64,000 nucleotides of DNA, from assembly GCA_927443345.1 (NCBI GenBank), contig CAKMKJ010000059.1, positions 1-64,000 of the forward strand, given 5' to 3'. This document shows positions 1 to 64,000 of the stretch, piece after piece. The notes under the pieces are model-generated. The model was not told where the DNA came from. It worked only from the letters and a program-made list of their open reading frames with translations, and did not search any database. This DNA comes from an uncultured Anaerolineaceae bacterium. GTDB lineage: Bacteria; Chloroflexota; Anaerolineae; Anaerolineales; Anaerolineaceae. Positions within the stretch are counted from its first letter, which is position 1. Each line of letters starts with the position of its first letter. Position numbers and translations under genes: made by a program.

Positions 1-2
1 TC

Positions 3-935
3 ACTGCTCCTTCTGAAACGCCATTACCAAATCCTGCGCTCCTCATTGATCCAACGGCGTCTTCGGTTGAGGCAACTAAAAACGCAGATACAGTCTCTCT
101 GCCAGAACCTGTTCCACCCACGACTATTGAACAAAAACCAACTATTGGAAGCATTCGTGTATCCGAAATCGACGGCATGGAACAAGTCTATATTCCGGCT
201 GGTGAGTTCCTCATGGGCACAAACGACGTCGAGGCTAAACGCGAGATTATTGGAGGGCGGGCTTATCCGGAGATTCCTCAATTCTCTTATTTTCTTGATG
301 AATTCTGGATTGATAAGTACGAGGTAACCAATAAACAATATCGCGATTGCATGGATGCTGGTGCCTGCACCGATCCGCACCGCATAGGCAGTTATTCATA
401 TCCAGATTACTTCTCTAACCCAGCATATGATCACTATCCTGTCGTATGGGTGACCTGGTTCCAGGCCACTGATTACTGCAAATGGGTAGAGCGACGATTG
501 CCTACTGAAGCCGAATGGGAAAAAGCCGCTCGTGGGATAGATGGCCGCAAATATCCCTGGGGTAATGACCCTTATACCGAAGACAAAGCGAACATCTGTG
601 ATGTCAATTGTACTCGTACCCACCGATTACCCGAATTTGATGACGGATACCCCGATCTCGCACCCGTAGGTAGTTATCCTAATGGTGTCAGCCCTTATGG
701 TGCCCTCGACATGGCTGGCAATGCCTGGGAATGGAACAGCACCGAAATAATCGATTATCCCTACGATGCCAACGATGGTCGTGAAGATCCAGGTGGAATT
801 GACATTGAGCGCGGATGGCGAGGCAGTTCTTGGGCAAATGGTCTGTGGTGGTTGCGATCTTCAGTCCGTTATCACGCTCTAGATTTCTATTCCTGGTATG
901 TGCTTGGGTTTCGTTGTGCTGCTTCAGCAAAATAA
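3..935 (+). CDS. Formylglycine-generating enzyme (SUMF1/FGE-sulfatase) family protein, 5' end outside window
   Basis: The frame is open from the first bases of the window, so the gene begins upstream. The first ~58 visible residues are a low-complexity Pro/Thr/Ser/Glu linker typical of anchored or secreted proteins. The FGE-sulfatase fold then runs from about residue 59 (MEQVYIPAGEFLMG) to the end. Family hallmarks are RLPTEAEWEKAARG, the Trp-rich YPWGND segment, GNAWEWN and the terminal LGFRCA. Family members include true formylglycine-generating enzymes and many extracellular ligand-binding or kinase-associated domains. The paired active-site Cys of genuine FGE is not evident near the C-terminus, so a non-catalytic role is likelier. 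No Cys-type sulfatase lies nearby. A terminator hairpin follows the stop. Confidence 0.85.
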   Translation, partial: TAPSETPLPNPALLIDPTASSVEATKNADTVSLPEPVPPTTIEQKPTIGSIRVSEIDGMEQVYIPAGEFLMGTNDVEAKREIIGGRAYPEIPQFSYFLDEFWIDKYEVTNKQYRDCMDAGACTDPHRIGSYSYPDYFSNPAYDHYPVVWVTWFQATDYCKWVERRLPTEAEWEKAARGIDGRKYPWGNDPYTEDKANICDVNCTRTHRLPEFDDGYPDLAPVGSYPNGVSPYGALDMAGNAWEWNSTEIIDYPYDANDGREDPGGIDIERGWRGSSWANGLWWLRSSVRYHALDFYSWYVLGFRCAASAK

Positions 936-961
936 CCGACAAAAAAAATCAATAAAATAAA

Positions 962-999
962 AGGAGGCTGAGAGTTTATCGCTCAGCCTCCTACTTTTT
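962..999. terminator. Bidirectional intrinsic terminator
   Basis: An 11-bp perfect stem (962-972 with 982-992) with a 9-nt loop is followed by a T-rich stretch on the plus strand and by AT-rich DNA on the minus side. It sits between the convergent FGE-like gene and ABC-2 permease gene and directly abuts the permease stop codon. Confidence 0.8.
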
Positions 1000-2239
1000 A
1001 CTTTCCAAACAATGCTGAAAAGAACGTCTTTGTGTTGATCGATTGCCCAGACAGTAAATTCTGTGCGCGGAACATTTTTGCCGCGCTTTGCACCAGGAAG
1101 AGTGCCGTCAGCCCAATCAGCACTGCTGCCAGTGCAGTCTGCCAGAAGGGGACGGTTGTGGCTGCCAGCCTGGTCATCATGCTCACTGGCGCTGTTAGCG
1201 GAAACAAACTCAACACAACCGACAGCGGAGAATTAGGAGCCTGGATCAAGCTGCTGATGAACACCAGCGGTATGATCAACGGCAAGATTACCACGGTCGT
1301 GGTTTGGCCTGCTTCACGAAGATTTGGCACAAGTGCACCGACCCCTGCCATCAAACTCGCGTAAACCGCATACCCCAAAATGAAGTAAATGATGCCCCAA
1401 ATTAAGATGCTGGGGGGCAGCTTGAATGCATCACCCAGAGCAAACTGTTGACCTGAGAACAGCAGCATTAAATATCCAGAGCCAGACCAGACAATAGTCT
1501 GTAACAGGCCAACAAAACCCAGGGCAATGATCTTGCCGGTAAGCATTTGACGCGGAGTCACTGACGTCATCAATATCTCCATCATCCTGTTCTGTTTTTC
1601 AGTTGATATATTGTTGAGCAGCAAACTGGATGATGTGAGAATTACGATGTAAAACAAAAAGGTCACGATGTAAGGCAAAAAGAAAGTCAGCATATTAGAA
1701 CTGCTGCGCTGAGGCGTTGCCGCCAGCGAAACTTCTTTAACGTTCAACGGATCTTGAACGCGGTAAGCTAATTCGATATCACCATCAGTGAGGGCGTTGG
1801 CCATCAGCGTTTCGATTGCGCCAGTGTTTTCCATGCCGCCTAATGGGTTGTAATCAGGTCGCATGTAAAGTATGGTTCCCTCGGCAAGAAAATCTTTTTC
1901 GATCACATAATACGCACTGATCGTGCCAGCTTCCACAGCTTTTTTGGCAGTATCTTCATTATCAAAGCGCACCAATTTTTCCTGAGAAGCCTGGGGAATT
2001 TCCTTCACTAAACCACTCAAATCTATAAATCCCTCAGGCAAGTTTGAAGACTCGACCTTCGGAGAGAAGAAATCGGTGAGGGCATCGGTGTTAGCGTCAC
2101 CGCTTGATTTTTGAATACCAGAAACCACCAGCAGGATAATAAAACTCATCAGGGGCAGCAAGACCAAGGTAAGCAAAAAAGATCTTCTTAGCACCGCTGA
2201 AAGGAATTCATTTTTTAAGACAAGCCACGTTTTAGACAT
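998..2239 (-). CDS. ABC-2 type exporter permease (second of pair)
   Basis: A 413-residue membrane protein of the NatB/YhaP-like ABC-2 permease type. It has one N-terminal membrane segment (about residues 17-42), a large extracytoplasmic domain, then five or six membrane segments in the C-terminal half. The loop with EKQNRMMEILMTSVTPRQML is the conserved ABC-2 coupling region and has a close counterpart in the adjacent permease. The gene follows the other permease by 14 bp and is the last of a three-gene operon with an ATPase. The likely role is export of an ion, peptide or drug; the substrate cannot be read from the sequence. The two permeases are diverged paralogues and probably form a heterodimer. 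Confidence 0.85.
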   Translation of the reverse strand: MSKTWLVLKNEFLSAVLRRSFLLTLVLLPLMSFIILLVVSGIQKSSGDANTDALTDFFSPKVESSNLPEGFIDLSGLVKEIPQASQEKLVRFDNEDTAKKAVEAGTISAYYVIEKDFLAEGTILYMRPDYNPLGGMENTGAIETLMANALTDGDIELAYRVQDPLNVKEVSLAATPQRSSSNMLTFFLPYIVTFLFYIVILTSSSLLLNNISTEKQNRMMEILMTSVTPRQMLTGKIIALGFVGLLQTIVWSGSGYLMLLFSGQQFALGDAFKLPPSILIWGIIYFILGYAVYASLMAGVGALVPNLREAGQTTTVVILPLIIPLVFISSLIQAPNSPLSVVLSLFPLTAPVSMMTRLAATTVPFWQTALAAVLIGLTALFLVQSAAKMFRAQNLLSGQSINTKTFFSALFGK

Positions 2240-2253
2240 TTATTCACCCAATC

Positions 2254-3456
2254 CTACGAACGACGAAATGCTTCTTTTAAAGATACTTTTTTACCGTAAC
2301 GCAGCATTCCGATACGGAAAATTTTACCTGACAACCACAACGAAAAAATCGCCAGAATCACTAAAACAGTGATCGTTATTGAAGTTTGCCACCAGGGAAT
2401 GTTGGTGAAGCCAGCACGCAGCGGTAACGAGATCGGTGCTGTGAGCGGGAACATACTCAAACCAACAGACAGCGCTCCGTTAGGGTTAAACATGATCTGG
2501 CTGACGAACCAAAAGGGCACCACAATCGGAAGGGTAAAGAAACCAGCCATTTGTTGAGCTTCCTGGCTTTCAGTGGCAGTAGCGCCAATTGCACCCATGG
2601 CGGCAGCAATCATAACAAAAGCAGGCAGCATCGTACCGGCGATGAGTAAAATGTATTTTCCGTCGATCGCTGGCATGCTACCCATATCCGGGATGAAGAG
2701 TGGGGCTACTTTCAAACCGATGATCAAAAAGAGGATCCACACCACCAGTTGCGTCAAGCCCACCAGTAGATCACCGACCACTTTGCCAGCCATGAGTTGG
2801 GTCGGAGAAACAGAGGTAACTAAAATTTCCATGGTGCGGTTCTCTTTTTCTTCCACCACAGCTTGCATCAGATAGCCGCCGCTGATATTGACAGCAATTA
2901 TGAAAAGAATTCCCGCCAGCATTGGCAGCAGTATAACCATCCAGTTATCCGCGCCCATTTCACGCGAGCCATCTAAAGAGCGGACAGTAATGTTACTGCC
3001 GTCTGTTAATCGTTCAATGATAGGTTCGGGCATCCCTTTTACCAGGTTATACGAAACAAAATCGCCGAAATCATCTTCTGCATTAGCACCCGGTTTTTCA
3101 TTAGATGTCATGGTTACTTCACCGGTTGACATGTAGTTTTCAGAAAAATTGAAATAGGCCTGAATTTCTCCAGCATTAAGTGCATTTTTTGCAGAGGCCT
3201 CATCAGCAAAAGGAAGAGAAGGTACTGGTGAAAAAATTGATTTCTTTTCAACTGGCACTTGCTGCGGGTTTTCTAAAATCTGATATTGATCGATATAACC
3301 AACCGGTTTGTTATCGATTTGCAGCCAAACTGAAAGAAAACCTACAAATACGATGAACGCCACGAAAAGCGGCATACTTAAAATGGCAAACACAAATCGC
3401 TTGCGCATAACATGGCGCTTGTATTCGTGTAGAAAAACAAGCCAGAATTTGTTCAT
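2254..3456 (-). CDS. ABC-2 type exporter permease (first of pair)
   Basis: A 400-residue permease with the same plan as its downstream paralogue: one N-terminal membrane helix, an extracytoplasmic domain, then a C-terminal membrane block. It carries the loop motif EKENRTMEILVTSVSPTQLM typical of NatB/ABC-2 permeases. Its ATG overlaps the stop of the ATPase gene by 4 bp (ATGA at 3453-3456), implying translational coupling. With the ATPase and the second permease it should form a heteromeric export complex in the cytoplasmic membrane. Substrate unknown. Confidence 0.85.
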   Translation of the reverse strand: MNKFWLVFLHEYKRHVMRKRFVFAILSMPLFVAFIVFVGFLSVWLQIDNKPVGYIDQYQILENPQQVPVEKKSIFSPVPSLPFADEASAKNALNAGEIQAYFNFSENYMSTGEVTMTSNEKPGANAEDDFGDFVSYNLVKGMPEPIIERLTDGSNITVRSLDGSREMGADNWMVILLPMLAGILFIIAVNISGGYLMQAVVEEKENRTMEILVTSVSPTQLMAGKVVGDLLVGLTQLVVWILFLIIGLKVAPLFIPDMGSMPAIDGKYILLIAGTMLPAFVMIAAAMGAIGATATESQEAQQMAGFFTLPIVVPFWFVSQIMFNPNGALSVGLSMFPLTAPISLPLRAGFTNIPWWQTSITITVLVILAIFSLWLSGKIFRIGMLRYGKKVSLKEAFRRS

Positions 3457-4358
3457 TCTGAGACTCCTTTATTTTTTACCACCTCGATGAAAATCTCATC
3501 AAGAGTTGGAAGGGCAATCTCAAATTGCTCCACAACAATATTACGTGTTAACAACTCGCGCAAAATATCTTGAGGCTTTTGGCCTTCGACAAGATGCAGA
3601 ATGTTATGGCTGTTCGTTTTTTCAATCTCGCTGACACCGGGCAGTTCAGCCGGTAGAGCAGATGAAGTACGCACGATTAACGCTTCTTTGGCAAATTGTT
3701 GGCGCACGTTTGCCAACGTGCCATACAGCACAGTTTTACCTTGACTAATCAGGGCAATGCGGTCTGCCAGGGCTTCAACCTGATGCATTTGATGCGTACA
3801 CATCACAATCGAGGTTCCGCGTGCGCGTTCTTCTTGCAGAATATCTTTGACCATTTGAGTATTTACAGGGTCAAGTGCGCTAAAGGGTTCATCGATGATC
3901 ACAATCTCGGGTTTATGCACAAGGGTGGTGATCAGTTGCGCCTTCTGCTGCATACCCTTGGAGAGTTCCTTGACCTTTTTCTTTTTTGAAGCTGCGAGGT
4001 CAAATTTTTCAAGGTATTCAGAAATGCGTTTTTGGGCTTCATGTTCGTCCATCCCCTTCAGGGTGGCGAGGTAAATCAAACATCGATCCAGAGAGATGTC
4101 TTGATACAATCCACGCTCTTCAGGAAGATAGCCAATCTTGTTTTTCTTTTCTTCAGTCATCTGACCGCCAAGGATGCTCACTTTGCCGGTATCAGGTTTG
4201 AATATATCCAAAATGATACGGATCGAAGTAGTTTTCCCAGCGCCGTTAGGACCCAGCAAGCCGAAGATTTCACCCGGTTCGACATCGAACGAAACATTGT
4301 CGACCGCTTTTTGTGCACCAAATGATTTTGAAATTTGCTCTACATTGATGGTTGACAT
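3453..4358 (-). CDS. ABC exporter ATP-binding protein
   Basis: A 301-residue nucleotide-binding subunit for the two ABC-2 permeases. Walker A is GPNGAGKTT near residues 35-43, the signature is a slightly atypical LSKGMQQKAQ, Walker B is IVIIDEPFSALDP and the switch His lies in CTHQMHQ. After the ABC domain (to about residue 215) there is a C-terminal domain of the DUF4162 kind found in NatA-like ATPases. It is first in its operon, starting from ATG with a weak AGGAT ribosome site, and diverges from the uroporphyrinogen-decarboxylase-like gene across 207 bp. Confidence 0.9.
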   Translation of the reverse strand: MSTINVEQISKSFGAQKAVDNVSFDVEPGEIFGLLGPNGAGKTTSIRIILDIFKPDTGKVSILGGQMTEEKKNKIGYLPEERGLYQDISLDRCLIYLATLKGMDEHEAQKRISEYLEKFDLAASKKKKVKELSKGMQQKAQLITTLVHKPEIVIIDEPFSALDPVNTQMVKDILQEERARGTSIVMCTHQMHQVEALADRIALISQGKTVLYGTLANVRQQFAKEALIVRTSSALPAELPGVSEIEKTNSHNILHLVEGQKPQDILRELLTRNIVVEQFEIALPTLDEIFIEVVKNKGVSE

Positions 4359-4445
4359 TCTCTTATCCTATGAAAAAAAGTGAATTGATATTTTTCGAAG
4401 CAAACACACACATATATGCTTACGAAAATAATAAACTTGGGTTTC

Positions 4446-4474
4446 AATTGATACCATTAATGGGATTATCAATT
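4446..4474. promoter_or_regulatory. Candidate operator palindrome in divergent intergenic region
   Basis: Perfect 8-bp arms (AATTGATA at 4446-4453 and TATCAATT at 4467-4474) flank a further perfect 10-bp palindrome (CCATTAATGG at 4454-4463). Two nested palindromes between the divergent exporter and UroD-family genes suggest a dimeric-repressor site; no regulator gene is adjacent. Confidence 0.4.
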
Positions 4475-4565
4475 ATGAATCATAAATCAATATTATATAA
4501 AATGGATTAGAAATCCGAAGTCTTTTACAGGTAAAATATAAGAAATCTTTTATTGGAGCGATCAA

Positions 4566-5726
4566 ATGACCATGACATCACGTGAACGGGTACAAGCAGT
4601 ATTGAACCATGAAAAACCAGATCGTGTACCTATCATTATGGGTGTTAGCAACGCTACGGGCATCAAGATTCGACCCTATCGGGGTTTGTTAAAAATGCTC
4701 AATCTGGATGTTGAAGAAAAGTATATTTATGATTGGCCAGAACTGGGCACTGCTTTGCCTGATGAACGTGTCATGCAGCGGCTGCACAGTGATGTGCGCG
4801 GCGTTCTTGATCGCTTTCCATTGGAAGTATACCAGCGTAATCAGAGCCGTCCAGAACATACACCTTTCTTTGATGATTGGGGTGGGGGGCAAATGGAGAT
4901 TGCCCCTGAAGAATGGTTCCCCGGCATTGCACCCATCCCTGATGCCACCACCGTGGATGTTTTAGAAAAATATCCCTGGCCGAACATGGATGATCCTTAC
5001 CGTGTGGCGCATGTGCGTGCCCAGGCGAAGGAATTGCATGATGCCAATCAGTATGCCATTATGGCCACGCCCTGGTTGATGTTCCCGTTCGAACGGGCCT
5101 TCGAAATGCAGGGCATGGAAAAATTCTTGATGAACCTGGCTGTTGAACCCGATTTTGCCCAGGAACTGCTCAACAAAAACAACCAGTTGTGCATGCAATT
5201 GATGAGTCACTTTTTAGATGAATGCGGCGATTTGATCGACATCATAAAGATCGGCGATGACCTGGGCACCCAGGAGAGCCTGATGATCTCTCCGCGCATG
5301 TATCGGCGAATGTTGAAACCGCTGCATGCAGAAATGATCGCCATGATCAAGCAAAAAACCAAAGCCAAAGTCTTCTTCCACACTGATGGCGATGTCTTTG
5401 ATCTCATCGAAGATTTCATCGAAATTGGCGTGGATGTATTGAATCCCATCCAGACCTCTGCCGGCAAAATGTCTGATCTGGAAGGATTGAAGCAGCGTTA
5501 CAACAAGCGCATCGTTTTTTGTGGTGCCATTGATACCCAAAAAGTTCTTCCTTATGGAACACCGGATCAAGTGCGGCAAGAAGTAAAGCGCGTTATCAAC
5601 ATCCTTGGAAAAGACGGCGGTTACATGCTGGCAACCGTGCATACCGTGATGAATGAAGTTCCCCCTGAAAACATTTTGGCGATGGTAGATGCAGTAGAAG
5701 AGTTTGGTACATATCCGTTATTGTAG
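4566..5726 (+). CDS. Uroporphyrinogen decarboxylase-family protein (HemE/MtaA-like)
   Basis: A 386-residue TIM-barrel protein that opens with the family signature SRERVQAVLNHEKPDRVPI. The C-terminal half has HTDGDVFDLIEDFIEIGVD and a GAIDTQKVLPYGT segment with a following HTVMNEVPPENI, as in MtaA/CmuA and related corrinoid-linked methyltransferases. The RxPxWxMRQAGR motif of true heme-pathway HemE is absent, so tetrapyrrole decarboxylation is unlikely. In anaerobes such proteins often move methyl groups between substrates and corrinoid proteins, but no corrinoid protein is adjacent and the substrate is unknown. The start is supported by GGAG eight bases upstream. A strong hairpin terminator follows at 5852-5887. 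Confidence 0.8.
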   Translation: MTMTSRERVQAVLNHEKPDRVPIIMGVSNATGIKIRPYRGLLKMLNLDVEEKYIYDWPELGTALPDERVMQRLHSDVRGVLDRFPLEVYQRNQSRPEHTPFFDDWGGGQMEIAPEEWFPGIAPIPDATTVDVLEKYPWPNMDDPYRVAHVRAQAKELHDANQYAIMATPWLMFPFERAFEMQGMEKFLMNLAVEPDFAQELLNKNNQLCMQLMSHFLDECGDLIDIIKIGDDLGTQESLMISPRMYRRMLKPLHAEMIAMIKQKTKAKVFFHTDGDVFDLIEDFIEIGVDVLNPIQTSAGKMSDLEGLKQRYNKRIVFCGAIDTQKVLPYGTPDQVRQEVKRVINILGKDGGYMLATVHTVMNEVPPENILAMVDAVEEFGTYPLL

Positions 5727-5816
5727 ATGCATATTATGCGATCTTTTCACACCACCTGTCCCCAAGCCCTTCCGGGGCGAGCAAAGCGAGAGGTGCATAA
5801 GCCTGCTTTTATGTAA

Positions 5817-5836
5817 GGGCGATTCATGAATCACCC
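5817..5836. repeat. Dispersed palindrome, GTAGGGGCGA-type
   Basis: GGGCGATTCA and TGAATCACCC form a 20-bp palindrome with one mismatch, preceded by GTAA. It resembles the palindromes at 34447-34468 and 56822-56887 and lies outside genes. Confidence 0.45.
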
Positions 5837-5851
5837 GTTCTAACTTAAATC

Positions 5852-5887
5852 AAAACCTCCGCAGTGTCTGTGAACTGCGGAGGTTTT
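5852..5887. terminator. Bidirectional intrinsic terminator
   Basis: A 14-bp stem (5852-5865 with 5874-5887) whose outer arms are AAAA/TTTT, so it reads as a terminator on both strands. It separates the convergent UroD-family gene and the last permease gene of the nucleoside importer. Confidence 0.85.
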
Positions 5888-5905
5888 CTTATCGATTTTT
5901 TGATA

Positions 5906-7195
5906 TTACTCTTTTTCGTAGGGTTCGCCATCGGCTGCTGGAATATGACCTTTTCCAACGACACCGGCAAGCACAATGATGGTTGCCAGATATGGAACCA
6001 TACCCAGAAATTCACTTGGCAACGGCACTTGCAGCAAAGAGGCTTTAACTGACAAAGAATCAAAGAAGCCAAAGAGCAAACCAGCGCCCATTGATCCAAT
6101 TGGATTATAGTTGCCGAAAATCATGGCAGCCAGACCAATAAAACCTCTACCGGCGGTCATTACTTCATCAAATCGGCCAGAAGATCCCAAAGTGAAATAG
6201 GTGCCAGCAAAACCTGCCATCATTCCGCCAAGAATGACTGCCATATATCTGGTTTTGAACACATTAATGCCTAGCGTGTCAGCGGCTTTAGGATGTTCTC
6301 CGACTGCTCGGACTCTTAAACCCCACCGGGTTTTGAAAAGCATAAAGGTGAGGAAAAACACCAATATGATCATCGCATAAACATAAATATTGTGGTGAAA
6401 AAGAATTGGGCCGATAAAAGGAATCTTGGAAAGTATAGGAATCTCAACCTGTGGAAACATACCTGGTTCATTCAGAAATTGGTAAGCAGTTTTCTGAAGA
6501 AATTTTGACGATAGGTATGATGTAATACCTGTGGCGAAAATATTGATCACAGTTCCCGAGATGATCTGATTGATCTTATATTTAATTGAAAGTACCGCAT
6601 GGATTAATCCCATCACGCCACCAGCAATAATTCCTGAGAGCATACCGATCCAAAGATTGTCAGAAAGGCTTGCAAACACCGTGCTGACAAAAGCACCGGT
6701 CAGCATCATGCCTTCAATGCCGATATTGACGACACCAGATCGTTCACATAAAATACCAGACAAGGCACCTAGTGTTAATGGCACTGCTCTTACGACCATC
6801 ACACGCAGCAAACCGGCTAAATTGGTTTGTCCGCCTGAAGTTGCCCAGGTCAAGAACCCGAAAAGGAACAAAATGGCAACCGCTGCAAGGATGCCGTTGG
6901 TAAGCTTTCCGAAACCGCGTACGACTTGAAAAACACCTAATAGTGCCAGAACTCCAGCAATAGCGTTTAATGCAAATCCGCTGGAAAAAACCCAGTCAGC
7001 AGTCTCTGTTGATGCTCCGCCAGGATTCATCAAGAACCTGGTGACTGCACCCGGGGTGATATTTGCGACGAAAACAAACCAGATAAATAGCGCAGCTCCA
7101 AGGAAAATACCTCCCATAATGAGGCGGCGGCGGCGTTCTCGAGCCCGCATTCCTTTACTCGTTGCTGCATGTGTAGTGTCTATAGATATTGTCAT
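5906..7195 (-). CDS. BMP-type nucleoside ABC importer, permease 2
   Basis: A 429-residue permease of the BPD_transp_2 family (NupQ/YufQ-like). It has about ten hydrophobic segments and the family motif GIEGMMLTGAF followed by the conserved ILCERSGVVNIG region, plus RAVGEHPKAADTLGIN in the cytoplasmic coupling loop. It is the last gene of a four-gene importer operon, starting 6 bp after the first permease ends. The N-terminal ~140 residues add extra hydrophobic segments before the conserved core, longer than in many NupQ proteins. The operon is likely to import nucleosides or related purine compounds; this is inferred from the family, as no ligand-specific gene is adjacent. Confidence 0.88.
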   Translation of the reverse strand: MTISIDTTHAATSKGMRARERRRRLIMGGIFLGAALFIWFVFVANITPGAVTRFLMNPGGASTETADWVFSSGFALNAIAGVLALLGVFQVVRGFGKLTNGILAAVAILFLFGFLTWATSGGQTNLAGLLRVMVVRAVPLTLGALSGILCERSGVVNIGIEGMMLTGAFVSTVFASLSDNLWIGMLSGIIAGGVMGLIHAVLSIKYKINQIISGTVINIFATGITSYLSSKFLQKTAYQFLNEPGMFPQVEIPILSKIPFIGPILFHHNIYVYAMIILVFFLTFMLFKTRWGLRVRAVGEHPKAADTLGINVFKTRYMAVILGGMMAGFAGTYFTLGSSGRFDEVMTAGRGFIGLAAMIFGNYNPIGSMGAGLLFGFFDSLSVKASLLQVPLPSEFLGMVPYLATIIVLAGVVGKGHIPAADGEPYEKE

Positions 7196-7201
7196 GGATG
7201 A

Positions 7202-8443
7202 TTATCCTTTCCAACTGCGTAAGGATACAATGTCCTCGTTTTGATTTGGTGTTTTCAAACGATATATCGTGCGAATGATAGCAGGTGCCGCAATGAACGC
7301 CAGGATCAAAGCCTGCAAGATAGATACAATATCAGTCGGAACACCGACTGTCAATTGCATCGAGCGTGCGCCATTTCTTAGGAACCCGAACAATAATGCT
7401 GATAGTACAACCCCAAGCGGGTGACTTTTTCCTAAAAGCGCCAGCGCGATACTGTCAAAACCGTAGCCGCTTGAAAAAGCTGGAATCAAGCGGTGGTTAA
7501 TTCCTAGCACCTCATTAGCGCCTGCTAAGCCAGCCAAACCGCCTGCTAAAACCATGGCGATAACGGTTCTAGAGGTCACATTAATGCCTGCATATTGAGC
7601 AGCATTCGTATTAGACCCAACCATGCGCAGTTCCATGCCCCAGGTCGTTTTGAAGAGCAGCAGATAGACCAAGAAAGCGACTAACAAGGCAATAAAGAAT
7701 CCGATATGGAAGCGAATGGGGGCCTCGAACAATTGTGGCAATTCAGCACTAGGGAGAATCCAGGGGGTTTTTGGTGTGACTTCGTTGGGATCTGCCATTG
7801 GTCCTTTAAGCAGCCAGTCACTGAGCCTGAAAGCGATGTAATTCATCATAATGGTAGTGATCACTTCATGCGCGCCAGTTTTGGCCTTTAAAAGGCCTGG
7901 GACGAAACCCCAAAGGGCTCCACCAAGTGCGCCGCATAACATGGCAACCGGGATGTGAATGATTGGCGGAAGCCCCGGAATTGCGTATCCGGCCCACACA
8001 CCAGTGAGTGCACCAATATAAATTTGTCCTTCAGCTCCGATATTGAAAAGTCCAACCCTGAATCCAAGGGCGACTGAAAGACCGGCGAAAATATAAGGAG
8101 TGGTTTGAACCAGACTTTCAAAAAACGGATTTATCGCTCTGCGGATCAGCAGCGCGTCACCGCTGGCAAACGCGGCCTGAATCTTTTGTGGATTTCCAAT
8201 AGCCCCGGTTATGAGTGCACCGTAAGTATTGATCGCCGTGGTAAAGGCTTTCCCAATTCCAGAAAAGAAGGATACTTTAAATGCATCATAGACTTCAGGT
8301 GTTGTAGCGGCTACCAAGACACCGCCTAAGAAAATTCCGGTGAAAATTGCCAGAAAGATCACAGTAAAGTTGCTTCTGGAAAATTCCTCCCAAAAAATTG
8401 CCAAACCATTCTTTTTTAATTCCTGTGGTTTTTCAGGGCTCAT
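7202..8443 (-). CDS. BMP-type nucleoside ABC importer, permease 1
   Basis: A 413-residue BPD_transp_2 permease (NupP/YufP-like). Conserved features are GLFNIGAEGQIYIGAL, the ABC-coupling segment ELRMVGSNTNAAQYAGIN and the long run of hydrophobic helices to the C-terminus. It pairs with the next permease to form the membrane channel driven by the two-domain ATPase upstream. It starts 35 bp after the ATPase stop. Confidence 0.88.
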   Translation of the reverse strand: MSPEKPQELKKNGLAIFWEEFSRSNFTVIFLAIFTGIFLGGVLVAATTPEVYDAFKVSFFSGIGKAFTTAINTYGALITGAIGNPQKIQAAFASGDALLIRRAINPFFESLVQTTPYIFAGLSVALGFRVGLFNIGAEGQIYIGALTGVWAGYAIPGLPPIIHIPVAMLCGALGGALWGFVPGLLKAKTGAHEVITTIMMNYIAFRLSDWLLKGPMADPNEVTPKTPWILPSAELPQLFEAPIRFHIGFFIALLVAFLVYLLLFKTTWGMELRMVGSNTNAAQYAGINVTSRTVIAMVLAGGLAGLAGANEVLGINHRLIPAFSSGYGFDSIALALLGKSHPLGVVLSALLFGFLRNGARSMQLTVGVPTDIVSILQALILAFIAAPAIIRTIYRLKTPNQNEDIVSLRSWKG

Positions 8444-8478
8444 ATCGATTCCTTTGTTTTATCAGGATCTTTAATTAT

Positions 8479-10011
8479 TTAACGACTAACTTTTTCGGTT
8501 TCGCCAATAATGCCAGCCATTAGCAGTCCAAGTTGTTCTTTGCTTGCGGTCTTGGCATCTAAAATGGAAATGATTTTTCCTCGATACAAAACCGCAATCC
8601 TGTCTGAAAGCTGCATCACTTCATCCAATTCAGTAGAAACCAGAAGAACAGCACACCCTTCATCTCGTTTAGCTAACAGCCTATTGTGAATATATTCGAT
8701 AGAGCCTACATCCAAACCGCGGGTAGGTTGCGAAGCAATCAATAATTTTATTGGACGCGAAAATTCTCGCGCTACGATAATTTTTTGCTGATTTCCACCT
8801 GAGAGGGAGCTAGCAGGCGTAAATACACTGGGTGTTCTGATATCAAAACTTTTTACCAGTTTTTCACCCGTCTCAATGATTACTTTTTGATCAAGCCAAA
8901 TGCCATTTGAATAAGGTTTCAAGTAATAAGTATTTAAAACAAGATTGTCTGAAATTGGGAGACCCAAAACCAAACCATCTTTTTGTCTATCTTCAGGGAT
9001 ATGTGCGGTGCCTAATTCAGTAATTTGCCGCGGATTGGAATGTGTAATATCCTGACCGCTTAACAATACAGTACCGTCAATTGCAGGCAACAACCCTGTG
9101 AGAGACCTAACCAGTTCGGTTTGGCCATTACCTTGAACTCCTGCAATTCCCAAAACTTCGCCAGCGCGAACTTCAAAGTTGATTTCATCAACGGCAACAC
9201 CGCCACGGGGGTCGAGCACTTTTAGATCACGCACTTCAAGCACAATCTCGCCTGTTTTTTGAATTTCTTTGTCTACTTCTAAACTTACTTCTCGACCAAC
9301 CATCATGTTCGCCAATTCGTTCATCGTGGCGGTCTTGGGATCAGTACTGCCTACAACTTTTCCGCCCCGAATAACGGTGATCTTCTTGGCAGACTCCAGT
9401 ACTTCACCTAATTTGTGGGTAATGAAAATGATCGATTTGCCCTGGTCGATCAAAGTTTGCATAATTTTAAATAATTCAATCACTTCTTGAGGTGTAAGCA
9501 CTGCCGTGGGTTCATCCATGATCAAAATATTGGCTTCACGGAAGAGTAATTTGATGATTTCGACCCGCTGCTGCAAGCCAACCGGCATGTCTTTGATAAA
9601 AGCATTTGGATCGATATTCAAATTATATTTGTCAGAAATTTCTTGCACTTTTTGGGCTGCTTTTGCGCGGTCCAGCACACCCCCATATTTTGTAAACTCT
9701 TCTCCCAGCATTACATTTTCGGTTACAGTAAAAACTGGAACCAGCATGAAATGTTGGTGAACCATGCCGATGCCAGCTTTGATGGCGTCAATTGGTGATT
9801 TTATTGCAGTTATATTACCATTCACCAATATTTCACCTTCATCAGGGTGATATAACCCATAAAGGATGTTCATCAGCGTGGTCTTACCAGCGCCATTTTC
9901 ACCCAATAAAGCGTGAATTTCGCCTTTTTCTACGGTCAGGTTAATATGGTCGTTCGCCAAGACACCCGGAAATCTTTTTGTAATTCCACGAAGCTCTAAG
10001 ACAGGAGCCAT
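8479..10011 (-). CDS. BMP-type nucleoside ABC importer, two-domain ATPase
   Basis: A 510-residue protein with two fused ABC domains, as in NupO/YufO and the sugar importer ATPases. The first domain has Walker A GENGAGKTT and Walker B ILIMDEPTAVLTP, with a degenerate signature (MPVGLQQRVEI). The second has a degenerate Walker A (GVQGNGQTE) but a canonical LSGGNQQK signature and the SQPTRGLDVGS segment. Complementary degeneration of this type is normal for the family. A GAGGG ribosome site precedes ATG. A strong hairpin terminator lies between this gene and the upstream binding-protein gene. Confidence 0.9.
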   Translation of the reverse strand: MAPVLELRGITKRFPGVLANDHINLTVEKGEIHALLGENGAGKTTLMNILYGLYHPDEGEILVNGNITAIKSPIDAIKAGIGMVHQHFMLVPVFTVTENVMLGEEFTKYGGVLDRAKAAQKVQEISDKYNLNIDPNAFIKDMPVGLQQRVEIIKLLFREANILIMDEPTAVLTPQEVIELFKIMQTLIDQGKSIIFITHKLGEVLESAKKITVIRGGKVVGSTDPKTATMNELANMMVGREVSLEVDKEIQKTGEIVLEVRDLKVLDPRGGVAVDEINFEVRAGEVLGIAGVQGNGQTELVRSLTGLLPAIDGTVLLSGQDITHSNPRQITELGTAHIPEDRQKDGLVLGLPISDNLVLNTYYLKPYSNGIWLDQKVIIETGEKLVKSFDIRTPSVFTPASSLSGGNQQKIIVAREFSRPIKLLIASQPTRGLDVGSIEYIHNRLLAKRDEGCAVLLVSTELDEVMQLSDRIAVLYRGKIISILDAKTASKEQLGLLMAGIIGETEKVSR

Positions 10012-10076
10012 GTATCCCTCATTCTATTTAAGATTTATAACGATTTTGATGGATATTGTACCATAATGGGGTGGGT

Positions 10077-10108
10077 AAAAAAAAAGGAGCCAGTTCAACA
10101 CTGGCTCC
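10077..10108 (-). terminator. Intra-operon terminator/attenuator after the binding-protein gene
   Basis: A 9-bp perfect stem (10086-10094 with 10100-10108) is followed on the minus strand by nine T residues (10077-10085). It lies between the BMP lipoprotein gene and the ATPase gene of the same operon, so most transcripts should end here and leave the binding protein in excess. Confidence 0.85.
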
Positions 10109-10129
10109 CTTTGTCGTAACTTTAATTAA

Positions 10130-11170
10130 TTAGCGGGCAGGGATGGTGGCAATCTCGCCGGAGATAATTCCGGGGATCAAAGCTTCGATTTCGGCTTTGA
10201 GTTCTGCAGGAACCTGAGAATCCCATTCTGCACCATAGGCAAGTCCAACGCCCTCATTCTCAAGTGTTAATTGATAGACTTCTCCACCTTTGAAGGTGCC
10301 GTCAACAACTTGCTTGACACTGTCATAAACGAAGACATCGATTTTCTTCAACGCGGAGCCTAAAATGAAGGCAGCTTTGTCAGGATTGGCTACTGCCCAG
10401 TCATTGTCAACACCAATCAAAAGACCGGTATTGCGATCAACCATGGCGGCCAGGGTGCCTAAACCAACAGGTCCGGCAACGGGCATGATGATGTCAGCGC
10501 CTTCATCGAGGAGCTGTTCGCCAAGTGCGCGGCCGTCATCAAGACTGTTGAAATTACCGACTTCCAAACCAGTTTGAGTTTCGGGGTCCCAACCAAGCAG
10601 TTCAACAGTGGTGCCGTGAACTTCATTGTATTTGGCGATGCCCATGGCATATCCATCCATGAAGGCCTGGGTGGCAGGGAAGAGGATACCAACATAGGTA
10701 CCGACTTTGCCAGTTTTGGTCATGCCGGCGGCGAGGTAACCAGCCAGGAAGGTAGCCTGGTCGATTTTTGCTGCGTTGCCGCGGACATTGGTTTGAGTCA
10801 AGTAATCAACATCAACGATGGCATATTTCTGATCAGGATTGGCATCAGCAGCAGCGCTGGTGGCATCCGCGAGCAAGAAACCAACGGGGATGATCAAATC
10901 ACAACCATCTTCAACAAAGGAGTTTAAGTTGACTTCGTAATCAGAGGCCTGCTCAGATTCGAGGTATTTAATTTCAACGCCGAGTTCTTCTGCAGCTCTT
11001 TCAAGCCCGGCCCAGCCAGTTGCATTGAAGGATTTGTCATCAACACCACCGGTATCGGTAACTTCGCATGCTTTAATTTTTGCTTCAGCAGGTGCCGCAG
11101 GTGCGCATGCAGTTAAGACAAACACAACAACCATCAAGACGGACAAAACAACCAACATCTTCTTGGACAT
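10130..11170 (-). CDS. BMP-family nucleoside-binding lipoprotein
   Basis: A 346-residue substrate-binding protein of the basic membrane protein (Bmp/PnrA/NupN) family. A signal peptide ends in a lipobox (VLTAC) with lipid-accepting Cys22. The mature protein opens with the ligand-site motif TGGVDDKSFN, and the family segments GVDNDWAVANPD and GGEVYQLTLENEGVGLAYG follow. It captures the ligand outside the membrane for the ABC importer encoded just downstream. It is first in the operon, with a strong AGGAGG site and a clear sigma-70-type promoter at 11230-11258. In this family purine nucleosides are the usual ligands; riboflavin or autoinducer-type ligands are less likely alternatives. Confidence 0.9.
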   Translation of the reverse strand: MSKKMLVVLSVLMVVVFVLTACAPAAPAEAKIKACEVTDTGGVDDKSFNATGWAGLERAAEELGVEIKYLESEQASDYEVNLNSFVEDGCDLIIPVGFLLADATSAAADANPDQKYAIVDVDYLTQTNVRGNAAKIDQATFLAGYLAAGMTKTGKVGTYVGILFPATQAFMDGYAMGIAKYNEVHGTTVELLGWDPETQTGLEVGNFNSLDDGRALGEQLLDEGADIIMPVAGPVGLGTLAAMVDRNTGLLIGVDNDWAVANPDKAAFILGSALKKIDVFVYDSVKQVVDGTFKGGEVYQLTLENEGVGLAYGAEWDSQVPAELKAEIEALIPGIISGEIATIPAR

Positions 11171-11229
11171 AAATTTCTCCTCCTACAGAGATAAATGGTT
11201 TGTGGGTTATTTAGCCCACTTATTTACTT

Positions 11230-11258
11230 AGTATAGCGTCATTTTTGTGCGGATGCAA
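11230..11258 (-). promoter_or_regulatory. Sigma-70-type promoter of the BMP importer operon
   Basis: On the minus strand TTGCAT (11253-11258), a 17-bp spacer, then TATACT (11230-11235). The predicted transcript starts near 11223 and has a ~50-nt leader with a small GTGGG/CCCAC hairpin at 11202-11219. Confidence 0.65.
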
Positions 11259-11269
11259 GTATCCAAATC

Positions 11270-11308
11270 AAAAAACCTGTGAATTGTCAGACATTTCACA
11301 GGTTTTTT
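11270..11308 (-). terminator. Intrinsic terminator of the trmD-MFS unit
   Basis: A 14-bp perfect stem (11270-11283 with 11295-11308) with AAAAAA/TTTTTT outer ends, downstream of the MFS gene and upstream of the BMP promoter. Confidence 0.85.
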
Positions 11309-11356
11309 AAGGTAAGTATTATCTTTTATCGTCCAAAATTATATTTTTTGATCAGG

Positions 11357-12613
11357 TTATTCGCCGGCACCCTTAACTGCTTCACCGCGTTTGACACCCA
11401 GCATCAAGAACAAGGCAATCATCAAGAATAATGGACCAAAAAACATGATGGTGTTGTAGTTATTTCCGCTCAGCGTCACGATCAAACCGTTCAAATTCGG
11501 TCCGACTATAGCTGAAAAAGTGGAGAATAAATAATATAAGCCCGTAAAAGTGCCGACGCGTTCAAGTGTGGTCAGGTCAACCACCATTGGCAGTGAATTG
11601 ATATTGATGAAAGACCAGGCAATGCCTGCTCCCATTAAGAACAAATTCACATTACGGATCATGCCCAAACCTGGAATTATGCCCAATTCGACCACCAGGA
11701 ATTCTGCTGGCAGTATCGCGATCATCAATATCAGCACTGCCATCAACACGATGCCAATTGAGATTGTAACCTTGCGCCCAATTTTGCTGCCAAGAATGCC
11801 TGCCACAACCGCAAATAAAACGAAGAAGATGCCCATGTGTCCGGTCATGCGACCTGCATCACCTTCCGAGATACCAAGACTTTTAGTGGCATAAAGGGTT
11901 AAAAAGGCGTCGATTCCAGAATAGGCCAGGAACCAGAAGAATATAGCCAAAAGAATGCGCAGTCCGCTTTTATCTTTGTCTGTGATAATTTCTTTAAAGC
12001 TCTGCACCATATTGGGTTGTTTTTCTGGTGCTTCAAATTGTTTAGGTTCTTTAATGAAGATGAATACCAGTGCTGCGGCCACCAGCACAAGTGCTGAGCC
12101 CATCCAGAAGGGGAAGTTGATGTTGATTTCGTAGAGTGTGCTTCCAACCAAAGAGGCTATGATGGTTCCAAGTCCGCCCATCAGGTTGATGATGCCGTTC
12201 GCTTGTGAGCGATATTTTGAAGGGGTGATGTCAGGCATCAATGCGACCACGGGTGTACGCCAAAAGGCCATGCTTAAGAGCAGCGTGCTGGTGCAAGCCA
12301 CAAACAGCGGAAGAATCGCCGCCAGTGGAATTAACCCAAACGCTGCAGCACCGATTGGAGCGCCAATCAGAATAAAGGGCATACGGCGTCCGATTTTTGT
12401 ACGCAGCTTGTCTGACCATGATCCCACCGCTGGCTGGATGAACAAGGCTGCAATGTTGTCAAGCGTCATGAAGAAACCGATGAGGGCTGGAGATAAATCA
12501 AATTTGTTGGCTAAAAAGAGCGGAACGAATGCATTATAGACAGTCCAGATGACGCTGACACCAAAAAAACCAAATCCGAGCAAGAATATTTTTCCGTAGT
12601 TGAACTTTTTCAT
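11357..12613 (-). CDS. MFS transporter, SLC45/sugar-proton-symporter-like
   Basis: A 418-residue protein with twelve predicted membrane segments. The loop [21 protein letters not shown] between helices 2 and 3 is the MFS signature in the form used by the SLC45 and GPH-like sugar symporters. [15 protein letters not shown] in the helix 4-5 loop also fits that group. A disaccharide is a plausible substrate, but the sequence does not fix it. Its start overlaps the trmD stop by 4 bp (ATGA at 12610-12613), an unusual pairing of a transporter with a tRNA-modification enzyme. An AGGAG site lies upstream, and a strong terminator follows. Confidence 0.8.
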
Positions 12614-13338
12614 ATATCTACTCCTGAGTCTATGATTTTTCTTTCTTTATCGGTTAGTGGTGCATTTTTAAGCAGGTCGGGCCGGTGCTTCAGGGTTCGA
12701 CGAATGGATTGTTCTCTGCGCCAGCGCGCGATTTCTGCGTGGTTGCCTGACAATAATTCTGGTGGCACACCCCAACCTCGAAAAATTTCAGGGCGGGTGT
12801 AATGGGGGTACTCTAACAAACCGTTAGAAAAAGAGTCGTCCTCGGCGCCGGTCGGGTCACCCAAGACGCCAGGCAGAAATCGTGAAACGGCATCTATGAT
12901 GATCATGGCGGGTAATTCTCCGCCAGTCAGCACGTAGTCACCCACTGATATTTGATCTGTGACAAGGTGATCACGTACTCTTTCATCTATACCTTCATAT
13001 CGTCCGCAGAGGATGGCGATGTGGGGCAGGGCTGACAATTCTTTGGCAATGGCAGTTGAAAACGGTCTGCCTTGCGGGGTCATTAAGATGAGCGGACAAA
13101 TCGGTGGGGCACCCAGCACAGATTCCACCGCCTCAAAAATCGGCGGGGCTTTCATCACCATACCGCCGCCACCGCCGTAAGGCATGTCATCGGTTACATG
13201 ATGTTTGTCTGTCGTCCAGTCACGAATGTTGTGCAGGTTGACTTCAATCAGTTGATTCTCCCGCGCACGTTGTAGAATGCTGGAATCAATGTAGGGCTGG
13301 ATAACCTGGGGAAACAACGAAAAGATATCAAAGCGCAT
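12610..13338 (-). CDS. trmD: tRNA (guanine-N1-)-methyltransferase TrmD
   Basis: A 242-residue SPOUT methyltransferase that methylates G37 of tRNAs reading CNN codons, with SAM as donor, preventing frameshifts. Visible motifs are the N-terminal FDIFSLFP, the glycine-rich [14 protein letters not shown] segment, the knot region [12 protein letters not shown] and [13 protein letters not shown], and the C-terminal HYTRPEI. The usual neighbours (rpsP, rimM, rplS) are absent; the gene instead heads a unit with an MFS transporter. A -10 box sits six bases before ATG and no Shine-Dalgarno is present, so the message may be leaderless. Confidence 0.95.
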
Positions 13339-13344
13339 GAATCC

Positions 13345-13373
13345 ATTCTAGCTAAAACCTGTTATCATGGCAA
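13345..13373 (-). promoter_or_regulatory. trmD promoter, probably giving a leaderless mRNA
   Basis: Minus strand TTGCCA (13368-13373), 17-bp spacer, TAGAAT (13345-13350). Six bases separate the -10 box from ATG, so initiation at the usual distance falls on the A of ATG. Confidence 0.6.
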
Positions 13374-13437
13374 GTAAATAATGAACTGTTAACTAAAATT
13401 TAATCTTGGTATCGGTTTTTAGAGGTTCTTCGTTCTA

Positions 13438-13466
13438 TTGACGCTCTCTTGTTCCGTTGGTAAGAT
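13438..13466 (+). promoter_or_regulatory. Promoter of the TPR gene pair
   Basis: TTGACG (13438-13443), 17-bp spacer, TAAGAT (13461-13466). Transcription would start near 13473, two bases before the first possible ATG. Confidence 0.6.
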
Positions 13467-13474
13467 AAAATCCT

Positions 13475-14770
13475 ATGTATATTCGAGGCTCTAAATGGAA
13501 CATGCAAAAGAAACGCCGCAGGGTGAATCCCTTTGGTGTTGTTTTGGTGTTGGTGCTGGTCGCTGCACTGATCTTTTTTGATCGCACTGTTGCGTCAACC
13601 ATCCCATCTTTGTTTATGCCCACTCCGACCCCCACGCGTGCGCCTGAATCCTTCATCACTGATGCTCAAAAACTCGAGGCTGAAGGCAAGTACGCCCAGG
13701 CGATTTCAATGTATAACCAGGCTGTATTGGCTGATCCGCGAAACCCGGCCAGTTATCTGGCTTTATCGAGGTTGAATATTTATACCGATAATTATGCTGA
13801 AGGTATGAAGAACGCAGAAAATGCGCTGATGCTTAACAATAACAATGATACAGCTCTGGCGTTGTTGGGTTGGGCATACGGCTTGTCTGGAGATTATATA
13901 CAGGCCAAAAATAAATTAAATCAAGCCATCGCGATCAATAAAGACAATGCAGCCGCTTATGCATATTTGGCCGAGGTTTATGTGTATGAAATGCAGGCGG
14001 GGCAGGGTGTCCTTAATATTTTAGATCTTGCACGTGAAGCGTCTCGCACTGCAGTGGATCTGGCACCGAATACCCTTGAAACGCATCGCAGCCGTGGGCT
14101 TCTATTGAACTGGACGGCAAACTACGCAGAAGCCATTGTTGAATTTGAAGCTGCTGTGAAAATTAATCCGAATATTGCGAGACTTCATTTGGAACTTGGC
14201 AATAATTATCGGGCAGTATTTGAATACGATAAAGCCATTGATGAATATGGGAAGGCGGTTTCGCTTAATCCCAATGATCCCATACCCCTTACCTCAATCT
14301 CTCGTGTCTATTTCACCAATGGTGACTATGCCAAGGCCATCCAATATGCTGAATCAGCGGTTGCGCTGGTTCCCAGCGACCCGAGATTGCATGGTAACCT
14401 TGGATTGGTGCTTTGGAAGAATAAACAATTCCTCGATGCAGTTGATGAACTACGTTTGGCTGTGCGCGGCGGAACGACTGCAGATGGTGTCGTGGTCACT
14501 GGCCTTGAACTGGATTACGCCCGTATCGGCGAATATTATCAGACTTATGGTCTGGCATTGGCTAAAACCAACCAATGTGGAGAAGCACTTCAAATTGCTC
14601 AAGCCGTTGCAACAGGCTTGCGCAATGATGCTATAGCACAATATAATGCACAAGAAGTGATAATAATGTGTGAAGCCCTGGCCAAAGCAGGTATTGCTGA
14701 TCTACCCACGGCTACTCTCGGTGCCACAGAAGAAATGATACTTACAGAAACAATCACGCCCACGCCTTAA
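13475..14770 (+). CDS. Membrane-anchored TPR protein
   Basis: 431 residues from the first ATG. A second ATG at 13502 gives a cleaner positively charged N-terminus (MQKKRRR) before the single membrane helix at about residues 17-36. A short linker with PTPTPTR follows, then tetratricopeptide repeats to about residue 390 (for example DPRNPASYLALSRLNIYTDN and ANYAEAIVEFEAAVKINP) and a Thr-rich tail. The helix anchors the repeats outside the cell, where they should act as a protein-interaction scaffold. The next gene encodes a paralogue with the same plan 23 bp downstream. The partner is unknown. Because the promoter lies so close, translation could start without a leader at 13475. Confidence 0.8.
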   Translation: MYIRGSKWNMQKKRRRVNPFGVVLVLVLVAALIFFDRTVASTIPSLFMPTPTPTRAPESFITDAQKLEAEGKYAQAISMYNQAVLADPRNPASYLALSRLNIYTDNYAEGMKNAENALMLNNNNDTALALLGWAYGLSGDYIQAKNKLNQAIAINKDNAAAYAYLAEVYVYEMQAGQGVLNILDLAREASRTAVDLAPNTLETHRSRGLLLNWTANYAEAIVEFEAAVKINPNIARLHLELGNNYRAVFEYDKAIDEYGKAVSLNPNDPIPLTSISRVYFTNGDYAKAIQYAESAVALVPSDPRLHGNLGLVLWKNKQFLDAVDELRLAVRGGTTADGVVVTGLELDYARIGEYYQTYGLALAKTNQCGEALQIAQAVATGLRNDAIAQYNAQEVIIMCEALAKAGIADLPTATLGATEEMILTETITPTP

Positions 14771-14793
14771 ACAACGATGGCATAAAGAAGCGA

Positions 14794-16263
14794 ATGATCG
14801 ATTACAGCGGCAAAAAGTTTATTTTCAGCAAACGCAAACCATCCAATAGTCCCATCAGAATCTTCATTGGATTAATCGTCCTATTGGGATTGATGTTCAT
14901 AATGCGTGCAATATCCGCTGGCACGATCGCCCCCATATTATCCATTACTCCCACGCCTACGCGTTCACTTCAGTCTTATGCGCAAGAAGGCGAAGCGCAT
15001 TTTTCGGCGGGCAACCTTGAAAAAGCAATTGAAGCCTATAAAGATGCCGTGCGTGTCGAACCCAACGACCCTGCTTTATGGGCTGATCTCGCGCGTATTC
15101 AAGTTTATTCAACCTCTCAGATCACCATTGACAGAGACAAAAAAACTCGGTTGGAAGAAGCTTTGCAATCGATTGAATCAGGCCTAAAGGCAAATAATGA
15201 ATATAGCCAGCTTTATGCTGTTAAAGCTTTAGCTTTGAATTGGTACGGCGTTTCTTCAATTTCCGGGGAGGGTTGGCAAGATTTTCTGATCCAGGGAGAA
15301 CAGGCGGCGCAAAAAGCACTGCAATACGATAATACTAACGCGTATGCATTGGCTTACCTGGCTGAACTATTGGTTGATCAACAACGATGGACTCAGGCTC
15401 AGACTTACATAAATCAGGCCCTGGAACGCGATCCGACCCTTATGGATGTACACCGCGTAAGCGGCTTTGTGCTTGAAGCGACCGCGAATTATAGCCAGGC
15501 AATTGTGGAATATCAAAAAGCCATTAGCATTACACCTAATCTCAATTTCTTGTATATATCCTTAGGTGCGAATTATCGTAAATTAGCCAATATTAATCAG
15601 TTTACTAATCCGAGAGAATCCACTAAGTATTACGACCTGGCGTTGGATGCTTTTGATAAGGCTGCAAAAATTAACTCGCGGCTGGGAGTAAAAGATTCAA
15701 TTCCATTAAGGTCAATTGCCAACACATACGTTCAATTGGGGTCACCCTTGTATGCTTCGGCTAATATGTTGGCGGCTTTAAATTTTAAGCCCGATGATTC
15801 TACTTCTTACGGCGAATTGGGAGTAATTTATTATAAATCGCGTAATTATGAAGGGGCCATCTTGCCGCTTCAATGTGCAGTTCGTGGTTGTACAGCTATG
15901 GAGTCATGCAAGGTTCGCAGCGGCGGGGTTGACTGCACTGAAGATGAAGCGAATAACCCGGCTTTGGTGATTGAAGCATTGCCTTTAACCACCACGACCG
16001 TCATCTATTATTATATTTATGGATCAGCTTTATCGGGGATGAACACCGCTTCAACAAATTATTGTGAATTGGCCATGCCTGTATTTGCTGAAATTACTGC
16101 CGGCTTTGGTGGAGATCCTACCATCATGGCTATTGTGGATGATGGTATTGCTATTTGCAGATTCTCGTCAATTATAGCAAGTCCAACACCGAGAACAATG
16201 GCTACTCCTGATCCTGATGCGACAATGACTGTCCCAACTCAAACACAAACGCCAACTGAATGA
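14794..16263 (+). CDS. Membrane-anchored TPR protein, paralogue of the preceding gene
   Basis: 489 residues: a basic N-terminus, one membrane helix (about 23-45), the linker TPTPTRSLQSY, then TPR units (for example AHFSAGNLEKAIEAYKDAVRV and ATANYSQAIVEYQKAISITP), ending in a Pro/Thr-rich tail. Four Cys residues cluster around residues 367-388, including CAVRGC and a CKVRSGGVDC segment, and could form disulfides in an external domain. It shares architecture and linker with the upstream gene, so the pair arose by duplication and is probably cotranscribed. A structural or assembly-scaffold role is likely; no enzyme domain was seen. Confidence 0.8.
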   Translation: MIDYSGKKFIFSKRKPSNSPIRIFIGLIVLLGLMFIMRAISAGTIAPILSITPTPTRSLQSYAQEGEAHFSAGNLEKAIEAYKDAVRVEPNDPALWADLARIQVYSTSQITIDRDKKTRLEEALQSIESGLKANNEYSQLYAVKALALNWYGVSSISGEGWQDFLIQGEQAAQKALQYDNTNAYALAYLAELLVDQQRWTQAQTYINQALERDPTLMDVHRVSGFVLEATANYSQAIVEYQKAISITPNLNFLYISLGANYRKLANINQFTNPRESTKYYDLALDAFDKAAKINSRLGVKDSIPLRSIANTYVQLGSPLYASANMLAALNFKPDDSTSYGELGVIYYKSRNYEGAILPLQCAVRGCTAMESCKVRSGGVDCTEDEANNPALVIEALPLTTTTVIYYYIYGSALSGMNTASTNYCELAMPVFAEITAGFGGDPTIMAIVDDGIAICRFSSIIASPTPRTMATPDPDATMTVPTQTQTPTE

Positions 16264-16349
16264 GCTGATGTAATCCCGGTGCTATAAATTCAATTATTCA
16301 CTTTGTTAAGCATCTAGAATGCTTTTTAGCATGGTTAGACTTGATTAAA

Positions 16350-17006
16350 TTAAACTTCTGCAAATATTTGTTTGGCAGTCGCAAAGCCAAGCGTTACAGA
16401 ATTGTTGAGTACATCCAGTGTCACCGTTTGATTAAACGGAAGCACCTCAACAACTTTTACTTCTTGTCCTGGTTCGATACGTTTCTCTTCTAAAAAGGCC
16501 AGTAATTCTGGTATATCCTCGGCAAGTTCGTGAATTCTGCGGATGGTGACATTATCACCCGCTTTCAACTCTGTTAATGGCACCCAGGCAGATACTGCAG
16601 CTTCATGCCCGGGGAGAGGATTGCCGTGCGGACAAGTCTCAGGTTGATTGAGGTCAAGTAAGAGTGCATTCTCAACTTCATCTGAGATTGTGTGTTCAAA
16701 ACCGTGTGCTTCATGATGAACTTTAGACCACGACAGCATCCGAATTAGCATCCACTCAGCCAGCATGTGACGGCGCATCACAGTCCGCGCGAGTTGATCT
16801 CCCCTGGGGGTGAGGTGAGGGCAGTGGTTTGCGTCCATAGTGATCAAGCCGTCACGCACCATCCGTTTTAAGGTGTTGGTCACCGTCGGAGCAGATACTG
16901 CTAACAATTCGGCCAGGCGTGTACCAGTGATGGCGTCGCCGTCTCTTTCAGTGATGTAGATCAAGCCTAGATAATCTTCGATAGTAGAACTGGTTTTTAT
17001 TGTCAT
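16350..17006 (-). CDS. DtxR/MntR-family metal-dependent repressor
   Basis: 218 residues from ATG at 17006, chosen over an in-frame TTG at 17018 because GAGAG lies just upstream of the ATG. The protein has a winged helix-turn-helix (SSTIEDYLGLIY, then LLAVSAPTVTNTLKRMVRDGLI). A dimerisation/metal-binding domain follows, with the conserved RRHMLAEWML, HHEAHGFEHTISDEVE and CPHGNPLPG. A C-terminal SH3/FeoA-like domain completes the protein. It is divergent from feoABC, which it probably represses when Fe(II) or Mn(II) is plentiful. The 140-bp region between them holds palindromes suitable as operators. Confidence 0.9.
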   Translation of the reverse strand: MTIKTSSTIEDYLGLIYITERDGDAITGTRLAELLAVSAPTVTNTLKRMVRDGLITMDANHCPHLTPRGDQLARTVMRRHMLAEWMLIRMLSWSKVHHEAHGFEHTISDEVENALLLDLNQPETCPHGNPLPGHEAAVSAWVPLTELKAGDNVTIRRIHELAEDIPELLAFLEEKRIEPGQEVKVVEVLPFNQTVTLDVLNNSVTLGFATAKQIFAEV

Positions 17007-17061
17007 ATTTACTCTCAATAAGTGATCATTATCATACTAGACAAAAACAAGCTAATCAAGT

Positions 17062-17121
17062 TATACTAATTCTGTATTTAGCATATACTAATTATACATC
17101 AAAAACAAGGAAAATTCCTTG
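17062..17121. promoter_or_regulatory. Candidate metal-regulator operators between dtxR-like gene and feoABC
   Basis: Three elements are visible. TATACTAATT is repeated directly at 17062-17071 and 17084-17093, 22 bp apart (two helical turns). The 14-bp near-palindrome TTAGCATATACTAA (17078-17091) has the TTAG/CTAA ends of DtxR-type boxes. A perfect 7+2+7 palindrome (CAAGGAA and TTCCTTG, 17106-17121) lies before feoA. Confidence 0.45.
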
Positions 17122-17146
17122 AATCACATCATAGTAAGGATTGACG

Positions 17147-17401
17147 ATGCCAATAATCATAGAAAACACTACATCACTTGCAGAAATAAAAACTGGAATA
17201 GTGGTAACACTACAAACAATAAAGGTTGGAAGCGAACTCACCAGCCGCATGACCTCTTTGGGATTGACCCCCGGCGCCAGCATCGAAGTGCTGCAGAATT
17301 TTGGCCGCGGGCCAATAATAGTCAATGTCAGAGGCACTCACGTCGCACTGGGACGTGGTGAAGCGCGCAGTCTGATTGTAACTGAAGGTGGGCAGGCATG
17401 A
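17147..17401 (+). CDS. feoA: Ferrous iron transport protein A
   Basis: An 84-residue SH3-like FeoA. ATG at 17147 is preferred to an in-frame TTG at 17141 because AAGGA ends only at 17140. The core LTSRMTSLGLTPGASIEVLQN and the GRGPIIVNVRGTHVALGRGEA segment match FeoA. The small cytoplasmic protein supports FeoB activity at the membrane. Its stop overlaps the feoB start by 4 bp. Confidence 0.9.
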   Translation: MPIIIENTTSLAEIKTGIVVTLQTIKVGSELTSRMTSLGLTPGASIEVLQNFGRGPIIVNVRGTHVALGRGEARSLIVTEGGQA

Positions 17402-19440
17402 GCAAAGATTGTCATGATTGCGGATCACAACATCCCACTAAGCACCATGCAGTTAAGGGTTCTCCGCTGATTGCCCTCGCCGGACAACCCAACGTAGGTA
17501 AATCAACCATCTTTAATTTGTTAACTGGTTTGAACCAGCATGTCGGCAATTGGCCTGGCAAAACAGTTGAGCGCAAAGAAGGAAAGTTCAAAGTAAGCGG
17601 GAGAGAGTACCGTTTGGTGGATCTGCCAGGTACTTATAGTTTGACGGCCAACTCTCCAGAAGAACTGATCACTCGCGAATTCATTCTCACTGAAAAACCC
17701 GACCTGGTGGTGGCTCTGGTAAATGCTGCGAACCTCGAACGTTCGCTTTACCTTGTCGCGGAATTGGTTACACTATCCGCACCGTTGATCGTGGTGCTGA
17801 ATATGATGGATGTGGCCAGCCAGGAAGGTTATAACATTGAAGCCAATGTGCTTGAAGCGGCATTAGGTGTTCCGGTTGTTCCATTGACAGCCACACACGC
17901 AGCCAGTACTGCTGCTTTGGTTGGCGTAATTGAAAAAATGGTCACTTCAGACATTGTTCAGACCCCTAGAATGCCAGAGATCCGTGCCGACCATCAGGTT
18001 ATTCTTGAACAAATGCAAATCCTGATCAATGGTTTTGTCCCTGAGAAGTATCCCGCTAATTGGGTGGCGATAAAATTGCTTGAAGGGGATAAAGAGATCA
18101 CAAAACTGATGCAGTCGCTCGTTCCTCCTCAAAAGTGGGCTGATGTGCAAGCATTATTAAAAGACCATGATGACGCCATGCTGGCAATTGCATCTGGTCG
18201 TTACGAATGGATTGGACGCCTCACTCGGGCGGCTGTCACCCATCCCCGCGTCGGACAGGTGAGTCTCACAGATCGCTTGGATAAATGGGCAGCTCATCCG
18301 GTTGGCGGGTTGATCACCCTTGCGCTCATTCTCGGTTTGGTGTTTTGGTTAACCTTTTCACTGGGTTCTCCGGCACAAGAATGGTTGGATTCAACCCTCG
18401 TCTCACCGCTTGGTGAATTATTGAGCACATGGATGGCGGCCTCACCAGACTGGCTGCGCAGCCTTGTTGTAGACGGTGTGGTCGGCGGTGTCGGATCAGT
18501 GCTGACCTTTTTGCCCATCTTGATCATCTTTTTTGCTGCTTTTGGCTTTCTTGAAGATGTGGGTTATATGGCCCGCGCTGCATATGTGATGGATAATTTC
18601 ATGCATTGGATGGGTCTGCACGGAAAATCTTTCCTGCCTCTCTTCCTCGGCTTTGGCTGCAATGTGCCCTCTGTGATTGGCACACGCGTGATTGATTCGT
18701 GGAAATCTCGTTTGTTGACCATTCTGCTGGCACCTTTTGTGCCGTGTACTGCACGCATGGCTGTGATCGCATTTTTAGCACCCGCATTTTTTGGCAAGCA
18801 AGCCATGTGGGTCATCTGGGGATTAGTCTTCTTCTCGCTTTTCATCATGGTACTTCTGGGTGTTATTCTCAACAAGGTGCTCTTTAAAGGGGAGCGCTCC
18901 GCATTCATCATGGAAATGCCTCTTTATCACATCCCCAACCTCCGCACCATTGGATTATTAGTCTGGCAGCGTTCGCTTTCATTTGTCAAAAAAGCAGGAA
19001 CCATTATTTTGGTGATTTCAGTAGTGGTTTGGTCGCTTTCCATGTTGCCCGATGGCAATCTTGAAAATAGCATCCTGGCTAAAATAGGTCATTTCGTAGA
19101 ACCGGTTGGCCGGTGGATGGGCATGGATTGGAAACTGACGGTGGCATTGCTCACCAGTTTCGTTGCCAAAGAGAACGCCATTGCAACGCTGGGTATCCTT
19201 TTTGGAGGCATGCAAGAAGCCAGCCTGGCACAATCACTCGCTGCTATCTATACCCCGGCATCTGCTCTAGGCTTTTTGACCGTGTCGCTCCTTTTTGTTC
19301 CTTGTGTGGCTACCCTGGCTGTGATCAAACAGGAAACCGGATCGTGGAAGTGGACCATGGTAAATATTCTGCTCATGCTGGTGGTGTCTATTGGTGCTGG
19401 CACAGGTATTTATCATTTAGCCTCAGCCTTAGGATTGTAA
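17398..19440 (+). CDS. feoB: Ferrous iron transporter FeoB
   Basis: A 680-residue GTPase-coupled Fe(II) importer. The G domain has G1 GQPNVGKST (residues 29-37), G3 DLPGTYSL and G4 NMMD. A linker domain and the membrane permease domain with the Gate motifs (GFGCNVPSVIGT and VPCTARMAV) follow. Ahead of G1 is a short Cys/His-rich extension (CHDCGSQHPTKHH) that could bind metal. At 680 residues it is slightly shorter than E. coli FeoB (773). ATGA overlap with feoA and a stop directly abutting the feoC-like gene indicate one operon. Confidence 0.95.
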   Translation: MSKDCHDCGSQHPTKHHAVKGSPLIALAGQPNVGKSTIFNLLTGLNQHVGNWPGKTVERKEGKFKVSGREYRLVDLPGTYSLTANSPEELITREFILTEKPDLVVALVNAANLERSLYLVAELVTLSAPLIVVLNMMDVASQEGYNIEANVLEAALGVPVVPLTATHAASTAALVGVIEKMVTSDIVQTPRMPEIRADHQVILEQMQILINGFVPEKYPANWVAIKLLEGDKEITKLMQSLVPPQKWADVQALLKDHDDAMLAIASGRYEWIGRLTRAAVTHPRVGQVSLTDRLDKWAAHPVGGLITLALILGLVFWLTFSLGSPAQEWLDSTLVSPLGELLSTWMAASPDWLRSLVVDGVVGGVGSVLTFLPILIIFFAAFGFLEDVGYMARAAYVMDNFMHWMGLHGKSFLPLFLGFGCNVPSVIGTRVIDSWKSRLLTILLAPFVPCTARMAVIAFLAPAFFGKQAMWVIWGLVFFSLFIMVLLGVILNKVLFKGERSAFIMEMPLYHIPNLRTIGLLVWQRSLSFVKKAGTIILVISVVVWSLSMLPDGNLENSILAKIGHFVEPVGRWMGMDWKLTVALLTSFVAKENAIATLGILFGGMQEASLAQSLAAIYTPASALGFLTVSLLFVPCVATLAVIKQETGSWKWTMVNILLMLVVSIGAGTGIYHLASALGL

Positions 19441-19441
19441 A

Positions 19442-19693
19442 ATGCTCGAAAAACTGTTGAATGAGATCAGAATTGGCAATACCTCTTCGCCTGCAGTATT
19501 GGCTGAGCGGCTGAATCTATCATTGAACATGGTCAATGCCATGTTGGAAACGCTTGAAGAACAGGGTTATTTAAAGAACATGGCTGCGGAATGCAGTGCT
19601 GAAAAGCCGTGTACTGCTTGCCCAATCTCCAATTTGTGCAGCACTAAAAGTGGCGCAAGTCCGCGCATTAGGGTGGTGACAAACAGAGACTAG
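19442..19693 (+). CDS. FeoC-like winged-helix protein with four-Cys motif
   Basis: 83 residues: an N-terminal winged helix (LAERLNLSLNMVNAMLETLEEQGYL), then a Cys segment (CSAEKPCTACPISNLC) with four Cys spaced as in FeoC [4Fe-4S] proteins. It starts one base after the feoB stop. FeoC is thought to regulate FeoB stability or feo expression in response to iron or oxygen; the role here is inferred from position and motif. Confidence 0.8.
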   Translation: MLEKLLNEIRIGNTSSPAVLAERLNLSLNMVNAMLETLEEQGYLKNMAAECSAEKPCTACPISNLCSTKSGASPRIRVVTNRD

Positions 19694-19730
19694 TTATGTA
19701 AAAAAATTAGTTGCCTATTTATAAATGTTT

Positions 19731-19783
19731 ACTGGGTCCAATCAGACCGTGTTTTGACATGTTATGATTGACCCAGTTATTCT
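19731..19783. promoter_or_regulatory. Hairpin and candidate promoter between feoC and metallophosphoesterase
   Basis: A 13-bp stem with one bulged base (19731-19744 with 19765-19777) follows the feo operon and could terminate it, although no T-run follows. TTGACA (19754-19759), 18-bp spacer, TATTCT (19778-19783) inside and after it is a possible promoter for the next gene. Confidence 0.35.
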
Positions 19784-19825
19784 TAATATAAAATGTTCGA
19801 TTAGCATGACGCCATAGAGAAAATT

Positions 19826-20815
19826 TTGAATAAATCTAAAATTAAACCTAAAAAGTTGTTTATCAGTCTGCTGTTTATTGGATTGATTTTTATCTCTATC
19901 TTCCTTTATACAATTTGGGATAATAATCGTGTCATTCTGGTTAACCAGGTTGTCAAAATAAATGAACTTCCAGACTCTTTTCAAGATTTTAAAATCCTGG
20001 TTTTATCCGATCTTCATGGCAAAAGGTTTGGCGACCAACAGCAAAAACTGCTCGAAGTAATCCGCTCAAGCGAATATGATGTGGTTTATGTAGCAGGTGA
20101 CATGCAAGAAAGTGATATTTCTGGGCTTGATCCGTTGCTTGAGATTCTCGCCGGCTTGCCTCAAGAAACACCTGTCTATTATGTCGGCGGCAATTGGGGA
20201 CCCTATGATTCTGATCCCATTACTGGAGAAGTTTTGGAGGCGGGAAGAACCCTTCTATCTCATGGCGTATCGCTTCTAACGCAACCCATCCAGGTTACCA
20301 AAGGCGAAGACCACATTTGGTTTGTACCTGGGTTTTCATACTCAAGTAATCAAAAATGGCTGGGCCTCTCTGAGGCACAACTGAACACCAATCTCGAACC
20401 GCTGGTTCAAATTTACTATTCCCAGACATTGGAATACCAAACCATGCTCTTAAACCGGATCAAAACAATACCAGATGAAGATGTCTTGATCGGGTTGACA
20501 CATATTCCACTGGCAAAAGATGAACTCGATACCTTGAAAGATTATCCTCCTTATGACTTGATTATCGCGGGCCATTTTCACGGTGGACAAATTCGCCTGC
20601 CATTGATTGGTGCGATTTTTGTGCCTGATAGCAATTCACAATTGTACGGTTTCTTCCCTGATAATCGATATGTCAGTGGTTTGTATGGTGGTAGTACAAC
20701 GCAACAATATGTGAGCCGTGGTTTGGGGTCGACGGGAATCATCCCCTTATTGAAGTTTCGCTTATTTAACACTCCAGAGATCAATTTGATCACTCTTCAA
20801 AAATCACATAAATAA
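19826..20815 (+). CDS. Membrane-anchored metallophosphoesterase (YkuE/YaeI-like)
   Basis: A 329-residue calcineurin-like phosphoesterase starting at TTG (no in-frame ATG precedes the membrane helix). A single helix at about residues 11-30 anchors it with the catalytic domain outside. Metal-site motifs in order are SDLHG, AGDMQ, a variant GGNW, THIPL and GHFHGGQ. In most relatives the third motif is GNH(D/E); here Trp replaces the His that supports phosphoryl transfer, so activity may be altered. Relatives act on membrane lipids such as UDP-diacylglucosamine or on phosphodiesters; the substrate is unknown. It is probably transcribed alone. Confidence 0.85.
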   Translation: MNKSKIKPKKLFISLLFIGLIFISIFLYTIWDNNRVILVNQVVKINELPDSFQDFKILVLSDLHGKRFGDQQQKLLEVIRSSEYDVVYVAGDMQESDISGLDPLLEILAGLPQETPVYYVGGNWGPYDSDPITGEVLEAGRTLLSHGVSLLTQPIQVTKGEDHIWFVPGFSYSSNQKWLGLSEAQLNTNLEPLVQIYYSQTLEYQTMLLNRIKTIPDEDVLIGLTHIPLAKDELDTLKDYPPYDLIIAGHFHGGQIRLPLIGAIFVPDSNSQLYGFFPDNRYVSGLYGGSTTQQYVSRGLGSTGIIPLLKFRLFNTPEINLITLQKSHK

Positions 20816-20846
20816 TTAAAATTTCCTAAAAATTAATATTAACGCC

Positions 20847-20874
20847 TTGACTTATTCAGAATCGGTTCTATAAT
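20847..20874 (+). promoter_or_regulatory. Promoter of the T-box/trpB2 unit
   Basis: TTGACT (20847-20852), 16-bp spacer, TATAAT (20869-20874). The transcript would start near 20881, just before the T-box leader. The spacer contains AGAATCGGTTCT, a near-palindrome. Confidence 0.75.
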
Positions 20875-20894
20875 CAAGACAATTAAATATTAAA

Positions 20895-21240
20895 AGCAAT
20901 GACGAGGACGAGTACTCCTCACAAGGACGTTTCAGAGAGCAGGGTAATGTGGTGAGAACCTGTACGCACCGTGAAGATGAATGGACCTCTGAGCTGCAGG
21001 GTGAACGTGAAAACCAGTAACCCGCGCCGGGAATGCCGCCGTTATCATGGCTACGAGTATAAGCAGAACCTCTGCCGTACTCAAAACGAGTGAAGCTGGC
21101 TTTTCCAATCCCTGGGCGCAATTCTCCTGGGGTTTTATTTTAGGAGGGAAACAGCTTAACCGGGGTGGCACCGCGGATTTTAAACGTCCGTCCCCTTGTA
21201 TGGCGATTTTTTCGCCGTCGATAGGGACGGGCGTTTTTTA
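20895..21240 (+). promoter_or_regulatory. T-box riboswitch, tryptophan-specific
   Basis: A T-box leader that senses uncharged tRNA-Trp and controls the downstream trpB2. Stem I starts with the ATGACGAGGACGAGTA region (from 20899). The specifier loop GAA-TGG-ACC has TGG (Trp) at 20982-20984, followed by CTCTGAGCTGC, which is typical. The T-box sequence GGGGTGGCACCGCGG (21162-21176) pairs with the tRNA acceptor end to form the antiterminator. A competing terminator follows at 21184-21240. Assignment of the Trp codon rests on alignment of the specifier loop by eye, supported by the regulated gene. Confidence 0.93.
21184..21240 (+). terminator. T-box terminator hairpin
   Basis: Arms 21184-21194 and 21224-21234 pair over 11 bp with one G-U pair, enclose a small inner GGCGA/TCGCC hairpin and run into TTTTTTATTTT. 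It should form when charged tRNA-Trp is abundant. Confidence 0.85.
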
Positions 21241-21295
21241 TTTTCCGTCCCCTGAATAAGCGCAGTCATTTTTTTGGTTCACAAAGGAGAACACC

Positions 21296-22675
21296 ATGGA
21301 AGAGCAAACGAAATACCTTCTGAATGAAAACGACATTCCGCGAGCCTGGTACAACATTAACGCAGATTCACCAGTTGCCCCTGAGGCAGTGTTGAATCCC
21401 ATGACCAATGAACCGGTCACCCCTGATTTTCTCTCTGTTCTATTTCCGATGGGGCTGATCGAGCAGGAGGTCAGCATGGATCGTTACATTGATATCCCTG
21501 AAGAGGTGCGTGAAGCCTACAAACTGTGGAGGCCGACCCCTCTCATCCGTGCAAGACGCCTTGAAAAAGCACTCGGCACTCCTGCTCACATTTACTTTAA
21601 ATATGAAGGCGTATCTCCATCTGGCAGTCATAAATCTAATACAGCGATTCCACAAGCCTATTACAACAAGATCGCAGGTACCAAAGCCATGACCACCGAA
21701 ACCGGCGCTGGTCAGTGGGGTTCTGCCCTTTCAATGGCTTGTCAGTTTTACGATATGCCGCTTGAGGTTTACATGGTGCGGGTGTCTTATGATCAAAAAC
21801 CTTATCGCCGTTTCTTGATGGAAACGTACGGTGCTGAAGTCAATGCCAGCCCCAGCCCCAAGACGCATTACGGACAAAAGTTGCTTGCTGACGATGCCAG
21901 TAACCCTGGTTCACTGGGCATCGCCATTTCTGAAGCGGTTGAAATGGCTGCCACTTCAAACGGCGTCAAAAAATACGGTTTGGGATCGGTACTACACCAT
22001 GTTCTGCTGCATCAATCAGTCATCGGTGAAGAAGCCCTCAAGCAAATGGATATGGCCAATGAGTATCCTGATGTGGTCATCGGCTGTGTCGGTGGCGGAT
22101 CGAATTTTGCGGGCATTGCCTTCCCGTTCTTACGTGAAAATCTCAAAAATGGACAGCGCACCCGTCTTCTGGCCGTTGAACCGGATGCTGCGCCTTCATT
22201 AACGCGCGGGATTTACGCTTTCGATTACGGCGATACCGCTTGCTCAGCACCCATCTGTAAAATGTACACCCTGGGCGCCGATTTTATGCCCGCTTCCATC
22301 CATTCAGGCGGATTGCGCTATCACGGCATGGCCCCCACGCTCTCTGCTCTTTACGCGCAGGGTCTGGTTGAAGCTGTGGCCGTTGCCCAAACCAAGGTCT
22401 TTGAAGCGGCTGTTCTTTTTGCCCGAACCGAAGGGCTTTTACCCGCGCCTGAATCATCTCATGCTATCTTGGCCGCCATCAATGAAGCGCTTGAAGCCAA
22501 GAAAACAGGTGAGAAGAAAGTCATCCTCTTTAATCTCTCCGGGCATGGCCATTTTGATCTCTCCTCTTACAATAAATATCTGACCGGCCAGATGGAAGAT
22601 TATGCCCTCCCGGATGAGGCTGTTAAAAATATCCGCCAGCACATCCCCGCGATCAAAGAGAACGCACTGGTATAA
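21296..22675 (+). CDS. Tryptophan synthase beta-like protein TrpB2
   Basis: A 459-residue PLP enzyme of the TrpB2 branch: longer than TrpB1 (~400) and with the N-terminal AWYNINADSP segment. The PLP lysine is in the GSHKSNTA motif, and the phosphate-binding loop is GCVGGGSNFAG. TrpB2 makes tryptophan from indole and serine, often without TrpA. No other trp genes are present, which suits an indole-salvage or stand-alone role. AAAGGAG lies six bases before ATG. A tRNA-Trp T-box controls it, which supports a function in tryptophan supply. Confidence 0.92.
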   Translation: MEEQTKYLLNENDIPRAWYNINADSPVAPEAVLNPMTNEPVTPDFLSVLFPMGLIEQEVSMDRYIDIPEEVREAYKLWRPTPLIRARRLEKALGTPAHIYFKYEGVSPSGSHKSNTAIPQAYYNKIAGTKAMTTETGAGQWGSALSMACQFYDMPLEVYMVRVSYDQKPYRRFLMETYGAEVNASPSPKTHYGQKLLADDASNPGSLGIAISEAVEMAATSNGVKKYGLGSVLHHVLLHQSVIGEEALKQMDMANEYPDVVIGCVGGGSNFAGIAFPFLRENLKNGQRTRLLAVEPDAAPSLTRGIYAFDYGDTACSAPICKMYTLGADFMPASIHSGGLRYHGMAPTLSALYAQGLVEAVAVAQTKVFEAAVLFARTEGLLPAPESSHAILAAINEALEAKKTGEKKVILFNLSGHGHFDLSSYNKYLTGQMEDYALPDEAVKNIRQHIPAIKENALV

Positions 22676-22704
22676 CCTAGCAACAGTATCTCTCTCTATT
22701 TATC

Positions 22705-22740
22705 CAAAAAAGCGCCATCTCTTCGGAGTGGTGCTTTTTT
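22705..22740 (+). terminator. Intrinsic terminator after trpB2
   Basis: An imperfect hairpin (AAGCGCCATCT, CTTCGG loop, AGTGGTGCTT) followed by TTTTTT. Confidence 0.75.
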
Positions 22741-22761
22741 GATAATTATTTGGAAATTAAG

Positions 22762-25035
22762 ATGTTTTCGTATATCATAAATGAGATGAATGAACCTGGA
22801 TTTCTCGCTTATCTTGAGGGAGAGGGGATTGCTAGCCAAATCCCCTTCAACCGATATTTGCCACAACACCCCGCTGGTGTTGCGCAAAAATGGCTCACGC
22901 AGCACGCGGCACCGGGCTCATGGGTCTTGGAACCCATTGGCGCCTCACCGGCTGCCATCCTCGAGATGGCCCAAGCTGGCAATAAAGTGCTGGTGGCTGC
23001 GAATAACCCCGTGGTGGCGTTTGAGCTTGAGATTCTGGCGCAGGCAGCCGCAAAAACCGAGTTCCTGTCTGTGCTGCGTGAACTCTCCGTGCAGAAAAAA
23101 GGGGATGATCGCCTTCAACGCCACATCCAGAGTCTGTATCTTACCCGCTGTGCCACCTGCGGCAAAGAGGTAGATGCAGATTACTTCTTGTGGCGCAAGT
23201 CAGAAGATGTGCCCTATGCCAAATATTACCGCTGCACAGCCTGCGGAGACGAGGGTGAACACCTGATCAGCGAGACGGATATTGAGCGGCTGGCACCCTA
23301 CAAGCGCTCCGATCCGCTGCACCGCGCCAGGGCGCTCGAAAAGATACCTGAACTGACCCGGGCTGCGCGCGCCAACCTTGAGGAGCTGCTCAAGGTCTAT
23401 GCACCCAGACCCTTGTATGTGATCTTTACCTTAATAAACAAGATTGAAGGCATGTCTCTATCGCCAGCGCGCCGTGAACTGCTGGATGCCCTCTTGCTTT
23501 CAGTGCTGGATGCCGGCCATTCTTTATGGCCAGCGGGCGAGGGTAATGAGCGTCCGCGAGTGTTAAATATTCCTTCAGAATATGTCGAGCACAACCTATG
23601 GCAGGCTCTTGAAAGATGTATTGAGACTTGGTGCATGCGTGAGACCCCCATTAATGTCACCCGCTGGTCTGAATTACCCGAAGGGGCAGGCATCTGTCTT
23701 TATCAAGGCCGCATGCGCGACCTGCTGCAGCAAAAACCCGCCATATCCCTTGAGTCTATTTATTGTGTGCTGCCGCGGCCAAATCAGGTGTTTTGGAGTC
23801 TATCGACGCTGTGGTGTTCTTGGTTGTGGGGCAAAGAGACAGCCGCCAATTTCAAGAACGTTCTTGAAAGGCAGCGCTTTGACTGGTATTGGCATACCAA
23901 CGCGCTAAACTCCGCGCTTGCGCCTGCCGCACGGATGATCAAGCCGGGCAGCCCCGCATTCTGCCTGATCCCCGAGCCGGTACCCGGATTCACCGCCGCG
24001 GCTTTTGAAGCCTGCTGCACGGCCAACCTGCAGTTATCTGGGCTGGCTTACAAAGACGAACAGCACCCGATCCAGACTGAGTGGGTTGCACAGCCTGCCA
24101 ACCGCGAGGTTAAGAAGGTCAACCTGCATAAGATCATCCGTGAGGCCATTAATTCCTGCCTGATGCAAATTGGAGAGCCCTGCCGTTATTTGCAGCTTTA
24201 CACGGCGGTTATGGCTTCACTGACCCTCAATGAGGCTTACCCGGTCTCGATTCAGCAGATGTCCTACGACCTGATAACCAACGTACATGATGAGATTCTC
24301 AAGGTTTTCGCTGACCGCAAGTTCCTGCGTCGCATGGATGCCACCTCACAAGACCTGATCAGCGGATACTGGTGGCTGGCCCAACCTGAGGGCTGCCAGG
24401 TATCTCTCGCGGACCGGGTTGAGAAAGAGGTGGTCAACTTGCTGCAAAAGGAAACCGAGGTTTCAGCCGCGGAGGTGCAACAAGAGATGAATTCCCGATT
24501 CACCGGTTTTCAGACGCCGCCCGCCGATCTGCTGGAGGTTTGTCTGCAATCCTACGCCGAGCTGGATAAGAGCGCAAAGGTGTGGCGCATCCGCGAAAGT
24601 GAAAAATACGCCAGCCGCCAGCAAGATCTGGCAGACATCCAACTGCAGTTGCTCAGCATGGCCGCAAAAATGAGTTTGACCGCGGAGGGCGACAACCCGA
24701 TTGACTGGATTGACCCCAAAACGCAGGGCAGCCTGGTCTATCGTTTGTTTTATGCCTCCACAGCCGAGATGACCCGCTGGCTATCGACGGATAGTGATGA
24801 TAATGTTGACCGTGTATTTTTGTTCCCGGGCAGCCGCTCGGGCTTGATCCGCTATAAGCTTGACCGCGACCCCTGGATGCGCGAGCGTGTCACGCAGCGC
24901 TGGCACTTTCTCAAGTTTCGCACCCTGCGTGATCTTTCAAGCCGTAGAGACCTCTCACGCGACCTGTGGGATCTGTTGATTGATTCTGATCCCATCAGCC
25001 AGGAAGATGCCACCCAGCTTTCAATGTTTCTATAA
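22762..25035 (+). CDS. Large protein resembling a catalytically dead DNA methyltransferase
   Basis: 757 residues from ATG 22762 (an in-frame TTG at 22750 and ATG at 22783 are alternatives). I found no confident family name. The layout parallels large DNA (adenine/cytosine-N4) methylases of the DUF1156 kind. There is a SAM-site-like segment with EPIGASPAAILEMAQAG and AANNPVVAFE where active enzymes have DPFxGSGT and DxNPVA. A zinc ribbon (CATCGKEVDADYF to CTACGDE) follows. Next comes LPRPNQVFWSLSTLWCSWLWG where the catalytic TDPPYY and FFYVWL motifs would fall, then a C-terminal helical region. Neither DPPY nor another (D/N/S)PP(Y/F/W) was seen, so methyl transfer is unlikely. The 3' end is 3 bp from a convergent gene. 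A regulatory or structural DNA-binding role is possible. Confidence 0.55.
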   Translation: MFSYIINEMNEPGFLAYLEGEGIASQIPFNRYLPQHPAGVAQKWLTQHAAPGSWVLEPIGASPAAILEMAQAGNKVLVAANNPVVAFELEILAQAAAKTEFLSVLRELSVQKKGDDRLQRHIQSLYLTRCATCGKEVDADYFLWRKSEDVPYAKYYRCTACGDEGEHLISETDIERLAPYKRSDPLHRARALEKIPELTRAARANLEELLKVYAPRPLYVIFTLINKIEGMSLSPARRELLDALLLSVLDAGHSLWPAGEGNERPRVLNIPSEYVEHNLWQALERCIETWCMRETPINVTRWSELPEGAGICLYQGRMRDLLQQKPAISLESIYCVLPRPNQVFWSLSTLWCSWLWGKETAANFKNVLERQRFDWYWHTNALNSALAPAARMIKPGSPAFCLIPEPVPGFTAAAFEACCTANLQLSGLAYKDEQHPIQTEWVAQPANREVKKVNLHKIIREAINSCLMQIGEPCRYLQLYTAVMASLTLNEAYPVSIQQMSYDLITNVHDEILKVFADRKFLRRMDATSQDLISGYWWLAQPEGCQVSLADRVEKEVVNLLQKETEVSAAEVQQEMNSRFTGFQTPPADLLEVCLQSYAELDKSAKVWRIRESEKYASRQQDLADIQLQLLSMAAKMSLTAEGDNPIDWIDPKTQGSLVYRLFYASTAEMTRWLSTDSDDNVDRVFLFPGSRSGLIRYKLDRDPWMRERVTQRWHFLKFRTLRDLSSRRDLSRDLWDLLIDSDPISQEDATQLSMFL

Positions 25036-25038
25036 AAA

Positions 25039-25782
25039 TTATTTAACTTGCCTGAAGTTGATCAGCACCAGGTTCTTGTCGCAGGTGTCGAAGGTGTCAA
25101 AGATGACCTGCTCAGAGAGCGGCAGCCCAGATTGATCGATCAATTGGATGGAGAGCAGCCCGCTTGAACTAATCGGCGTGGTGCCTAATGGGAATTCATA
25201 GCCTGAATCGCCATACTGTGTATGCGTTCCCGAAATGGATTGTGTGCTGATGGTTTTGCCGTTGTAAGTTCCCTTGAGTTGGATGCCGATATTCACCAGA
25301 TGTCTGCCCTGCAAATCGAGGACCTGTCCGGCGATGCCCTGCCAGGCGCAGCCTGTTGACGGTTTGAAGGTGCTGCTATTCACCGCTGAGGGGGCTGCTT
25401 GCACTCCGAAAGTATAGAGTGAGTTACCGGCGGCAGTGGGATAGGCCGTGATGGCGGCATCGGTCTCACTGGGCAGAATTATAGGTGTGGCGGTGACTGG
25501 CTCGGGGGTCTGGGTGGCGCCTACGGTAGGCGTCCAGGTGGGGGGCAGCACGACCGGGGTGGCCGTCGAGGTGGGGATGATGACCAACACGGGCATGGTG
25601 GGCGGCGGAAAGGGGTTGATCGAGATAAACGGATTGGAATAGATCATGAGCAGCACCCCGACCAGGCCAACAGAAGCCAGAAGGGTGATGACGGTCAGAA
25701 AATTCCAGAAGACGTCACTTTGTTGGCGGCGTCTGCGGCGTTTCATGCGCCTGTCCATTTCGTCATGGTCGGTAAAGTTCAT
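25039..25782 (-). CDS. Membrane-anchored protein with Pro/Thr linker, unknown function
   Basis: 247 residues: an Arg-rich cytoplasmic N-terminus (RRMKRRRRRQQ), one membrane helix (about 28-48), a Pro/Thr-rich linker of ~60 residues, and a C-terminal domain with two Cys that may pair. That domain (GCAWQGIAGQVLDLQGRHLVNIGIQLKG onward) looks like a small beta-sandwich of the carboxypeptidase-regulatory/transthyretin kind. It lies 29 bp downstream of the parvulin lipoprotein gene and is likely cotranscribed, so it may be a client or accessory of that chaperone. Confidence 0.65.
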   Translation of the reverse strand: MNFTDHDEMDRRMKRRRRRQQSDVFWNFLTVITLLASVGLVGVLLMIYSNPFISINPFPPPTMPVLVIIPTSTATPVVLPPTWTPTVGATQTPEPVTATPIILPSETDAAITAYPTAAGNSLYTFGVQAAPSAVNSSTFKPSTGCAWQGIAGQVLDLQGRHLVNIGIQLKGTYNGKTISTQSISGTHTQYGDSGYEFPLGTTPISSSGLLSIQLIDQSGLPLSEQVIFDTFDTCDKNLVLINFRQVK

Positions 25783-25811
25783 TTATTGCTCCGCGGTCGA
25801 TGTTAAGTGTG

Positions 25812-26687
25812 TTACTGAACCAGCACTTCGATGCTGCTGGCTGCCCGGGCAGCCTCAAGCCATTTGGCCAGCGCGGCCTCCTGGAGGATGCGCCTGCCAT
25901 CCACAGAAAGCGGATGCTCGGGTTCGCGGTCTACAACGTAAAGGATGTGATAGCCGAGCGCGCTCTTGATGACCTCGGTAAATTGTCCGATTTGCAGCGC
26001 GAAAACTGCTGCATCCACTTCAGGCTGGGTGAGGGTGCCAGCGGCGAACCAACCGATATCTCCACCAGAAGTGCGGTCATAGAGTAAAGCTAACTCTGCA
26101 AAATTCGTGCCATCTTTGAGTTTTTGCAAAGCATCCAGCGCATTGGCCTCGTCTTGCACCAATATCTGCAAAGCGTGGATCTGCTCGGCAGTAGTGGGGA
26201 CGGTGTTGATGATCTGATCGCGCTGCCAGACGGCGGTGATTTCGAGACGCAGCGCGGTCTTGAATGTGTCGGCGGTATAGCCGTTGGCTGCCTGCCATGC
26301 AGAAAGCTGCTCCGCGCCGCCGGCGTCAATGGCCAGCTTGTCGAGTCTGGCTTGCAAGGTGGCGTCATCCAGGCTGAAACCGTTTTGGCCGGCGGCCTGG
26401 GCGAGCAGCAGCAGATCAACATAATTGTTGATGATGCGGTCGCGTTGTTCTTCTGGGGTGGTGACCTGACCGAGTTCGGTCTGGGCTTGCTGCAAACGGG
26501 CGAGCTCTGCCTGATAATCGCTGAGCAAAACACCCTCGCCATTCACAACCACAGCCATGGGCAGCGGGATGGGGGTAGGTTCAAGGGTGGCCGTCGGCAA
26601 CTCTGTCGGTGCGGCGGTGGGGGTGGCCGTGTTGCAGGCAGTCAACATGATGAGCATCATCAGAATGGGAAGAAGGTATCGTTTCAT
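25812..26687 (-). CDS. Parvulin-type peptidyl-prolyl isomerase lipoprotein (PrsA/SurA-like)
   Basis: 291 residues. A signal peptide ends in the lipobox LTAC (Cys18), followed by a Thr/Pro linker. A SurA-N-like helical chaperone domain follows (VVVNGEGVLLSDYQAELARL onward). The rotamase domain (HALQILVQDEANALDALQKLKDG to GGDIGWFAAGTLTQPEVDAAVF) ends near residue 265. It should fold exported proteins outside the membrane. The -10 box TATAAT at 26695-26700 lies seven bases before ATG and no Shine-Dalgarno is visible, hinting at a leaderless message. Confidence 0.85.
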   Translation of the reverse strand: MKRYLLPILMMLIMLTACNTATPTAAPTELPTATLEPTPIPLPMAVVVNGEGVLLSDYQAELARLQQAQTELGQVTTPEEQRDRIINNYVDLLLLAQAAGQNGFSLDDATLQARLDKLAIDAGGAEQLSAWQAANGYTADTFKTALRLEITAVWQRDQIINTVPTTAEQIHALQILVQDEANALDALQKLKDGTNFAELALLYDRTSGGDIGWFAAGTLTQPEVDAAVFALQIGQFTEVIKSALGYHILYVVDREPEHPLSVDGRRILQEAALAKWLEAARAASSIEVLVQ

Positions 26688-26694
26688 TCGTAAG

Positions 26695-26700
26695 ATTATA
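26695..26700 (-). promoter_or_regulatory. -10 box next to the parvulin gene start
   Basis: TATAAT on the minus strand, seven bases before ATG. No good -35 box was seen. Confidence 0.35.
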
Positions 26701-26742
26701 CTCTAAGAGCTACTACTAGATCCCGAATTCTGATCTTAAACA

Positions 26743-26774
26743 GTCTCCGAATTCTGTTTTAAGAATTCGGAGAC
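26743..26774. terminator. Long perfect hairpin downstream of the aldehyde oxidoreductase gene
   Basis: Arms 26743-26755 and 26762-26774 pair perfectly over 13 bp (GTCTCCGAATTCT). A partial copy (TCCCGAATTCTGATCTTAAA) lies directly beside it. Only a short T-run follows on the minus strand, so terminator function is plausible but weak. Confidence 0.5.
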
Positions 26775-26848
26775 ATGCCCTAGTCAAGGCCAGTTAACAA
26801 TAAAAGGGGACGGAGTTATTAACTCGCTTTATTAACCTAATTAAATCA

Positions 26849-28603
26849 TCATACATTCGCTGCGTAATAAGCAATGGCTTTGCGCAGCAGTTCTTCATCA
26901 AACTTACCCGCCGGGGATGGCGTCTCCATGATTCTGCGGGGGATGCGCATCGTGGCTGGATCGTAACCCTCTCTGAGCTTGAAGGCGAATTTGCGATGCA
27001 GGGTGTCTGCGCCGAAAGCGGCGATTTCTGCAGCGGAGCGTTCAAACCCAACCAGCGCTAGTGATTTTTGCACCACATCGGGGGTATAGATGCCGCGCGC
27101 AAACAGACAGATCACCAGGCTTGTGAGTACCTGACGCCAACGCTCTTCTTCCAGCAGCGCGGATGCGATACCCTCAGCGGTCAAACTTTCATTTTTCGCG
27201 ATGGCTTTTTGATCAATGCTGTAACCCGCACTATCCAGATGGCTGTGGCGGGCGCCGGTGAGATAACCCAAATGACAACCCGGACCGGTGTGGTAGCCGG
27301 GCATTTCGTTCTTGCCAAAAGTGAGCGCAAAGTCTAACCCGCCGTAGATGGATGCGGCTTTTTCAGCGCCGTGAGCCATGGCCTTGTAAAAGTCATTGGG
27401 CTGGTTCACAATTCGTTTGGCAGCTTCAACGTATTGGGCGTAATTACCCCATTCAAGTGAGAGGCCGTCGGTTTCTTTGGTGGTGATCAACCCTTTATGC
27501 ATCGCCTCGGTTGCCCAGGCAAGCGTCACCCCCATGCTCATCACATCCAGGCCTTGCACCTCGGCTTCATCCAACAGATGAAACAGTCCGCGGATGTCAG
27601 TGCCACCCAGTAGACTGCCCACCGCAAAGATCGGCTCATGGTCGTACCCGATCATCGAGGTTTTGTAGAAATAGGGGTCCTTGGGGTATGGATAGCGGAT
27701 CGCCGCCAGGTGGATACAAGCCACCGGACAGTGCGCACAGGCCACCCGTCTGCCCAGATAATCTTCAGCCAGACGTTCGCCCGAGATTTGTTCTGCGCCT
27801 TCAAATGTGCCTTGCTGCAGGTTGCGGGTGGGCAGGGCTCCTATGGCGTTAAGCGGAAGTACGTTCATGGCCGTGCCGAGCTGATGATACTTTTTCATCA
27901 GTTCAGATTCAGTCGCCACCTTGTAAATTTCATCGTAAAGCGTGCGGTAAGCGCGTTTGTCGGTGACTGGCAGTTTGCGCTGACCAGAGATGACCAAGCC
28001 CTTCATCTTTTTACTGCCAAAGACCGCGCCCAACCCGAGCCGGCCAAAGTGACGGTAGGTTTCGGTGATCACAGAGGCGTATGAGACGCCTTGCTCACCG
28101 GCTCTTCCGATGCGCATAATGGTGCGCATGCCGGAGCCTTCTTCGTTTTGGCGCATGATCGTGCCTACGGTATAGGCGCTATTCAATCCCCATAGTGCGC
28201 TGGCATCTCTAAAATAGACTTTGTCACCCTCTACAACCACATACACGGGTGAGACGCTCGCTTTGCGGATGACGATGGCGCCATACCCCGCCATGCGGAT
28301 GGCCACAGCGCTTCTGCCGCCGGCATGGCTTTCGCCAAGGTTGCCGGTATGCGGCGATTTGAACATGGCGACTGCCTTCGAGCCAAGCGGGAACATACCC
28401 ACCAGCGGACCCACAGCCAGGATGATGGGGTTCTCAGGCGACATGGGGTCTGTTCCGGGCGGACATTCTTCTTCCAACAGACGGATGGCAACCCCGCTGC
28501 CGCCAATGCCAGCCTCAAACAGGTCTGACCGGTCCTGGATGGAAAAGCTGCGGCGCGCCAGGTCGATATATAAAACTCTTGAGATTGGATCGTTATTGAG
28601 CAT
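26849..28603 (-). CDS. Tungsten-type aldehyde ferredoxin oxidoreductase
   Basis: 584 residues from ATG 28603; upstream in-frame codons are open, but GGTGAGG and alignment favour this start, 11 bp inside the ferredoxin gene. The N-terminal AOR domain starts with RVLYIDLARRSFSI and has the pterin-binding GSKAVAMFKSPHTGNLGESHAGG. Cluster ligands fit C289-x2-C292-x3-C296 and C499, almost the spacing of Pyrococcus AOR (288/291/295/494). The enzyme oxidises aldehydes to acids (or the reverse) with ferredoxin, using a tungsto-bispterin. Coupling to a four-cluster ferredoxin supports this. The substrate is unknown. Confidence 0.92.
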   Translation of the reverse strand: MLNNDPISRVLYIDLARRSFSIQDRSDLFEAGIGGSGVAIRLLEEECPPGTDPMSPENPIILAVGPLVGMFPLGSKAVAMFKSPHTGNLGESHAGGRSAVAIRMAGYGAIVIRKASVSPVYVVVEGDKVYFRDASALWGLNSAYTVGTIMRQNEEGSGMRTIMRIGRAGEQGVSYASVITETYRHFGRLGLGAVFGSKKMKGLVISGQRKLPVTDKRAYRTLYDEIYKVATESELMKKYHQLGTAMNVLPLNAIGALPTRNLQQGTFEGAEQISGERLAEDYLGRRVACAHCPVACIHLAAIRYPYPKDPYFYKTSMIGYDHEPIFAVGSLLGGTDIRGLFHLLDEAEVQGLDVMSMGVTLAWATEAMHKGLITTKETDGLSLEWGNYAQYVEAAKRIVNQPNDFYKAMAHGAEKAASIYGGLDFALTFGKNEMPGYHTGPGCHLGYLTGARHSHLDSAGYSIDQKAIAKNESLTAEGIASALLEEERWRQVLTSLVICLFARGIYTPDVVQKSLALVGFERSAAEIAAFGADTLHRKFAFKLREGYDPATMRIPRRIMETPSPAGKFDEELLRKAIAYYAANV

Positions 28604-29057
28604 GGCTTGCCTCACCTTCTGCTTTTGTTTCATCGAGCGTATTTGACACTGGCCGGTTGATCTCTTCAAGCGCAATAACGTCACAGGGGCAGTAGTTGGC
28701 GCAGTAACCGCAGTAAACACAGATTTCGGGCTTGTTCTGCGTATCCTCCCAGAAAATGGCCCCAAACGGACAGGCTTCTTCGCAGTTGTGGCATCCGATG
28801 CACAGCTCGGCGTGCAGCTTTACCCCTCCGCCTTCGCGGTTGACCAATGCGTCTGTCGGGCACACTTTGGTGCATGGGGGGTCAGAACAGGCGCGGCAAA
28901 CCACCACCGCGAAGCCTTTGCGAATTCCTCCCGCTGATTTGACCCATATCGATGTGGATTCCAACCCGCCGACACCAGGCCGGCGCGCACAGGCAAACAT
29001 GCAAGATTGGCATCCCACACAGCGTTCTGCATCCAAAACTGATAATCGTTTTACCAT
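28593..29057 (-). CDS. Four-cluster ferredoxin-like electron transfer subunit
   Basis: A 154-residue protein of the HycB/DmsB type with four Cys groups: CVGCQSCMFAC, CRACSDPPCTKVCP, CIGCHNCEEACP and CVYCGYCANYCP, sufficient for four [4Fe-4S] clusters. It precedes and overlaps the aldehyde oxidoreductase gene, so it is the likely electron carrier for that enzyme. AAGGAA lies upstream of ATG at a slightly long spacing. Confidence 0.9.
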   Translation of the reverse strand: MVKRLSVLDAERCVGCQSCMFACARRPGVGGLESTSIWVKSAGGIRKGFAVVVCRACSDPPCTKVCPTDALVNREGGGVKLHAELCIGCHNCEEACPFGAIFWEDTQNKPEICVYCGYCANYCPCDVIALEEINRPVSNTLDETKAEGEASHAQ

Positions 29058-29076
29058 GACTCACTGTCTTCCTTGG

Positions 29077-29134
29077 TTTGGTTCACGTTAAACCAAAATT
29101 CTGATTTCTGGTGATTCTCTAAACCATAATTATA
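29077..29134 (-). promoter_or_regulatory. Candidate operator and -10 box for the aldehyde oxidoreductase operon
   Basis: A perfect inverted repeat, TTTGGTT-N7-AACCAAA (29077-29097), lies 20 bp before the ferredoxin gene, downstream of a minus-strand TATAAT (29129-29134). The arrangement suits a repressor. No good -35 box was seen. Confidence 0.4.
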
Positions 29135-29347
29135 ATCAAAATTAGGGTTCTCCGAAAAACATTTGATTCTTACCTCACCCCACGCCCTACGCTTCGCGTG
29201 CGGGCGTTTGCCCCTCTCCATCCGCGGATGGAGAGGGGGCAGGGGAGAGGCCGGCGTTAATGAAGTAATATTTGCTCACACCCGCTGTATCCGAAATCAT
29301 TTTTTGAAATCGTTTTTTTTGAGGTCCCCGGTATCCTCTTAACCAAA
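29135..29347. other. Gene-free stretch with repeat-like sequence
   Basis: No credible coding frame on either strand. The middle is the C/G-rich repeat described at 29211-29238, with CCTCACCCCACGCCC before it and GGGGAGAGGCC after it. The rest is AT-rich and featureless. Confidence 0.6.
29211..29238. repeat. Perfect 28-bp palindrome
   Basis: CCCCTCTCCATCCG followed by its exact complement CGGATGGAGAGGGG. This is the form of the common interspersed CCTCTCC-type intergenic palindromes. Confidence 0.6.
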
Positions 29348-29378
29348 AACCGCGGAAGTCATTGAGACTTCCGCGGTT
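29348..29378 (-). terminator. Intrinsic terminator of groESL
   Basis: A 13-bp perfect stem (29348-29360 with 29366-29378), 5-nt loop and a TTTTT run on the minus strand, just after the groEL stop. Confidence 0.88.
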
Positions 29379-29394
29379 ATAACGCTGGTTAGAT

Positions 29395-31035
29395 CTAGTA
29401 ATCCATCGGGGGGCCGCCGGCGGGCATGGCGGGGGGATTCTTGTCAGGCAGGTCGGTGATCAAAGCTTCGGTGGTGAGGATCATGGCAGCGATGGAGGCT
29501 GCATTCTCAAGTGCACCACGGGTCACCTTGGCGGGATCGCCCAGGCCGCCCTTGATCATGTCGATATAGTCGTCGCGGATGACGTCATAACCGACGTTGG
29601 TGTTCTTCTGTGCTTTTTGGGCAGCTTTGACACCTTCAACGATCACAGCGCCGTCTTTGCCGGCATTTTCAACGATCTTGCGCATGGGCATTTCGAGCGC
29701 TTTGCGGACGATCTTGACGCCGATTTGTTCGTCTTCGCTGTCGAGTTTCAAATCATCCAAAGCGACTGCGGCATTGATCAACGCCACACCACCGCCGGGG
29801 ACGATGCCTTCTTCAACAGCCGCACGGGTTGCTGAGAGAGCGTCTTCGACACGATGTTTCTTTTCTTTCAATTCGGTCTCGGTGGCTGCACCAACACGGA
29901 TGATGGCAACGCCGCCAGAGAGCTTGGCCAAACGTTCTTGCAACTTCTCGCGGTCGTAATCGCTGGTGGTCTTGTCGATTTCGATGCGGATTTGTTCGAT
30001 GCGGCCCTTGATCTGGGCTTCTTCGCCTTTACCGCCGATGACGGTGGTGTTGTCTTTGTCGGCAGAAATCTTCTCGGCGCGGCCGAGGTCAGCGATGACC
30101 ACGGTCTCGAGCTTGCGGCCGGTCTCTTCAGAGATGACCTGGGCGCCGGTGAGGATGGCGAGGTCTTGCAGCATGGCTTTGCGGCGATCGCCGAAGCCGG
30201 GGGCTTTGACGGCCAAAACGTTCAACATGCCGCGTAATTTGTTCAAGACAAGGGTGGCCAGTGCTTCACCGTCAATGTCTTCAGCAATAATCACGAGGTC
30301 GCGTTTGCCGGTCTGGACGAGTTTTTCGAGGATGGGAACAATATCCTGGGCGGCAGAAATTTTCTTGTCGTAGATCAGGATGTAAGGTTCGGGGATGATG
30401 GATTCCATCTTTTCGGAATCGGTGATGAAGTAAGCCGAGATATAACCGCGATCGAACTGCATACCTTCGACATATTCTTTTTCGAATTCGAGACCCTTTG
30501 ATTCTTCAACGGTAATAACGCCGTCTTTACCCACTTTATCCATCACGTCAGCGATCAATTCACCAATCGAGGCGTCTTGAGCGGAGGTGGTGGCCACGGA
30601 AGCAATATCCTGGCGGGTTGAAATGGGGGTGGCGAAACCTTTGATCTTCTCGGATACTTTGGCGGTGGCGATTTCGATGCCGCGTTTCAAAAGCATGGGG
30701 TTGCCGCCAGCGGCAAGTGTCTTGAGGCCTTCGGTCACAATGGAGTGAGCGAGCAGGGTGGAGGTGGTGGTGCCGTCGCCAGCGATATCGTTGGTCTTGG
30801 TGGCGGCTTCTTTAATCAATTGGGCGCCCATGTTCTCGTAGGGATCAGAGAGTTCGATCTCTTTGGCTACGGTGACACCGTCATGCGTAATAGTGGGGGA
30901 ACCGAATTTGCGGTCAATGGCCACATTGCGGCCTTTGGGTCCGAGGGTGGTGACAACAGCAGCGGCGACTACATCGATGCCGTTCTTGAGCTTGCGTCGT
31001 GCTTCTTCACCAAATACCAGTTGTTTTGCTGCCAT
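29395..31035 (-). CDS. groEL: Chaperonin GroEL
   Basis: 546 residues, full length. The ATP-site segments [17 protein letters not shown] and [12 protein letters not shown] and [11 protein letters not shown] are intact, as is the apical-domain hydrophobic face and the C-terminal [11 protein letters not shown]. The tail ends [14 protein letters not shown] rather than in many GGM repeats. It forms the double-ring folding chamber with GroES, encoded 37 bp upstream in the same CIRCE-controlled operon. Confidence 0.98.
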
Positions 31036-31072
31036 AGGTGTTTACTCCTTTAATTGAATAATAGCGAATTAA

Positions 31073-31366
31073 CTAACCAACAATTGCGAGCAGATCGCTC
31101 TCGCGCAGGATCAACAATTTCTTGCCGTCAACCTTGATCTCGGTGCCGCCATACTTGGCAAAGAGAACGGTATCGCCGACTTTGACATCCATCTCAATGC
31201 GATCGCCGTCTTCATCACGGTCGCCAGGGCCTGCAGCCAGAACAACACCCTTTTGGGGTTTTTCTTTGGCAGTTTCGGGGAGCACGATACCACCCGCGGT
31301 GATTTCGTTCTCTTCGGTGGGTTCAACGATTACGCGACTGCCCAAGGGTTTCAAATTTAGCGCCAT
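31073..31366 (-). CDS. groES: Co-chaperonin GroES
   Basis: 97 residues from ATG 31366, chosen because AGGAGG lies eight bases upstream; the frame extends 17 codons further without support. The mobile loop is [16 protein letters not shown] and the C-terminal strand [19 protein letters not shown] is typical. It caps GroEL rings. Confidence 0.97.
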
Positions 31367-31406
31367 ACTTGCCTCCTGAATAGGATTGTTTAGGATTTTT
31401 TGGATT

Positions 31407-31433
31407 TTAGCACTCACACATAGCGAGTGCTAA
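31407..31433. promoter_or_regulatory. CIRCE element (HrcA operator)
   Basis: TTAGCACTC, nine bases, GAGTGCTAA: a perfect match to the consensus. It covers the predicted transcription start of groESL, as expected for HrcA repression relieved by heat. Confidence 0.97.
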
Positions 31434-31443
31434 TTACACATCA

Positions 31444-31472
31444 ATAATACCGTCGGAGTATTTAAGTGTCAA
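31444..31472 (-). promoter_or_regulatory. groESL promoter
   Basis: Minus strand TTGACA (31467-31472), 17-bp spacer, TATTAT (31444-31449). The start falls near 31437, next to CIRCE. Confidence 0.88.
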
Positions 31473-31910
31473 GAGGTTGTTAATAACTCTAACAAAATTC
31501 TGATATTAAATTGTCATTGCGAGCCCGTTGATTTTTACGGGCGTGGCACAAAGTCCCAGGTTTATCGGGAACCCCCATCTAACTCATTTATTAATTGGAT
31601 GCTCTCGCCCGTAAGTGCAACGGGCTGCGCGCACAAACCGCGGATGACGCGAACCCCGGGAATCTGCACTTTTTGATTCCCGGGGCCTGGGGGTTGTCCC
31701 TATTCGGATCATCCCTCTCTTATATATACCCTCATCCTATCTCTTGTACGGGCGAATGGCGCGAATTTTGCGCACCCGAGCTCGTGTTTTTCGAGCGAGA
31801 GGTGCCGGTCGCCCCTACGACGCCATTCGCATTACTCCGCGACTGCACACCCGCATACCTTCCCTTGTTGTATAATTCACTCATCAACCAATCATTCTCA
31901 CGGGGAAATT
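31473..31910. other. Gene-free stretch with repeat fragments
   Basis: No supported gene. TTGTCATTGCGAG (31511-31523) also occurs inverted at 63118-63130. GCGAATGGCG (31752-31761) and CGCCATTCGC (31821-31830) are inverted arms of a larger palindromic element that also contains GTCGCCCCTAC. TATAAT at 31871-31876 may serve hsdR. Confidence 0.55.
31752..31830. repeat. Interrupted palindromic repeat
   Basis: 10-bp perfect inverted arms (31752-31761 and 31821-31830) enclose ~59 bp rich in CG and containing CGAGCTCG and TCGAGCGAGAGGTG. The ends resemble the GGGGCGAAT palindrome downstream of hsdR. Confidence 0.45.
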
Positions 31911-34439
31911 ATGCCGCTCAAAGAAGCCAAGGCGCGTATCAAAATAAACAACATGCTCACCGAATCTGGTTGGCGTTTCTTTGCTGATGCCAACGGACCA
32001 GCTAACATTCAGTTGGAACTTCACACTAAAATCACTCAATACCAACTGGATGCCTTCGGCGAGGATTTTGAGACCACCAATCACGGATATCTTGATTTCC
32101 TCTTGCTCGATTCAAAAGGTCATCCCCTTGTGGTGCTTGAAGCCAAAAAAGAAGGTCTTAATCCACTCACAGGCAAAGAACAGGCGCGCAAATATGCCCG
32201 TTCAGTGAACTGCCGCTTTGTCATCCTTTCCAATGGCAACATCCATTACTTCTGGGATCTCGAACGCGGCGATCCTTATGTAATCACTCGTTTTCCTGAA
32301 CCTGCGTCTGTTGTGGGCTATGAAGCTCACAAACCCGACCCCGCCCGTCTTGCGGACGAGGTCGTAAAAGACGATTACATCGTTCTCACCCAGCGACCCA
32401 ATTACGCCAGTGAAGCCGGCTGGAAGCTTGATGCCGAACGTCTCAAGTTCATCGAAGAGAATAAACTCCGTTTCTTGCGTGAGTATCAATTACGTGCCAT
32501 CGTCGCGTTGCAAAACAGCGCTCGCTCTGGCAAGGATCGCTACCTCTTTGAAATGGCAACCGGCACCGGCAAAACGCTGACCGCTGCCGCCGTTATCAAA
32601 CTCTTTTTGCGCACCAAAAACGCCCATCGCGTTTTGTTCCTCGTGGACCGTTTGGAACTTGAAAGCCAGGCTCAAAAGGCTTTTACTTTTCTTTTGAAAA
32701 ATGATTTTAAATCGGTCGTTTATAAAGAGAACCGTGATGATTGGCGAAAGGCTGAAATTGTCGTCACCACAGTTCAATCACTGCTTTTTAATAATAAATT
32801 CCGCCGTCTATTCTCACCAACGGATTTTGATCTCATCATCTCAGACGAAGCCCATCGCTCCATCGGTGGCAACGCCCGTGCGGTATTTGAATACTTTGTC
32901 GGCTATAAACTCGGCCTCACCGCCACGCCTAAAGACTATCTCAAAAAACTGAACACCAGCCAAAACGATCCCCGCGAATTGGAACGCCGTATTCTGCTCG
33001 ACACCTACCGTACCTTCGGCTGTGATGATGGTCAGCCGACTTTCCGTTATTCCCTCATCGATGGGGTGAAAGACGGATTCCTGGTCAATCCGGTGGTGGT
33101 TGACGCTCGCACCGAAGTCACCACCCAATTGTTATCTGACAAAGGCTATGCGGTTCTAACCCAAACTGAAGAAGGTGAAGATCAAACCGAAATCTTCATC
33201 GGGCGTGATTTTGAGAAAACCTTTTTCTCTGAAGCCACAAATCGCATTTTTTGCAAGGCTTTTCTCGATAACGCTTTAAAAGACCCCATCAGTGGGGAAA
33301 TTGGCAAGACCATCATCTTTGCGGTAAGCCAGAATCATGCGGCAAAGATTGCCCAAATCCTTAACGAAGAGGCTTCAATTCGTTTTCCTGGCAAATACAA
33401 ATCAGATTTTGCCCTTCAAGTCACCTCCAGCGTCATGGATTCTCAGCAGTTCACCATTAACTTCGCTAATAACAATCTCAACGGATCCGCCAATATCCTG
33501 CCCGGTTATAAAACCTCTAAAACCCGTGTCTGTGTCACCGTTGGCATGATGACCACCGGTTACGACTGCACCGACATTCTTAACCTCTGTCTCATGCGTC
33601 CCATTTTCTCCCCCACGGATTTTATCCAGATCAAAGGACGTGGCACGCGTAAACACATTTTTAATGCCGACCTGCACGATCACAACTTGACTGATCAATT
33701 TTCTACTCAGGCCAAAGATCGTTTTAAACTCTTTGATTATTTCGCCAATTGTGAATATTTTGAAGATAAGTTTAATTATGATGAAGTCTTGAAGCTCCCC
33801 AAACCTTCACAAAAATCGGTGGGCTCCCAACCTGGTTCCACATCCGCTTCAATCCTTGAATACGAGCGACAAGGTCCCGATATGCTCTTTCCTCTCCGCG
33901 AGACCGCAGTGGGGCAGGACGGTATGCGAATTGACCGCATGTACTTCAACCGCTTTGAAGATGTGCTTAAAGCCGATCCTATCATCCAAAAAGGCGTTGA
34001 AGATCAGATGTGGGATCGTGTCTTGGATTACATCAAAGAAAATCTGCTCAATAAACCTGAAGAATACTTCACCCTTGAAAAACTCCGCCGTGCCGCCGGT
34101 GTGGATCGGCGTCTCTCTCTACGTGAGATTATCGAAAAAGCCTACGGTTTCATTCCTGAGTTTAAAAGCAAAGATGTTTTGCTCGAAGAAGAATTTGCCA
34201 AATTCCTGGCCGAAGCTAAACCCACCAACCCAGGCTCGATTTTGCCCATGAAGTATTATTTCAAAGCCTACCTGACAGACAGCCGTGTTCGCGGTATCAT
34301 TGACTCCAAGAAACTCATAGAACTCAATACCAACCCAACCTTTACCATGCAAGATTACAAGGCTGTCCCTGAAGAATGGCGCACCCGCATCCCCGATTAC
34401 ATCAAAGATTATGTGCCTCTTAATCAATTTGTGGTTTGA
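31911..34439 (+). CDS. hsdR: Type I restriction enzyme, R subunit
   Basis: 842 residues. The N-terminal PD-(D/E)XK nuclease domain has the Asp in YLDFLLLD and VLEAKKEG at about residues 60-80. The SF2 helicase motor has Walker A MATGTGKT near residue 216-222, the DEAH box in SDEAHRS near 313, the GLTATPKDY motif III region and QIKGRGTRK as motif VI. A helical C-terminal domain contacts the methylase. The complex cuts unmodified DNA after translocation. The start has GGGGA eight bases before ATG. It is followed by the fused HsdM-HsdS gene after 141 bp. Confidence 0.95.
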   Translation: MPLKEAKARIKINNMLTESGWRFFADANGPANIQLELHTKITQYQLDAFGEDFETTNHGYLDFLLLDSKGHPLVVLEAKKEGLNPLTGKEQARKYARSVNCRFVILSNGNIHYFWDLERGDPYVITRFPEPASVVGYEAHKPDPARLADEVVKDDYIVLTQRPNYASEAGWKLDAERLKFIEENKLRFLREYQLRAIVALQNSARSGKDRYLFEMATGTGKTLTAAAVIKLFLRTKNAHRVLFLVDRLELESQAQKAFTFLLKNDFKSVVYKENRDDWRKAEIVVTTVQSLLFNNKFRRLFSPTDFDLIISDEAHRSIGGNARAVFEYFVGYKLGLTATPKDYLKKLNTSQNDPRELERRILLDTYRTFGCDDGQPTFRYSLIDGVKDGFLVNPVVVDARTEVTTQLLSDKGYAVLTQTEEGEDQTEIFIGRDFEKTFFSEATNRIFCKAFLDNALKDPISGEIGKTIIFAVSQNHAAKIAQILNEEASIRFPGKYKSDFALQVTSSVMDSQQFTINFANNNLNGSANILPGYKTSKTRVCVTVGMMTTGYDCTDILNLCLMRPIFSPTDFIQIKGRGTRKHIFNADLHDHNLTDQFSTQAKDRFKLFDYFANCEYFEDKFNYDEVLKLPKPSQKSVGSQPGSTSASILEYERQGPDMLFPLRETAVGQDGMRIDRMYFNRFEDVLKADPIIQKGVEDQMWDRVLDYIKENLLNKPEEYFTLEKLRRAAGVDRRLSLREIIEKAYGFIPEFKSKDVLLEEEFAKFLAEAKPTNPGSILPMKYYFKAYLTDSRVRGIIDSKKLIELNTNPTFTMQDYKAVPEEWRTRIPDYIKDYVPLNQFVV

Positions 34440-34446
34440 ACTTGTA

Positions 34447-34468
34447 GGGGCGAATGGATATTCGCCCC
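34447..34468. repeat. Dispersed palindrome between hsdR and hsdMS
   Basis: GGGGCGAAT, four bases, ATTCGCCCC: perfect 9-bp arms, preceded by GTA. It belongs with the GTAGGGGC-type palindromes elsewhere in the window and could act as a transcript hairpin after hsdR. Confidence 0.55.
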
Positions 34469-34580
34469 ATTGAGCCGTGCCCGTTTATCGGGTGAATTAA
34501 ATTTTTTTCAACCCAAATCTGATTTTTATCTTTGCGTTCTTTGCGCCATTGCGTGAGATTAATTACTTTTAGGAGAGTAA

Positions 34581-37076
34581 ATGCTTGACACCGAAACCAA
34601 ACGCCGCATCGACACCGCCCGAGACATACTGGTAGGCAAAGTCCCCGACCCAAAAAGCCAGGTCGAACAGATCACCATTGCCCTCATCTACAAATTTATG
34701 GATGACATGGACGCCGAAGCCGAGGAACTTGGCGGCCAGCGCACCTTCTTCTCAGGCGATTTCGCCCGTTTTGGCTGGGCGCAGTTGATGGATGTTTCGC
34801 TGGGCGGCAACGAAACCCTCATGCGTTACAGCGAAGCCCTTGAAAAGATGAAAGAGAACCCTAACATCCCCGATCTCTTTCGCAACATCTTTCGCAACGT
34901 CTTTCTGCCCTACCGTGACCCCGAAACCCTCAAAAGCTTTCTCAAAGTCATCAATGACTTCACCTATGACCATTCAGAACGCCTGGGCGATGCCTTTGAA
35001 TACCTGCTCTCGGTTATGGATTCGCAGGGGGCAGCCGGTCAGTTCCGCACCCCGCGTCACATCATTGACTTCATGGTCGAACTGATTGATCCTCAAAAGA
35101 ATGAACGCGTCCTCGACCCTGCCTGCGGCACCGCCGGCTTTCTCATTTCAGCCTTTAAACACATACTCAAAACTGCGCGCGAAGCAGATCAAACCCTTAC
35201 CCCCGATGAGAAAACCCGTCTCATGCAGAACTTCACCGGTTACGACATCTCACCGGATATGGTACGCCTCTCGCGTGTCAATCTTTACTTGCATGGGTTC
35301 CAGACCCCCAATATTCACGAATACGATACCCTGACCAGTGATGAACGCTGGAACGAATCGGCCGATGTCATTCTGGCCAACCCGCCTTTTATGAGCCCTT
35401 CGGGGGGTGGCATCCGTCCACATAAGCGTTTCTCGGTCGAATCAAATCGTTCAGAAGTCCTTTTTGTCGACTACATCATGGAGCATCTCACCGTGTCGGG
35501 TCGTGCTGCGGTCATCGTTCCTGAAGGCATCATTTTCCAGTCTGGCAAAGCCCATAGATTTTTGCGCAAAATGCTCGTTGAAAATGACTATTTGGTAGGA
35601 GTGATTTCGTTACCTGCTGGTGTTTTTAATCCATATAGTGGTGTAAAGACTTCCATTTTGTGGCTTGATCGCTCATTAGCGAAGAAAACAAGAAGTGTTG
35701 TTTTTTGTAAAATTGACTCTGATGGATTTGATTTGGGGGCTCAAAGAAGACCAAATGGAAAAAATGACATACCTGAAGTTATCGATCAGTTAAGGCTTTA
35801 TAAAGAAATGGATTTTTCAGAAGAAATAACATCTATTGATTTGTTAAGTACTATAAAAATTGTATCGAAAAATCAACTATCCCTCGATGCTGATTATAAT
35901 TTAAGCTATGATAGGTATGGCAATCAAAAACAAAACGAAACTGAGTTTCCACTTATTCAAATTGGTGAAATTTGCAGCATAATTAGTGGTACAGGTTTCC
36001 CTCTTTCAGAGCAGGGTGGTGTTAATGAGGAAATTCCATTTTTAAAAGTAAGCGATATGAATTTATCTGGTAATGAGAAATATATCAGATCGTGGAATAA
36101 TTCAATTTCAAGAGAAACGGTTTCAAAACTAGGGGCAAGAATTTGTCCGGCAGGGACTGTGATTTTTCCAAAAATTGGTGCAGCAATTGCCACCAACAAG
36201 AAAAGAATATTAACTACCCCTAGTGTGTTTGACAATAACGTTATGGGGTTAGTGCCAAAAAAAGGATTGTTACCTACTTTTCTCTATTCACTTCTAATTA
36301 CCTTTAATTTATCAAATTGGGCAAGTAAGAGTGCATTACCATCTATGCGACAATCAATTATATCTGAAGAAAAAATTCCTCTTCCCACATTGGGTCAACA
36401 AGAAGAGATTGTCATCGAAATTGATTCCTTCCAAAAGATCATCGACGGCGCGCGGATGATCGTCGAAAACTATCGTCCGCTGATTGAGATAGATCCATCT
36501 TGGCCTGAATTTAAACTAGGTGATTTATGTTTGTTCGCAACAGGCGGCACCCCAACTTCCAGCAACAGGGATTATTTTGAAAAAGGTACTATTAAATGGT
36601 TAGTCTCAGGTGATATTCATAAGGGCGAAATTTTTGATTGTTCTGGTCGAATCACTCAATTGGGTCTTGATAATTCAAATGCCAAATTCCTCCCAATTAA
36701 TTCTGTTTTAATTGCATTAAATGGTCAAGGGAAAACACGGGGTACAGTAGCAATGTTAAGGATGCTCGCCACATGTAATCAATCTTTAGTGTCTATTTTT
36801 CCTAATGATCCAAATGTATTGTTACCAGAATTCATTTATTTTAATTTAAAACAAAAATATATTGAAATTAGACAAATAACGGGTGATAATCAAAGAAGTG
36901 GTCTAAATATTCCAATTATTAAAAATATATCGATTAATGTACCTGAAACTAGCATTCAAAAGAAAATCATCGAAACATTAATGATCGAATCCAACCTTGT
37001 TAACCAGGCAAAATCGTTAATTCCAATTTATGAACAAAAAATTCGTGATTATATGTCCAAAATTTGGGGTGAGTAA
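34581..37076 (+). CDS. Type I restriction-modification fused methylase-specificity subunit (HsdM-HsdS)
   Basis: 831 residues. Residues 1 to ~400 are HsdM: a helical N-domain, SAM motif I DPACGTAGF (about 178-186) and catalytic NPPF (about 267-270). Residues ~450-830 are HsdS-like: first target-recognition domain, a central conserved helical region near 607-640 (LGQQEEIVIEIDSFQKIIDGAR), second recognition domain, and a distal conserved helix. One polypeptide thus reads the DNA site and methylates adenine. From about 35585 the DNA becomes much more AT-rich, recovers briefly in the central helix (36420-36500), then drops again, suggesting exchange of specificity segments by recombination. AGGAGAG precedes ATG. 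Confidence 0.92.
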   Translation: MLDTETKRRIDTARDILVGKVPDPKSQVEQITIALIYKFMDDMDAEAEELGGQRTFFSGDFARFGWAQLMDVSLGGNETLMRYSEALEKMKENPNIPDLFRNIFRNVFLPYRDPETLKSFLKVINDFTYDHSERLGDAFEYLLSVMDSQGAAGQFRTPRHIIDFMVELIDPQKNERVLDPACGTAGFLISAFKHILKTAREADQTLTPDEKTRLMQNFTGYDISPDMVRLSRVNLYLHGFQTPNIHEYDTLTSDERWNESADVILANPPFMSPSGGGIRPHKRFSVESNRSEVLFVDYIMEHLTVSGRAAVIVPEGIIFQSGKAHRFLRKMLVENDYLVGVISLPAGVFNPYSGVKTSILWLDRSLAKKTRSVVFCKIDSDGFDLGAQRRPNGKNDIPEVIDQLRLYKEMDFSEEITSIDLLSTIKIVSKNQLSLDADYNLSYDRYGNQKQNETEFPLIQIGEICSIISGTGFPLSEQGGVNEEIPFLKVSDMNLSGNEKYIRSWNNSISRETVSKLGARICPAGTVIFPKIGAAIATNKKRILTTPSVFDNNVMGLVPKKGLLPTFLYSLLITFNLSNWASKSALPSMRQSIISEEKIPLPTLGQQEEIVIEIDSFQKIIDGARMIVENYRPLIEIDPSWPEFKLGDLCLFATGGTPTSSNRDYFEKGTIKWLVSGDIHKGEIFDCSGRITQLGLDNSNAKFLPINSVLIALNGQGKTRGTVAMLRMLATCNQSLVSIFPNDPNVLLPEFIYFNLKQKYIEIRQITGDNQRSGLNIPIIKNISINVPETSIQKKIIETLMIESNLVNQAKSLIPIYEQKIRDYMSKIWGE

Positions 37077-37114
37077 TTATTGAAATAGTTAATCTTACTC
37101 AATGAGGTTTCATT

Positions 37115-37846
37115 ATGGCAACTAGTGAGAAAAAAGTATTACTAGGTTCAAATTTACTGAAAGAATCAGATTCTCCTCAAAAGCCAAAAGCTGCTAAACT
37201 GTCACAGCCATTGGCTAAAAAAACATATTCTTTACTAAAATGTCCATACTGTTCAGCGGAAGTCAAAGAAACCCGCATGGTTGGGCATATTAAAAAGGTT
37301 CACAGTACAAAGAAAAAAAGGTTGGAATTGTTGCAGGGTCCAATATTAACAAAAGAATTAATTACTCCCAAAAAACCTAAAGCCACATACCAACCGCAGC
37401 CTTTGCCATTAAAAACCTACCCGCTCATAAAGTGTAAGTTTTGTTGTGCGAATGTCAAAGAGAATCGCATGGAAGCGCATATTAATAAAGTTCATAGCCC
37501 TGAGGCGCTACAAAGAAGGGCGATCTCCTCAAAAACAAAATTAAACGTTGAAGAAAGAATTAATTTAGCCTCTAACCACAAACCTTTGTTTGTAAAACGA
37601 ATTGTAAAAATAGGGACAGGTGAGTTCTTATATCCAATTAATGCATATCCCTCAAAAATAGAAGATTTGAAATATAAGAAAAAGGAAATTTCTTCTAAAC
37701 ATAGCTCCCCCACAATTGAAAGTAGCCATAGTCGCGTAATTAAACCTAGAGGTGGGATTGTAAAATGTCCACATGGGATAACAAAACCTTTTCCATGTGG
37801 TATATGTAATCCAAAAGGGTTTAAACAGATGCACGGTGATGACTAG
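37115..37846 (+). CDS. Tandem C2H2-type zinc-finger protein, unknown function
   Basis: 243 residues. Two related repeats each carry C-x2-C-x11-H-x4-H (CPYCSAEVKETRMVGHIKKVH-like near residue 43 and CKFCCANVKENRMEAHINKVH-like near 106), each preceded by a similar Lys/Pro/Gln-rich stretch, so the unit is duplicated. A third Cys-rich patch near the C-terminus (CPHG to CGIC) may bind another zinc. The rest is basic and low in complexity. It follows hsdMS by 38 bp with GAGGT before ATG and shares its AT-rich composition. A DNA- or RNA-binding accessory of the restriction system is possible; nothing fixes the function. Confidence 0.6.
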   Translation: MATSEKKVLLGSNLLKESDSPQKPKAAKLSQPLAKKTYSLLKCPYCSAEVKETRMVGHIKKVHSTKKKRLELLQGPILTKELITPKKPKATYQPQPLPLKTYPLIKCKFCCANVKENRMEAHINKVHSPEALQRRAISSKTKLNVEERINLASNHKPLFVKRIVKIGTGEFLYPINAYPSKIEDLKYKKKEISSKHSSPTIESSHSRVIKPRGGIVKCPHGITKPFPCGICNPKGFKQMHGDD

Positions 37847-37887
37847 GTTTTGCTTATCGTTTGCAAAAAATAATTCTTGAGTTAAAG

Positions 37888-38433
37888 CTACAAACGCTGA
37901 ATGATTTTTGCCACGATCATAGCCACATCATCCTCGTATTGCATGGCTGCTGATTTTTTCAATCCACTCTTAAGCCAGCTTTCATCTTTGAAGAGCCATC
38001 CTTTTGTGTCGAAGTAATCCTTTAATGATTCTCTGTCTTTACTGGTTTTAACTTTTCCAGCAACCAGGCAATAATTGAGTGTCACACCTTCCCTAACAAG
38101 ACCGCGTTCAGTGGTTTGCTTGATCAATTCATAACTGATAACATCGCGGTAAGTATCATAATTAAATACTTTAAACCGCTCGTGCCCTGGGTCTTTAGGG
38201 TTTGTAAAGCTGGCATAACAAACTCCGCCAGAATCCAGATAAGACTTGCATTCCACCCAGATTAATTCGTTTGTCGTGCCTTTATAGGCGAGTATATCAA
38301 TTTCAGGGCGTGGAAGAGAAGGTTTTCCAATCTCTTTCTTTCCTTCTTTTGATAAATCCACCTTGAAACCATTAATTGTCCAATAGCCCTCTGCACGAAA
38401 TAAACTTGCTGTGATTTGTTCAAAAGCATTCAT
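37888..38433 (-). CDS. PD-(D/E)XK nuclease-like protein
   Basis: 181 residues. The core E44-x-D46 (RPEIDILAY) followed by E61-C-K63 (IWVECKSY) matches the PD-(D/E)XK fold: an acidic metal ligand, then ExK on the next strand. N-terminal FRAEGYWTINGFKVDL resembles the helix and strand before the active site in restriction-like nucleases. Function as a nuclease is inferred from the motif only. It converges on the zinc-finger gene across 41 bp. A minus-strand TAAGAT (38440-38445) lies six bases before ATG and no Shine-Dalgarno is present, so the message may be leaderless. Confidence 0.6.
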   Translation of the reverse strand: MNAFEQITASLFRAEGYWTINGFKVDLSKEGKKEIGKPSLPRPEIDILAYKGTTNELIWVECKSYLDSGGVCYASFTNPKDPGHERFKVFNYDTYRDVISYELIKQTTERGLVREGVTLNYCLVAGKVKTSKDRESLKDYFDTKGWLFKDESWLKSGLKKSAAMQYEDDVAMIVAKIIQRL

Positions 38434-38542
38434 AGCTAAATCTTAACATAAATCTCATTTAGTGGTGTCAAAAAAATTAGTAAAGGGCAAGTGGCTTGCC
38501 CTTTACTAATGGTCTAATATTTACCTAAATAGTCTTTAAACT

Positions 38543-38935
38543 CTAATACAATTCAAAATCACTAAGGCTTGCAACAACCTCTCCAGTCGCTTTGTATTTG
38601 TTGCCATCAAGAATAAGGTTGGTTTCACAAGCTGCAATATATGCTTTTTTACCTTTCCTTGTTTCAATTTTTCCAAAACCAGTTGTTTCTTCGCAGTTCA
38701 ATTTGGATTCCTCAGAATTAATATCCAAATCAATCAGTTCATTAAGCTTATCTGAAAAAAGTGTCCCAGTGTCTGTATACTCGCCAAGTTCTTCGCCGCA
38801 TTCACAATGTAAATTGAATTGGACTTCAACATCTGCGGCCGCGTATTCCTCATAGTTTATGTTGGTCTCAATAATCTCAACATCAATTCCTAATTTTGCA
38901 AAAGTTCCACATGATGCACAATAGATTCCAGCCAT
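38543..38935 (-). CDS. Small acidic protein with two Cys pairs, unknown function
   Basis: 130 residues, acidic. CASC (residues 6-9) and CECG (about 44-47) could bind one zinc. I recognise no family. A clear AAGGAG site precedes ATG, which supports translation. Upstream on the same strand lie a 15-codon hydrophobic ORF and two short promoter-terminator units, so expression may be regulated by transcript ends. Confidence 0.5.
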   Translation of the reverse strand: MAGIYCASCGTFAKLGIDVEIIETNINYEEYAAADVEVQFNLHCECGEELGEYTDTGTLFSDKLNELIDLDINSEESKLNCEETTGFGKIETRKGKKAYIAACETNLILDGNKYKATGEVVASLSDFELY

Positions 38936-38987
38936 TTTTATTCTCCTTTTTAATTTGAATGATATTTTTGCAATTTGAAAAATCTAG

Positions 38988-39035
38988 TTATAGGTTTCCA
39001 ATCAAGATGACAAGTAAAAATAAGATTACAAACAT
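38988..39035 (-). CDS. Possible 15-residue hydrophobic peptide
   Basis: ATG at 39035 with a consensus AGGAGG (39040-39045) four bases upstream encodes MFVILFLLVILIGNL and a TAA stop. The peptide is almost all membrane-favouring residues, like the small Ibs-type toxins of type I toxin-antitoxin systems. It lies 52 bp upstream of the Cys-pair protein gene on the same strand. A hairpin (39059-39094) sits just before the ribosome site. An antisense RNA promoter was not found, so a leader peptide or chance ORF remain possible. Confidence 0.35.
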   Translation of the reverse strand: MFVILFLLVILIGNL

Positions 39036-39233
39036 CGTTCCTCCTTTCTGGTAATAGGTGCAAAAAGATACACTTCAACAGAAGTTCTTTTGCAAAAAAT
39101 TAATTATGAAAATGTTATTTAGGCGGGATGTTTATTTTGGTAAAGTTTTGAATATATTTTTCAGAATTTAGTGGGTCGCTTGATCAGTTGAGGTTTTGGT
39201 TTATTATCCTAATGTTCTTGTTTATGATTTTTA

Positions 39234-39298
39234 AAGAAAAAATGCTAGCCCCAAAAAGGCTTGCATTTACGTTCCAAGGTCATTAATCTCTCAGTTAT
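39234..39298 (-). ncRNA. Predicted ~65-nt short transcript
   Basis: A near-consensus promoter predicts a start near 39298. A hairpin (39241-39250 with 39258-39267, one mismatch) followed by TTTTCTTT on the minus strand ends the transcript near 39234. It could be a small RNA, or an attenuated leader for the genes further along the strand. A 12-codon frame from 39283 overlaps the terminator. Confidence 0.45.
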
Positions 39299-39304
39299 GC
39301 GTAT

Positions 39305-39333
39305 AGTATACTACTTTTGGATTCTGTTGTCAA
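39305..39333 (-). promoter_or_regulatory. Strong sigma-70-type promoter
   Basis: Minus strand TTGACA (39328-39333), 17-bp spacer, TATACT (39305-39310). It is among the best promoter matches in the window but no gene of normal size starts next to it. Confidence 0.7.
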
Positions 39334-39420
39334 GGTAAATTTGCAAAAGGGTGCTGTAAAAGTCTCAGGTCAGTTCCTTGTTTTTGATTTATTGTTGTTG
39401 TTATTGAAATTGTGATTTAA

Positions 39421-39476
39421 ACAAAAAATGCCAGCCCTAAACTGGGAAGCACTTTTTATTTCTTATTCAACTATAT
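39421..39476 (-). ncRNA. Second predicted short transcript
   Basis: Start predicted near 39476 and an imperfect GC hairpin ending in TTTTTT at 39423-39428. The terminator region resembles that of the neighbouring short transcript (GCTAGCCCC versus GCCAGCCC after an A-run), and sequence flanking both (GATCAGTT/GGTCAGTT, TTTATT) is also similar, so the two units look like diverged tandem copies. Confidence 0.4.
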
Positions 39477-39482
39477 TTCATT

Positions 39483-39510
39483 ATTATAAATCTTAAAATT
39501 ATAAAGTCAA
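39483..39510 (-). promoter_or_regulatory. Promoter of the second short transcript
   Basis: Minus strand TTGACT (39505-39510), 16-bp spacer, TATAAT (39483-39488). Confidence 0.6.
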
Positions 39511-39683
39511 GCAAAAAAATTATTGCTAACATTTTTTTGTTGTTGAGGTGGTTTTGAATAAGATAATGAAGTTCCCTTATAAGGTTTGTAAGTTTGATGC
39601 TTCCTCTCAAATATTCCAAAATTATTTCGTGTAGACAATTATTTTGCGGGGCTTCAATTCTTTATATAATCTAAATCTCACCC

Positions 39684-39719
39684 TTGACTTAATAGAACAT
39701 TAGTGCTATTTTAACACTA
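39684..39719 (+). promoter_or_regulatory. Promoter with overlapping palindromes
   Basis: TTGACT (39684-39689), 17-bp spacer, TATTTT (39707-39712). TAGAAC-N4-GTGCTA (39693-39708) and TAGTG-N9-CACTA (39701-39719) overlap the -10 region, as expected for repressor control. The first differs by one base per arm from the Gram-positive SOS-box pattern. Confidence 0.45.
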
Positions 39720-39845
39720 TTATCCGTTCTTACCGGTTCATCCCCCTTTACTAGTTTTTGATTTTTGGTTTTTCTAATTTTTGTGTTTTCTGTGTCGTTC
39801 GTTTTAAAAAAATGGTTATCTTGCTCTTTAAAAAGGATAAATAAA

Positions 39846-40631
39846 ATGCCATCTCATCCCCCAAATGAATTCGATCATGAAAAAGACCCCTGTTCAATTT
39901 GCATCCTGAATGATTGCACCAATTGCCCCAACCAATCCGAAACAGATAGGCTCCTCGGCATCAACGGCCTCGCCGATTTCAGTCACGATGTTGCTGTCCT
40001 TAATCACAACGTTGATGAATTGAGAAAAAAACTTCCTCCAGAATTCCAACCCCGGGGTGATGATGACGGTGATGACGAATGTTTGTTACCCCCTGCCCCT
40101 CGGCCTTACAAACTGCATCCCCCCAAAATCATTGATGTAAAACCAAAAAAGAAAAAGTCCGCTCGTGCCAAGGCATCCTCGCCTACTGTTAAAAAGAAAC
40201 CTGGCGCACCAAAAGGCAACCTCAACGCCCTAAAGCACGGCATATACATCAGCGGCCAAAGCGTCAGAAACACCACCCCCATGGAGCGTGCCAAACTCGG
40301 CGATCTTCATGATTTGATCGAAAACGTCAAAACCTACATCGACAAAGTCTACCAAAACGGGTTGACCCTCAAAACCACCGAAGAAATGAACGACACCCTC
40401 AAAAAGATCACATCGGCATCCGTTGCGCTCACCCGTTTGTTGCACACCCAGGATGCACTCATGTATTCCAGCGTCCCATATGACTTGAGTGGTGAATCCC
40501 GTGCCAAAACCATCAAATTGCTTAGCTACTACCAAAAACAGCAAGACCTCTACCGTGAACTCACCAACCCTGCGCCCGAACCAGATCAAGAAATAAACAA
40601 TGAAGGTGAGGGTATAAGTAGTGCAAATTAA
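39846..40631 (+). CDS. Basic protein with Cys cluster and GAPKGNxNAxKHG motif, unknown function
   Basis: 261 residues from ATG 39846, where AAGGA lies nine bases upstream; the longer frame from 39765 has no such site. Features in order: a Cys cluster C-x2-C-x4-C-x2-C near residues 16-27, an acidic patch (DDDGDDE), a Lys-rich stretch, the motif KKPGAPKGNLNALKHGIY near 130, and a helical C-terminal half. The GAPKGNxNAxKHG motif occurs in phage-associated proteins, including some small terminase-like ones, but no other phage gene is near. Function unknown. It may be a remnant of a mobile element. Confidence 0.55.
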   Translation: MPSHPPNEFDHEKDPCSICILNDCTNCPNQSETDRLLGINGLADFSHDVAVLNHNVDELRKKLPPEFQPRGDDDGDDECLLPPAPRPYKLHPPKIIDVKPKKKKSARAKASSPTVKKKPGAPKGNLNALKHGIYISGQSVRNTTPMERAKLGDLHDLIENVKTYIDKVYQNGLTLKTTEEMNDTLKKITSASVALTRLLHTQDALMYSSVPYDLSGESRAKTIKLLSYYQKQQDLYRELTNPAPEPDQEINNEGEGISSAN

Positions 40632-40716
40632 TTGTTTTTGATTGTTTTTGATTTCGCGTAAAGAAAACAATTAATTTTACGCCAATGAAAAATGAAAGGC
40701 TGTTCCAAACGTGAGA

Positions 40717-40736
40717 GGGCTTGGCACGCCAAGCCC
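40717..40736. repeat. GTAGGGGCTTGGC palindrome, copy 1
   Basis: GGGCTTGGC-AC-GCCAAGCCC, followed by CCTACAAGAAATTTTCATG. The right flank is shared with copy 2. Confidence 0.75.
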
Positions 40737-40799
40737 CTACAAGAAATTTTCATGGTAATTTGTGGAGGGTTTGGGATTACAAATAACGCGGGTCATCTC

Positions 40800-41087
40800 T
40801 CATATGTCTTTTGCTTCAGCCAGCACTCGCTGCCGCATATCCCCTTTTAGCCCGCCTTCCGTGACCACATCTACCGGAACGGCCAGCGATTCTTGAAGGT
40901 CAAATTGCAGTCCGCCGAGATCGAAGAGACTACGGTTTTCTTCGAGATTGACCAAAAGGTCGACATCGCTTTTTTCATCTGCATCGCCGCGGGCAACCGA
41001 GCCAAACACGCGAATACGGGTCGCGCCGTACTTCTCCGCGATCTGGTAGATCATTTTTTTGTGGCTTTGCAATTCGGTATAGTTCAT
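40800..41087 (-). CDS. MNT-domain nucleotidyltransferase (MntA antitoxin-like), apparently orphan
   Basis: 95 residues of the minimal nucleotidyltransferase fold: GSVARGDADEKSDVDLLV places the active-site GS at 29-30 and Asp at 41 and 43. Such proteins normally pair with a HEPN ribonuclease, which they silence by adding AMP. No HEPN frame lies on either side; the downstream 170 bp is repeat sequence. A minus-strand TATAAT (41094-41099) lies six bases before ATG without a Shine-Dalgarno. Confidence 0.85.
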   Translation of the reverse strand: MNYTELQSHKKMIYQIAEKYGATRIRVFGSVARGDADEKSDVDLLVNLEENRSLFDLGGLQFDLQESLAVPVDVVTEGGLKGDMRQRVLAEAKDI

Positions 41088-41093
41088 GCTCTT

Positions 41094-41099
41094 ATTATA
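41094..41099 (-). promoter_or_regulatory. -10 box of the MNT gene
   Basis: TATAAT six bases before ATG on the minus strand; initiation at the usual distance falls on the start codon. Confidence 0.4.
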
Positions 41100-41249
41100 A
41101 CGAGATTTTCAGGTAGGAGTGGCACTTTTCAGTAAATAGAGCCTGATGAAGAAGGAGGGCGAATGATCGAAACGAGAGTAGGTGAGCGGCAGTCCGACAA
41201 GAAATTTACGTGGTGGGATGTAGAGGAATTGGTGATCCGATTCATGCGA

Positions 41250-41269
41250 GGGCTTGGCACGCCAAGCCC
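41250..41269. repeat. GTAGGGGCTTGGC palindrome, copy 2
   Basis: GGGCTTGGC-AC-GCCAAGCCC plus the right flank CCTACAAGAAATTTACATG, nearly the same as copy 1. Confidence 0.75.
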
Positions 41270-41359
41270 CTACAAGAAATTTACATGATATTTTTTGAAG
41301 AATTTGGTATTCCCAAGAAAGGTTTTCTTTGCGGGTCGCGGTCTTCCCTGGCACTTGCA

Positions 41360-41390
41360 GCCTCATCGTCCCCATGTCCTTCGGGAGGGC
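41360..41390. repeat. 31-bp dispersed repeat, copy A (inverted)
   Basis: Reads, on the minus strand, GCCCTCCCGAAGGACAT, one variable base, then GGGACGATGAGGC. The same sequence with one base changed occurs at 49947-49977. Confidence 0.75.
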
Positions 41391-41490
41391 AAGTGTGCGC
41401 ACCACATATCCCCCGTTCTTTTGGGGGCGAGCGTTCTTTGCGAATGGTGCCGCGCCTCCGCGAGAGAACAGGGTTGATGCAAACGCGAGA

Positions 41491-41510
41491 GGGCTTGGCG
41501 CGCCAAGCCC
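41491..41510. repeat. GTAGGGGCTTGGC palindrome, copy 3
   Basis: GGGCTTGGCG followed by CGCCAAGCCC, a perfect 20-bp palindrome, then CCTACAAAAAATTTTC. Confidence 0.75.
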
Positions 41511-41563
41511 CTACAAAAAATTTTCTTTTCGGGTATTTCGTGTGGTTCGTGGTTAAAAAGAAT

Positions 41564-42232
41564 TTAATTTAATCGATATTTGGTCACACCGGCGACATTC
41601 TTCAACCCTTCGCGGATGTCGTTCATGGGGTCTCTTTCTTTGGTTTTGACCACCAGGGTGACGACGTGCGTATCACTCGCCACATCGTTTTCAACACCGA
41701 TGGAAAGCACAGATTTCTTCATCTTCTTGAACATCTCAAGCAAATCTTCAGCCAAAGCGGGGTTGCCGTGGGCAGTGACATAAACATTAACGGTCTCATA
41801 AGAATTGATCCATTTCTTCTCAAGTACGTTGAGCAAGATCAGGATAATGAGCAGCATGCCGGTGGTGGCCAGACCGGCAAGGTAATGCCCTGCGCCGATG
41901 GCCAGACCCACGATGGCAATCGTCCACAGCGAGGTGGCGGTGGTGAGCCCTTTGACGCTGGTGCCGTAGCGCAGAATGGCACCTGCACCCAAAAAGCCGA
42001 TGCCCGAAATCACCTGGGCAGCCAGCCGGCCGGGGTCTCCGTTTGGTACGAACGCTGTGAACTGCATGGAGATATTGATCGAAATGGTCATCGCCAGGCA
42101 GGCGCCAATGGCAAGAATGGTATGTGTGCGCAGCCCGGCGGGTTGGTTCTGGCGTTCTCGTTCAAAGCCTACCAGCATCCCCAGCGCAGCCGCGATGCCC
42201 AATCTTATGATAATTTCCAATTCTGGAATCAT
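41564..42232 (-). CDS. MgtC/SapB-family membrane protein
   Basis: 222 residues. The MgtC core is clear: GMLVGFERERQNQPAGLRTH in the first loops and SGIGFLGAGAILRYG, then GLTTATSLWTIAIVGLAIGAG, within four or five membrane helices. The C-terminal ~75 residues form an ACT-like soluble domain. In other bacteria MgtC inhibits the F-type ATPase or aids growth at low Mg2+; the role in free-living anaerobes is unclear. A GAGGT site precedes ATG. Confidence 0.9.
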   Translation of the reverse strand: MIPELEIIIRLGIAAALGMLVGFERERQNQPAGLRTHTILAIGACLAMTISINISMQFTAFVPNGDPGRLAAQVISGIGFLGAGAILRYGTSVKGLTTATSLWTIAIVGLAIGAGHYLAGLATTGMLLIILILLNVLEKKWINSYETVNVYVTAHGNPALAEDLLEMFKKMKKSVLSIGVENDVASDTHVVTLVVKTKERDPMNDIREGLKNVAGVTKYRLN

Positions 42233-42262
42233 ATCAACCTCGTTTCTAATAATATTATAGCG

Positions 42263-43210
42263 TTAATGAATGGTTGTGTTGAAAGCGTCAGCGTTAAACA
42301 GGTCGCGGGTTTTCTGTATGTCTTTTTGGATTTGAGCCACCAGTTCTTTGGAAGACTCAAATTTGATCTCAGGCCGCAAATAATCGATGAATTCAAGCGA
42401 GAGCTCTTTGCCGTAAAGCTGCTCGTCAATGTCGAGGATGTGCGGTTCGATCCGCGGAACGGGCAGCGGATTGTCAAAGGTGGGGCGCACGCCGATATTG
42501 GTGACGGAGGCGTAGCGCTTGCCGTTGACCAGCGCGCGGGTGACATAAACGCCGTTGCCCGGCACCAGCCTTTCGGGTTGATGGCTGAGGTTGGCGGTGG
42601 GCACACCCAGGCCTGTGCCGCGGTGTTCGCCGTGCACAACCTGGCCGCTGAGTTTATAGAGACGTCCGAGTTTCTGGGCGGCAGGTCTCACGCGGTTTTC
42701 AAGCAGGTCAGTGCGCACCTGGCTGGAAGAGACCATACCCTCTGCGTTGGAGAGGGGTTGGGCAATCTCGAGCCTGAAATCAAGCTGGGCAGCGATCTCG
42801 GTCAGCTTGGCAATGCTGCCTTCACGGCCTTTGCCGAGCGCGAAATTGGGGCCGACCATCAAGCCTCGCAGGTTCAGGCGCGCTTTCAAGCCTTGCATGA
42901 AATCGAGGGCAGTCAGATTGGCGAGCGCCTGGCTAAAGTTGAGCGTCAGCACATCTTTCACGCCGAGGGTGCAGATCAGTTCGCGCCGCTCTTCGGGGGA
43001 GGTCAATGCCCAGGCCAGCGGAGCGCGCTTGAAGAAAGTAGCCGGATGCGGCCAAAAAGTGATGACCAATGCCGATGCTTCTTCAGTGTGTGCGCGTTCG
43101 ACCAGCCCCTTGATCAGCGATTGGTGTCCGAGGTGCACGCCGTCAAAAGAACCGATGGTGATCCACGCGTTTTTAGTTTGTGAAGCGTCGAAAGGAGCGA
43201 TAAAGTCCAT
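42263..43210 (-). CDS. ribF: Bifunctional riboflavin kinase/FAD synthetase
   Basis: 315 residues. The N-terminal FMN adenylyltransferase domain has GSFDGVHLGHQSLI and GPNFALGKGREGS. The C-terminal flavokinase domain has GTGLGVPTANL and NGVYVTRAL, with NIGVRPTFDN. It converts riboflavin to FMN and FAD. A strong terminator separates it from truB upstream. Its own TATAAT lies six bases before ATG, so it is transcribed separately and perhaps without a leader. Confidence 0.95.
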   Translation of the reverse strand: MDFIAPFDASQTKNAWITIGSFDGVHLGHQSLIKGLVERAHTEEASALVITFWPHPATFFKRAPLAWALTSPEERRELICTLGVKDVLTLNFSQALANLTALDFMQGLKARLNLRGLMVGPNFALGKGREGSIAKLTEIAAQLDFRLEIAQPLSNAEGMVSSSQVRTDLLENRVRPAAQKLGRLYKLSGQVVHGEHRGTGLGVPTANLSHQPERLVPGNGVYVTRALVNGKRYASVTNIGVRPTFDNPLPVPRIEPHILDIDEQLYGKELSLEFIDYLRPEIKFESSKELVAQIQKDIQKTRDLFNADAFNTTIH

Positions 43211-43216
43211 CAGCCT

Positions 43217-43222
43217 ATTATA
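43217..43222 (-). promoter_or_regulatory. -10 box of ribF
   Basis: TATAAT on the minus strand, six bases before the ribF ATG and just after the truB terminator. The -35 is poor. Confidence 0.5.
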
Positions 43223-43241
43223 TGAGAAAACATGATAAAAA

Positions 43242-43269
43242 GAAAAATCCCCCCTAAAAGCGGGGGGAT
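43242..43269 (-). terminator. Intrinsic terminator of the nusA-truB operon
   Basis: An 8-bp stem (ATCCCCCC at 43247-43254 with GGGGGGAT at 43262-43269), then TTTTTCTTTTT on the minus strand. Confidence 0.9.
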
Positions 43270-43276
43270 GAGCAGT

Positions 43277-44203
43277 TTAGGAGAAAAACACCTTTTTCGG
43301 CTGCCATTCTTTAGTGCCGTCTTCAAGTTCATCCAGCACGAGGAGGGCCACCAGTTCGCCCTGTTCGCTGACCCCGCAGGAGCGCGGGCCGGCATCATCA
43401 GCAGCGGGTATGCGGTGTCCGTGGCGGATGGCATCCATCTGTGCCTGGTCGAGTTCAATGGCTGGCCAGTCAGAGAGTGCTTCTGCCGCAGGGATGAGGT
43501 ACTGGTACCATGAGCCATCCATGAAGGCTTCGTTGAGTTTGCGCAACGGAACCGCATCACGCAGGGTGAAGCGTCCGTTCTTGGTGCGCCGCAGACCGGT
43601 GAGGGTGGCGCCGCATCCGAGGCGTTCGCCCAGGTCGTTGGCCAGAGAGCGCACATAGGTGCCTGAGGAGCAGTTGACGTCGATCACCACTTCGGGAGGC
43701 GCCCATTCGAGCAGCTCGAGGCTGTAAACGTCAATAATGCGGGGAGCCAACTCAACCTCTTCGCCGGCACGGGCCATGTCGTAGGCTTTCTTGCCGCCGA
43801 TTTTGATGGCAGAGTAGGGCGGGGGCACCTGTTCGATGCGGCCCACGAACTTCTGCAGCTCGGTGTCAAATTGCTCTTCGGTGACATCCACCGGTGAGGA
43901 TGATGTGGTTTTGCCGTCAGCATCAAAGGTATCAGTTGTGGTACCCATCATGATGACTGCCTGGTAGCGTTTGTCTGAGGCAGAGACATACTCGCTCAAA
44001 CGAACGGCCGGTCCAAGCAAGACGACCAAAACACCCGACGCGCGAGGATCAAGGGTGCCAGTGTGACCCGCACGGCGAATGTTGCTGCCGCGGCGAATCG
44101 CCTGGACGACATCGTGAGAAGTCATGCCGGTTGGCTTGTCTACCACTAAAACCCCCGAAATCGCATTTTTCATGTCAAACTTGTCACTCATTTGATTACC
44201 CAT
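43277..44203 (-). CDS. truB: tRNA pseudouridine(55) synthase TruB
   Basis: 308 residues from ATG 44203, supported by GGAGGG upstream. The catalytic motif GHTGTLDPRASG places the nucleophilic Asp at residue 52; the KRYQAVIMMGTTTDT and SSGTYVRSLANDLG motifs follow, with a C-terminal PUA-like domain. It makes pseudouridine 55 in the T-loop of tRNAs. The start lies two bases after the DHH gene stop. Confidence 0.95.
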   Translation of the reverse strand: MGNQMSDKFDMKNAISGVLVVDKPTGMTSHDVVQAIRRGSNIRRAGHTGTLDPRASGVLVVLLGPAVRLSEYVSASDKRYQAVIMMGTTTDTFDADGKTTSSSPVDVTEEQFDTELQKFVGRIEQVPPPYSAIKIGGKKAYDMARAGEEVELAPRIIDVYSLELLEWAPPEVVIDVNCSSGTYVRSLANDLGERLGCGATLTGLRRTKNGRFTLRDAVPLRKLNEAFMDGSWYQYLIPAAEALSDWPAIELDQAQMDAIRHGHRIPAADDAGPRSCGVSEQGELVALLVLDELEDGTKEWQPKKVFFS

Positions 44204-44205
44204 TT

Positions 44206-45195
44206 CTACCCTCCATCTGGTCTACCCCGATGTACTCCAATGGTCTCTTCCTTTACAGATTTAAGATAATTGGCGGTTAGTTGCAATACCTTTTCTGTTA
44301 CTTCTGGTAACGATCCGGCGCATTCAACGCCGGCCGCAGCGGGATGTCCGCCGCCGCCCAAAGAATGAGCGATGCCTGAAATATCCAACCCGGGTCGGGC
44401 ACGCCAGCTTACTTTGACCAGATCGGGTTTTTGCTCTACAAACAGAACCACGACATCCAGCGGATCAATGCTTGAGAGTATGTTAGACAGGTCGGCGTCA
44501 TCGTTGCCCGGATAACCCGCATTCTTGCGGTCTTCAAGGGTCAGCGTCGTCCACACCAGGCCGTCATTGCGTTCAAGTTTTTGCAGGGCATAGCCCCAGT
44601 ACTTGGCGGCTTCAAAGGGACGGCTGATGAGCGCCTTGTTATATAGTACAGTAATATTGGCCCCTTTGTCCATCAAATCTGCAGCGATGCGCAGAGAGTC
44701 TGATGTGGTGTTGGAGGTTCTGAACCCGATGGAGTCGCTAAGGATGCCGGTGAGCAGCGCATTGGCGACGGGTAAATCCACGATCAGCCCCAACTGCGGA
44801 ATCACATCTGCAAGAATGGCGCAGGTGGCTACGGCGTCGGGTCGGACGAGGTTAATTTTGGCGTAATTTTCGTTGGTGATGTGGTGGTCAATGCAGATGT
44901 CGGCTTTGCGATCTCGTAAAACACCGCCCAGCCTGAGCAGGTCGGAGGAGTCAAGCGCGATATACAGGTCGCAATCTGGATCAAATTTTTGTTTGACCAG
45001 TTCACTGCCTTGCAGGTGTCTGAATGTGTTTGAAACACCATCCCGCAAGACCATTTGCACCTGTTTGCCAGAAGTTAGCAGCGCAAGGCCGAGCGCAAGC
45101 ACGGAGCCGACTGCATCACCATCCGGTCGGATGTGTGCGGTAATGCCGATGCGGTCTGCTTGCTGAATAGCCTGGCGAATTTCATCCAAAATCAT
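44206..45195 (-). CDS. DHH-family phosphoesterase (NrnA-like)
   Basis: 329 residues from ATG 45195; the frame is open for 19 more codons into rbfA but MILDEIRQAI is where the family begins. Motifs: HIRPDGDAVGS, ALDSSDLLR, the DHH motif in CIDHHITN, and the DHHA1 GGGGHPAAAG near the C-terminus. Relatives degrade nanoRNA and dephosphorylate pAp, or hydrolyse cyclic di-AMP. Its position between rbfA and truB is the common one for this family. Confidence 0.93.
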   Translation of the reverse strand: MILDEIRQAIQQADRIGITAHIRPDGDAVGSVLALGLALLTSGKQVQMVLRDGVSNTFRHLQGSELVKQKFDPDCDLYIALDSSDLLRLGGVLRDRKADICIDHHITNENYAKINLVRPDAVATCAILADVIPQLGLIVDLPVANALLTGILSDSIGFRTSNTTSDSLRIAADLMDKGANITVLYNKALISRPFEAAKYWGYALQKLERNDGLVWTTLTLEDRKNAGYPGNDDADLSNILSSIDPLDVVVLFVEQKPDLVKVSWRARPGLDISGIAHSLGGGGHPAAAGVECAGSLPEVTEKVLQLTANYLKSVKEETIGVHRGRPDGG

Positions 45196-45202
45196 AAGAT
45201 TT

Positions 45203-45568
45203 TTATTTTTTCTTCTTGTCATCAGCATGAATTGAAGCGATGATCTGCTCAATACGATCGGCTTTTTCAGGGGTTACATCCCAATGAAAACGCAGGCGCG
45301 GAAAACTTCGCAGTTCTATTCGGTCGCTCAAGTATTTGCGGATGAAGGGGGTTGCGCTCTCGAGGCCTTTCAAGATTTCGTCAGAACGCGTGATACCTTC
45401 TACGGCTGAGACATAAATCTCGGCGTATGAAAATTCACGATCAACGCTCACTTCTGTCACGGTAACACCCGCGACACGAGGGTCTCTGACTTCGCTGCGT
45501 GCAAACATCATCGACAGTTCCTGTTGGAATCTGTCGTTAATGCGAGTCAGTCTTATTGGAGAGGGCAT
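45203..45568 (-). CDS. rbfA: Ribosome-binding factor A
   Basis: A 121-residue KH-fold protein needed for late 30S maturation. Family features are INDRFQQELSMMF, DPRVAGVTVTEVSVDREFSYAEIYVS and RLRFHWDVTPEKADRIEQII. AAGGAT precedes ATG. It follows infB by 29 bp in the usual order. Confidence 0.95.
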   Translation of the reverse strand: MPSPIRLTRINDRFQQELSMMFARSEVRDPRVAGVTVTEVSVDREFSYAEIYVSAVEGITRSDEILKGLESATPFIRKYLSDRIELRSFPRLRFHWDVTPEKADRIEQIIASIHADDKKKK

Positions 45569-45597
45569 AAAATCATCCTTCCTGATGGGTCATTTCA

Positions 45598-47385
45598 TTA
45601 ACTTGTTTTTTCGATCACGTAACTTTCGAGTATGTCGCCTTCGCTGAGGTCATTATACCCTTTTAACGAAATTCCGCACTCAAAACCTTGGCGAACTTCT
45701 TTGACGTCGTCTTTTTCATGTTTAAGTGAAGAGATTTCGCCGTCAAATACCTTTTCGCCATTGCGCATCACGCGGATGCGAGTGTTGCGTCTGACTTCGC
45801 CCTGGGTTACGCGGCAGCCGGCAATGGTGCCGACCTTGTTGATGGTGAAGATGGCGCGCACCTGGGCCTGACCGACACTGACTTCTTTGATCTCGGGTTC
45901 GAGCATGCCTTTGAGGGCTTTGTCGATGTCTTCGATCATGCGGTAGATGATTTCGTAGAGACGGATTGAAACACCTTGTTGTTCGGCAAGATTGCGGGCG
46001 GCATTATCCGCGCCAACGTTGAAGCCGAGCACAATGGCTTTTGATGCCGTGGCCAGCATAACATCACTTTCGCTGATGCTGCCGGTTTCAGCATGGATGA
46101 TGTTTATCTTGATGTCGCCCTGGCTGAGTTCATTGAGTGAGTTGATGATCGGTTCGAGTGACCCTTGCACATCCGCTTTGAGGATGAGGGGCAGTTCGCG
46201 CACTTCGCCAGCCTGGAATTTCTCGAACAATTGCTCAAGGGTGGCCTTGGCTGCTATCACCGTATTGCGGTTCTTTTCGGTTTGACGCTCCTGGATGATG
46301 GCGCGGGCTTCTTTTTCACTCGCTGCGACCTGGAAGAGATCTCCAGCGGGGGGGACGTCGCCAAAGCCTAGCACCTGAACAGGAGAGGCAGGGCCTGCGC
46401 TCTTTACTTTTTTGCCGGTGTAATCAAACATGGCGCGTACTTTGCCGTAAGTATCTCCGGCCAGGACGGTGTCACCAGATTGAAGTGTGCCGTTTTGAAC
46501 CAACAAGGTGGCTACAACGCCTCTGGCCTTGTCAATCTGGGCTTCAATGACGGTGCCGGTAATCTTGCCTTCAGGATTGGCAACGATTTCAATGCTGTCG
46601 CTGACCAGCAAAATGGCTTCAAGCAGATCTTCGAGCCCCATCTTTTGTTTGGCAGAAACGGGGATGATCATGGTGTTGCCGCCCCATTCATCTGGAACGA
46701 GGTCCAATTCGGCCAACTGCTTTTTGACAAAGTCGGGGTTGGCATCAGGGCGGTCAATTTTGTTAAGGGCAACGATGATGGGTACCCGCGCAGCTTTGGC
46801 GTGGGCAATGGCTTCTTTGGTTTGCGGCATGACGCCGTCTTCAGCCGCCACGACCAGAATGACGATATCCGCACCCTGGGCACCGCGGGCACGCATGGCT
46901 GTAAAGGCTGCATGGCCCGGGGTATCTAAAAAGGTGATCAAGCGGTTCTTTTGAATGACCTGGTATGCGCCGATATGCTGGGTAATGCCGCCGGCTTCTC
47001 CGCTGGCCACATTGGTCTCGCGGATGGCGTCAAGCAGGGTGGTCTTGCCGTGGTCGACGTGGCCTAAAATGGTTACGACAGCAGGACGTTTGACCAGTTT
47101 CTTGGGGTCTTCATCCATGATCAGGCGGCGCCATAAGGGCACTTCACTTGTATCCTCGGGTACGGCATCTTCTGCTGAGACTTCTAATACAGCTTCAAAC
47201 CCTAATTCAGACGCCACTATGGCGGCAGTATCAAAATCAATCTGTTGATTGATATTGGCCATCACACCATTCGACATGAGAATTTTGATTACCTGGATAG
47301 GACTGGCGGATGTCTTCGCTGCCAGATCGCGAACGGTGAGATTCACCGGAAATTCAATGGTCTTGCTGATATTGCTCTCGCTCAT
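45598..47385 (-). CDS. infB: Translation initiation factor IF-2, short form
   Basis: 595 residues. One IF2-N domain (residues ~12-62) is followed directly by the G domain: G1 GHVDHGKTT near 108, G3 DTPGHAAF, G4 NKID. Domains II, III and C2 complete the protein. The long variable N-terminal region of E. coli IF-2 (890 residues) is missing, as in other short-form factors. It places initiator tRNA on the 30S subunit. GGAGGT precedes ATG. Confidence 0.97.
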
Positions 47386-47487
47386 AATGCACCTCCAAAA
47401 AATGTGCCCCCTTGAATGCAGCCTGTCACTTTCTAAAGCTGATCATCCTTGTGGTACCTCTGAGCAAGTCATTTTCAGATCAACCGA

Positions 47488-47829
47488 TCATGATGCCGTT
47501 CCCTCTGCTTCATCAGTTTTGGTTTGGCTGCCTTGAAGGGGGTTACCTTCTGGCAGAGTTGCCGTAAATTCGGCCAGCCTGGCTTTATCTGAGGCTGTTA
47601 ACTCTACCTTCAAGGCGTTATTGATCGGGCCTTTTATTGCTTGCTCCCAACATGACCGGATGTTGTGCAGATAAGCGCCGCGGCCATCAGCTCTTCCCGT
47701 TGGGTCAATGGTGATGCCCTGGGGAGTGCGTACAATGCGAATCATTTCTCTTTTTGAGAGAACGCTCCGACACCCTATGCATGTGCGCTGAGGCACGTGT
47801 TTTATCCGTTTTTGCGCTTTTCTGGCCAC
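47488..47829 (-). CDS. YlxR-family RNA-binding protein
   Basis: 113 residues from GTG 47829, chosen because AGAAGGACT lies just upstream and the longer frame would run into nusA. The YlxR core is HVPQRTCIGCRSVLSKREMIRIVR and GRADGRGAYLH. The protein is usually encoded between nusA and infB, as here, and in some bacteria regulates transcription or RNase P. The C-terminal 30 residues are acidic and variable. Confidence 0.88.
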   Translation of the reverse strand: MARKAQKRIKHVPQRTCIGCRSVLSKREMIRIVRTPQGITIDPTGRADGRGAYLHNIRSCWEQAIKGPINNALKVELTASDKARLAEFTATLPEGNPLQGSQTKTDEAEGTAS

Positions 47830-47845
47830 CAGTCCTTCTCGCTTC

Positions 47846-49744
47846 TTATTCCTCGAAATCCCAATCGCCGCCACCACGTTTGTGTTTCTTGGTGACCATG
47901 GTGAGGTCGCGGTCAGGATCATACGTCACAACGACGTGCTTGCTCTTCTTTTTCTTCTTTTTGTTAGGATCACTGGATTCGCCATCTTCTTCGTCGGCGA
48001 TAACAGCAGTATCCAACACCTCAGGACGCAAGGTGAAGATTTCTTCAAGTGAAATTTCTTCTTCAGGTTCTGCCTCGGCAAGTTTAGCTTCGCCAGCAGG
48101 TGTTTCTTCTGCAACAGCAACGTCAGCACCTTCGACGGCAGCTTCCACAGGCAGGTTTTCTGCAACCGGGGATTCAACCGCAGCAACTTCTTCAACAACG
48201 GGTTCCTGAGCCTTGAGGGTTGCGGCTTCCTGTTCAGCGACCAACTGCTCATCAAGGGCGACCATCATCATTTCAATGTTGACCATGGCGCGCGGACCGA
48301 TGCCTTGCAAGCGCAGGATGTTATCGGGTTCAAGTTTCATCTGCACGGCCAGTTCGCCAAGGGTGGAGAAACCGGCTTCTTGCAGGATATAAGCAACATG
48401 TTCGGGCAGCTCACTGTCAAGAATGCTGACAGTGAAGGTTGAAGCAGGCACAAGTTTCTTGAGTTTTTCAAACTGAGTCTCTTCAGCTTTTTTCTGCTCT
48501 TCGGTCTTGGCAGTGGCTTTGCGCTCAACACGATCGACGAATTTGGCTATGAAATCTAATTCTTCGGGTGTGAGCGGACGTCCTTCTGCTTTGCGGCCGA
48601 GGTATTCTTCCATCTTCTCGACGTTATCTTTTTCGCTAACAAGCATGGCAGCAAATGAGCCGTCATTCTTGATCTTGAAGAGTGAATCAGAGGCGGCTTC
48701 TGGCAGACTCTTGATGTCGATACGCCAACTGGTCAGCTTGGCTGCCAAACGGGCATTCTGTCCATCACGGCCAATGGCCAGGCTGAGCTGATCTTCGGGG
48801 ACCACGACGGTGGCTGTTTTACCTCCGCCGACTTTTTGCTCATTGAGGTAGACGCCGCTGACGCGGGCAGGACTGATGGCTTTTGCGATGAAAATAGCCG
48901 GATCTGGGTTCCATTCGATGACGTCAATCTTTTCGTCGTGAAGTTCACGCACAATGGCCTGGATGCGGACACCACGGATGCCTACGCAGGCGCCAACCGG
49001 GTCAATGCCCTGTTGGGTGGCTGAAACGGCGACTTTTGCGCGCTGGCCGGGTTCACGGGCGATGGAGCGAATTTCGACGATGCCGTGGAAGATTTCGGGA
49101 ACTTCGTTTTCAAGCAGGCGGCGCAAGAAATTGCGATGGGTACGAGAGAGAATGATCTGCGGTCCGCGCTGGTTATCTTTTACTTCAGCTACCAGGGCGC
49201 GTACACGGTCGTGAATGTGGAAACGTTCGCCGGGGATCATTTCTTTGCGCGGCATGCTGGCTTCGGTTTTCATTTCGAGACCAACGGTTAAGCCGGTGGC
49301 ATTGACTGATTGAACCATGCCGTTGACGATCTCGCCGAGTTGTTTTTCGTAGAAGATAATTTGGGCGGCACGTTCAGCATCGCGGATGCGCTGTTGAATG
49401 ACCTGGCGGGCAGTTTGGGCTGCCACACGTCCAAAATCGGTGGGGGTGGTTTCAACGGTAATCAAGCCGCCAAGTTCGATCTCGGGGTCGACCTTGCGGG
49501 CATCCTCAAGGGTAACTTCGGTGATGTCGTTTTCAACCGACTCCACGACCTCTTTTTCGGCATATATGGTCACTTTGCCGGTCTCGGTATCGACGACGGC
49601 TTCAACATTTTGCTGAGCCGAAGCGTTTACAGAGCGGCGATAAGCGGATACCATTGCCGATTCGAGGGCTTTTAGGATGATCTCTTTGGGTAGTCCCTTG
49701 TCTTCAAGTACTTCGTTGAATGCCAGGGTAAATTCGTTCTTCAT
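47846..49744 (-). CDS. nusA: Transcription factor NusA with extended C-terminus
   Basis: 632 residues. The N-terminal RNAP-binding domain, S1 domain (GEIVNGMVQSVNATGLTVGL) and two KH domains (GACVGIRGVRIQAIVREL and AIGRDGQNARLAAKL) are intact. A helix-hairpin-helix follows near residue 500 (LQGIGPRAM). An acidic Glu/Ala/Pro-rich stretch of ~80 residues then leads to a Lys-run and a conserved-looking end (HVVVTYDPDRDLTMVTKKHKR). NusA modulates pausing, termination and antitermination. It heads the operon; rimP, which usually precedes it, is absent. Confidence 0.96.
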   Translation of the reverse strand: MKNEFTLAFNEVLEDKGLPKEIILKALESAMVSAYRRSVNASAQQNVEAVVDTETGKVTIYAEKEVVESVENDITEVTLEDARKVDPEIELGGLITVETTPTDFGRVAAQTARQVIQQRIRDAERAAQIIFYEKQLGEIVNGMVQSVNATGLTVGLEMKTEASMPRKEMIPGERFHIHDRVRALVAEVKDNQRGPQIILSRTHRNFLRRLLENEVPEIFHGIVEIRSIAREPGQRAKVAVSATQQGIDPVGACVGIRGVRIQAIVRELHDEKIDVIEWNPDPAIFIAKAISPARVSGVYLNEQKVGGGKTATVVVPEDQLSLAIGRDGQNARLAAKLTSWRIDIKSLPEAASDSLFKIKNDGSFAAMLVSEKDNVEKMEEYLGRKAEGRPLTPEELDFIAKFVDRVERKATAKTEEQKKAEETQFEKLKKLVPASTFTVSILDSELPEHVAYILQEAGFSTLGELAVQMKLEPDNILRLQGIGPRAMVNIEMMMVALDEQLVAEQEAATLKAQEPVVEEVAAVESPVAENLPVEAAVEGADVAVAEETPAGEAKLAEAEPEEEISLEEIFTLRPEVLDTAVIADEEDGESSDPNKKKKKKSKHVVVTYDPDRDLTMVTKKHKRGGGDWDFEE

Positions 49745-49792
49745 GCTTTTTTCTCCGCCTGTTAGGGTTACTTATTTATGTGAAATAATAAG

Positions 49793-49815
49793 AAAAGTGG
49801 GGGCTACCCACTTTT
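49793..49815 (-). promoter_or_regulatory. Hairpin in the nusA leader
   Basis: A 9-bp perfect stem (49793-49801 with 49807-49815) about 50 nt before nusA. On the minus strand it ends CACTTTTCTTATT, a weak terminator. TTGACA at 49865-49870 is a possible -35, but the -10 is unclear. It may allow NusA to regulate its own operon by attenuation. Confidence 0.4.
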
Positions 49816-49946
49816 CGGTGTTGAAATCTCCTTGACTTAATTACCACTAGTTATTTTATCATATTGTCAAGCAGCATGCAAGGAAAATTGCACCGAAACA
49901 GATTTGAAGAATTTTTTTCTTTTTTATACCATTCTCTCGCACATAT

Positions 49947-49977
49947 GCCCTCCCGAAGGACATCGGGACGATGAGGC
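49947..49977. repeat. 31-bp dispersed repeat, copy B
   Basis: Matches 41360-41390 (opposite strand) with one base difference, between gpx and nusA. Confidence 0.75.
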
Positions 49978-50015
49978 GGCACAGACCAGGAGAAAATCTC
50001 AAAGAACATAAAGGG

Positions 50016-50510
50016 TCAAGCTACGTCTTTTTCTTTCAATAATGCCTCAACGAAAGGTGCCATTTCTTCAGGATTAGTATTTGGCTCAAAGCGTTTGAAG
50101 ATGCTGCCGTCTTTGGCAATCAGGAATTTGGTGAAATTCCATTTGATCTGGCTGCCCAGGCGAGTGCCTTTTTTTGAGCGCAGGTATTTATACAAGGGGT
50201 GAGAGTCTTTTCCATTGACATTAATCTTGGCAAACACTGGAAAAGTAAGCCCAAAATTCACCTGGCAAAATTCTTGTATTTCTTCATTGGTGCCGCTTTC
50301 TTGCCCGGCGAACTGGTTGCATGGAAAGGCAAGAATTTCAAGCCCCTTGTCGTGCCAGGCTTCATAGAGTGACTGAAGCTCTTTATATTGGGGAGTGAAA
50401 CCGCATTTGCTGGCAGTGTTAACAATGATCATTACTTTGTTCTTATACTGTGACAAAGCTACGGATTTGCCTTGGGCATCTTCTACTGTGAAATCATAAA
50501 TAGTCGTCAT
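50016..50510 (-). CDS. Glutathione-peroxidase-family thiol peroxidase
   Basis: 164 residues. Peroxidatic Cys36 (NTASKCGFTPQY), Gln in FPCNQF, and Trp124-Asn125 (KWNFTKFL) form the catalytic tetrad. Cys64 and Cys82 are at the same positions as in yeast Gpx3, where Cys36 and Cys82 form the disulfide, so this enzyme probably uses thioredoxin rather than glutathione. It removes peroxides in the cytoplasm. A weak AGAAGA site precedes ATG. Confidence 0.93.
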   Translation of the reverse strand: MTTIYDFTVEDAQGKSVALSQYKNKVMIIVNTASKCGFTPQYKELQSLYEAWHDKGLEILAFPCNQFAGQESGTNEEIQEFCQVNFGLTFPVFAKINVNGKDSHPLYKYLRSKKGTRLGSQIKWNFTKFLIAKDGSIFKRFEPNTNPEEMAPFVEALLKEKDVA

Positions 50511-50681
50511 AATTTTCTTCTTTCTTTTATTTATATATACACCTTTTTGATTAATAAAGCATTGGAATTGAGTAAAAACTTTGGTTTTGTACAGCCTTTT
50601 TTGACCACAGTAAAGTTTGATAGCGTGTAAATAATGGATTAATGCTTATAATTATTCAAACAACTTTCAATGAGGATAAAC

Positions 50682-52280
50682 ATGTCTGATTTCTTATGGT
50701 GGCGAGACGGTGTCATTTATCAAATTTATCCGCGGTCGTTTGCTGACAGCAACGGCGACGGCATCGGCGACCTGCCGGGCATCACTGGTAAACTGGATTA
50801 CCTGGCCGATCTCGGTGTGGACGCCATCTGGCTGTCGCCGATCAATCCCTCACCCGATAAAGATTTTGGCTACGACGTGGCCGATTACAAGGGGATTGAC
50901 GCCAAGTATGGCACGATGGCTGATTTTGAAGAGCTGGTCAAGCAGGCGCACGAGCGCAAGATCAGGGTGATCCTCGATCTCGTGATGAATCACACTTCAG
51001 ACCAGCATCCCTGGTTTATTGAATCACGAAGTTCCAAAGACAACCCCAAGCGGGATTGGTATCTGTGGAGATCAAGCCCCAAAGGCAAGAACGCTCCGCC
51101 GAACAACTGGCAATCCATTTTTGGCGGCAAGGCCTGGGACTATGACGAACAAACCGACGAATGGTACTATCATATGTTCGTCAAAGAGCAGCCTGACCTC
51201 AACTGGCGCAACCCGGATGTGCGCGCCGAGATGATCTCGGTTTTTCGCTTCTGGGCTGAGCGTGGCGTGGACGGATTCAGGCTGGATGTCTTTAATGAGT
51301 TTTTCAAGGATGATCAATTCCGCGACAATCCGCGCAAATTTGGCATCCGCCCGTTTGATCAGCAGGTGCATATTTATGATGCAGACCGGCCCGAGATGAT
51401 GGGAGTGGTTGAAGAAATCCGGGCGACGCTGGATGCCTACCCTGAGCGCTACGCGGTGGGTGAGACCTTTTTGGCCGACCCAAAAACATCCGCCAAGTAT
51501 TGCGGTGAAGGCAAACTGCATGCAGCTTTCAATTTTGCTTTTATTCACTTTCCGTGGAAGCCGGATAAATTCTTGAAATTCGTGCTGGAATGGGAAGCGA
51601 CACTCGGAGAAACCTGGCCGAATTATGTGCTGAACAACCATGATACGGTTCGCAGTGCAACACGCTTTCACGCCCCAGAAAACGATGAGCGGTTGAAGGT
51701 GGCAGCCACGATGCTCCTTACCCTGCGAGGAACTCCTTTCTTATATTATGGTGAAGAAACAGGAATGCGCGATATATCTCTTAAAAGAAGTGAGCTTCAA
51801 GATCCGGTTGGCGTTACCTATTGGCCTTTCAATAAAGGCAGAGACGGCTGCCGCTCGCCGATGCAGTGGTCTTCAAAACCCAATGCCGGTTTCAGCAGCG
51901 GAAAGCCCTGGCTCAAGGTTCACACCAATCATGTCAAGAGAAATGTTGAAACCCAGGATTCAGACCCCGATTCGATCTTAAATTTCTATCGCAAGTTGCT
52001 GAAGCTGCGAAAAAACACTCCGGCTTTGCAGCAGGGGATGTTTGTGCCGCTGACTTACGATCCGCAGCAGGTGATGGGGTATCTGCGTCAGGTGGAGGGT
52101 CAAACAGTGTTGGTGGCGTTGAACTTTGGCAAACGCAAGATCAAACTGGCTTTGGGTCCGCGTTTGAATGATGCCAAATGGGAGCTGCTGCTTTCAAACA
52201 AGCGAGATGCATTGCCCAAGATTGAAAAGGGCTGGCTGCATTTGAGTGGAGATGAGGCTTGTGTTTTGAAGTTAGTGTAG
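50682..52280 (+). CDS. GH13 alpha-glucosidase (oligo-1,6-glucosidase type)
   Basis: 532 residues from ATG 50682; an in-frame ATG at 50670 lies inside the ribosome site (TGAGGAT). The (beta/alpha)8 barrel has the GH13 regions DLVMNHTSD, GFRLDVFNEF (nucleophile Asp), VGETF (acid/base Glu) and NNHDTVR. It lacks a signal peptide, so it should act in the cytoplasm on imported oligosaccharides such as isomaltose, maltose, sucrose or trehalose derivatives. The exact linkage cannot be assigned. No sugar-uptake gene is adjacent. Confidence 0.92.
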   Translation: MSDFLWWRDGVIYQIYPRSFADSNGDGIGDLPGITGKLDYLADLGVDAIWLSPINPSPDKDFGYDVADYKGIDAKYGTMADFEELVKQAHERKIRVILDLVMNHTSDQHPWFIESRSSKDNPKRDWYLWRSSPKGKNAPPNNWQSIFGGKAWDYDEQTDEWYYHMFVKEQPDLNWRNPDVRAEMISVFRFWAERGVDGFRLDVFNEFFKDDQFRDNPRKFGIRPFDQQVHIYDADRPEMMGVVEEIRATLDAYPERYAVGETFLADPKTSAKYCGEGKLHAAFNFAFIHFPWKPDKFLKFVLEWEATLGETWPNYVLNNHDTVRSATRFHAPENDERLKVAATMLLTLRGTPFLYYGEETGMRDISLKRSELQDPVGVTYWPFNKGRDGCRSPMQWSSKPNAGFSSGKPWLKVHTNHVKRNVETQDSDPDSILNFYRKLLKLRKNTPALQQGMFVPLTYDPQQVMGYLRQVEGQTVLVALNFGKRKIKLALGPRLNDAKWELLLSNKRDALPKIEKGWLHLSGDEACVLKLV

Positions 52281-52350
52281 TTCTTTAACCACTAAAGGCA
52301 CGAAAAATTCGACAAAGAAGAGCAACAAAACCAAAAATAATATTTTAGGG

Positions 52351-52391
52351 CAAGTCCTCGGTTTCAAAAATGAACAGAAATCGGGGACTTG
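52351..52391. terminator. Hairpin between convergent genes
   Basis: A 14-bp stem with G-U pairs (52351-52364 with 52378-52391) between the glucosidase and the Ldh-family gene. No T-run follows on the plus side, so strength is uncertain. Confidence 0.5.
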
Positions 52392-52399
52392 AATGCTGA

Positions 52400-53485
52400 C
52401 TATGCAACTGTCAGCGGCAAGAGGTTGAATTCGACGCCGTCTTCAAGGCCGGTTTTTTTGAGGATGTTGACCGTGGTTTCGGAAAGAGCAACACCTTCCA
52501 CAGCGGAGCGATCAGCATTTTCGAATTCTTTCTCGCCGTGGATGTAGATGCGATCTTCTCCTTCGGCTTTGGGAGATTCTTTAAGCTGGGTCAGCAGTTC
52601 ATCCATGTCAGTTTTGAAGCCCTCCAGTTCGCGGAAAGCTTCAATTTTAATTGCCGCGAAGAAGTGTCCCACGCCGGCAGCGGAACTGCTGGATGAGCCA
52701 TACACATTTTCGCCAAAGGCAGAGCCTGCCAGCACGCCGGCAAAAATGTCGACTAACAACGCCAGGCCGTAGCCTTTGTATCCGCGCAGCAAGTCTGATC
52801 CACCCAGGGGCATGAGTGCACCTCCATCAATGACCTGTGAGGGGTCTTCGGTGATGTTACCCTTACTATTCACTCCCCAACCAGCAGGAATGGATTTGCC
52901 CTCTTTTTGATAAACCGAGACACGTCCAATGGGCACAATACTGGTGGCCATATCCAGCACGAAAGGCCGTTGTGACTTTGCAGGAACGGCTACTGCAATG
53001 GGGTTGGTACCCAGCATGGCTTTTCGGCCATAGGTGGGTGCCACCAGAGGACCTGAGTTGGTGAAGCTGACGCCGATCATGTCTTGCGGCAAGGCCATCA
53101 TGGCGTAATAGCCGGCGATGCCATAATGGTTGCTGTTGCGCACGGTTGCAAAGGCCAGCCCCGTGTTAGAGGCTTTTTCGATGCAGTTCTGCATGGTCTT
53201 CACCCCCAGGGGATGACCAAGCCCATTGTTGCCGTCAATCGCCAGGGTGGTGGGGGTTTCTTTAATGACTGTTATCGGTGAGAGGGGGTTGATCAGCCCT
53301 TTGCGCAGTCTTGATCCGTAGTAACTGTTCAAACGGATCATACCGTGTGAATCTACGCCGCGGGCATCGGCAGAAAGCAGAACATCCGCTGCCATGGAAG
53401 CATCTTCAAAAGGCACTCCCCAGCGCACAAAATAGCGAATGGTGTAGTCTTTGAGGTCTTCCTGGCGGAAATAGAATTTTGACAT
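52400..53485 (-). CDS. Malate/L-lactate dehydrogenase-family oxidoreductase (YlbC/AllD/ComC-like)
   Basis: A 361-residue NAD(P)-dependent enzyme of the non-Rossmann Ldh_2 family. Motifs: SADARGVDSHGMIRLNSYY, NGLGHPLGVKTM, VRNSNHYGIAGYY and GTNPIAVAVPA, with GYKGYGLALLVDI. Family members reduce or oxidise 2-hydroxy acids such as malate, lactate, sulfolactate or ureidoglycolate. The substrate is not clear from sequence or neighbours. AAAGGA precedes ATG. Confidence 0.9.
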   Translation of the reverse strand: MSKFYFRQEDLKDYTIRYFVRWGVPFEDASMAADVLLSADARGVDSHGMIRLNSYYGSRLRKGLINPLSPITVIKETPTTLAIDGNNGLGHPLGVKTMQNCIEKASNTGLAFATVRNSNHYGIAGYYAMMALPQDMIGVSFTNSGPLVAPTYGRKAMLGTNPIAVAVPAKSQRPFVLDMATSIVPIGRVSVYQKEGKSIPAGWGVNSKGNITEDPSQVIDGGALMPLGGSDLLRGYKGYGLALLVDIFAGVLAGSAFGENVYGSSSSSAAGVGHFFAAIKIEAFRELEGFKTDMDELLTQLKESPKAEGEDRIYIHGEKEFENADRSAVEGVALSETTVNILKKTGLEDGVEFNLLPLTVA

Positions 53486-53585
53486 GGAATCCTTTCTGGA
53501 ACGATCAAAAAATTATACAATATGAATGCAATTTTTATGGAAGTCATACAGGATGTTTTGTAATCTTAAAGATAAAAGGACAAAC

Positions 53586-55166
53586 ATGAAAAAAATATCG
53601 GTAATGTATATTGTTTTTGCCCTTGTGTTGGTTGCGAGTCTGACTGGCTGCGGCGCGATCAGCAAGCTGATTAGTTCTGATCCGATTAAAGAAATGCTGC
53701 TGGCTACCCCAGCCGGCACGTTGGAACGCATGGAAGCTACCGAAGTGATTCAATCCACTGAGGCTCCACTTTCAGACCTAATTCTATTTTCTGATGATTT
53801 CAGCGATCCCGATTCAGGCTGGAGTATTATTGATGATGAATACGGCACAACCAATTATGTCGATGGCACTTATCAGATCGTTGCTATAAAAGAAAGCAGC
53901 TATAACTGGGGGGTTGCCGGTCAATATTTTAGTGACATCAGAATTGATGTGGATGTTGATATTCTTGATGACAATTCTGAAGCGGATGACGGTTTTGGAG
54001 TAGACTGCCGCATTCAAGAAAATGGCGACAGCTACGGATTTCGCATTGATACAAGTGGCAATGTCGCCATAGAATTATTTTACAATGACGAAACCACTGA
54101 ACTTGTGGAATGGGTTTATGACGATGCTGTTTACACGGATGGTCGAACCAATCACTTGACCGCAGTCTGCAACGGTTCAGAATTAACCTTGATCGTAAAT
54201 GATATTGAGGTGGCTTCGACGACGGATTCCACCTTGGTTTCTGGTGATATCGCCCTCTCCGTATATTCTGGTAGTGTTGATCCGATCACGGCTGCTTTTG
54301 ATAATTTGGAGGTCCATTCAGCTGAGAGTAAGGCTGGTGAAGTTTTGCCATTACAGGGTGACTTTGCACTGGAAGTTATCAACCAGACGGATTTTGAGAT
54401 CTGCGGATTATTTATAGTACCTGCAGCCGAAGAATTCTGGAATGTTGATTTGTTAGCGGATGATGAAAGCATTGCACCAGGTGAGAGCCGAACTTTCTCA
54501 GATCTTTCTGATTCGAGTGTAGATATCAGGGCTGAAACATGCGACTTGTTTACAGTAAATGAGGCTTATGAAATTGATCTGGTTTCCACTCCGAGCTACA
54601 CGCTAACCGGACCGCGTCAGTTGCTGCACCAACCATTTGACGACACCGATGGCTGGCCCATTGGCGTAGTGGATGGTGGGATGATTTCTAATACCAACGG
54701 TGAATCCTATACACTCACAGTGACTGAAGCTGAAAAGCTTGTGACCGCCAATAGTGATTTTTCTGGTCAGAACCTAATCCTGTTTGCCAAAGCATCCATG
54801 ATGAAGGCCGGTGCAGGCGATTTGGGGATTTATGGTTTGACCTGCCGTATGCGTCCAGATGGCAGCGGAATTTTCTTTGCCATCCGCGGAGATGGCATGG
54901 CCAGTATTATCGCTATCAAAGACGGTGAGATGGAGCAGCTTACTGACTGGACGAGTTCAGAATATATCAATGCCGGTATTGAAGAAAATTACATTGAAGC
55001 CAACTGTTTGGGCTCATATTTCACCATGTTAGTGAATGGTGATTTTGTGGGTTATGTTGAAGATACACGTTATCAGAGTGGGAAGGTTGGCGTGGCGGTG
55101 TTCTCCCCGGCGGGCGAATCAACCCAGGCGGATTTTGATTTCGTGAATGTGTATGCAGGGGAGTAA
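53586..55166 (+). CDS. Lipoprotein with two LamG-like lobes
   Basis: 526 residues from ATG 53586 (AAAAGGAC upstream; the longer frame has no signal peptide at its start). The lipobox is LTGC with Cys22. The mature part has two similar beta-rich lobes: one starting LFSDDFSDPDSGW (about residues 55-250) and one starting QPFDDTDGWPIG (about 350-526). Both contain a (V/T)CR(I/M) strand, a GxxFxIxxxG strand and a VNxxxVxxxxDxxxxSG strand. Between them is a small domain with two Cys. The folds suggest carbohydrate or surface binding; no enzyme motif was seen. Confidence 0.75.
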   Translation: MKKISVMYIVFALVLVASLTGCGAISKLISSDPIKEMLLATPAGTLERMEATEVIQSTEAPLSDLILFSDDFSDPDSGWSIIDDEYGTTNYVDGTYQIVAIKESSYNWGVAGQYFSDIRIDVDVDILDDNSEADDGFGVDCRIQENGDSYGFRIDTSGNVAIELFYNDETTELVEWVYDDAVYTDGRTNHLTAVCNGSELTLIVNDIEVASTTDSTLVSGDIALSVYSGSVDPITAAFDNLEVHSAESKAGEVLPLQGDFALEVINQTDFEICGLFIVPAAEEFWNVDLLADDESIAPGESRTFSDLSDSSVDIRAETCDLFTVNEAYEIDLVSTPSYTLTGPRQLLHQPFDDTDGWPIGVVDGGMISNTNGESYTLTVTEAEKLVTANSDFSGQNLILFAKASMMKAGAGDLGIYGLTCRMRPDGSGIFFAIRGDGMASIIAIKDGEMEQLTDWTSSEYINAGIEENYIEANCLGSYFTMLVNGDFVGYVEDTRYQSGKVGVAVFSPAGESTQADFDFVNVYAGE

Positions 55167-55239
55167 ATAATTAAAATCAAATAACTTTCTTAACCACGAA
55201 AAACACGAAAAACTCAAAATACACTTAATAAAAATTATT

Positions 55240-55273
55240 AAGAGGACGATTATCAAATGATGGTCGTCCTCTT
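55240..55273 (+). terminator. Hairpin after the lipoprotein gene
   Basis: A 10-bp perfect stem (AAGAGGACGA at 55240-55249 with TCGTCCTCTT at 55264-55273). The right arm overlaps the -35 of the tetR promoter. Confidence 0.5.
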
Positions 55274-55325
55274 GTCTTGATGGTATTTAAATAGTACAAT
55301 ATGACCAAAATCGAATAATTGGTCA
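55272..55325 (+). promoter_or_regulatory. tetR promoter and probable autoregulatory operator
   Basis: TTGTCT (55272-55277), 17-bp spacer, TACAAT (55295-55300). TGACCAA-N10-TTGGTCA (55302-55325), with perfect 7-bp arms, begins at the predicted start site and ends just before the gene, as expected for a TetR dimer site. Confidence 0.6.
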
Positions 55326-55330
55326 AAAAT

Positions 55331-56026
55331 ATGAAAAATCCAACGATAAGCAAGAAAAGAATGGAAAGGCCGACGCGGATACTTGATGCGGCTGGCCGTT
55401 TGACGATCCGTTTTGGGTTTGACAAGACCACCATGGATGATGTTGCCAAGGAAGCAGGGGTCTCGAAAGGGGCGATCTATTTGGTGTGGCAGGGCAAGGA
55501 AGAACTGATCGATGCCTTGATTGAGTTCGAGATGAAAAAGCTGATGCTCGATTTGCGTAGGCGAATTATTGCTGATGAAAATTGCGACTCGATTGCGGCA
55601 CTTTACCGGCAAACGCTACTGGCTATCCAACAGAATTCATTGATCAGCGCGTTGTATACCCGTGATGGGAAGATTCTGGGTGACTTCGTGCATCGGCAGA
55701 ACCCTGAACGCTATACCCGACGGTTGCTGATGAGTAAAGAAAGTGTTTCAGCAATGCAATCCGCGGGGTTGCTGCGTGATGACCTTTCTGCGGATGTGAT
55801 CACTTATTTATTCAGTCTCATGGCACTGGGGTTCTTAAGCATCAATAGTGTCATCCCTGTTGAAAACGCGCCTCCGATTGATTCAACCGTTGGGGCGATC
55901 GCGGCCATGGTTGAAAGCGGATTGACCAAACCTGGCGGCAACCGAACCTTGATCAAGGATTCGACCATCCAGATGTTGGATTTATTGATTGAACAATATG
56001 AGAAAAGGGACAGAAATGAGCACTGA
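55331..56026 (+). CDS. TetR/AcrR-family transcriptional regulator
   Basis: 231 residues from ATG 55331 (a TTG at 55319 lies within the operator). The N-terminal helix-turn-helix is RILDAAGRLTIRFGFDKTTMDDVAKEAGVSKGAIY in outline (about residues 15-50), followed by a divergent ligand-binding helical domain. It overlaps the alpha/beta hydrolase gene by 11 bp, so it probably controls both itself and that hydrolase in response to a small molecule. Confidence 0.88.
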   Translation: MKNPTISKKRMERPTRILDAAGRLTIRFGFDKTTMDDVAKEAGVSKGAIYLVWQGKEELIDALIEFEMKKLMLDLRRRIIADENCDSIAALYRQTLLAIQQNSLISALYTRDGKILGDFVHRQNPERYTRRLLMSKESVSAMQSAGLLRDDLSADVITYLFSLMALGFLSINSVIPVENAPPIDSTVGAIAAMVESGLTKPGGNRTLIKDSTIQMLDLLIEQYEKRDRNEH

Positions 56027-56819
56027 GATGCAGGAATTTATTCTAGAGCGGGAAAATTGTCCCATTCACTATTGGCTAGGCGGGTCTGAGAATGCGCCGT
56101 TGGTGGTGTTTACCCACGGTGCGTATATCGACCACCGCGAATGGGACATGACGATTCCATTGGTAATTAATGCCGGTTACAGAGTTTTAACCTGGGATTT
56201 ACGCGGTCACGGCAAGTCGCGGCCAGGAATATTCAAGGTCACTGATGCCTTAAAGGATTTGCTGGCAATCCTTGATCTGTTAAATGTTAAACAGGCTGGC
56301 TTTGTTGGGCATTCCATGGGGGGAAACATCCATCAAGAACTGGTGTTCAAGTTTCCTCAACGCGTAAAATCACTGGTAATGGCAGGCTGCACCTGGAATT
56401 TTCAAAAGTTGACCAGGATTGAAGAGATAAGTATCAAAATTGGGGTGCCAATGCTGGGATGGTATCCATATGCCACATTGTTAAGGCAGATGGCAGAAGT
56501 TTCAGCGATGCATGCCAAAGACAAAGCATACATGATCGAGGCATTTTCAGTACTATCCAAGCAAGAGTTTGTGCAGGTGATGGGTGAGGCCACGGCTTGT
56601 CTGCACCATGAGCCTGATTATTTCATTCCAAAGCCGATGTTGCTGATTGTGGGCGACAAGGATAAGACGGGCAATATCCGCAATATTGCGCCGGTGTGGG
56701 CCAAGCATGACAAGGATTGCAGGTTTGTGGTGGTGCCGAATGCGATGCATTGTGTCAATTTTGACGCACCAGAGGTGTTTCTTCAGGAGTTGTTGGATTT
56801 TTTGAGTGTTAATGCGTAA
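56016..56819 (+). CDS. Alpha/beta hydrolase
   Basis: 267 residues from ATG 56016 with AAAGGGA upstream. The nucleophile elbow is GHSMGGN, the oxyanion-side segment VFTHGAYIDHREWD and WDLRGHGKS precede it, the acid is likely the Asp in VGDKDKTG and the His lies in NAMHCVNFD. Members hydrolyse esters, lactones or C-C bonds. The substrate is unknown; co-expression with a TetR regulator suggests response to that substrate. Confidence 0.88.
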   Translation: MSTEMQEFILERENCPIHYWLGGSENAPLVVFTHGAYIDHREWDMTIPLVINAGYRVLTWDLRGHGKSRPGIFKVTDALKDLLAILDLLNVKQAGFVGHSMGGNIHQELVFKFPQRVKSLVMAGCTWNFQKLTRIEEISIKIGVPMLGWYPYATLLRQMAEVSAMHAKDKAYMIEAFSVLSKQEFVQVMGEATACLHHEPDYFIPKPMLLIVGDKDKTGNIRNIAPVWAKHDKDCRFVVVPNAMHCVNFDAPEVFLQELLDFLSVNA

Positions 56820-56821
56820 AG

Positions 56822-56887
56822 CTGTAAGGGCGTATGCACCGCTCGCTTTGCTCGGGTGTGCACAGATCGTACACCATACGCCCTTAC
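56822..56887. repeat. Long inverted repeat between convergent genes
   Basis: 13-bp arms GTAAGGGCGTATG (56822-56834) and CATACGCCCTTAC (56875-56887) enclose ~40 bp with CGCTCGCTTTGCTCG. It has the GTA(A/G)GGGCG end seen in other palindromes of this window and may terminate both convergent genes. Confidence 0.6.
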
Positions 56888-56915
56888 AAACACCATTATG
56901 AAGTCAAAAAATTTA

Positions 56916-58838
56916 TTAACTCAAGCCAATGATCCTGCCGGTTTCGGGTTCGATGTCAATTTCCATGAAGATGGGTCGGGTGGGCAAGCCTGGCATGGTG
57001 GCCATGGTACCCAGCAGCGGATAGAGGAAGCCGGCGCCCACAGAGGCGCGCACGTCGCGGATAGGGATGATGAAACCGGTCGGCACACCCTTCAATGTTG
57101 CATCATGAGAGAGACTCAAATGGGTCTTGGCCATGCAGATAGGCAGTTTGCCGAAGCCCAGGCGGGTGTAATCTGCGATGCGCTCTTCGGCTTCGGGTGA
57201 GTACTCCACGCCGGCAGCGCCGTAAACTTCGCGGGCTATAGTCTCAATCTTGGTTTTGATAGAGTCTTCAAGCGGATAGAGGAACTTGAAGTCGGATTTT
57301 ATTTCGCAGGCTTTGATCACAGCGTTGGCCAGGTCAACAGCACCTTCGCCGCCTTTTTCCCAATGGTCACAGACCACTGCATCCACAGCGCCGCCTTCTT
57401 CGATGGCAGCCTTGCGCACCAGTTCCAACTCGGCGTCGGAATCCGCGACAAACTTGTTAACCGCCACGACCACGGGTACACCGAATTTCTTGGCAACCTT
57501 GATGTGATGGAGCATATTGCCCAGACCGGCGCGCAGCAGATCCAGGTTTTCGGAGGTGTAAGCCGGGTCAAGCGGTTTGCCTGCCACTACCTTGGGTCCG
57601 CCGCCATGCATCTTGAGCGCACGGATGGTGGCGACGAGGACCACCACGGAGGGCTTTAGACCAGAGTAACGACACTTGATGTTCATGAATTTTTCCATGC
57701 CCATATCCGCACCAAAGCCGGATTCAGTGATGACGTAATCTGCAAGCTTGAGGGCGATCTTATCCGCGATGATTGAGGAGTTGCCATGGGCGATATTGGC
57801 AAATGGGCCGGCATGCACAAAGACGGGTGTGCCTTCGACGGTCTGCATGAGAGTAGGTTTGATGGCATCACGCATGAGCACGGTCATGGCACCAGCCACG
57901 CCCAGGTCTTCGGCTGTCACTGCTTCGCCGGCTTTGCTGATGCCGATGACAATGCGTCCAAGTCGTTCGCGCATGTCTTTCAAGCTGGTGGTGAGGGCAA
58001 GGATTGCCATGATCTCCGAAGCTACGGTGATGTCGTAGCCTGTATTGCGGGTAAAACCTTTTTCTTCAGGACCGACACCGATGGTGATGCCGCGCAAAAA
58101 GCGGTCGGATGTATCTACAACGCGGCGCCAGGTAATGGTTTCGGGGTCTATATCCAGACGGCAGAGCTTGCGCCGTTCATCCATTGTCAGTTCATCTGGA
58201 TCAGAGGTGGTGATTTTGAGCTTTTCAAGCCGCACCACCATTCCTTTGGTAAAATGGCGTTTTCCAGTTTTATCTGCAGGTAGAAGGCGGTTAAAAAGTT
58301 GTTCATCAGTGGCTTCTGATTCATGGAACATGCGGGCATCAATGGCGGCGGCACACAGGTTGTTGGCGGCCGTGATGGCGTGGATATCCCCGGTGAGGTG
58401 AAGGTTGAATTCTTCCATGGGAATCACCTGTGAGTAACCTCCACCTGCAGCTCCGCCTTTGATGCCGAAGGTAGGTCCTTGTGAAGGTTGACGGATGCAG
58501 GTAATAACGCTTTTGTTTAGGTGGGCACCCAGCGCCTGGCTGAGCCCAACGGTGGTGGTGGTTTTGCCTTCACCGAGCGGGGTGGGGGTGATGGCGGTGA
58601 CATCAATATATTTACCATCCGGGATGTGGTGCAGACGCTGAAGCACTTCGAGGCGCACCTTGGCTTTGGTGTCTCCGTATTGTTCAAACTCGCTGGGCAG
58701 CAATCCGATTTCTTCAGCGATTAGGGTTATTGGTTTGAGTGTGGCTTCTTGTGCGATGTCGATATCGCTGGGAACAGGTGAACGCCTTTTGAGTGGTGTG
58801 GCTAAAAACGATTTACGGGTCTTGGTTTCGGGGGACAT
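56916..58838 (-). CDS. fhs: Formate-tetrahydrofolate ligase, long form
   Basis: 640 residues. The P-loop region is [16 protein letters not shown] and is followed by [23 protein letters not shown] and [14 protein letters not shown], all diagnostic. Most bacterial Fhs proteins are ~555-560 residues; this one is nearer the ~620-residue synthetase domain of eukaryotic C1-THF synthase. It makes 10-formyl-THF from formate, THF and ATP. That serves purine and one-carbon metabolism, and possibly a methyl-branch pathway. AGGAGG precedes ATG. Confidence 0.96.
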
Positions 58839-58946
58839 GTAAAACCTCCTACTTAATTGTTGTATCTTTGATTAAAGACGATTTAACCTGATTTAGCAAG
58901 GTAAAAATGGTTGTTCATTGCAAGCTAAAAGAAAGCTAACTCGTCG

Positions 58947-58974
58947 TTGCAAGTTGAAATTTATATGCTATACT
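58947..58974 (+). promoter_or_regulatory. Promoter of the DUF5679 gene
   Basis: TTGCAA (58947-58952), 16-bp spacer, TATACT (58969-58974); start near 58981, giving a ~50-nt leader. Confidence 0.6.
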
Positions 58975-59031
58975 CACGTTGTAATACTTCGTAAGCAATC
59001 AAACCTGTACAAATTTTGAATGGAGGAAAAT

Positions 59032-59178
59032 ATGGCTGAAGTCGCTTATTGTATGAAATGCAAGCAGAAAACTGATATGAAAGAAACTCAAGAAGTGACC
59101 ATGAAGAATGGTCGCAAAGCCCTTAAAGGCAAATGCACTGTCTGCGGCACCGGAATGTACAAGATCCTTGGAAAGTAG
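59032..59178 (+). CDS. Small zinc-ribbon protein (DUF5679-like)
   Basis: 48 residues: CMKCKQKTDM and later CTVCGTGMYKILGK give two CxxC knuckles. GGAGG lies seven bases before ATG and a strong terminator follows, so this short gene is a complete transcription unit. Proteins of this kind are widespread in Chloroflexota and related groups; the function is unknown, perhaps nucleic-acid binding. Confidence 0.85.
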   Translation: MAEVAYCMKCKQKTDMKETQEVTMKNGRKALKGKCTVCGTGMYKILGK

Positions 59179-59195
59179 TTTGATCCTTTGATCGT

Positions 59196-59227
59196 AAAAA
59201 CCGCACCTGAAAAGGTGCGGTTTTTTT
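59196..59227 (+). terminator. Intrinsic terminator after the DUF5679 gene
   Basis: CCGCACCT, GAAA loop, AGGTGCGG (59201-59220) with A and T tracts on either side. Confidence 0.95.
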
Positions 59228-59513
59228 ATAAGCACAGAAGACCATAAACAATCTCTTTTGAATACCGCGCAGGTTGCTTTGTCTGTTCAATGCCTGAAGA
59301 TGAAGCTGATGCTCATGCTCTTGTGATTTTGAACCCCACGCGAGATTACTCTGCGGAAAAGAATCACAATGAGACTGGTATTTATTGGGGTTTTATACCC
59401 AAGTTTTACAAAGTAATATAACATTATATTATTATTCAATGACCTGGATTTATTGTTCGTATGGTTGCTGTATTTTGTAGTGATTTAGGATGGTCAAGAA
59501 TGGTGGAGGTTGT
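59228..59513. other. Gene-free stretch before pfkA
   Basis: No supported gene or clear hairpin. The last ~100 bp are AT-rich and presumably hold the pfkA promoter, but no convincing -35/-10 pair was found. Confidence 0.5.
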
Positions 59514-60626
59514 ATGGCCAATGATAATTTTATTCGTAAGGTAGCAATTGCCACAGGCGGCGGGGATGCGCCAGGCTTGAACGCGGTGATACGCGCAGCG
59601 GTGCTGGCAGGCATTGCCCGCGGGTGGGAGATGTACGGCATCCGCGACGGGTTTAACGGTTTGATGACGCCTGAAAAATACAAAGATGGCGGCGTGATCT
59701 CATTGACGCGTGAGCGAGTGCGCGGCATTACCCATTTAGGCGGTACGATCATCGGCACTACCAACCGGGGCAATCCTTTTCAATATCCTGTTAAAAATGC
59801 GGATGGAACCTATACCGAGATTGACCGGTCGGACGAACTGGTACGTTTATTTGCGATGCATGAAATTGATGCGCTGATCTCGGTGGGTGGTGATGGCTCA
59901 ATGTCGATTGCCAATTCGCTGTCTGAAAAGGGCGTGCGTGTGGTGGGTGTGCCCAAAACGATTGACAACGACCTGGATCAAACGGTGGTGACATTTGGTT
60001 TTGATACTGCAGTGGGGTTCGCCGTGGAATGTCTGGATCGTTTGCATACCACTGCCGCCAGTCATCAGCGTGTTTTGATCGTTGAAGTGATGGGGCGTTA
60101 CGCAGGCTGGATCGCACTGGAAGCCGGGGTGGCCGGTTCGGCTGACGTGGTACTTATCCCCGAAATCCCGTTTGATTTGAAGAAGGTGTCTGCAAAGATT
60201 CTTGAGCGGCAGCGATCGGGCAGCAACTTCTCAATTGTGGTGGTGGCTGAAGGTGCAAAGCCTGTTGGCGGCAGTGTTTCGGTCATTTCAAAAGAAATAG
60301 GCCGCGCCGAAAGGCTGGGCGGCATCGGAGAGAGAATCACCGAAGAGCTTCAGGAATTGACTGGAAAAGAAACCCGCCTGGTGGTGTTGGGTCATTTGCT
60401 GCGCGGAGGTTCACCCACAGCCAATGACCGTTTGATCGCGCTGAGATTTGGGGCGGCGGCTGTCCGCGCATTGGATGAAGGGCAAAGCGGTGTGATGGTG
60501 GCGCTGGATCCGCCTATCGTCAAATACGTGCCTTTGGCAGACGCCACCCGGCGCATGAAGAATGTGCCGCTTGATTGTGACACGATGCTCACCGCTCGCG
60601 ACCTGGGCGTATGCTTCGGAGATTGA
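59514..60626 (+). CDS. 6-phosphofructokinase, group III
   Basis: 370 residues from ATG 59514 (GGAGG upstream; the frame extends eight codons further). Motifs: ATGGGDAPGLNAVIRA, GGTIIGTTNRGNP, SVGGDGSMS and PKTIDNDL. Gly in GGDGS (E. coli 104) points to ATP rather than PPi as phosphoryl donor. Lys in PKTIDND (124) is the PPi-type residue. This mixed pair is known from group III enzymes such as the ATP-dependent one of Streptomyces. It commits fructose-6-phosphate to glycolysis. The gene converges on a membrane hydrolase gene 7 bp away. Confidence 0.92.
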   Translation: MANDNFIRKVAIATGGGDAPGLNAVIRAAVLAGIARGWEMYGIRDGFNGLMTPEKYKDGGVISLTRERVRGITHLGGTIIGTTNRGNPFQYPVKNADGTYTEIDRSDELVRLFAMHEIDALISVGGDGSMSIANSLSEKGVRVVGVPKTIDNDLDQTVVTFGFDTAVGFAVECLDRLHTTAASHQRVLIVEVMGRYAGWIALEAGVAGSADVVLIPEIPFDLKKVSAKILERQRSGSNFSIVVVAEGAKPVGGSVSVISKEIGRAERLGGIGERITEELQELTGKETRLVVLGHLLRGGSPTANDRLIALRFGAAAVRALDEGQSGVMVALDPPIVKYVPLADATRRMKNVPLDCDTMLTARDLGVCFGD

Positions 60627-60633
60627 TATTTGA

Positions 60634-62553
60634 TTAGTTGTCGTGTTTGATACCATTCAATGAAGTAGTGTTGAATCCGTGTTTTTCTAAATGGGCCAAA
60701 ATCTTATTAAACGCCTCCTCCCGGGTGGGGGGAGGTGTTTTGCATGTGCCGATATAACTCTGCACTTTGGCATCGTTGTAAGTTTTCTTAACTAAATTGA
60801 TGGTGTAGTAATGATCGCAAGAAATGAGGGTGACTTTGCCAAACTGGTAAAATGGCGCAACAAAAGGTGGGTAGACAATGGCGGTAGTCTTTGGGTCGCG
60901 GCTTGAATCAGGGATGGCAACCAGGAATATCTGGCGGTCGGGGTCCAGGGGTTCGTAGAGCGGCAGACCTGGCATCCACTCCGGCTGGGGGATGCCGAGG
61001 TAATTGAGCAGGGTGGGGGCGATATCCATGTTTTGGGTGTTTTCGACGACCCTGCCGGCATGTTCATCATGAGGAAAGTGAATCAGCAGCGGCACTCTGG
61101 CGATTGACCAGCGTTGGGTGTGATCGCTGCCCACCACCAGCACGGAGTTCTCCCACAGACCGCGGGTTGATAATCCGTTGTATAGCTGATTGACTGCGTT
61201 GTCAAAATCGAGGATGCTGTCGAGGTAGAAAGACTCAACATATTTACCTTGTATGGTTGGGTCAAGCCCTTTAGAAAACACCTGTTGGGTGGGATAGTAT
61301 TTTGGGCCGTGGGTGCCCATCCAATGGATGTGCACAAAGATGGGTTGTTTGCTCTCATCAATCAGTTTGAAGAGGTAATCCAGTTTTTCCTGGTCGTTGA
61401 ATTTTTCAGGCGATTCTGTGACCTGCAGAAATGGGTTGGTCATTTTTTTGATGTAAAAGAGGTGTTCGAGGCGATCAGAGATGCGTGAATAAACTTCGCG
61501 CATAAAGTAGTAATTGTTCGTGGGTAACAGTTTGGCCAGGCTGGATTGGATTTTGTTGTTGACCGGTGATTCACCGTTGGCTTCGATAAAGGCGTCTTGA
61601 AAATTGATGCGGTAAGCGTCAGCGTAATAGGTGAAGTTCAACTGGACGGTGTAATAACCGTAGGATTGGAGTATGCCCGGTAGATGTTCGAAGGCATCTG
61701 CATCTTTGAGAATATCAGTGGAAGCCAGGGTGTGGGTTTCAGCAGGGTATTTACCGGTTAGGAAGGATGTGGTGGAGCCGATGGTTCCCTGGGCGTTGGA
61801 GAAGTTGTTCTCAGCCACCAGAGACACATCCGCAAGTTGTTTGAGAAAGGGCGTGGTGTCTTTTTCATATCCATATAATGAGAGCTTGGCAGAGTTGAGC
61901 GCGTCGCCGGTAAGCAAAATGATGTTGGGTAATTTTTCAAGGCTGATTTCAGCGGCTGGCTTGGAGAGCGGGTTATTCAGGTAGGGATTGAATGCTACAG
62001 GCAATAAAACGCAGGCTAAAACTATTATGCCAAGTATGAGCGGAAATTGCATTTTTTGCTTAGCGGTGAGATTGCGGCGTGATTTTGAGATTGAGCGGGA
62101 CCATTTGAAGATGGGGTACATCAAGCCGATGGTGAGTAAGATGAAGCCAACCAGGTAAAGCGTACGCACAATCCCTTTGGTCGAGACGACGCCATACTTG
62201 AAGGTGGTATAGGTGATGTTGTCGATAAGCAGCAGCACGATGACCGAAAGGAGCAATGCCGGGATGAGACAGAGCAAGATTCTGATGATGGCGCGTCCTG
62301 TTTTGGCGTTCAGGACGTAGTACAAGATCATGAAAGGCACAGAAATCAAAATGGCTGTCAGTGCAAGAATGCCTGAGCCGTTCAGAAGCACAGATGCTTT
62401 TTCGAAAAAGGAGCTACCGCTGATAAATGAGATTTTAGAAATGATGAAGAGCCATTCCATTAATATGTAGAGAAATGAGGCGATGGGGATGAGCAGCGAA
62501 ACATCCACGGGGGAGAAGCGGGCATGTTTGATCAGATGGAGCAGTGATTTCAT
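60634..62553 (-). CDS. Membrane-embedded alkaline-phosphatase-superfamily (sulfatase/LtaS-like) protein
   Basis: 639 residues. Five N-terminal membrane helices (to about residue 205) are followed by an external sulfatase-fold domain: PNIILLTGDALNSAKLSLYGY, GTIGSTTSFLTGKYP, HIHWMGTHGP and GSDHTQRW. The nucleophile position carries Thr/Ser, not the Cys/Ser-x-Pro-x-Arg of sulfatases, so it fits phosphotransferases or hydrolases such as LtaS or phosphoglycerol transferase better. Asp-Asn in the first metal motif is altered to GDALN. It likely modifies a surface glycolipid or polymer. No ribosome site is evident. Confidence 0.8.
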   Translation of the reverse strand: MKSLLHLIKHARFSPVDVSLLIPIASFLYILMEWLFIISKISFISGSSFFEKASVLLNGSGILALTAILISVPFMILYYVLNAKTGRAIIRILLCLIPALLLSVIVLLLIDNITYTTFKYGVVSTKGIVRTLYLVGFILLTIGLMYPIFKWSRSISKSRRNLTAKQKMQFPLILGIIVLACVLLPVAFNPYLNNPLSKPAAEISLEKLPNIILLTGDALNSAKLSLYGYEKDTTPFLKQLADVSLVAENNFSNAQGTIGSTTSFLTGKYPAETHTLASTDILKDADAFEHLPGILQSYGYYTVQLNFTYYADAYRINFQDAFIEANGESPVNNKIQSSLAKLLPTNNYYFMREVYSRISDRLEHLFYIKKMTNPFLQVTESPEKFNDQEKLDYLFKLIDESKQPIFVHIHWMGTHGPKYYPTQQVFSKGLDPTIQGKYVESFYLDSILDFDNAVNQLYNGLSTRGLWENSVLVVGSDHTQRWSIARVPLLIHFPHDEHAGRVVENTQNMDIAPTLLNYLGIPQPEWMPGLPLYEPLDPDRQIFLVAIPDSSRDPKTTAIVYPPFVAPFYQFGKVTLISCDHYYTINLVKKTYNDAKVQSYIGTCKTPPPTREEAFNKILAHLEKHGFNTTSLNGIKHDN

Positions 62554-62664
62554 AGGGGCTCTTTGAATTGAGGTGGTGATGCAAAATCAAGACTCTATTT
62601 TACTCTTTAATCAGGTGGGTGAAGGGGGTTATTCTTGTTCTTATTGCATAAATCTTGTAACGAG

Positions 62665-62937
62665 TTATCCAAAATAATCAAAGGGGGCGGGGTGATGGTC
62701 TGCGCGTAAATATTCACTTCCATTGATTTCAAATACGCCGATGCAAATTCGATGGTATGCACCATCCTGGGTGAAAACGGTGTTACCGGTTTTGATGAGG
62801 GTCAGTATTTCTTCTCTGGAATATGGCTTTGGTGGTAAGCACTCGCTGTGGAATACGTTGGTCTTGTATCCTGTCAGGGAGGACACCTTCTTTTTACTTT
62901 CACTGAAGTTGAATCCGATAATGTAATAATAAGCCAT
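62665..62937 (-). CDS. DUF3892-like small protein
   Basis: 90 residues. The YSREEILTLIKTGNTVFT segment, then a strand pair ending YLRADHHPAPFDYFG, matches the DUF3892 pattern (a short domain with an I-x-x-G turn and a C-terminal YLR strand). Function unknown. AAGGAT precedes ATG and a minus-strand TATAAT lies ~25 bp upstream. Confidence 0.65.
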   Translation of the reverse strand: MAYYYIIGFNFSESKKKVSSLTGYKTNVFHSECLPPKPYSREEILTLIKTGNTVFTQDGAYHRICIGVFEINGSEYLRADHHPAPFDYFG

Positions 62938-63085
62938 AAGAGTGTATCCTTAAGGCTTATTATAGTACAAACGTTCTATTTAAGCTAGGGGTGATTAAAA
63001 TCAGGATTGTTTTCTACAGTAGATAATAGATTTGGATTTACACCATTTATTATTTATTAGAAAAGCCTGGCGGGTATTCCCCTTC

Positions 63086-63130
63086 GGGGACGATGTGCTT
63101 CGTCGCTAAGACCGCTCCTCGCAATGACAA
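63086..63130. repeat. TCATTGCGAG-type dispersed repeat
   Basis: On the minus strand this reads TTGTCATTGCGAGGAGCGG, then TTAGCGACGAAGCACATCG. The first 13 bases recur at 31511-31523. Elements of this form are common intergenic repeats in several bacterial phyla. Confidence 0.55.
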
Positions 63131-63140
63131 GAGATATGTA

Positions 63141-63167
63141 AAAAAAACACCCCAAAAAGGAGTGTTT
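63141..63167 (-). terminator. Intrinsic terminator of tRNA-Leu
   Basis: A 9-bp stem with one mismatch (63145-63153 with 63159-63167) followed by seven T residues on the minus strand, just after the tRNA. Confidence 0.85.
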
Positions 63168-63171
63168 GCTG

Positions 63172-63255
63172 TGGGGCGAGAGGGGGTCGAACCCTCACGA
63201 TGTCACCATCGACGGATTTTAAGTCCGTTGCGTCTGCCGATTCCGCCACCGCCCC
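63172..63255 (-). tRNA. tRNA-Leu (anticodon UAA)
   Basis: 84 nt, minus strand, beginning GGGGCGGTGGCGGAATCGG and ending with the T-arm GGTTCGACC and CGCCCCA. The anticodon loop is CTTAAAA with UAA at 63219-63221, and the long variable arm (GATGGTGACATC) is as expected for leucine. CCA is not encoded. Confidence 0.96.
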
Positions 63256-63317
63256 AACGCATGTTCAATTTTATCGCATTTGAATGCATCGTCAAGTGAA
63301 AAAGGGTGTTTGTGTGC

Positions 63318-63962
63318 TTATTTGGTCGCATCTTTTTTGATACGCGCCCAAACAGAGTAAAAATGCACCAGCGGGGATGATATTCTGCCTATGGGTTGGG
63401 CAAAACGCAAGGCAATGCGCAACGACTCAGCATCGTGGAACTCAGGCAACTCGGTATAGCAGCGGCCAATCTCGTTTTGGTGATGCCCATCCGAGCCGGC
63501 GTTGCCGGGCAGGTTATGGCTTTGCGCAAACGCCAGCGCCAGTTTGTTGTAGTTGGCATCTACTACGCGTGCGTTAAGTACTTCAACAGCGTCAAGCTGT
63601 GGAGCGAGCCATTCGAGGGTTTCGAGCGGCCAACCTGAGCGCTGCGGATCGAAGGGGTGCGAAATGCTGATGAATGCGCCTTGATCTTTGAGGCGTTTGA
63701 GGGCTTCTTGAGGTTCAAGCCGTTTGGGCAGGGGCACGGTCACAAAAGCGGCCAGGAACTCTCCCTGAGTGGTCTGAATTTCTTCTCCCACGATGATCAG
63801 ATCAGGCGCCATGCGGTAAGCCTCAAGCGCGCCTTCGATCGAGTTGTGGTCGGTGACCACCAGCTTATCCAATCCGCGTTTGCGCGCGGCCTGGATCAAA
63901 GCGGGGATAGGGGTGAGGCTGTCTGATGAGTGGTAAGTGTGGCAGTGAAAATCAACCTTCAA
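63318..63962 (-). CDS. PHP-domain phosphoesterase
   Basis: 214 residues from TTG 63962, with AGGAAGG eight bases upstream; the frame stays open to the window edge, so an upstream start cannot be excluded. The PHP metal motifs are HCHTYHSSD, VTDHNS, GEEIQT, SHPFDP and NAGSDGHH. Members hydrolyse phosphoesters such as histidinol phosphate, 5'-3' oligonucleotides or nucleoside monophosphates. The size fits the short stand-alone YciV/TrpH-like group. Substrate unknown. Confidence 0.85.
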   Translation of the reverse strand: MKVDFHCHTYHSSDSLTPIPALIQAARKRGLDKLVVTDHNSIEGALEAYRMAPDLIIVGEEIQTTQGEFLAAFVTVPLPKRLEPQEALKRLKDQGAFISISHPFDPQRSGWPLETLEWLAPQLDAVEVLNARVVDANYNKLALAFAQSHNLPGNAGSDGHHQNEIGRCYTELPEFHDAESLRIALRFAQPIGRISSPLVHFYSVWARIKKDATK

Positions 63963-64000
63963 TGATGCGGCCTTCCTGGCTTTTGATTCCGAGTGGTTTA

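Follow-up and report, generated by a model that had tools for sequence, protein, structure and literature searches.

A conserved Anaerolineae protein with a DNA methyltransferase fold and replaced catalytic motifs

The gene and its neighbours

The window, a stretch of 64,000 nucleotides from an uncultured Anaerolineaceae bacterium, carries on its forward strand an open frame without internal stop (22762..25035) that encodes a protein of 757 aa and is annotated here as a probable pseudo-methyltransferase gene. Translation might begin at TTG 22750, ATG 22762 or ATG 22786, and residues 1-11 of the AF2 model have a pLDDT below 50. Between the upstream TrpB-like gene and the 757-aa gene lies a terminator-like hairpin (22705..22741, forward strand), whose folding energy of -22.1 kcal/mol corresponds to a z of -7.2 and was equalled by 0/200 shuffled sequences. 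The hairpin has a bulge in its stem and was missed by the consensus terminator scan. Due to its position upstream, the 757-aa gene probably constitutes its own transcription unit. The gene that follows on the 3' side is convergent, and promoter-like matches near the start of the 757-aa gene amounted to 2, with 1.6 expected by chance. Directly 5' of the TrpB-like gene (21296-22675), a T-box leader was identified on the forward strand (20890-21198; Rfam RF00230, 107 bits).

The surroundings of the gene vary between lineages. The window's genus shows a TrpB-like gene, a gene for an unknown protein, a SurA-like lipoprotein and GroEL, while other lineages have either a penicillin-binding protein or a sensor kinase together with a GAF response regulator, a glycosyltransferase and NBR1-Ig/CAP genes. 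No neighbour was conserved across the whole family in the loci surveyed. Within the genus, a reverse-strand gene for a 247-aa protein (25039-25782) adjoins the 757-aa gene (cluster in 10 loci); by eye this protein seems to possess a membrane anchor, and it matches no Pfam family. Among 28 further loci, a TPR gene was found upstream in 6 and a PolX-like gene upstream in 4, and the one PolX-like gene that was scanned, at locus L186, has PolX-type domains. At locus L189 (6472-11258), the homologue adjoins a same-strand MrfA-type helicase that contains an MZB domain of the Zn-binding type. A role connected with DNA repair was weighed and set aside, as the PolX-like genes (4/28), the TPR genes (6/28) and the MrfA-type helicase beside a single homologue form too patchy a pattern.

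Membership in a defence island was also rejected on the basis of the neighbourhoods, despite a type I restriction-modification system located 7 kb downstream. The helicase, ATPase or PglZ partners of a BREX-, DISARM- or Hma-type locus were not among the recurrent neighbours scanned, with the helicase at L189 as the exception. The type I system itself (31911-37076, forward strand) is composed of an HsdR-like gene (31911-34439) followed by a single ORF with N6_Mtase and Methylase_S domains, which by its domain content is a putative fused modification-specificity subunit. In another part of the window, an iron-dependent DtxR-type repressor with a C-terminal FeoA domain is encoded on the reverse strand (16350-17018), beside ORFs (17141-19440) that by eye resemble FeoA and FeoB.

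A methyltransferase fold with replaced motifs

The original prediction had described a methyltransferase-like order of segments for the 757-aa protein, and EPIGASP, NNPV, two CxxC pairs and LPRPN were found where it had placed them. The AF2 model, computed from an alignment of 78 rows, reached a pLDDT of 90.9 and a pTM of 0.89. VIA-align of this model identified a Rossmann methyltransferase core, on which the original prediction depended, at residues ~18-446 (Z up to 13.3), with 2pwy (Z 13.3, rmsd 3.1, 170 residues aligned), TrmN (13.1) and Trm11 (13.1) as matches. The model and VIA-align divide the core into a first part (residues 26-95; 22837..23046, forward strand like all features of this gene) and a second part (residues 300-446; 23659..24099). 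Model and hhalign place between them an insert after core strand 2 that comprises a zinc ribbon and helices (residues 96-299; 23047..23658). Sequence columns define the zinc ribbon by C130-C133 and C158-C161 (residues 126-165; 23137..23256); the four cysteines are present in 78/78 close Anaerolineae rows and in 16/16 rows of a second set, and zinc binding is predicted. According to the passages of PMC12839542 on active DUF1156-type methylases, the target-recognition insert of these enzymes follows core strand 2, which is the place that the model and hhalign assign to the zinc-ribbon insert of the 757-aa protein. Foldseek with the full-length model returned no PDB match at E<=0.001, perhaps owing to the large inserts that split the core. 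The sole match at this threshold in the viral library was a Pandoravirus N4-cytosine DNA methyltransferase (E 1.8e-4).

Searches of Pfam, NCBIfam, PHROGs and PADLOC with the 757-aa protein yielded nothing, or weak matches mostly to zinc ribbons, and the PDB sequence search gave no match (best E 0.75), which indicates that single-sequence searches are blind to the methylase relationship. An alignment of 78 Anaerolineae members compared by hhalign with 13 intact-motif methylases was colinear over residues 48-434 (98.4%, E 8.8e-15), and a phylum-wide set of 26 gave 99.8% (E 5.2e-28). The comparators were judged intact by their sequence motifs and consist of 11 of 14 PF06634 loci plus two further methylases (L171 and L174); L172 and L173 were retrieved and left unused. 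One distant family member, L166, exceeds the Pfam N6_N4_Mtase cut-off (30.0 versus 26.7 bits). The predicted likeness to DUF1156-type methylases thus holds for the colinear core and fails for the DUF1156 domain itself, as PF06634 had no match in the 757-aa protein at E up to 1, and none in its own genome. The gene is not among the 9 matches of PF01555 in that genome either. Other N6_N4 methylase matches are present there, and two of them (G000:C67:21738-22505 and G000:C51:48384-48839) contain several internal stops and are likely pseudogenes.

Column counts for the catalytic motifs were taken in four sets: 78 close Anaerolineae (A2), 17 outside-class members, 18 members that share the class and lie outside the order, and the 13 intact-motif comparators. 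The degenerate SAM loop (residues 54-65; 22921..22956) reads EPIGASP in the window and mostly DPFGASP or DPFGFSP in the family, versus DPFxGGG in intact-motif enzymes. Its GxG is retained in 0/78, 2/17, 0/18 and 13/13 sequences of the four sets, respectively, and position 63 is Pro in 78/78 rows of A2 and 29/29 rows of A1, a set gathered by whole-protein search, while all 13 comparators have Gly. The degenerate motif II (residues 75-84; 22984..23013) reads VLVAANNPV in the window versus VxxDLNPV in intact-motif enzymes; its acid is lost in the window and retained in 0/78, 12/17, 2/18 and 13/13 sequences. These counts bear out the proposed loss of the Gly-rich, acidic form of the SAM loop, with GxG and the motif II acid both at 0/78 in the close set. 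At the remodelled catalytic motif IV (residues 334-358; 23761..23835; delimited by conservation windows and column counts), TDPPYYDN..LSDFFYVWL is replaced by CVLPRPNQVFWSLSTLWCSWLWGKE, so that the catalytic site of the window protein reads VLPRP. A complete (D/N/S)PP(Y/F/W/H) was found in 0/78, 0/17 and 0/18 family members, that is in 0/113 of those examined, versus 13/13 comparators, in line with the prediction that LPRPN had taken the place of Asp-Pro-Pro. The Asp alone is kept at this position in 0/78, 0/17, 3/18 and 13/13.

The three class-level members with this Asp (L195, L196 and L200) read ADPPRPDGVFW, in which DPP is kept as DPPR and which, going by its letters, appears as an evolutionary intermediate between TDPPYY and LPRPNQAFW. 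Together with the GxG in 2/17 and the acid in 12/17 members from outside the class, they show that the decay was uneven. These remnants and the intact fold would be expected if the protein continued to methylate with SAM by means of an unorthodox motif. However, all three sites are lost in 78/78 close Anaerolineae and a Pro occupies the Gly position of the SAM loop, which makes such an activity very unlikely. In a tree of 64 methylase cores, the 51 family members are separated from the 13 intact-motif methylases by a branch with 100/100 support, and an intact (D/N)PP(Y/F), which could have spoken against the original prediction had it occurred in the homologues aligning here, is found only across this branch. 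The tree included every fifth row of A2 and was drawn with its root at the midpoint; its 34 Anaerolineae rows are grouped (100/99), as are the 16 A2 rows within them (100/100).

The C-terminal half

The C-terminus was also modelled alone (pLDDT 90.5), which yielded a winged helix followed by an alpha/beta domain. The winged-helix domain (residues 545-612; 24394..24597; separate model and VIA-align) matches a cullin winged helix with a VIA-align Z of 8.0 and an rmsd of 2.8 over 68 residues. The second domain (residues 613-757; 24598..25032) is described, from hhalign and weak fold matches, as a degenerate PD-(D/E)XK-like domain that has lost its acidic motif. Foldseek with the C-terminal model found no PDB match at E<=0.001; AF2093 (E 0.003), an IclR regulator and O-methyltransferases ranked best and ahead of nuclease folds. 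The PD-(D/E)XK matches were weak and stood behind these unrelated folds (YaeQ, Mus81-EME2 and Can2, E 0.07-0.32; also Cdn1). VIA-align with VRR-NUC gave a Z of 6.7 and an rmsd of 3.0 over 79 residues, a comparison that barely covers the nuclease-like part, and PDB sequence searches with the C-terminal domain returned nothing of note.

Sequence profiles were more telling. The window domain aligned by hhalign (99.9%, E 1.9e-37) with 16 outside-class homologues in which D..(E/Q/K)xE is intact. All 16 carry the pattern D..W..(E/Q/K)-x-E-W-(mostly T)-A, in which the D and the second E are invariant, and 8 of the 16 matched the type II restriction-enzyme profile REase_II PDLC03534 of PADLOC (best E 1.1e-5). 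Since the signature is found in 16/16 and the profile match in 8/16, the nuclease assignment rests more on sequence than on fold, and the C-terminal domain is probably restriction-nuclease-like. The acidic D...(D/E)xK/E signature is absent from the window protein and from 9 other close Anaerolineae rows, and several class-level rows retain the D and have lost the E-x-E. As read from these alignments, the nuclease-like signature has thus also been lost in the window's lineage.

The 16 homologues from outside the class (L155-L170) combine an incomplete methylase motif with D..(E/Q/K)xEW in every case and, judged by these motifs, are possibly active nucleases that use a dead methylase as DNA reader. 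The end of the methylase L171 looks alike by eye, but hhalign gave 0.8% (E 0.071), a similarity that is not significant and does not support an ancestral fusion shared by the two proteins.

Conservation, distribution and probable role

The gene is under purifying selection. The comparison rests on two close pairs that include the window, as dS is saturated against a third relative; these pairs gave overall dN/dS values of 0.102 and 0.085, or about 0.1, with lower values for the methylase core (0.085 and 0.057) than for the C-terminus (0.168 and 0.139). In A2, the 15-residue windows with the highest conservation anywhere in the protein start at residues 335-347 and correspond to the former motif IV. 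As the pattern PRP[NS]Q[AV]FW had partly guided the collection of A2, the invariance of the motif in this set is biased. The 29 rows of A1 were not collected by motif and also rank the window starts 334-346 first, followed by 368, 70 and their neighbours. A1 excludes L023, and A2 excludes L067 and L100, whose extracted sequences contain internal stops, as well as L107; the A6 alignment contains 49 of the 78 rows. Besides P63, the residues N82, P338, R339 and W345 are fixed in A2 (78/78) and A1 (29/29), as expected if the altered motifs are conserved across Anaerolineae. As the replaced motif is the best-conserved stretch in A1 too, PRPNQAFW is not a product of decay, and the view that an intact gene has been retained agrees with both this conservation and the dN/dS values. 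A functionless, decaying relic of a defence system, for which the loss of both catalytic residue sets and the methylase/restriction type of the homologues could be cited, is difficult to reconcile with a dN/dS of about 0.1, matches in 34/42 genera and a top-conserved altered motif, and can be considered extremely improbable.

The best-conserved part of the protein differs between groups. Residues 205-213 rank alongside 341-345 in the 18 class-level rows. For the 16 outside-class rows, the top places go to window starts 547-551, in the winged helix, and 656-664, in the nuclease-like signature, ahead of the methylase pocket. With the pocket favoured in Anaerolineae and the C-terminal half outside the class, the constraint seems to have shifted from the nuclease half to a rebuilt pocket. 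An alternative reading would be a switch of chemistry, in which GASP, NNP, PRPNQAFW and RxRxDWxW form a new active site that employs another cofactor or modifies bases without SAM. The pocket columns are the top-conserved ones and contain Arg, Asn, Gln, Trp and Pro residues that vary little or not at all, which exceeds the usual need of a passive scaffold. Yet no acidic residue has been newly fixed at the catalytic position, family searches recognised no known motif, and no cofactor gene travels along in the neighbourhoods surveyed, so that a switched chemistry is considered unlikely.

A match to the family was detected in 49 of the 61 genomes searched, the own genome included, and in 34 of the 42 genera of the order sample. 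The remaining 12 genomes, some of them nearly complete, gave no match and the gene therefore seems to be dispensable, although these absences are soft, as the searches score few candidates per genome. The gene is single-copy: genomes with two rows contain pieces of one gene, except for G041, in which the second row is a DUF1156 methylase. The best 80 of 311 relatives in GTDB genomes belong to Anaerolineae, Chloroflexi, with one Aquidulcis and one Herpetosiphon, and the genera among these 80 include Anaerolinea, Longilinea, Ornatilinea, Leptolinea and Brevefilum. Sampling of the class and of the phylum gave matches in 105/249 and 72/301 genomes, respectively, with lower counts for the family itself, as some weak matches are true methylases that match in the N-terminal part (e.g. 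L171 and L174). From these matches, 16 of 48 outside-class genomes and 18 of 91 same-class matches were chosen rather than drawn at random; L214 was added later and L213 was dropped as the same gene as L160. No match to the family was detected in 50,697 phage records, 72,556 plasmid records or viral contigs. Vertical descent of the family is apparently the simplest reading.

This distribution also bears on the possibility that the protein is an inactive partner that stimulates or targets an active methylase. Pseudo-methyltransferases are well known in eukaryotes, where METTL14 and DNMT3L act as such inactive partners, and by analogy the other N6_N4 methylase matches in the own genome might supply the active enzyme. 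However, DUF1156 methylases occur in 10/61 genomes versus 49/61 for the 757-aa gene, two genomes (G036 and G046) have a DUF1156 methylase without the 757-aa gene, and no methylase is found among the recurrent neighbours. A partner role by this analogy is therefore quite improbable.

It is shown here that the methylase fold was kept and that the SAM loop, the motif II acid and the DPP-aromatic motif were swapped for fixed and strongly conserved alternatives. On balance, the protein is probably a pseudo-methyltransferase that is related to the active zinc-ribbon DNA methylases and does not belong to them. The best reading of the data is a domesticated methylase-nuclease fusion that serves as a housekeeping protein, does not methylate and probably binds DNA; the single copy, the probable own transcription unit, the varied household neighbours and the lack of phage, plasmid and viral matches were counted in its favour. 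Such a protein would no longer methylate or cut DNA, and its contacts with DNA would be made by the winged helix together with the zinc-ribbon insert. The former pocket for SAM and the flipped base, with Pro63, Asn82, Pro338, Arg339 and Trp345, may then serve as a recognition or regulatory site, whose target could be a base in DNA, a nucleotide ligand or a partner protein; the protein's role would be chromosomal and of the housekeeping kind, such as regulation or DNA maintenance. More tentatively, and with somewhat less than even expectation, the methylase pocket would have drifted outside Anaerolineae, where the winged helix and the nuclease-like half stayed conserved together with the signature, while in the window's order the nuclease half would have died and the dead methylase pocket would have been rebuilt as a near-invariant site for ligand or base recognition, or as a new active site. 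If this is true, the protein would stand for a novel type of DNA sensor or maintenance factor.

The literature searched, mostly titles and the openings of abstracts, contained no description of such a protein. What is new is that the family extends past its class, that its pocket was rebuilt and is highly conserved, and that its restriction-nuclease-like half has decayed. A bacterial pseudo-methyltransferase is unusual if it occurs as one copy, can be followed outside its class and shows its highest conservation where the chemistry was lost. DPPYY, DPPRP and PRPNQAFW provide a stepwise series for the study of catalytic-site repurposing, and the family is a specific candidate for a new function in a phylum that has received little study.

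Among known systems, the DUF1156-type or zinc-ribbon adenine DNA methylases (BREX-related, HmaB, PglX) share with the 757-aa protein the colinear core, the zinc-ribbon insert after strand 2 and the order of motifs. In contrast to them, the 757-aa protein lacks the DUF1156 domain, the SAM loop, the motif II acid and the DPP-aromatic motif, lies outside a recognised defence locus and ends in a winged helix and a nuclease-like domain. The C-terminal domain gave weak fold matches to PD-(D/E)XK nucleases of the YaeQ, VRR-NUC and Mus81 type, whose D..(E/Q/K)xE is kept by the outside-class homologues and absent in the window protein. METTL14 and DNMT3L likewise kept a methyltransferase fold and lost the catalytic motif; unlike them, the 757-aa protein is bacterial, no active partner was found for it, and it has a zinc ribbon, a winged helix and a nuclease-like domain of its own.
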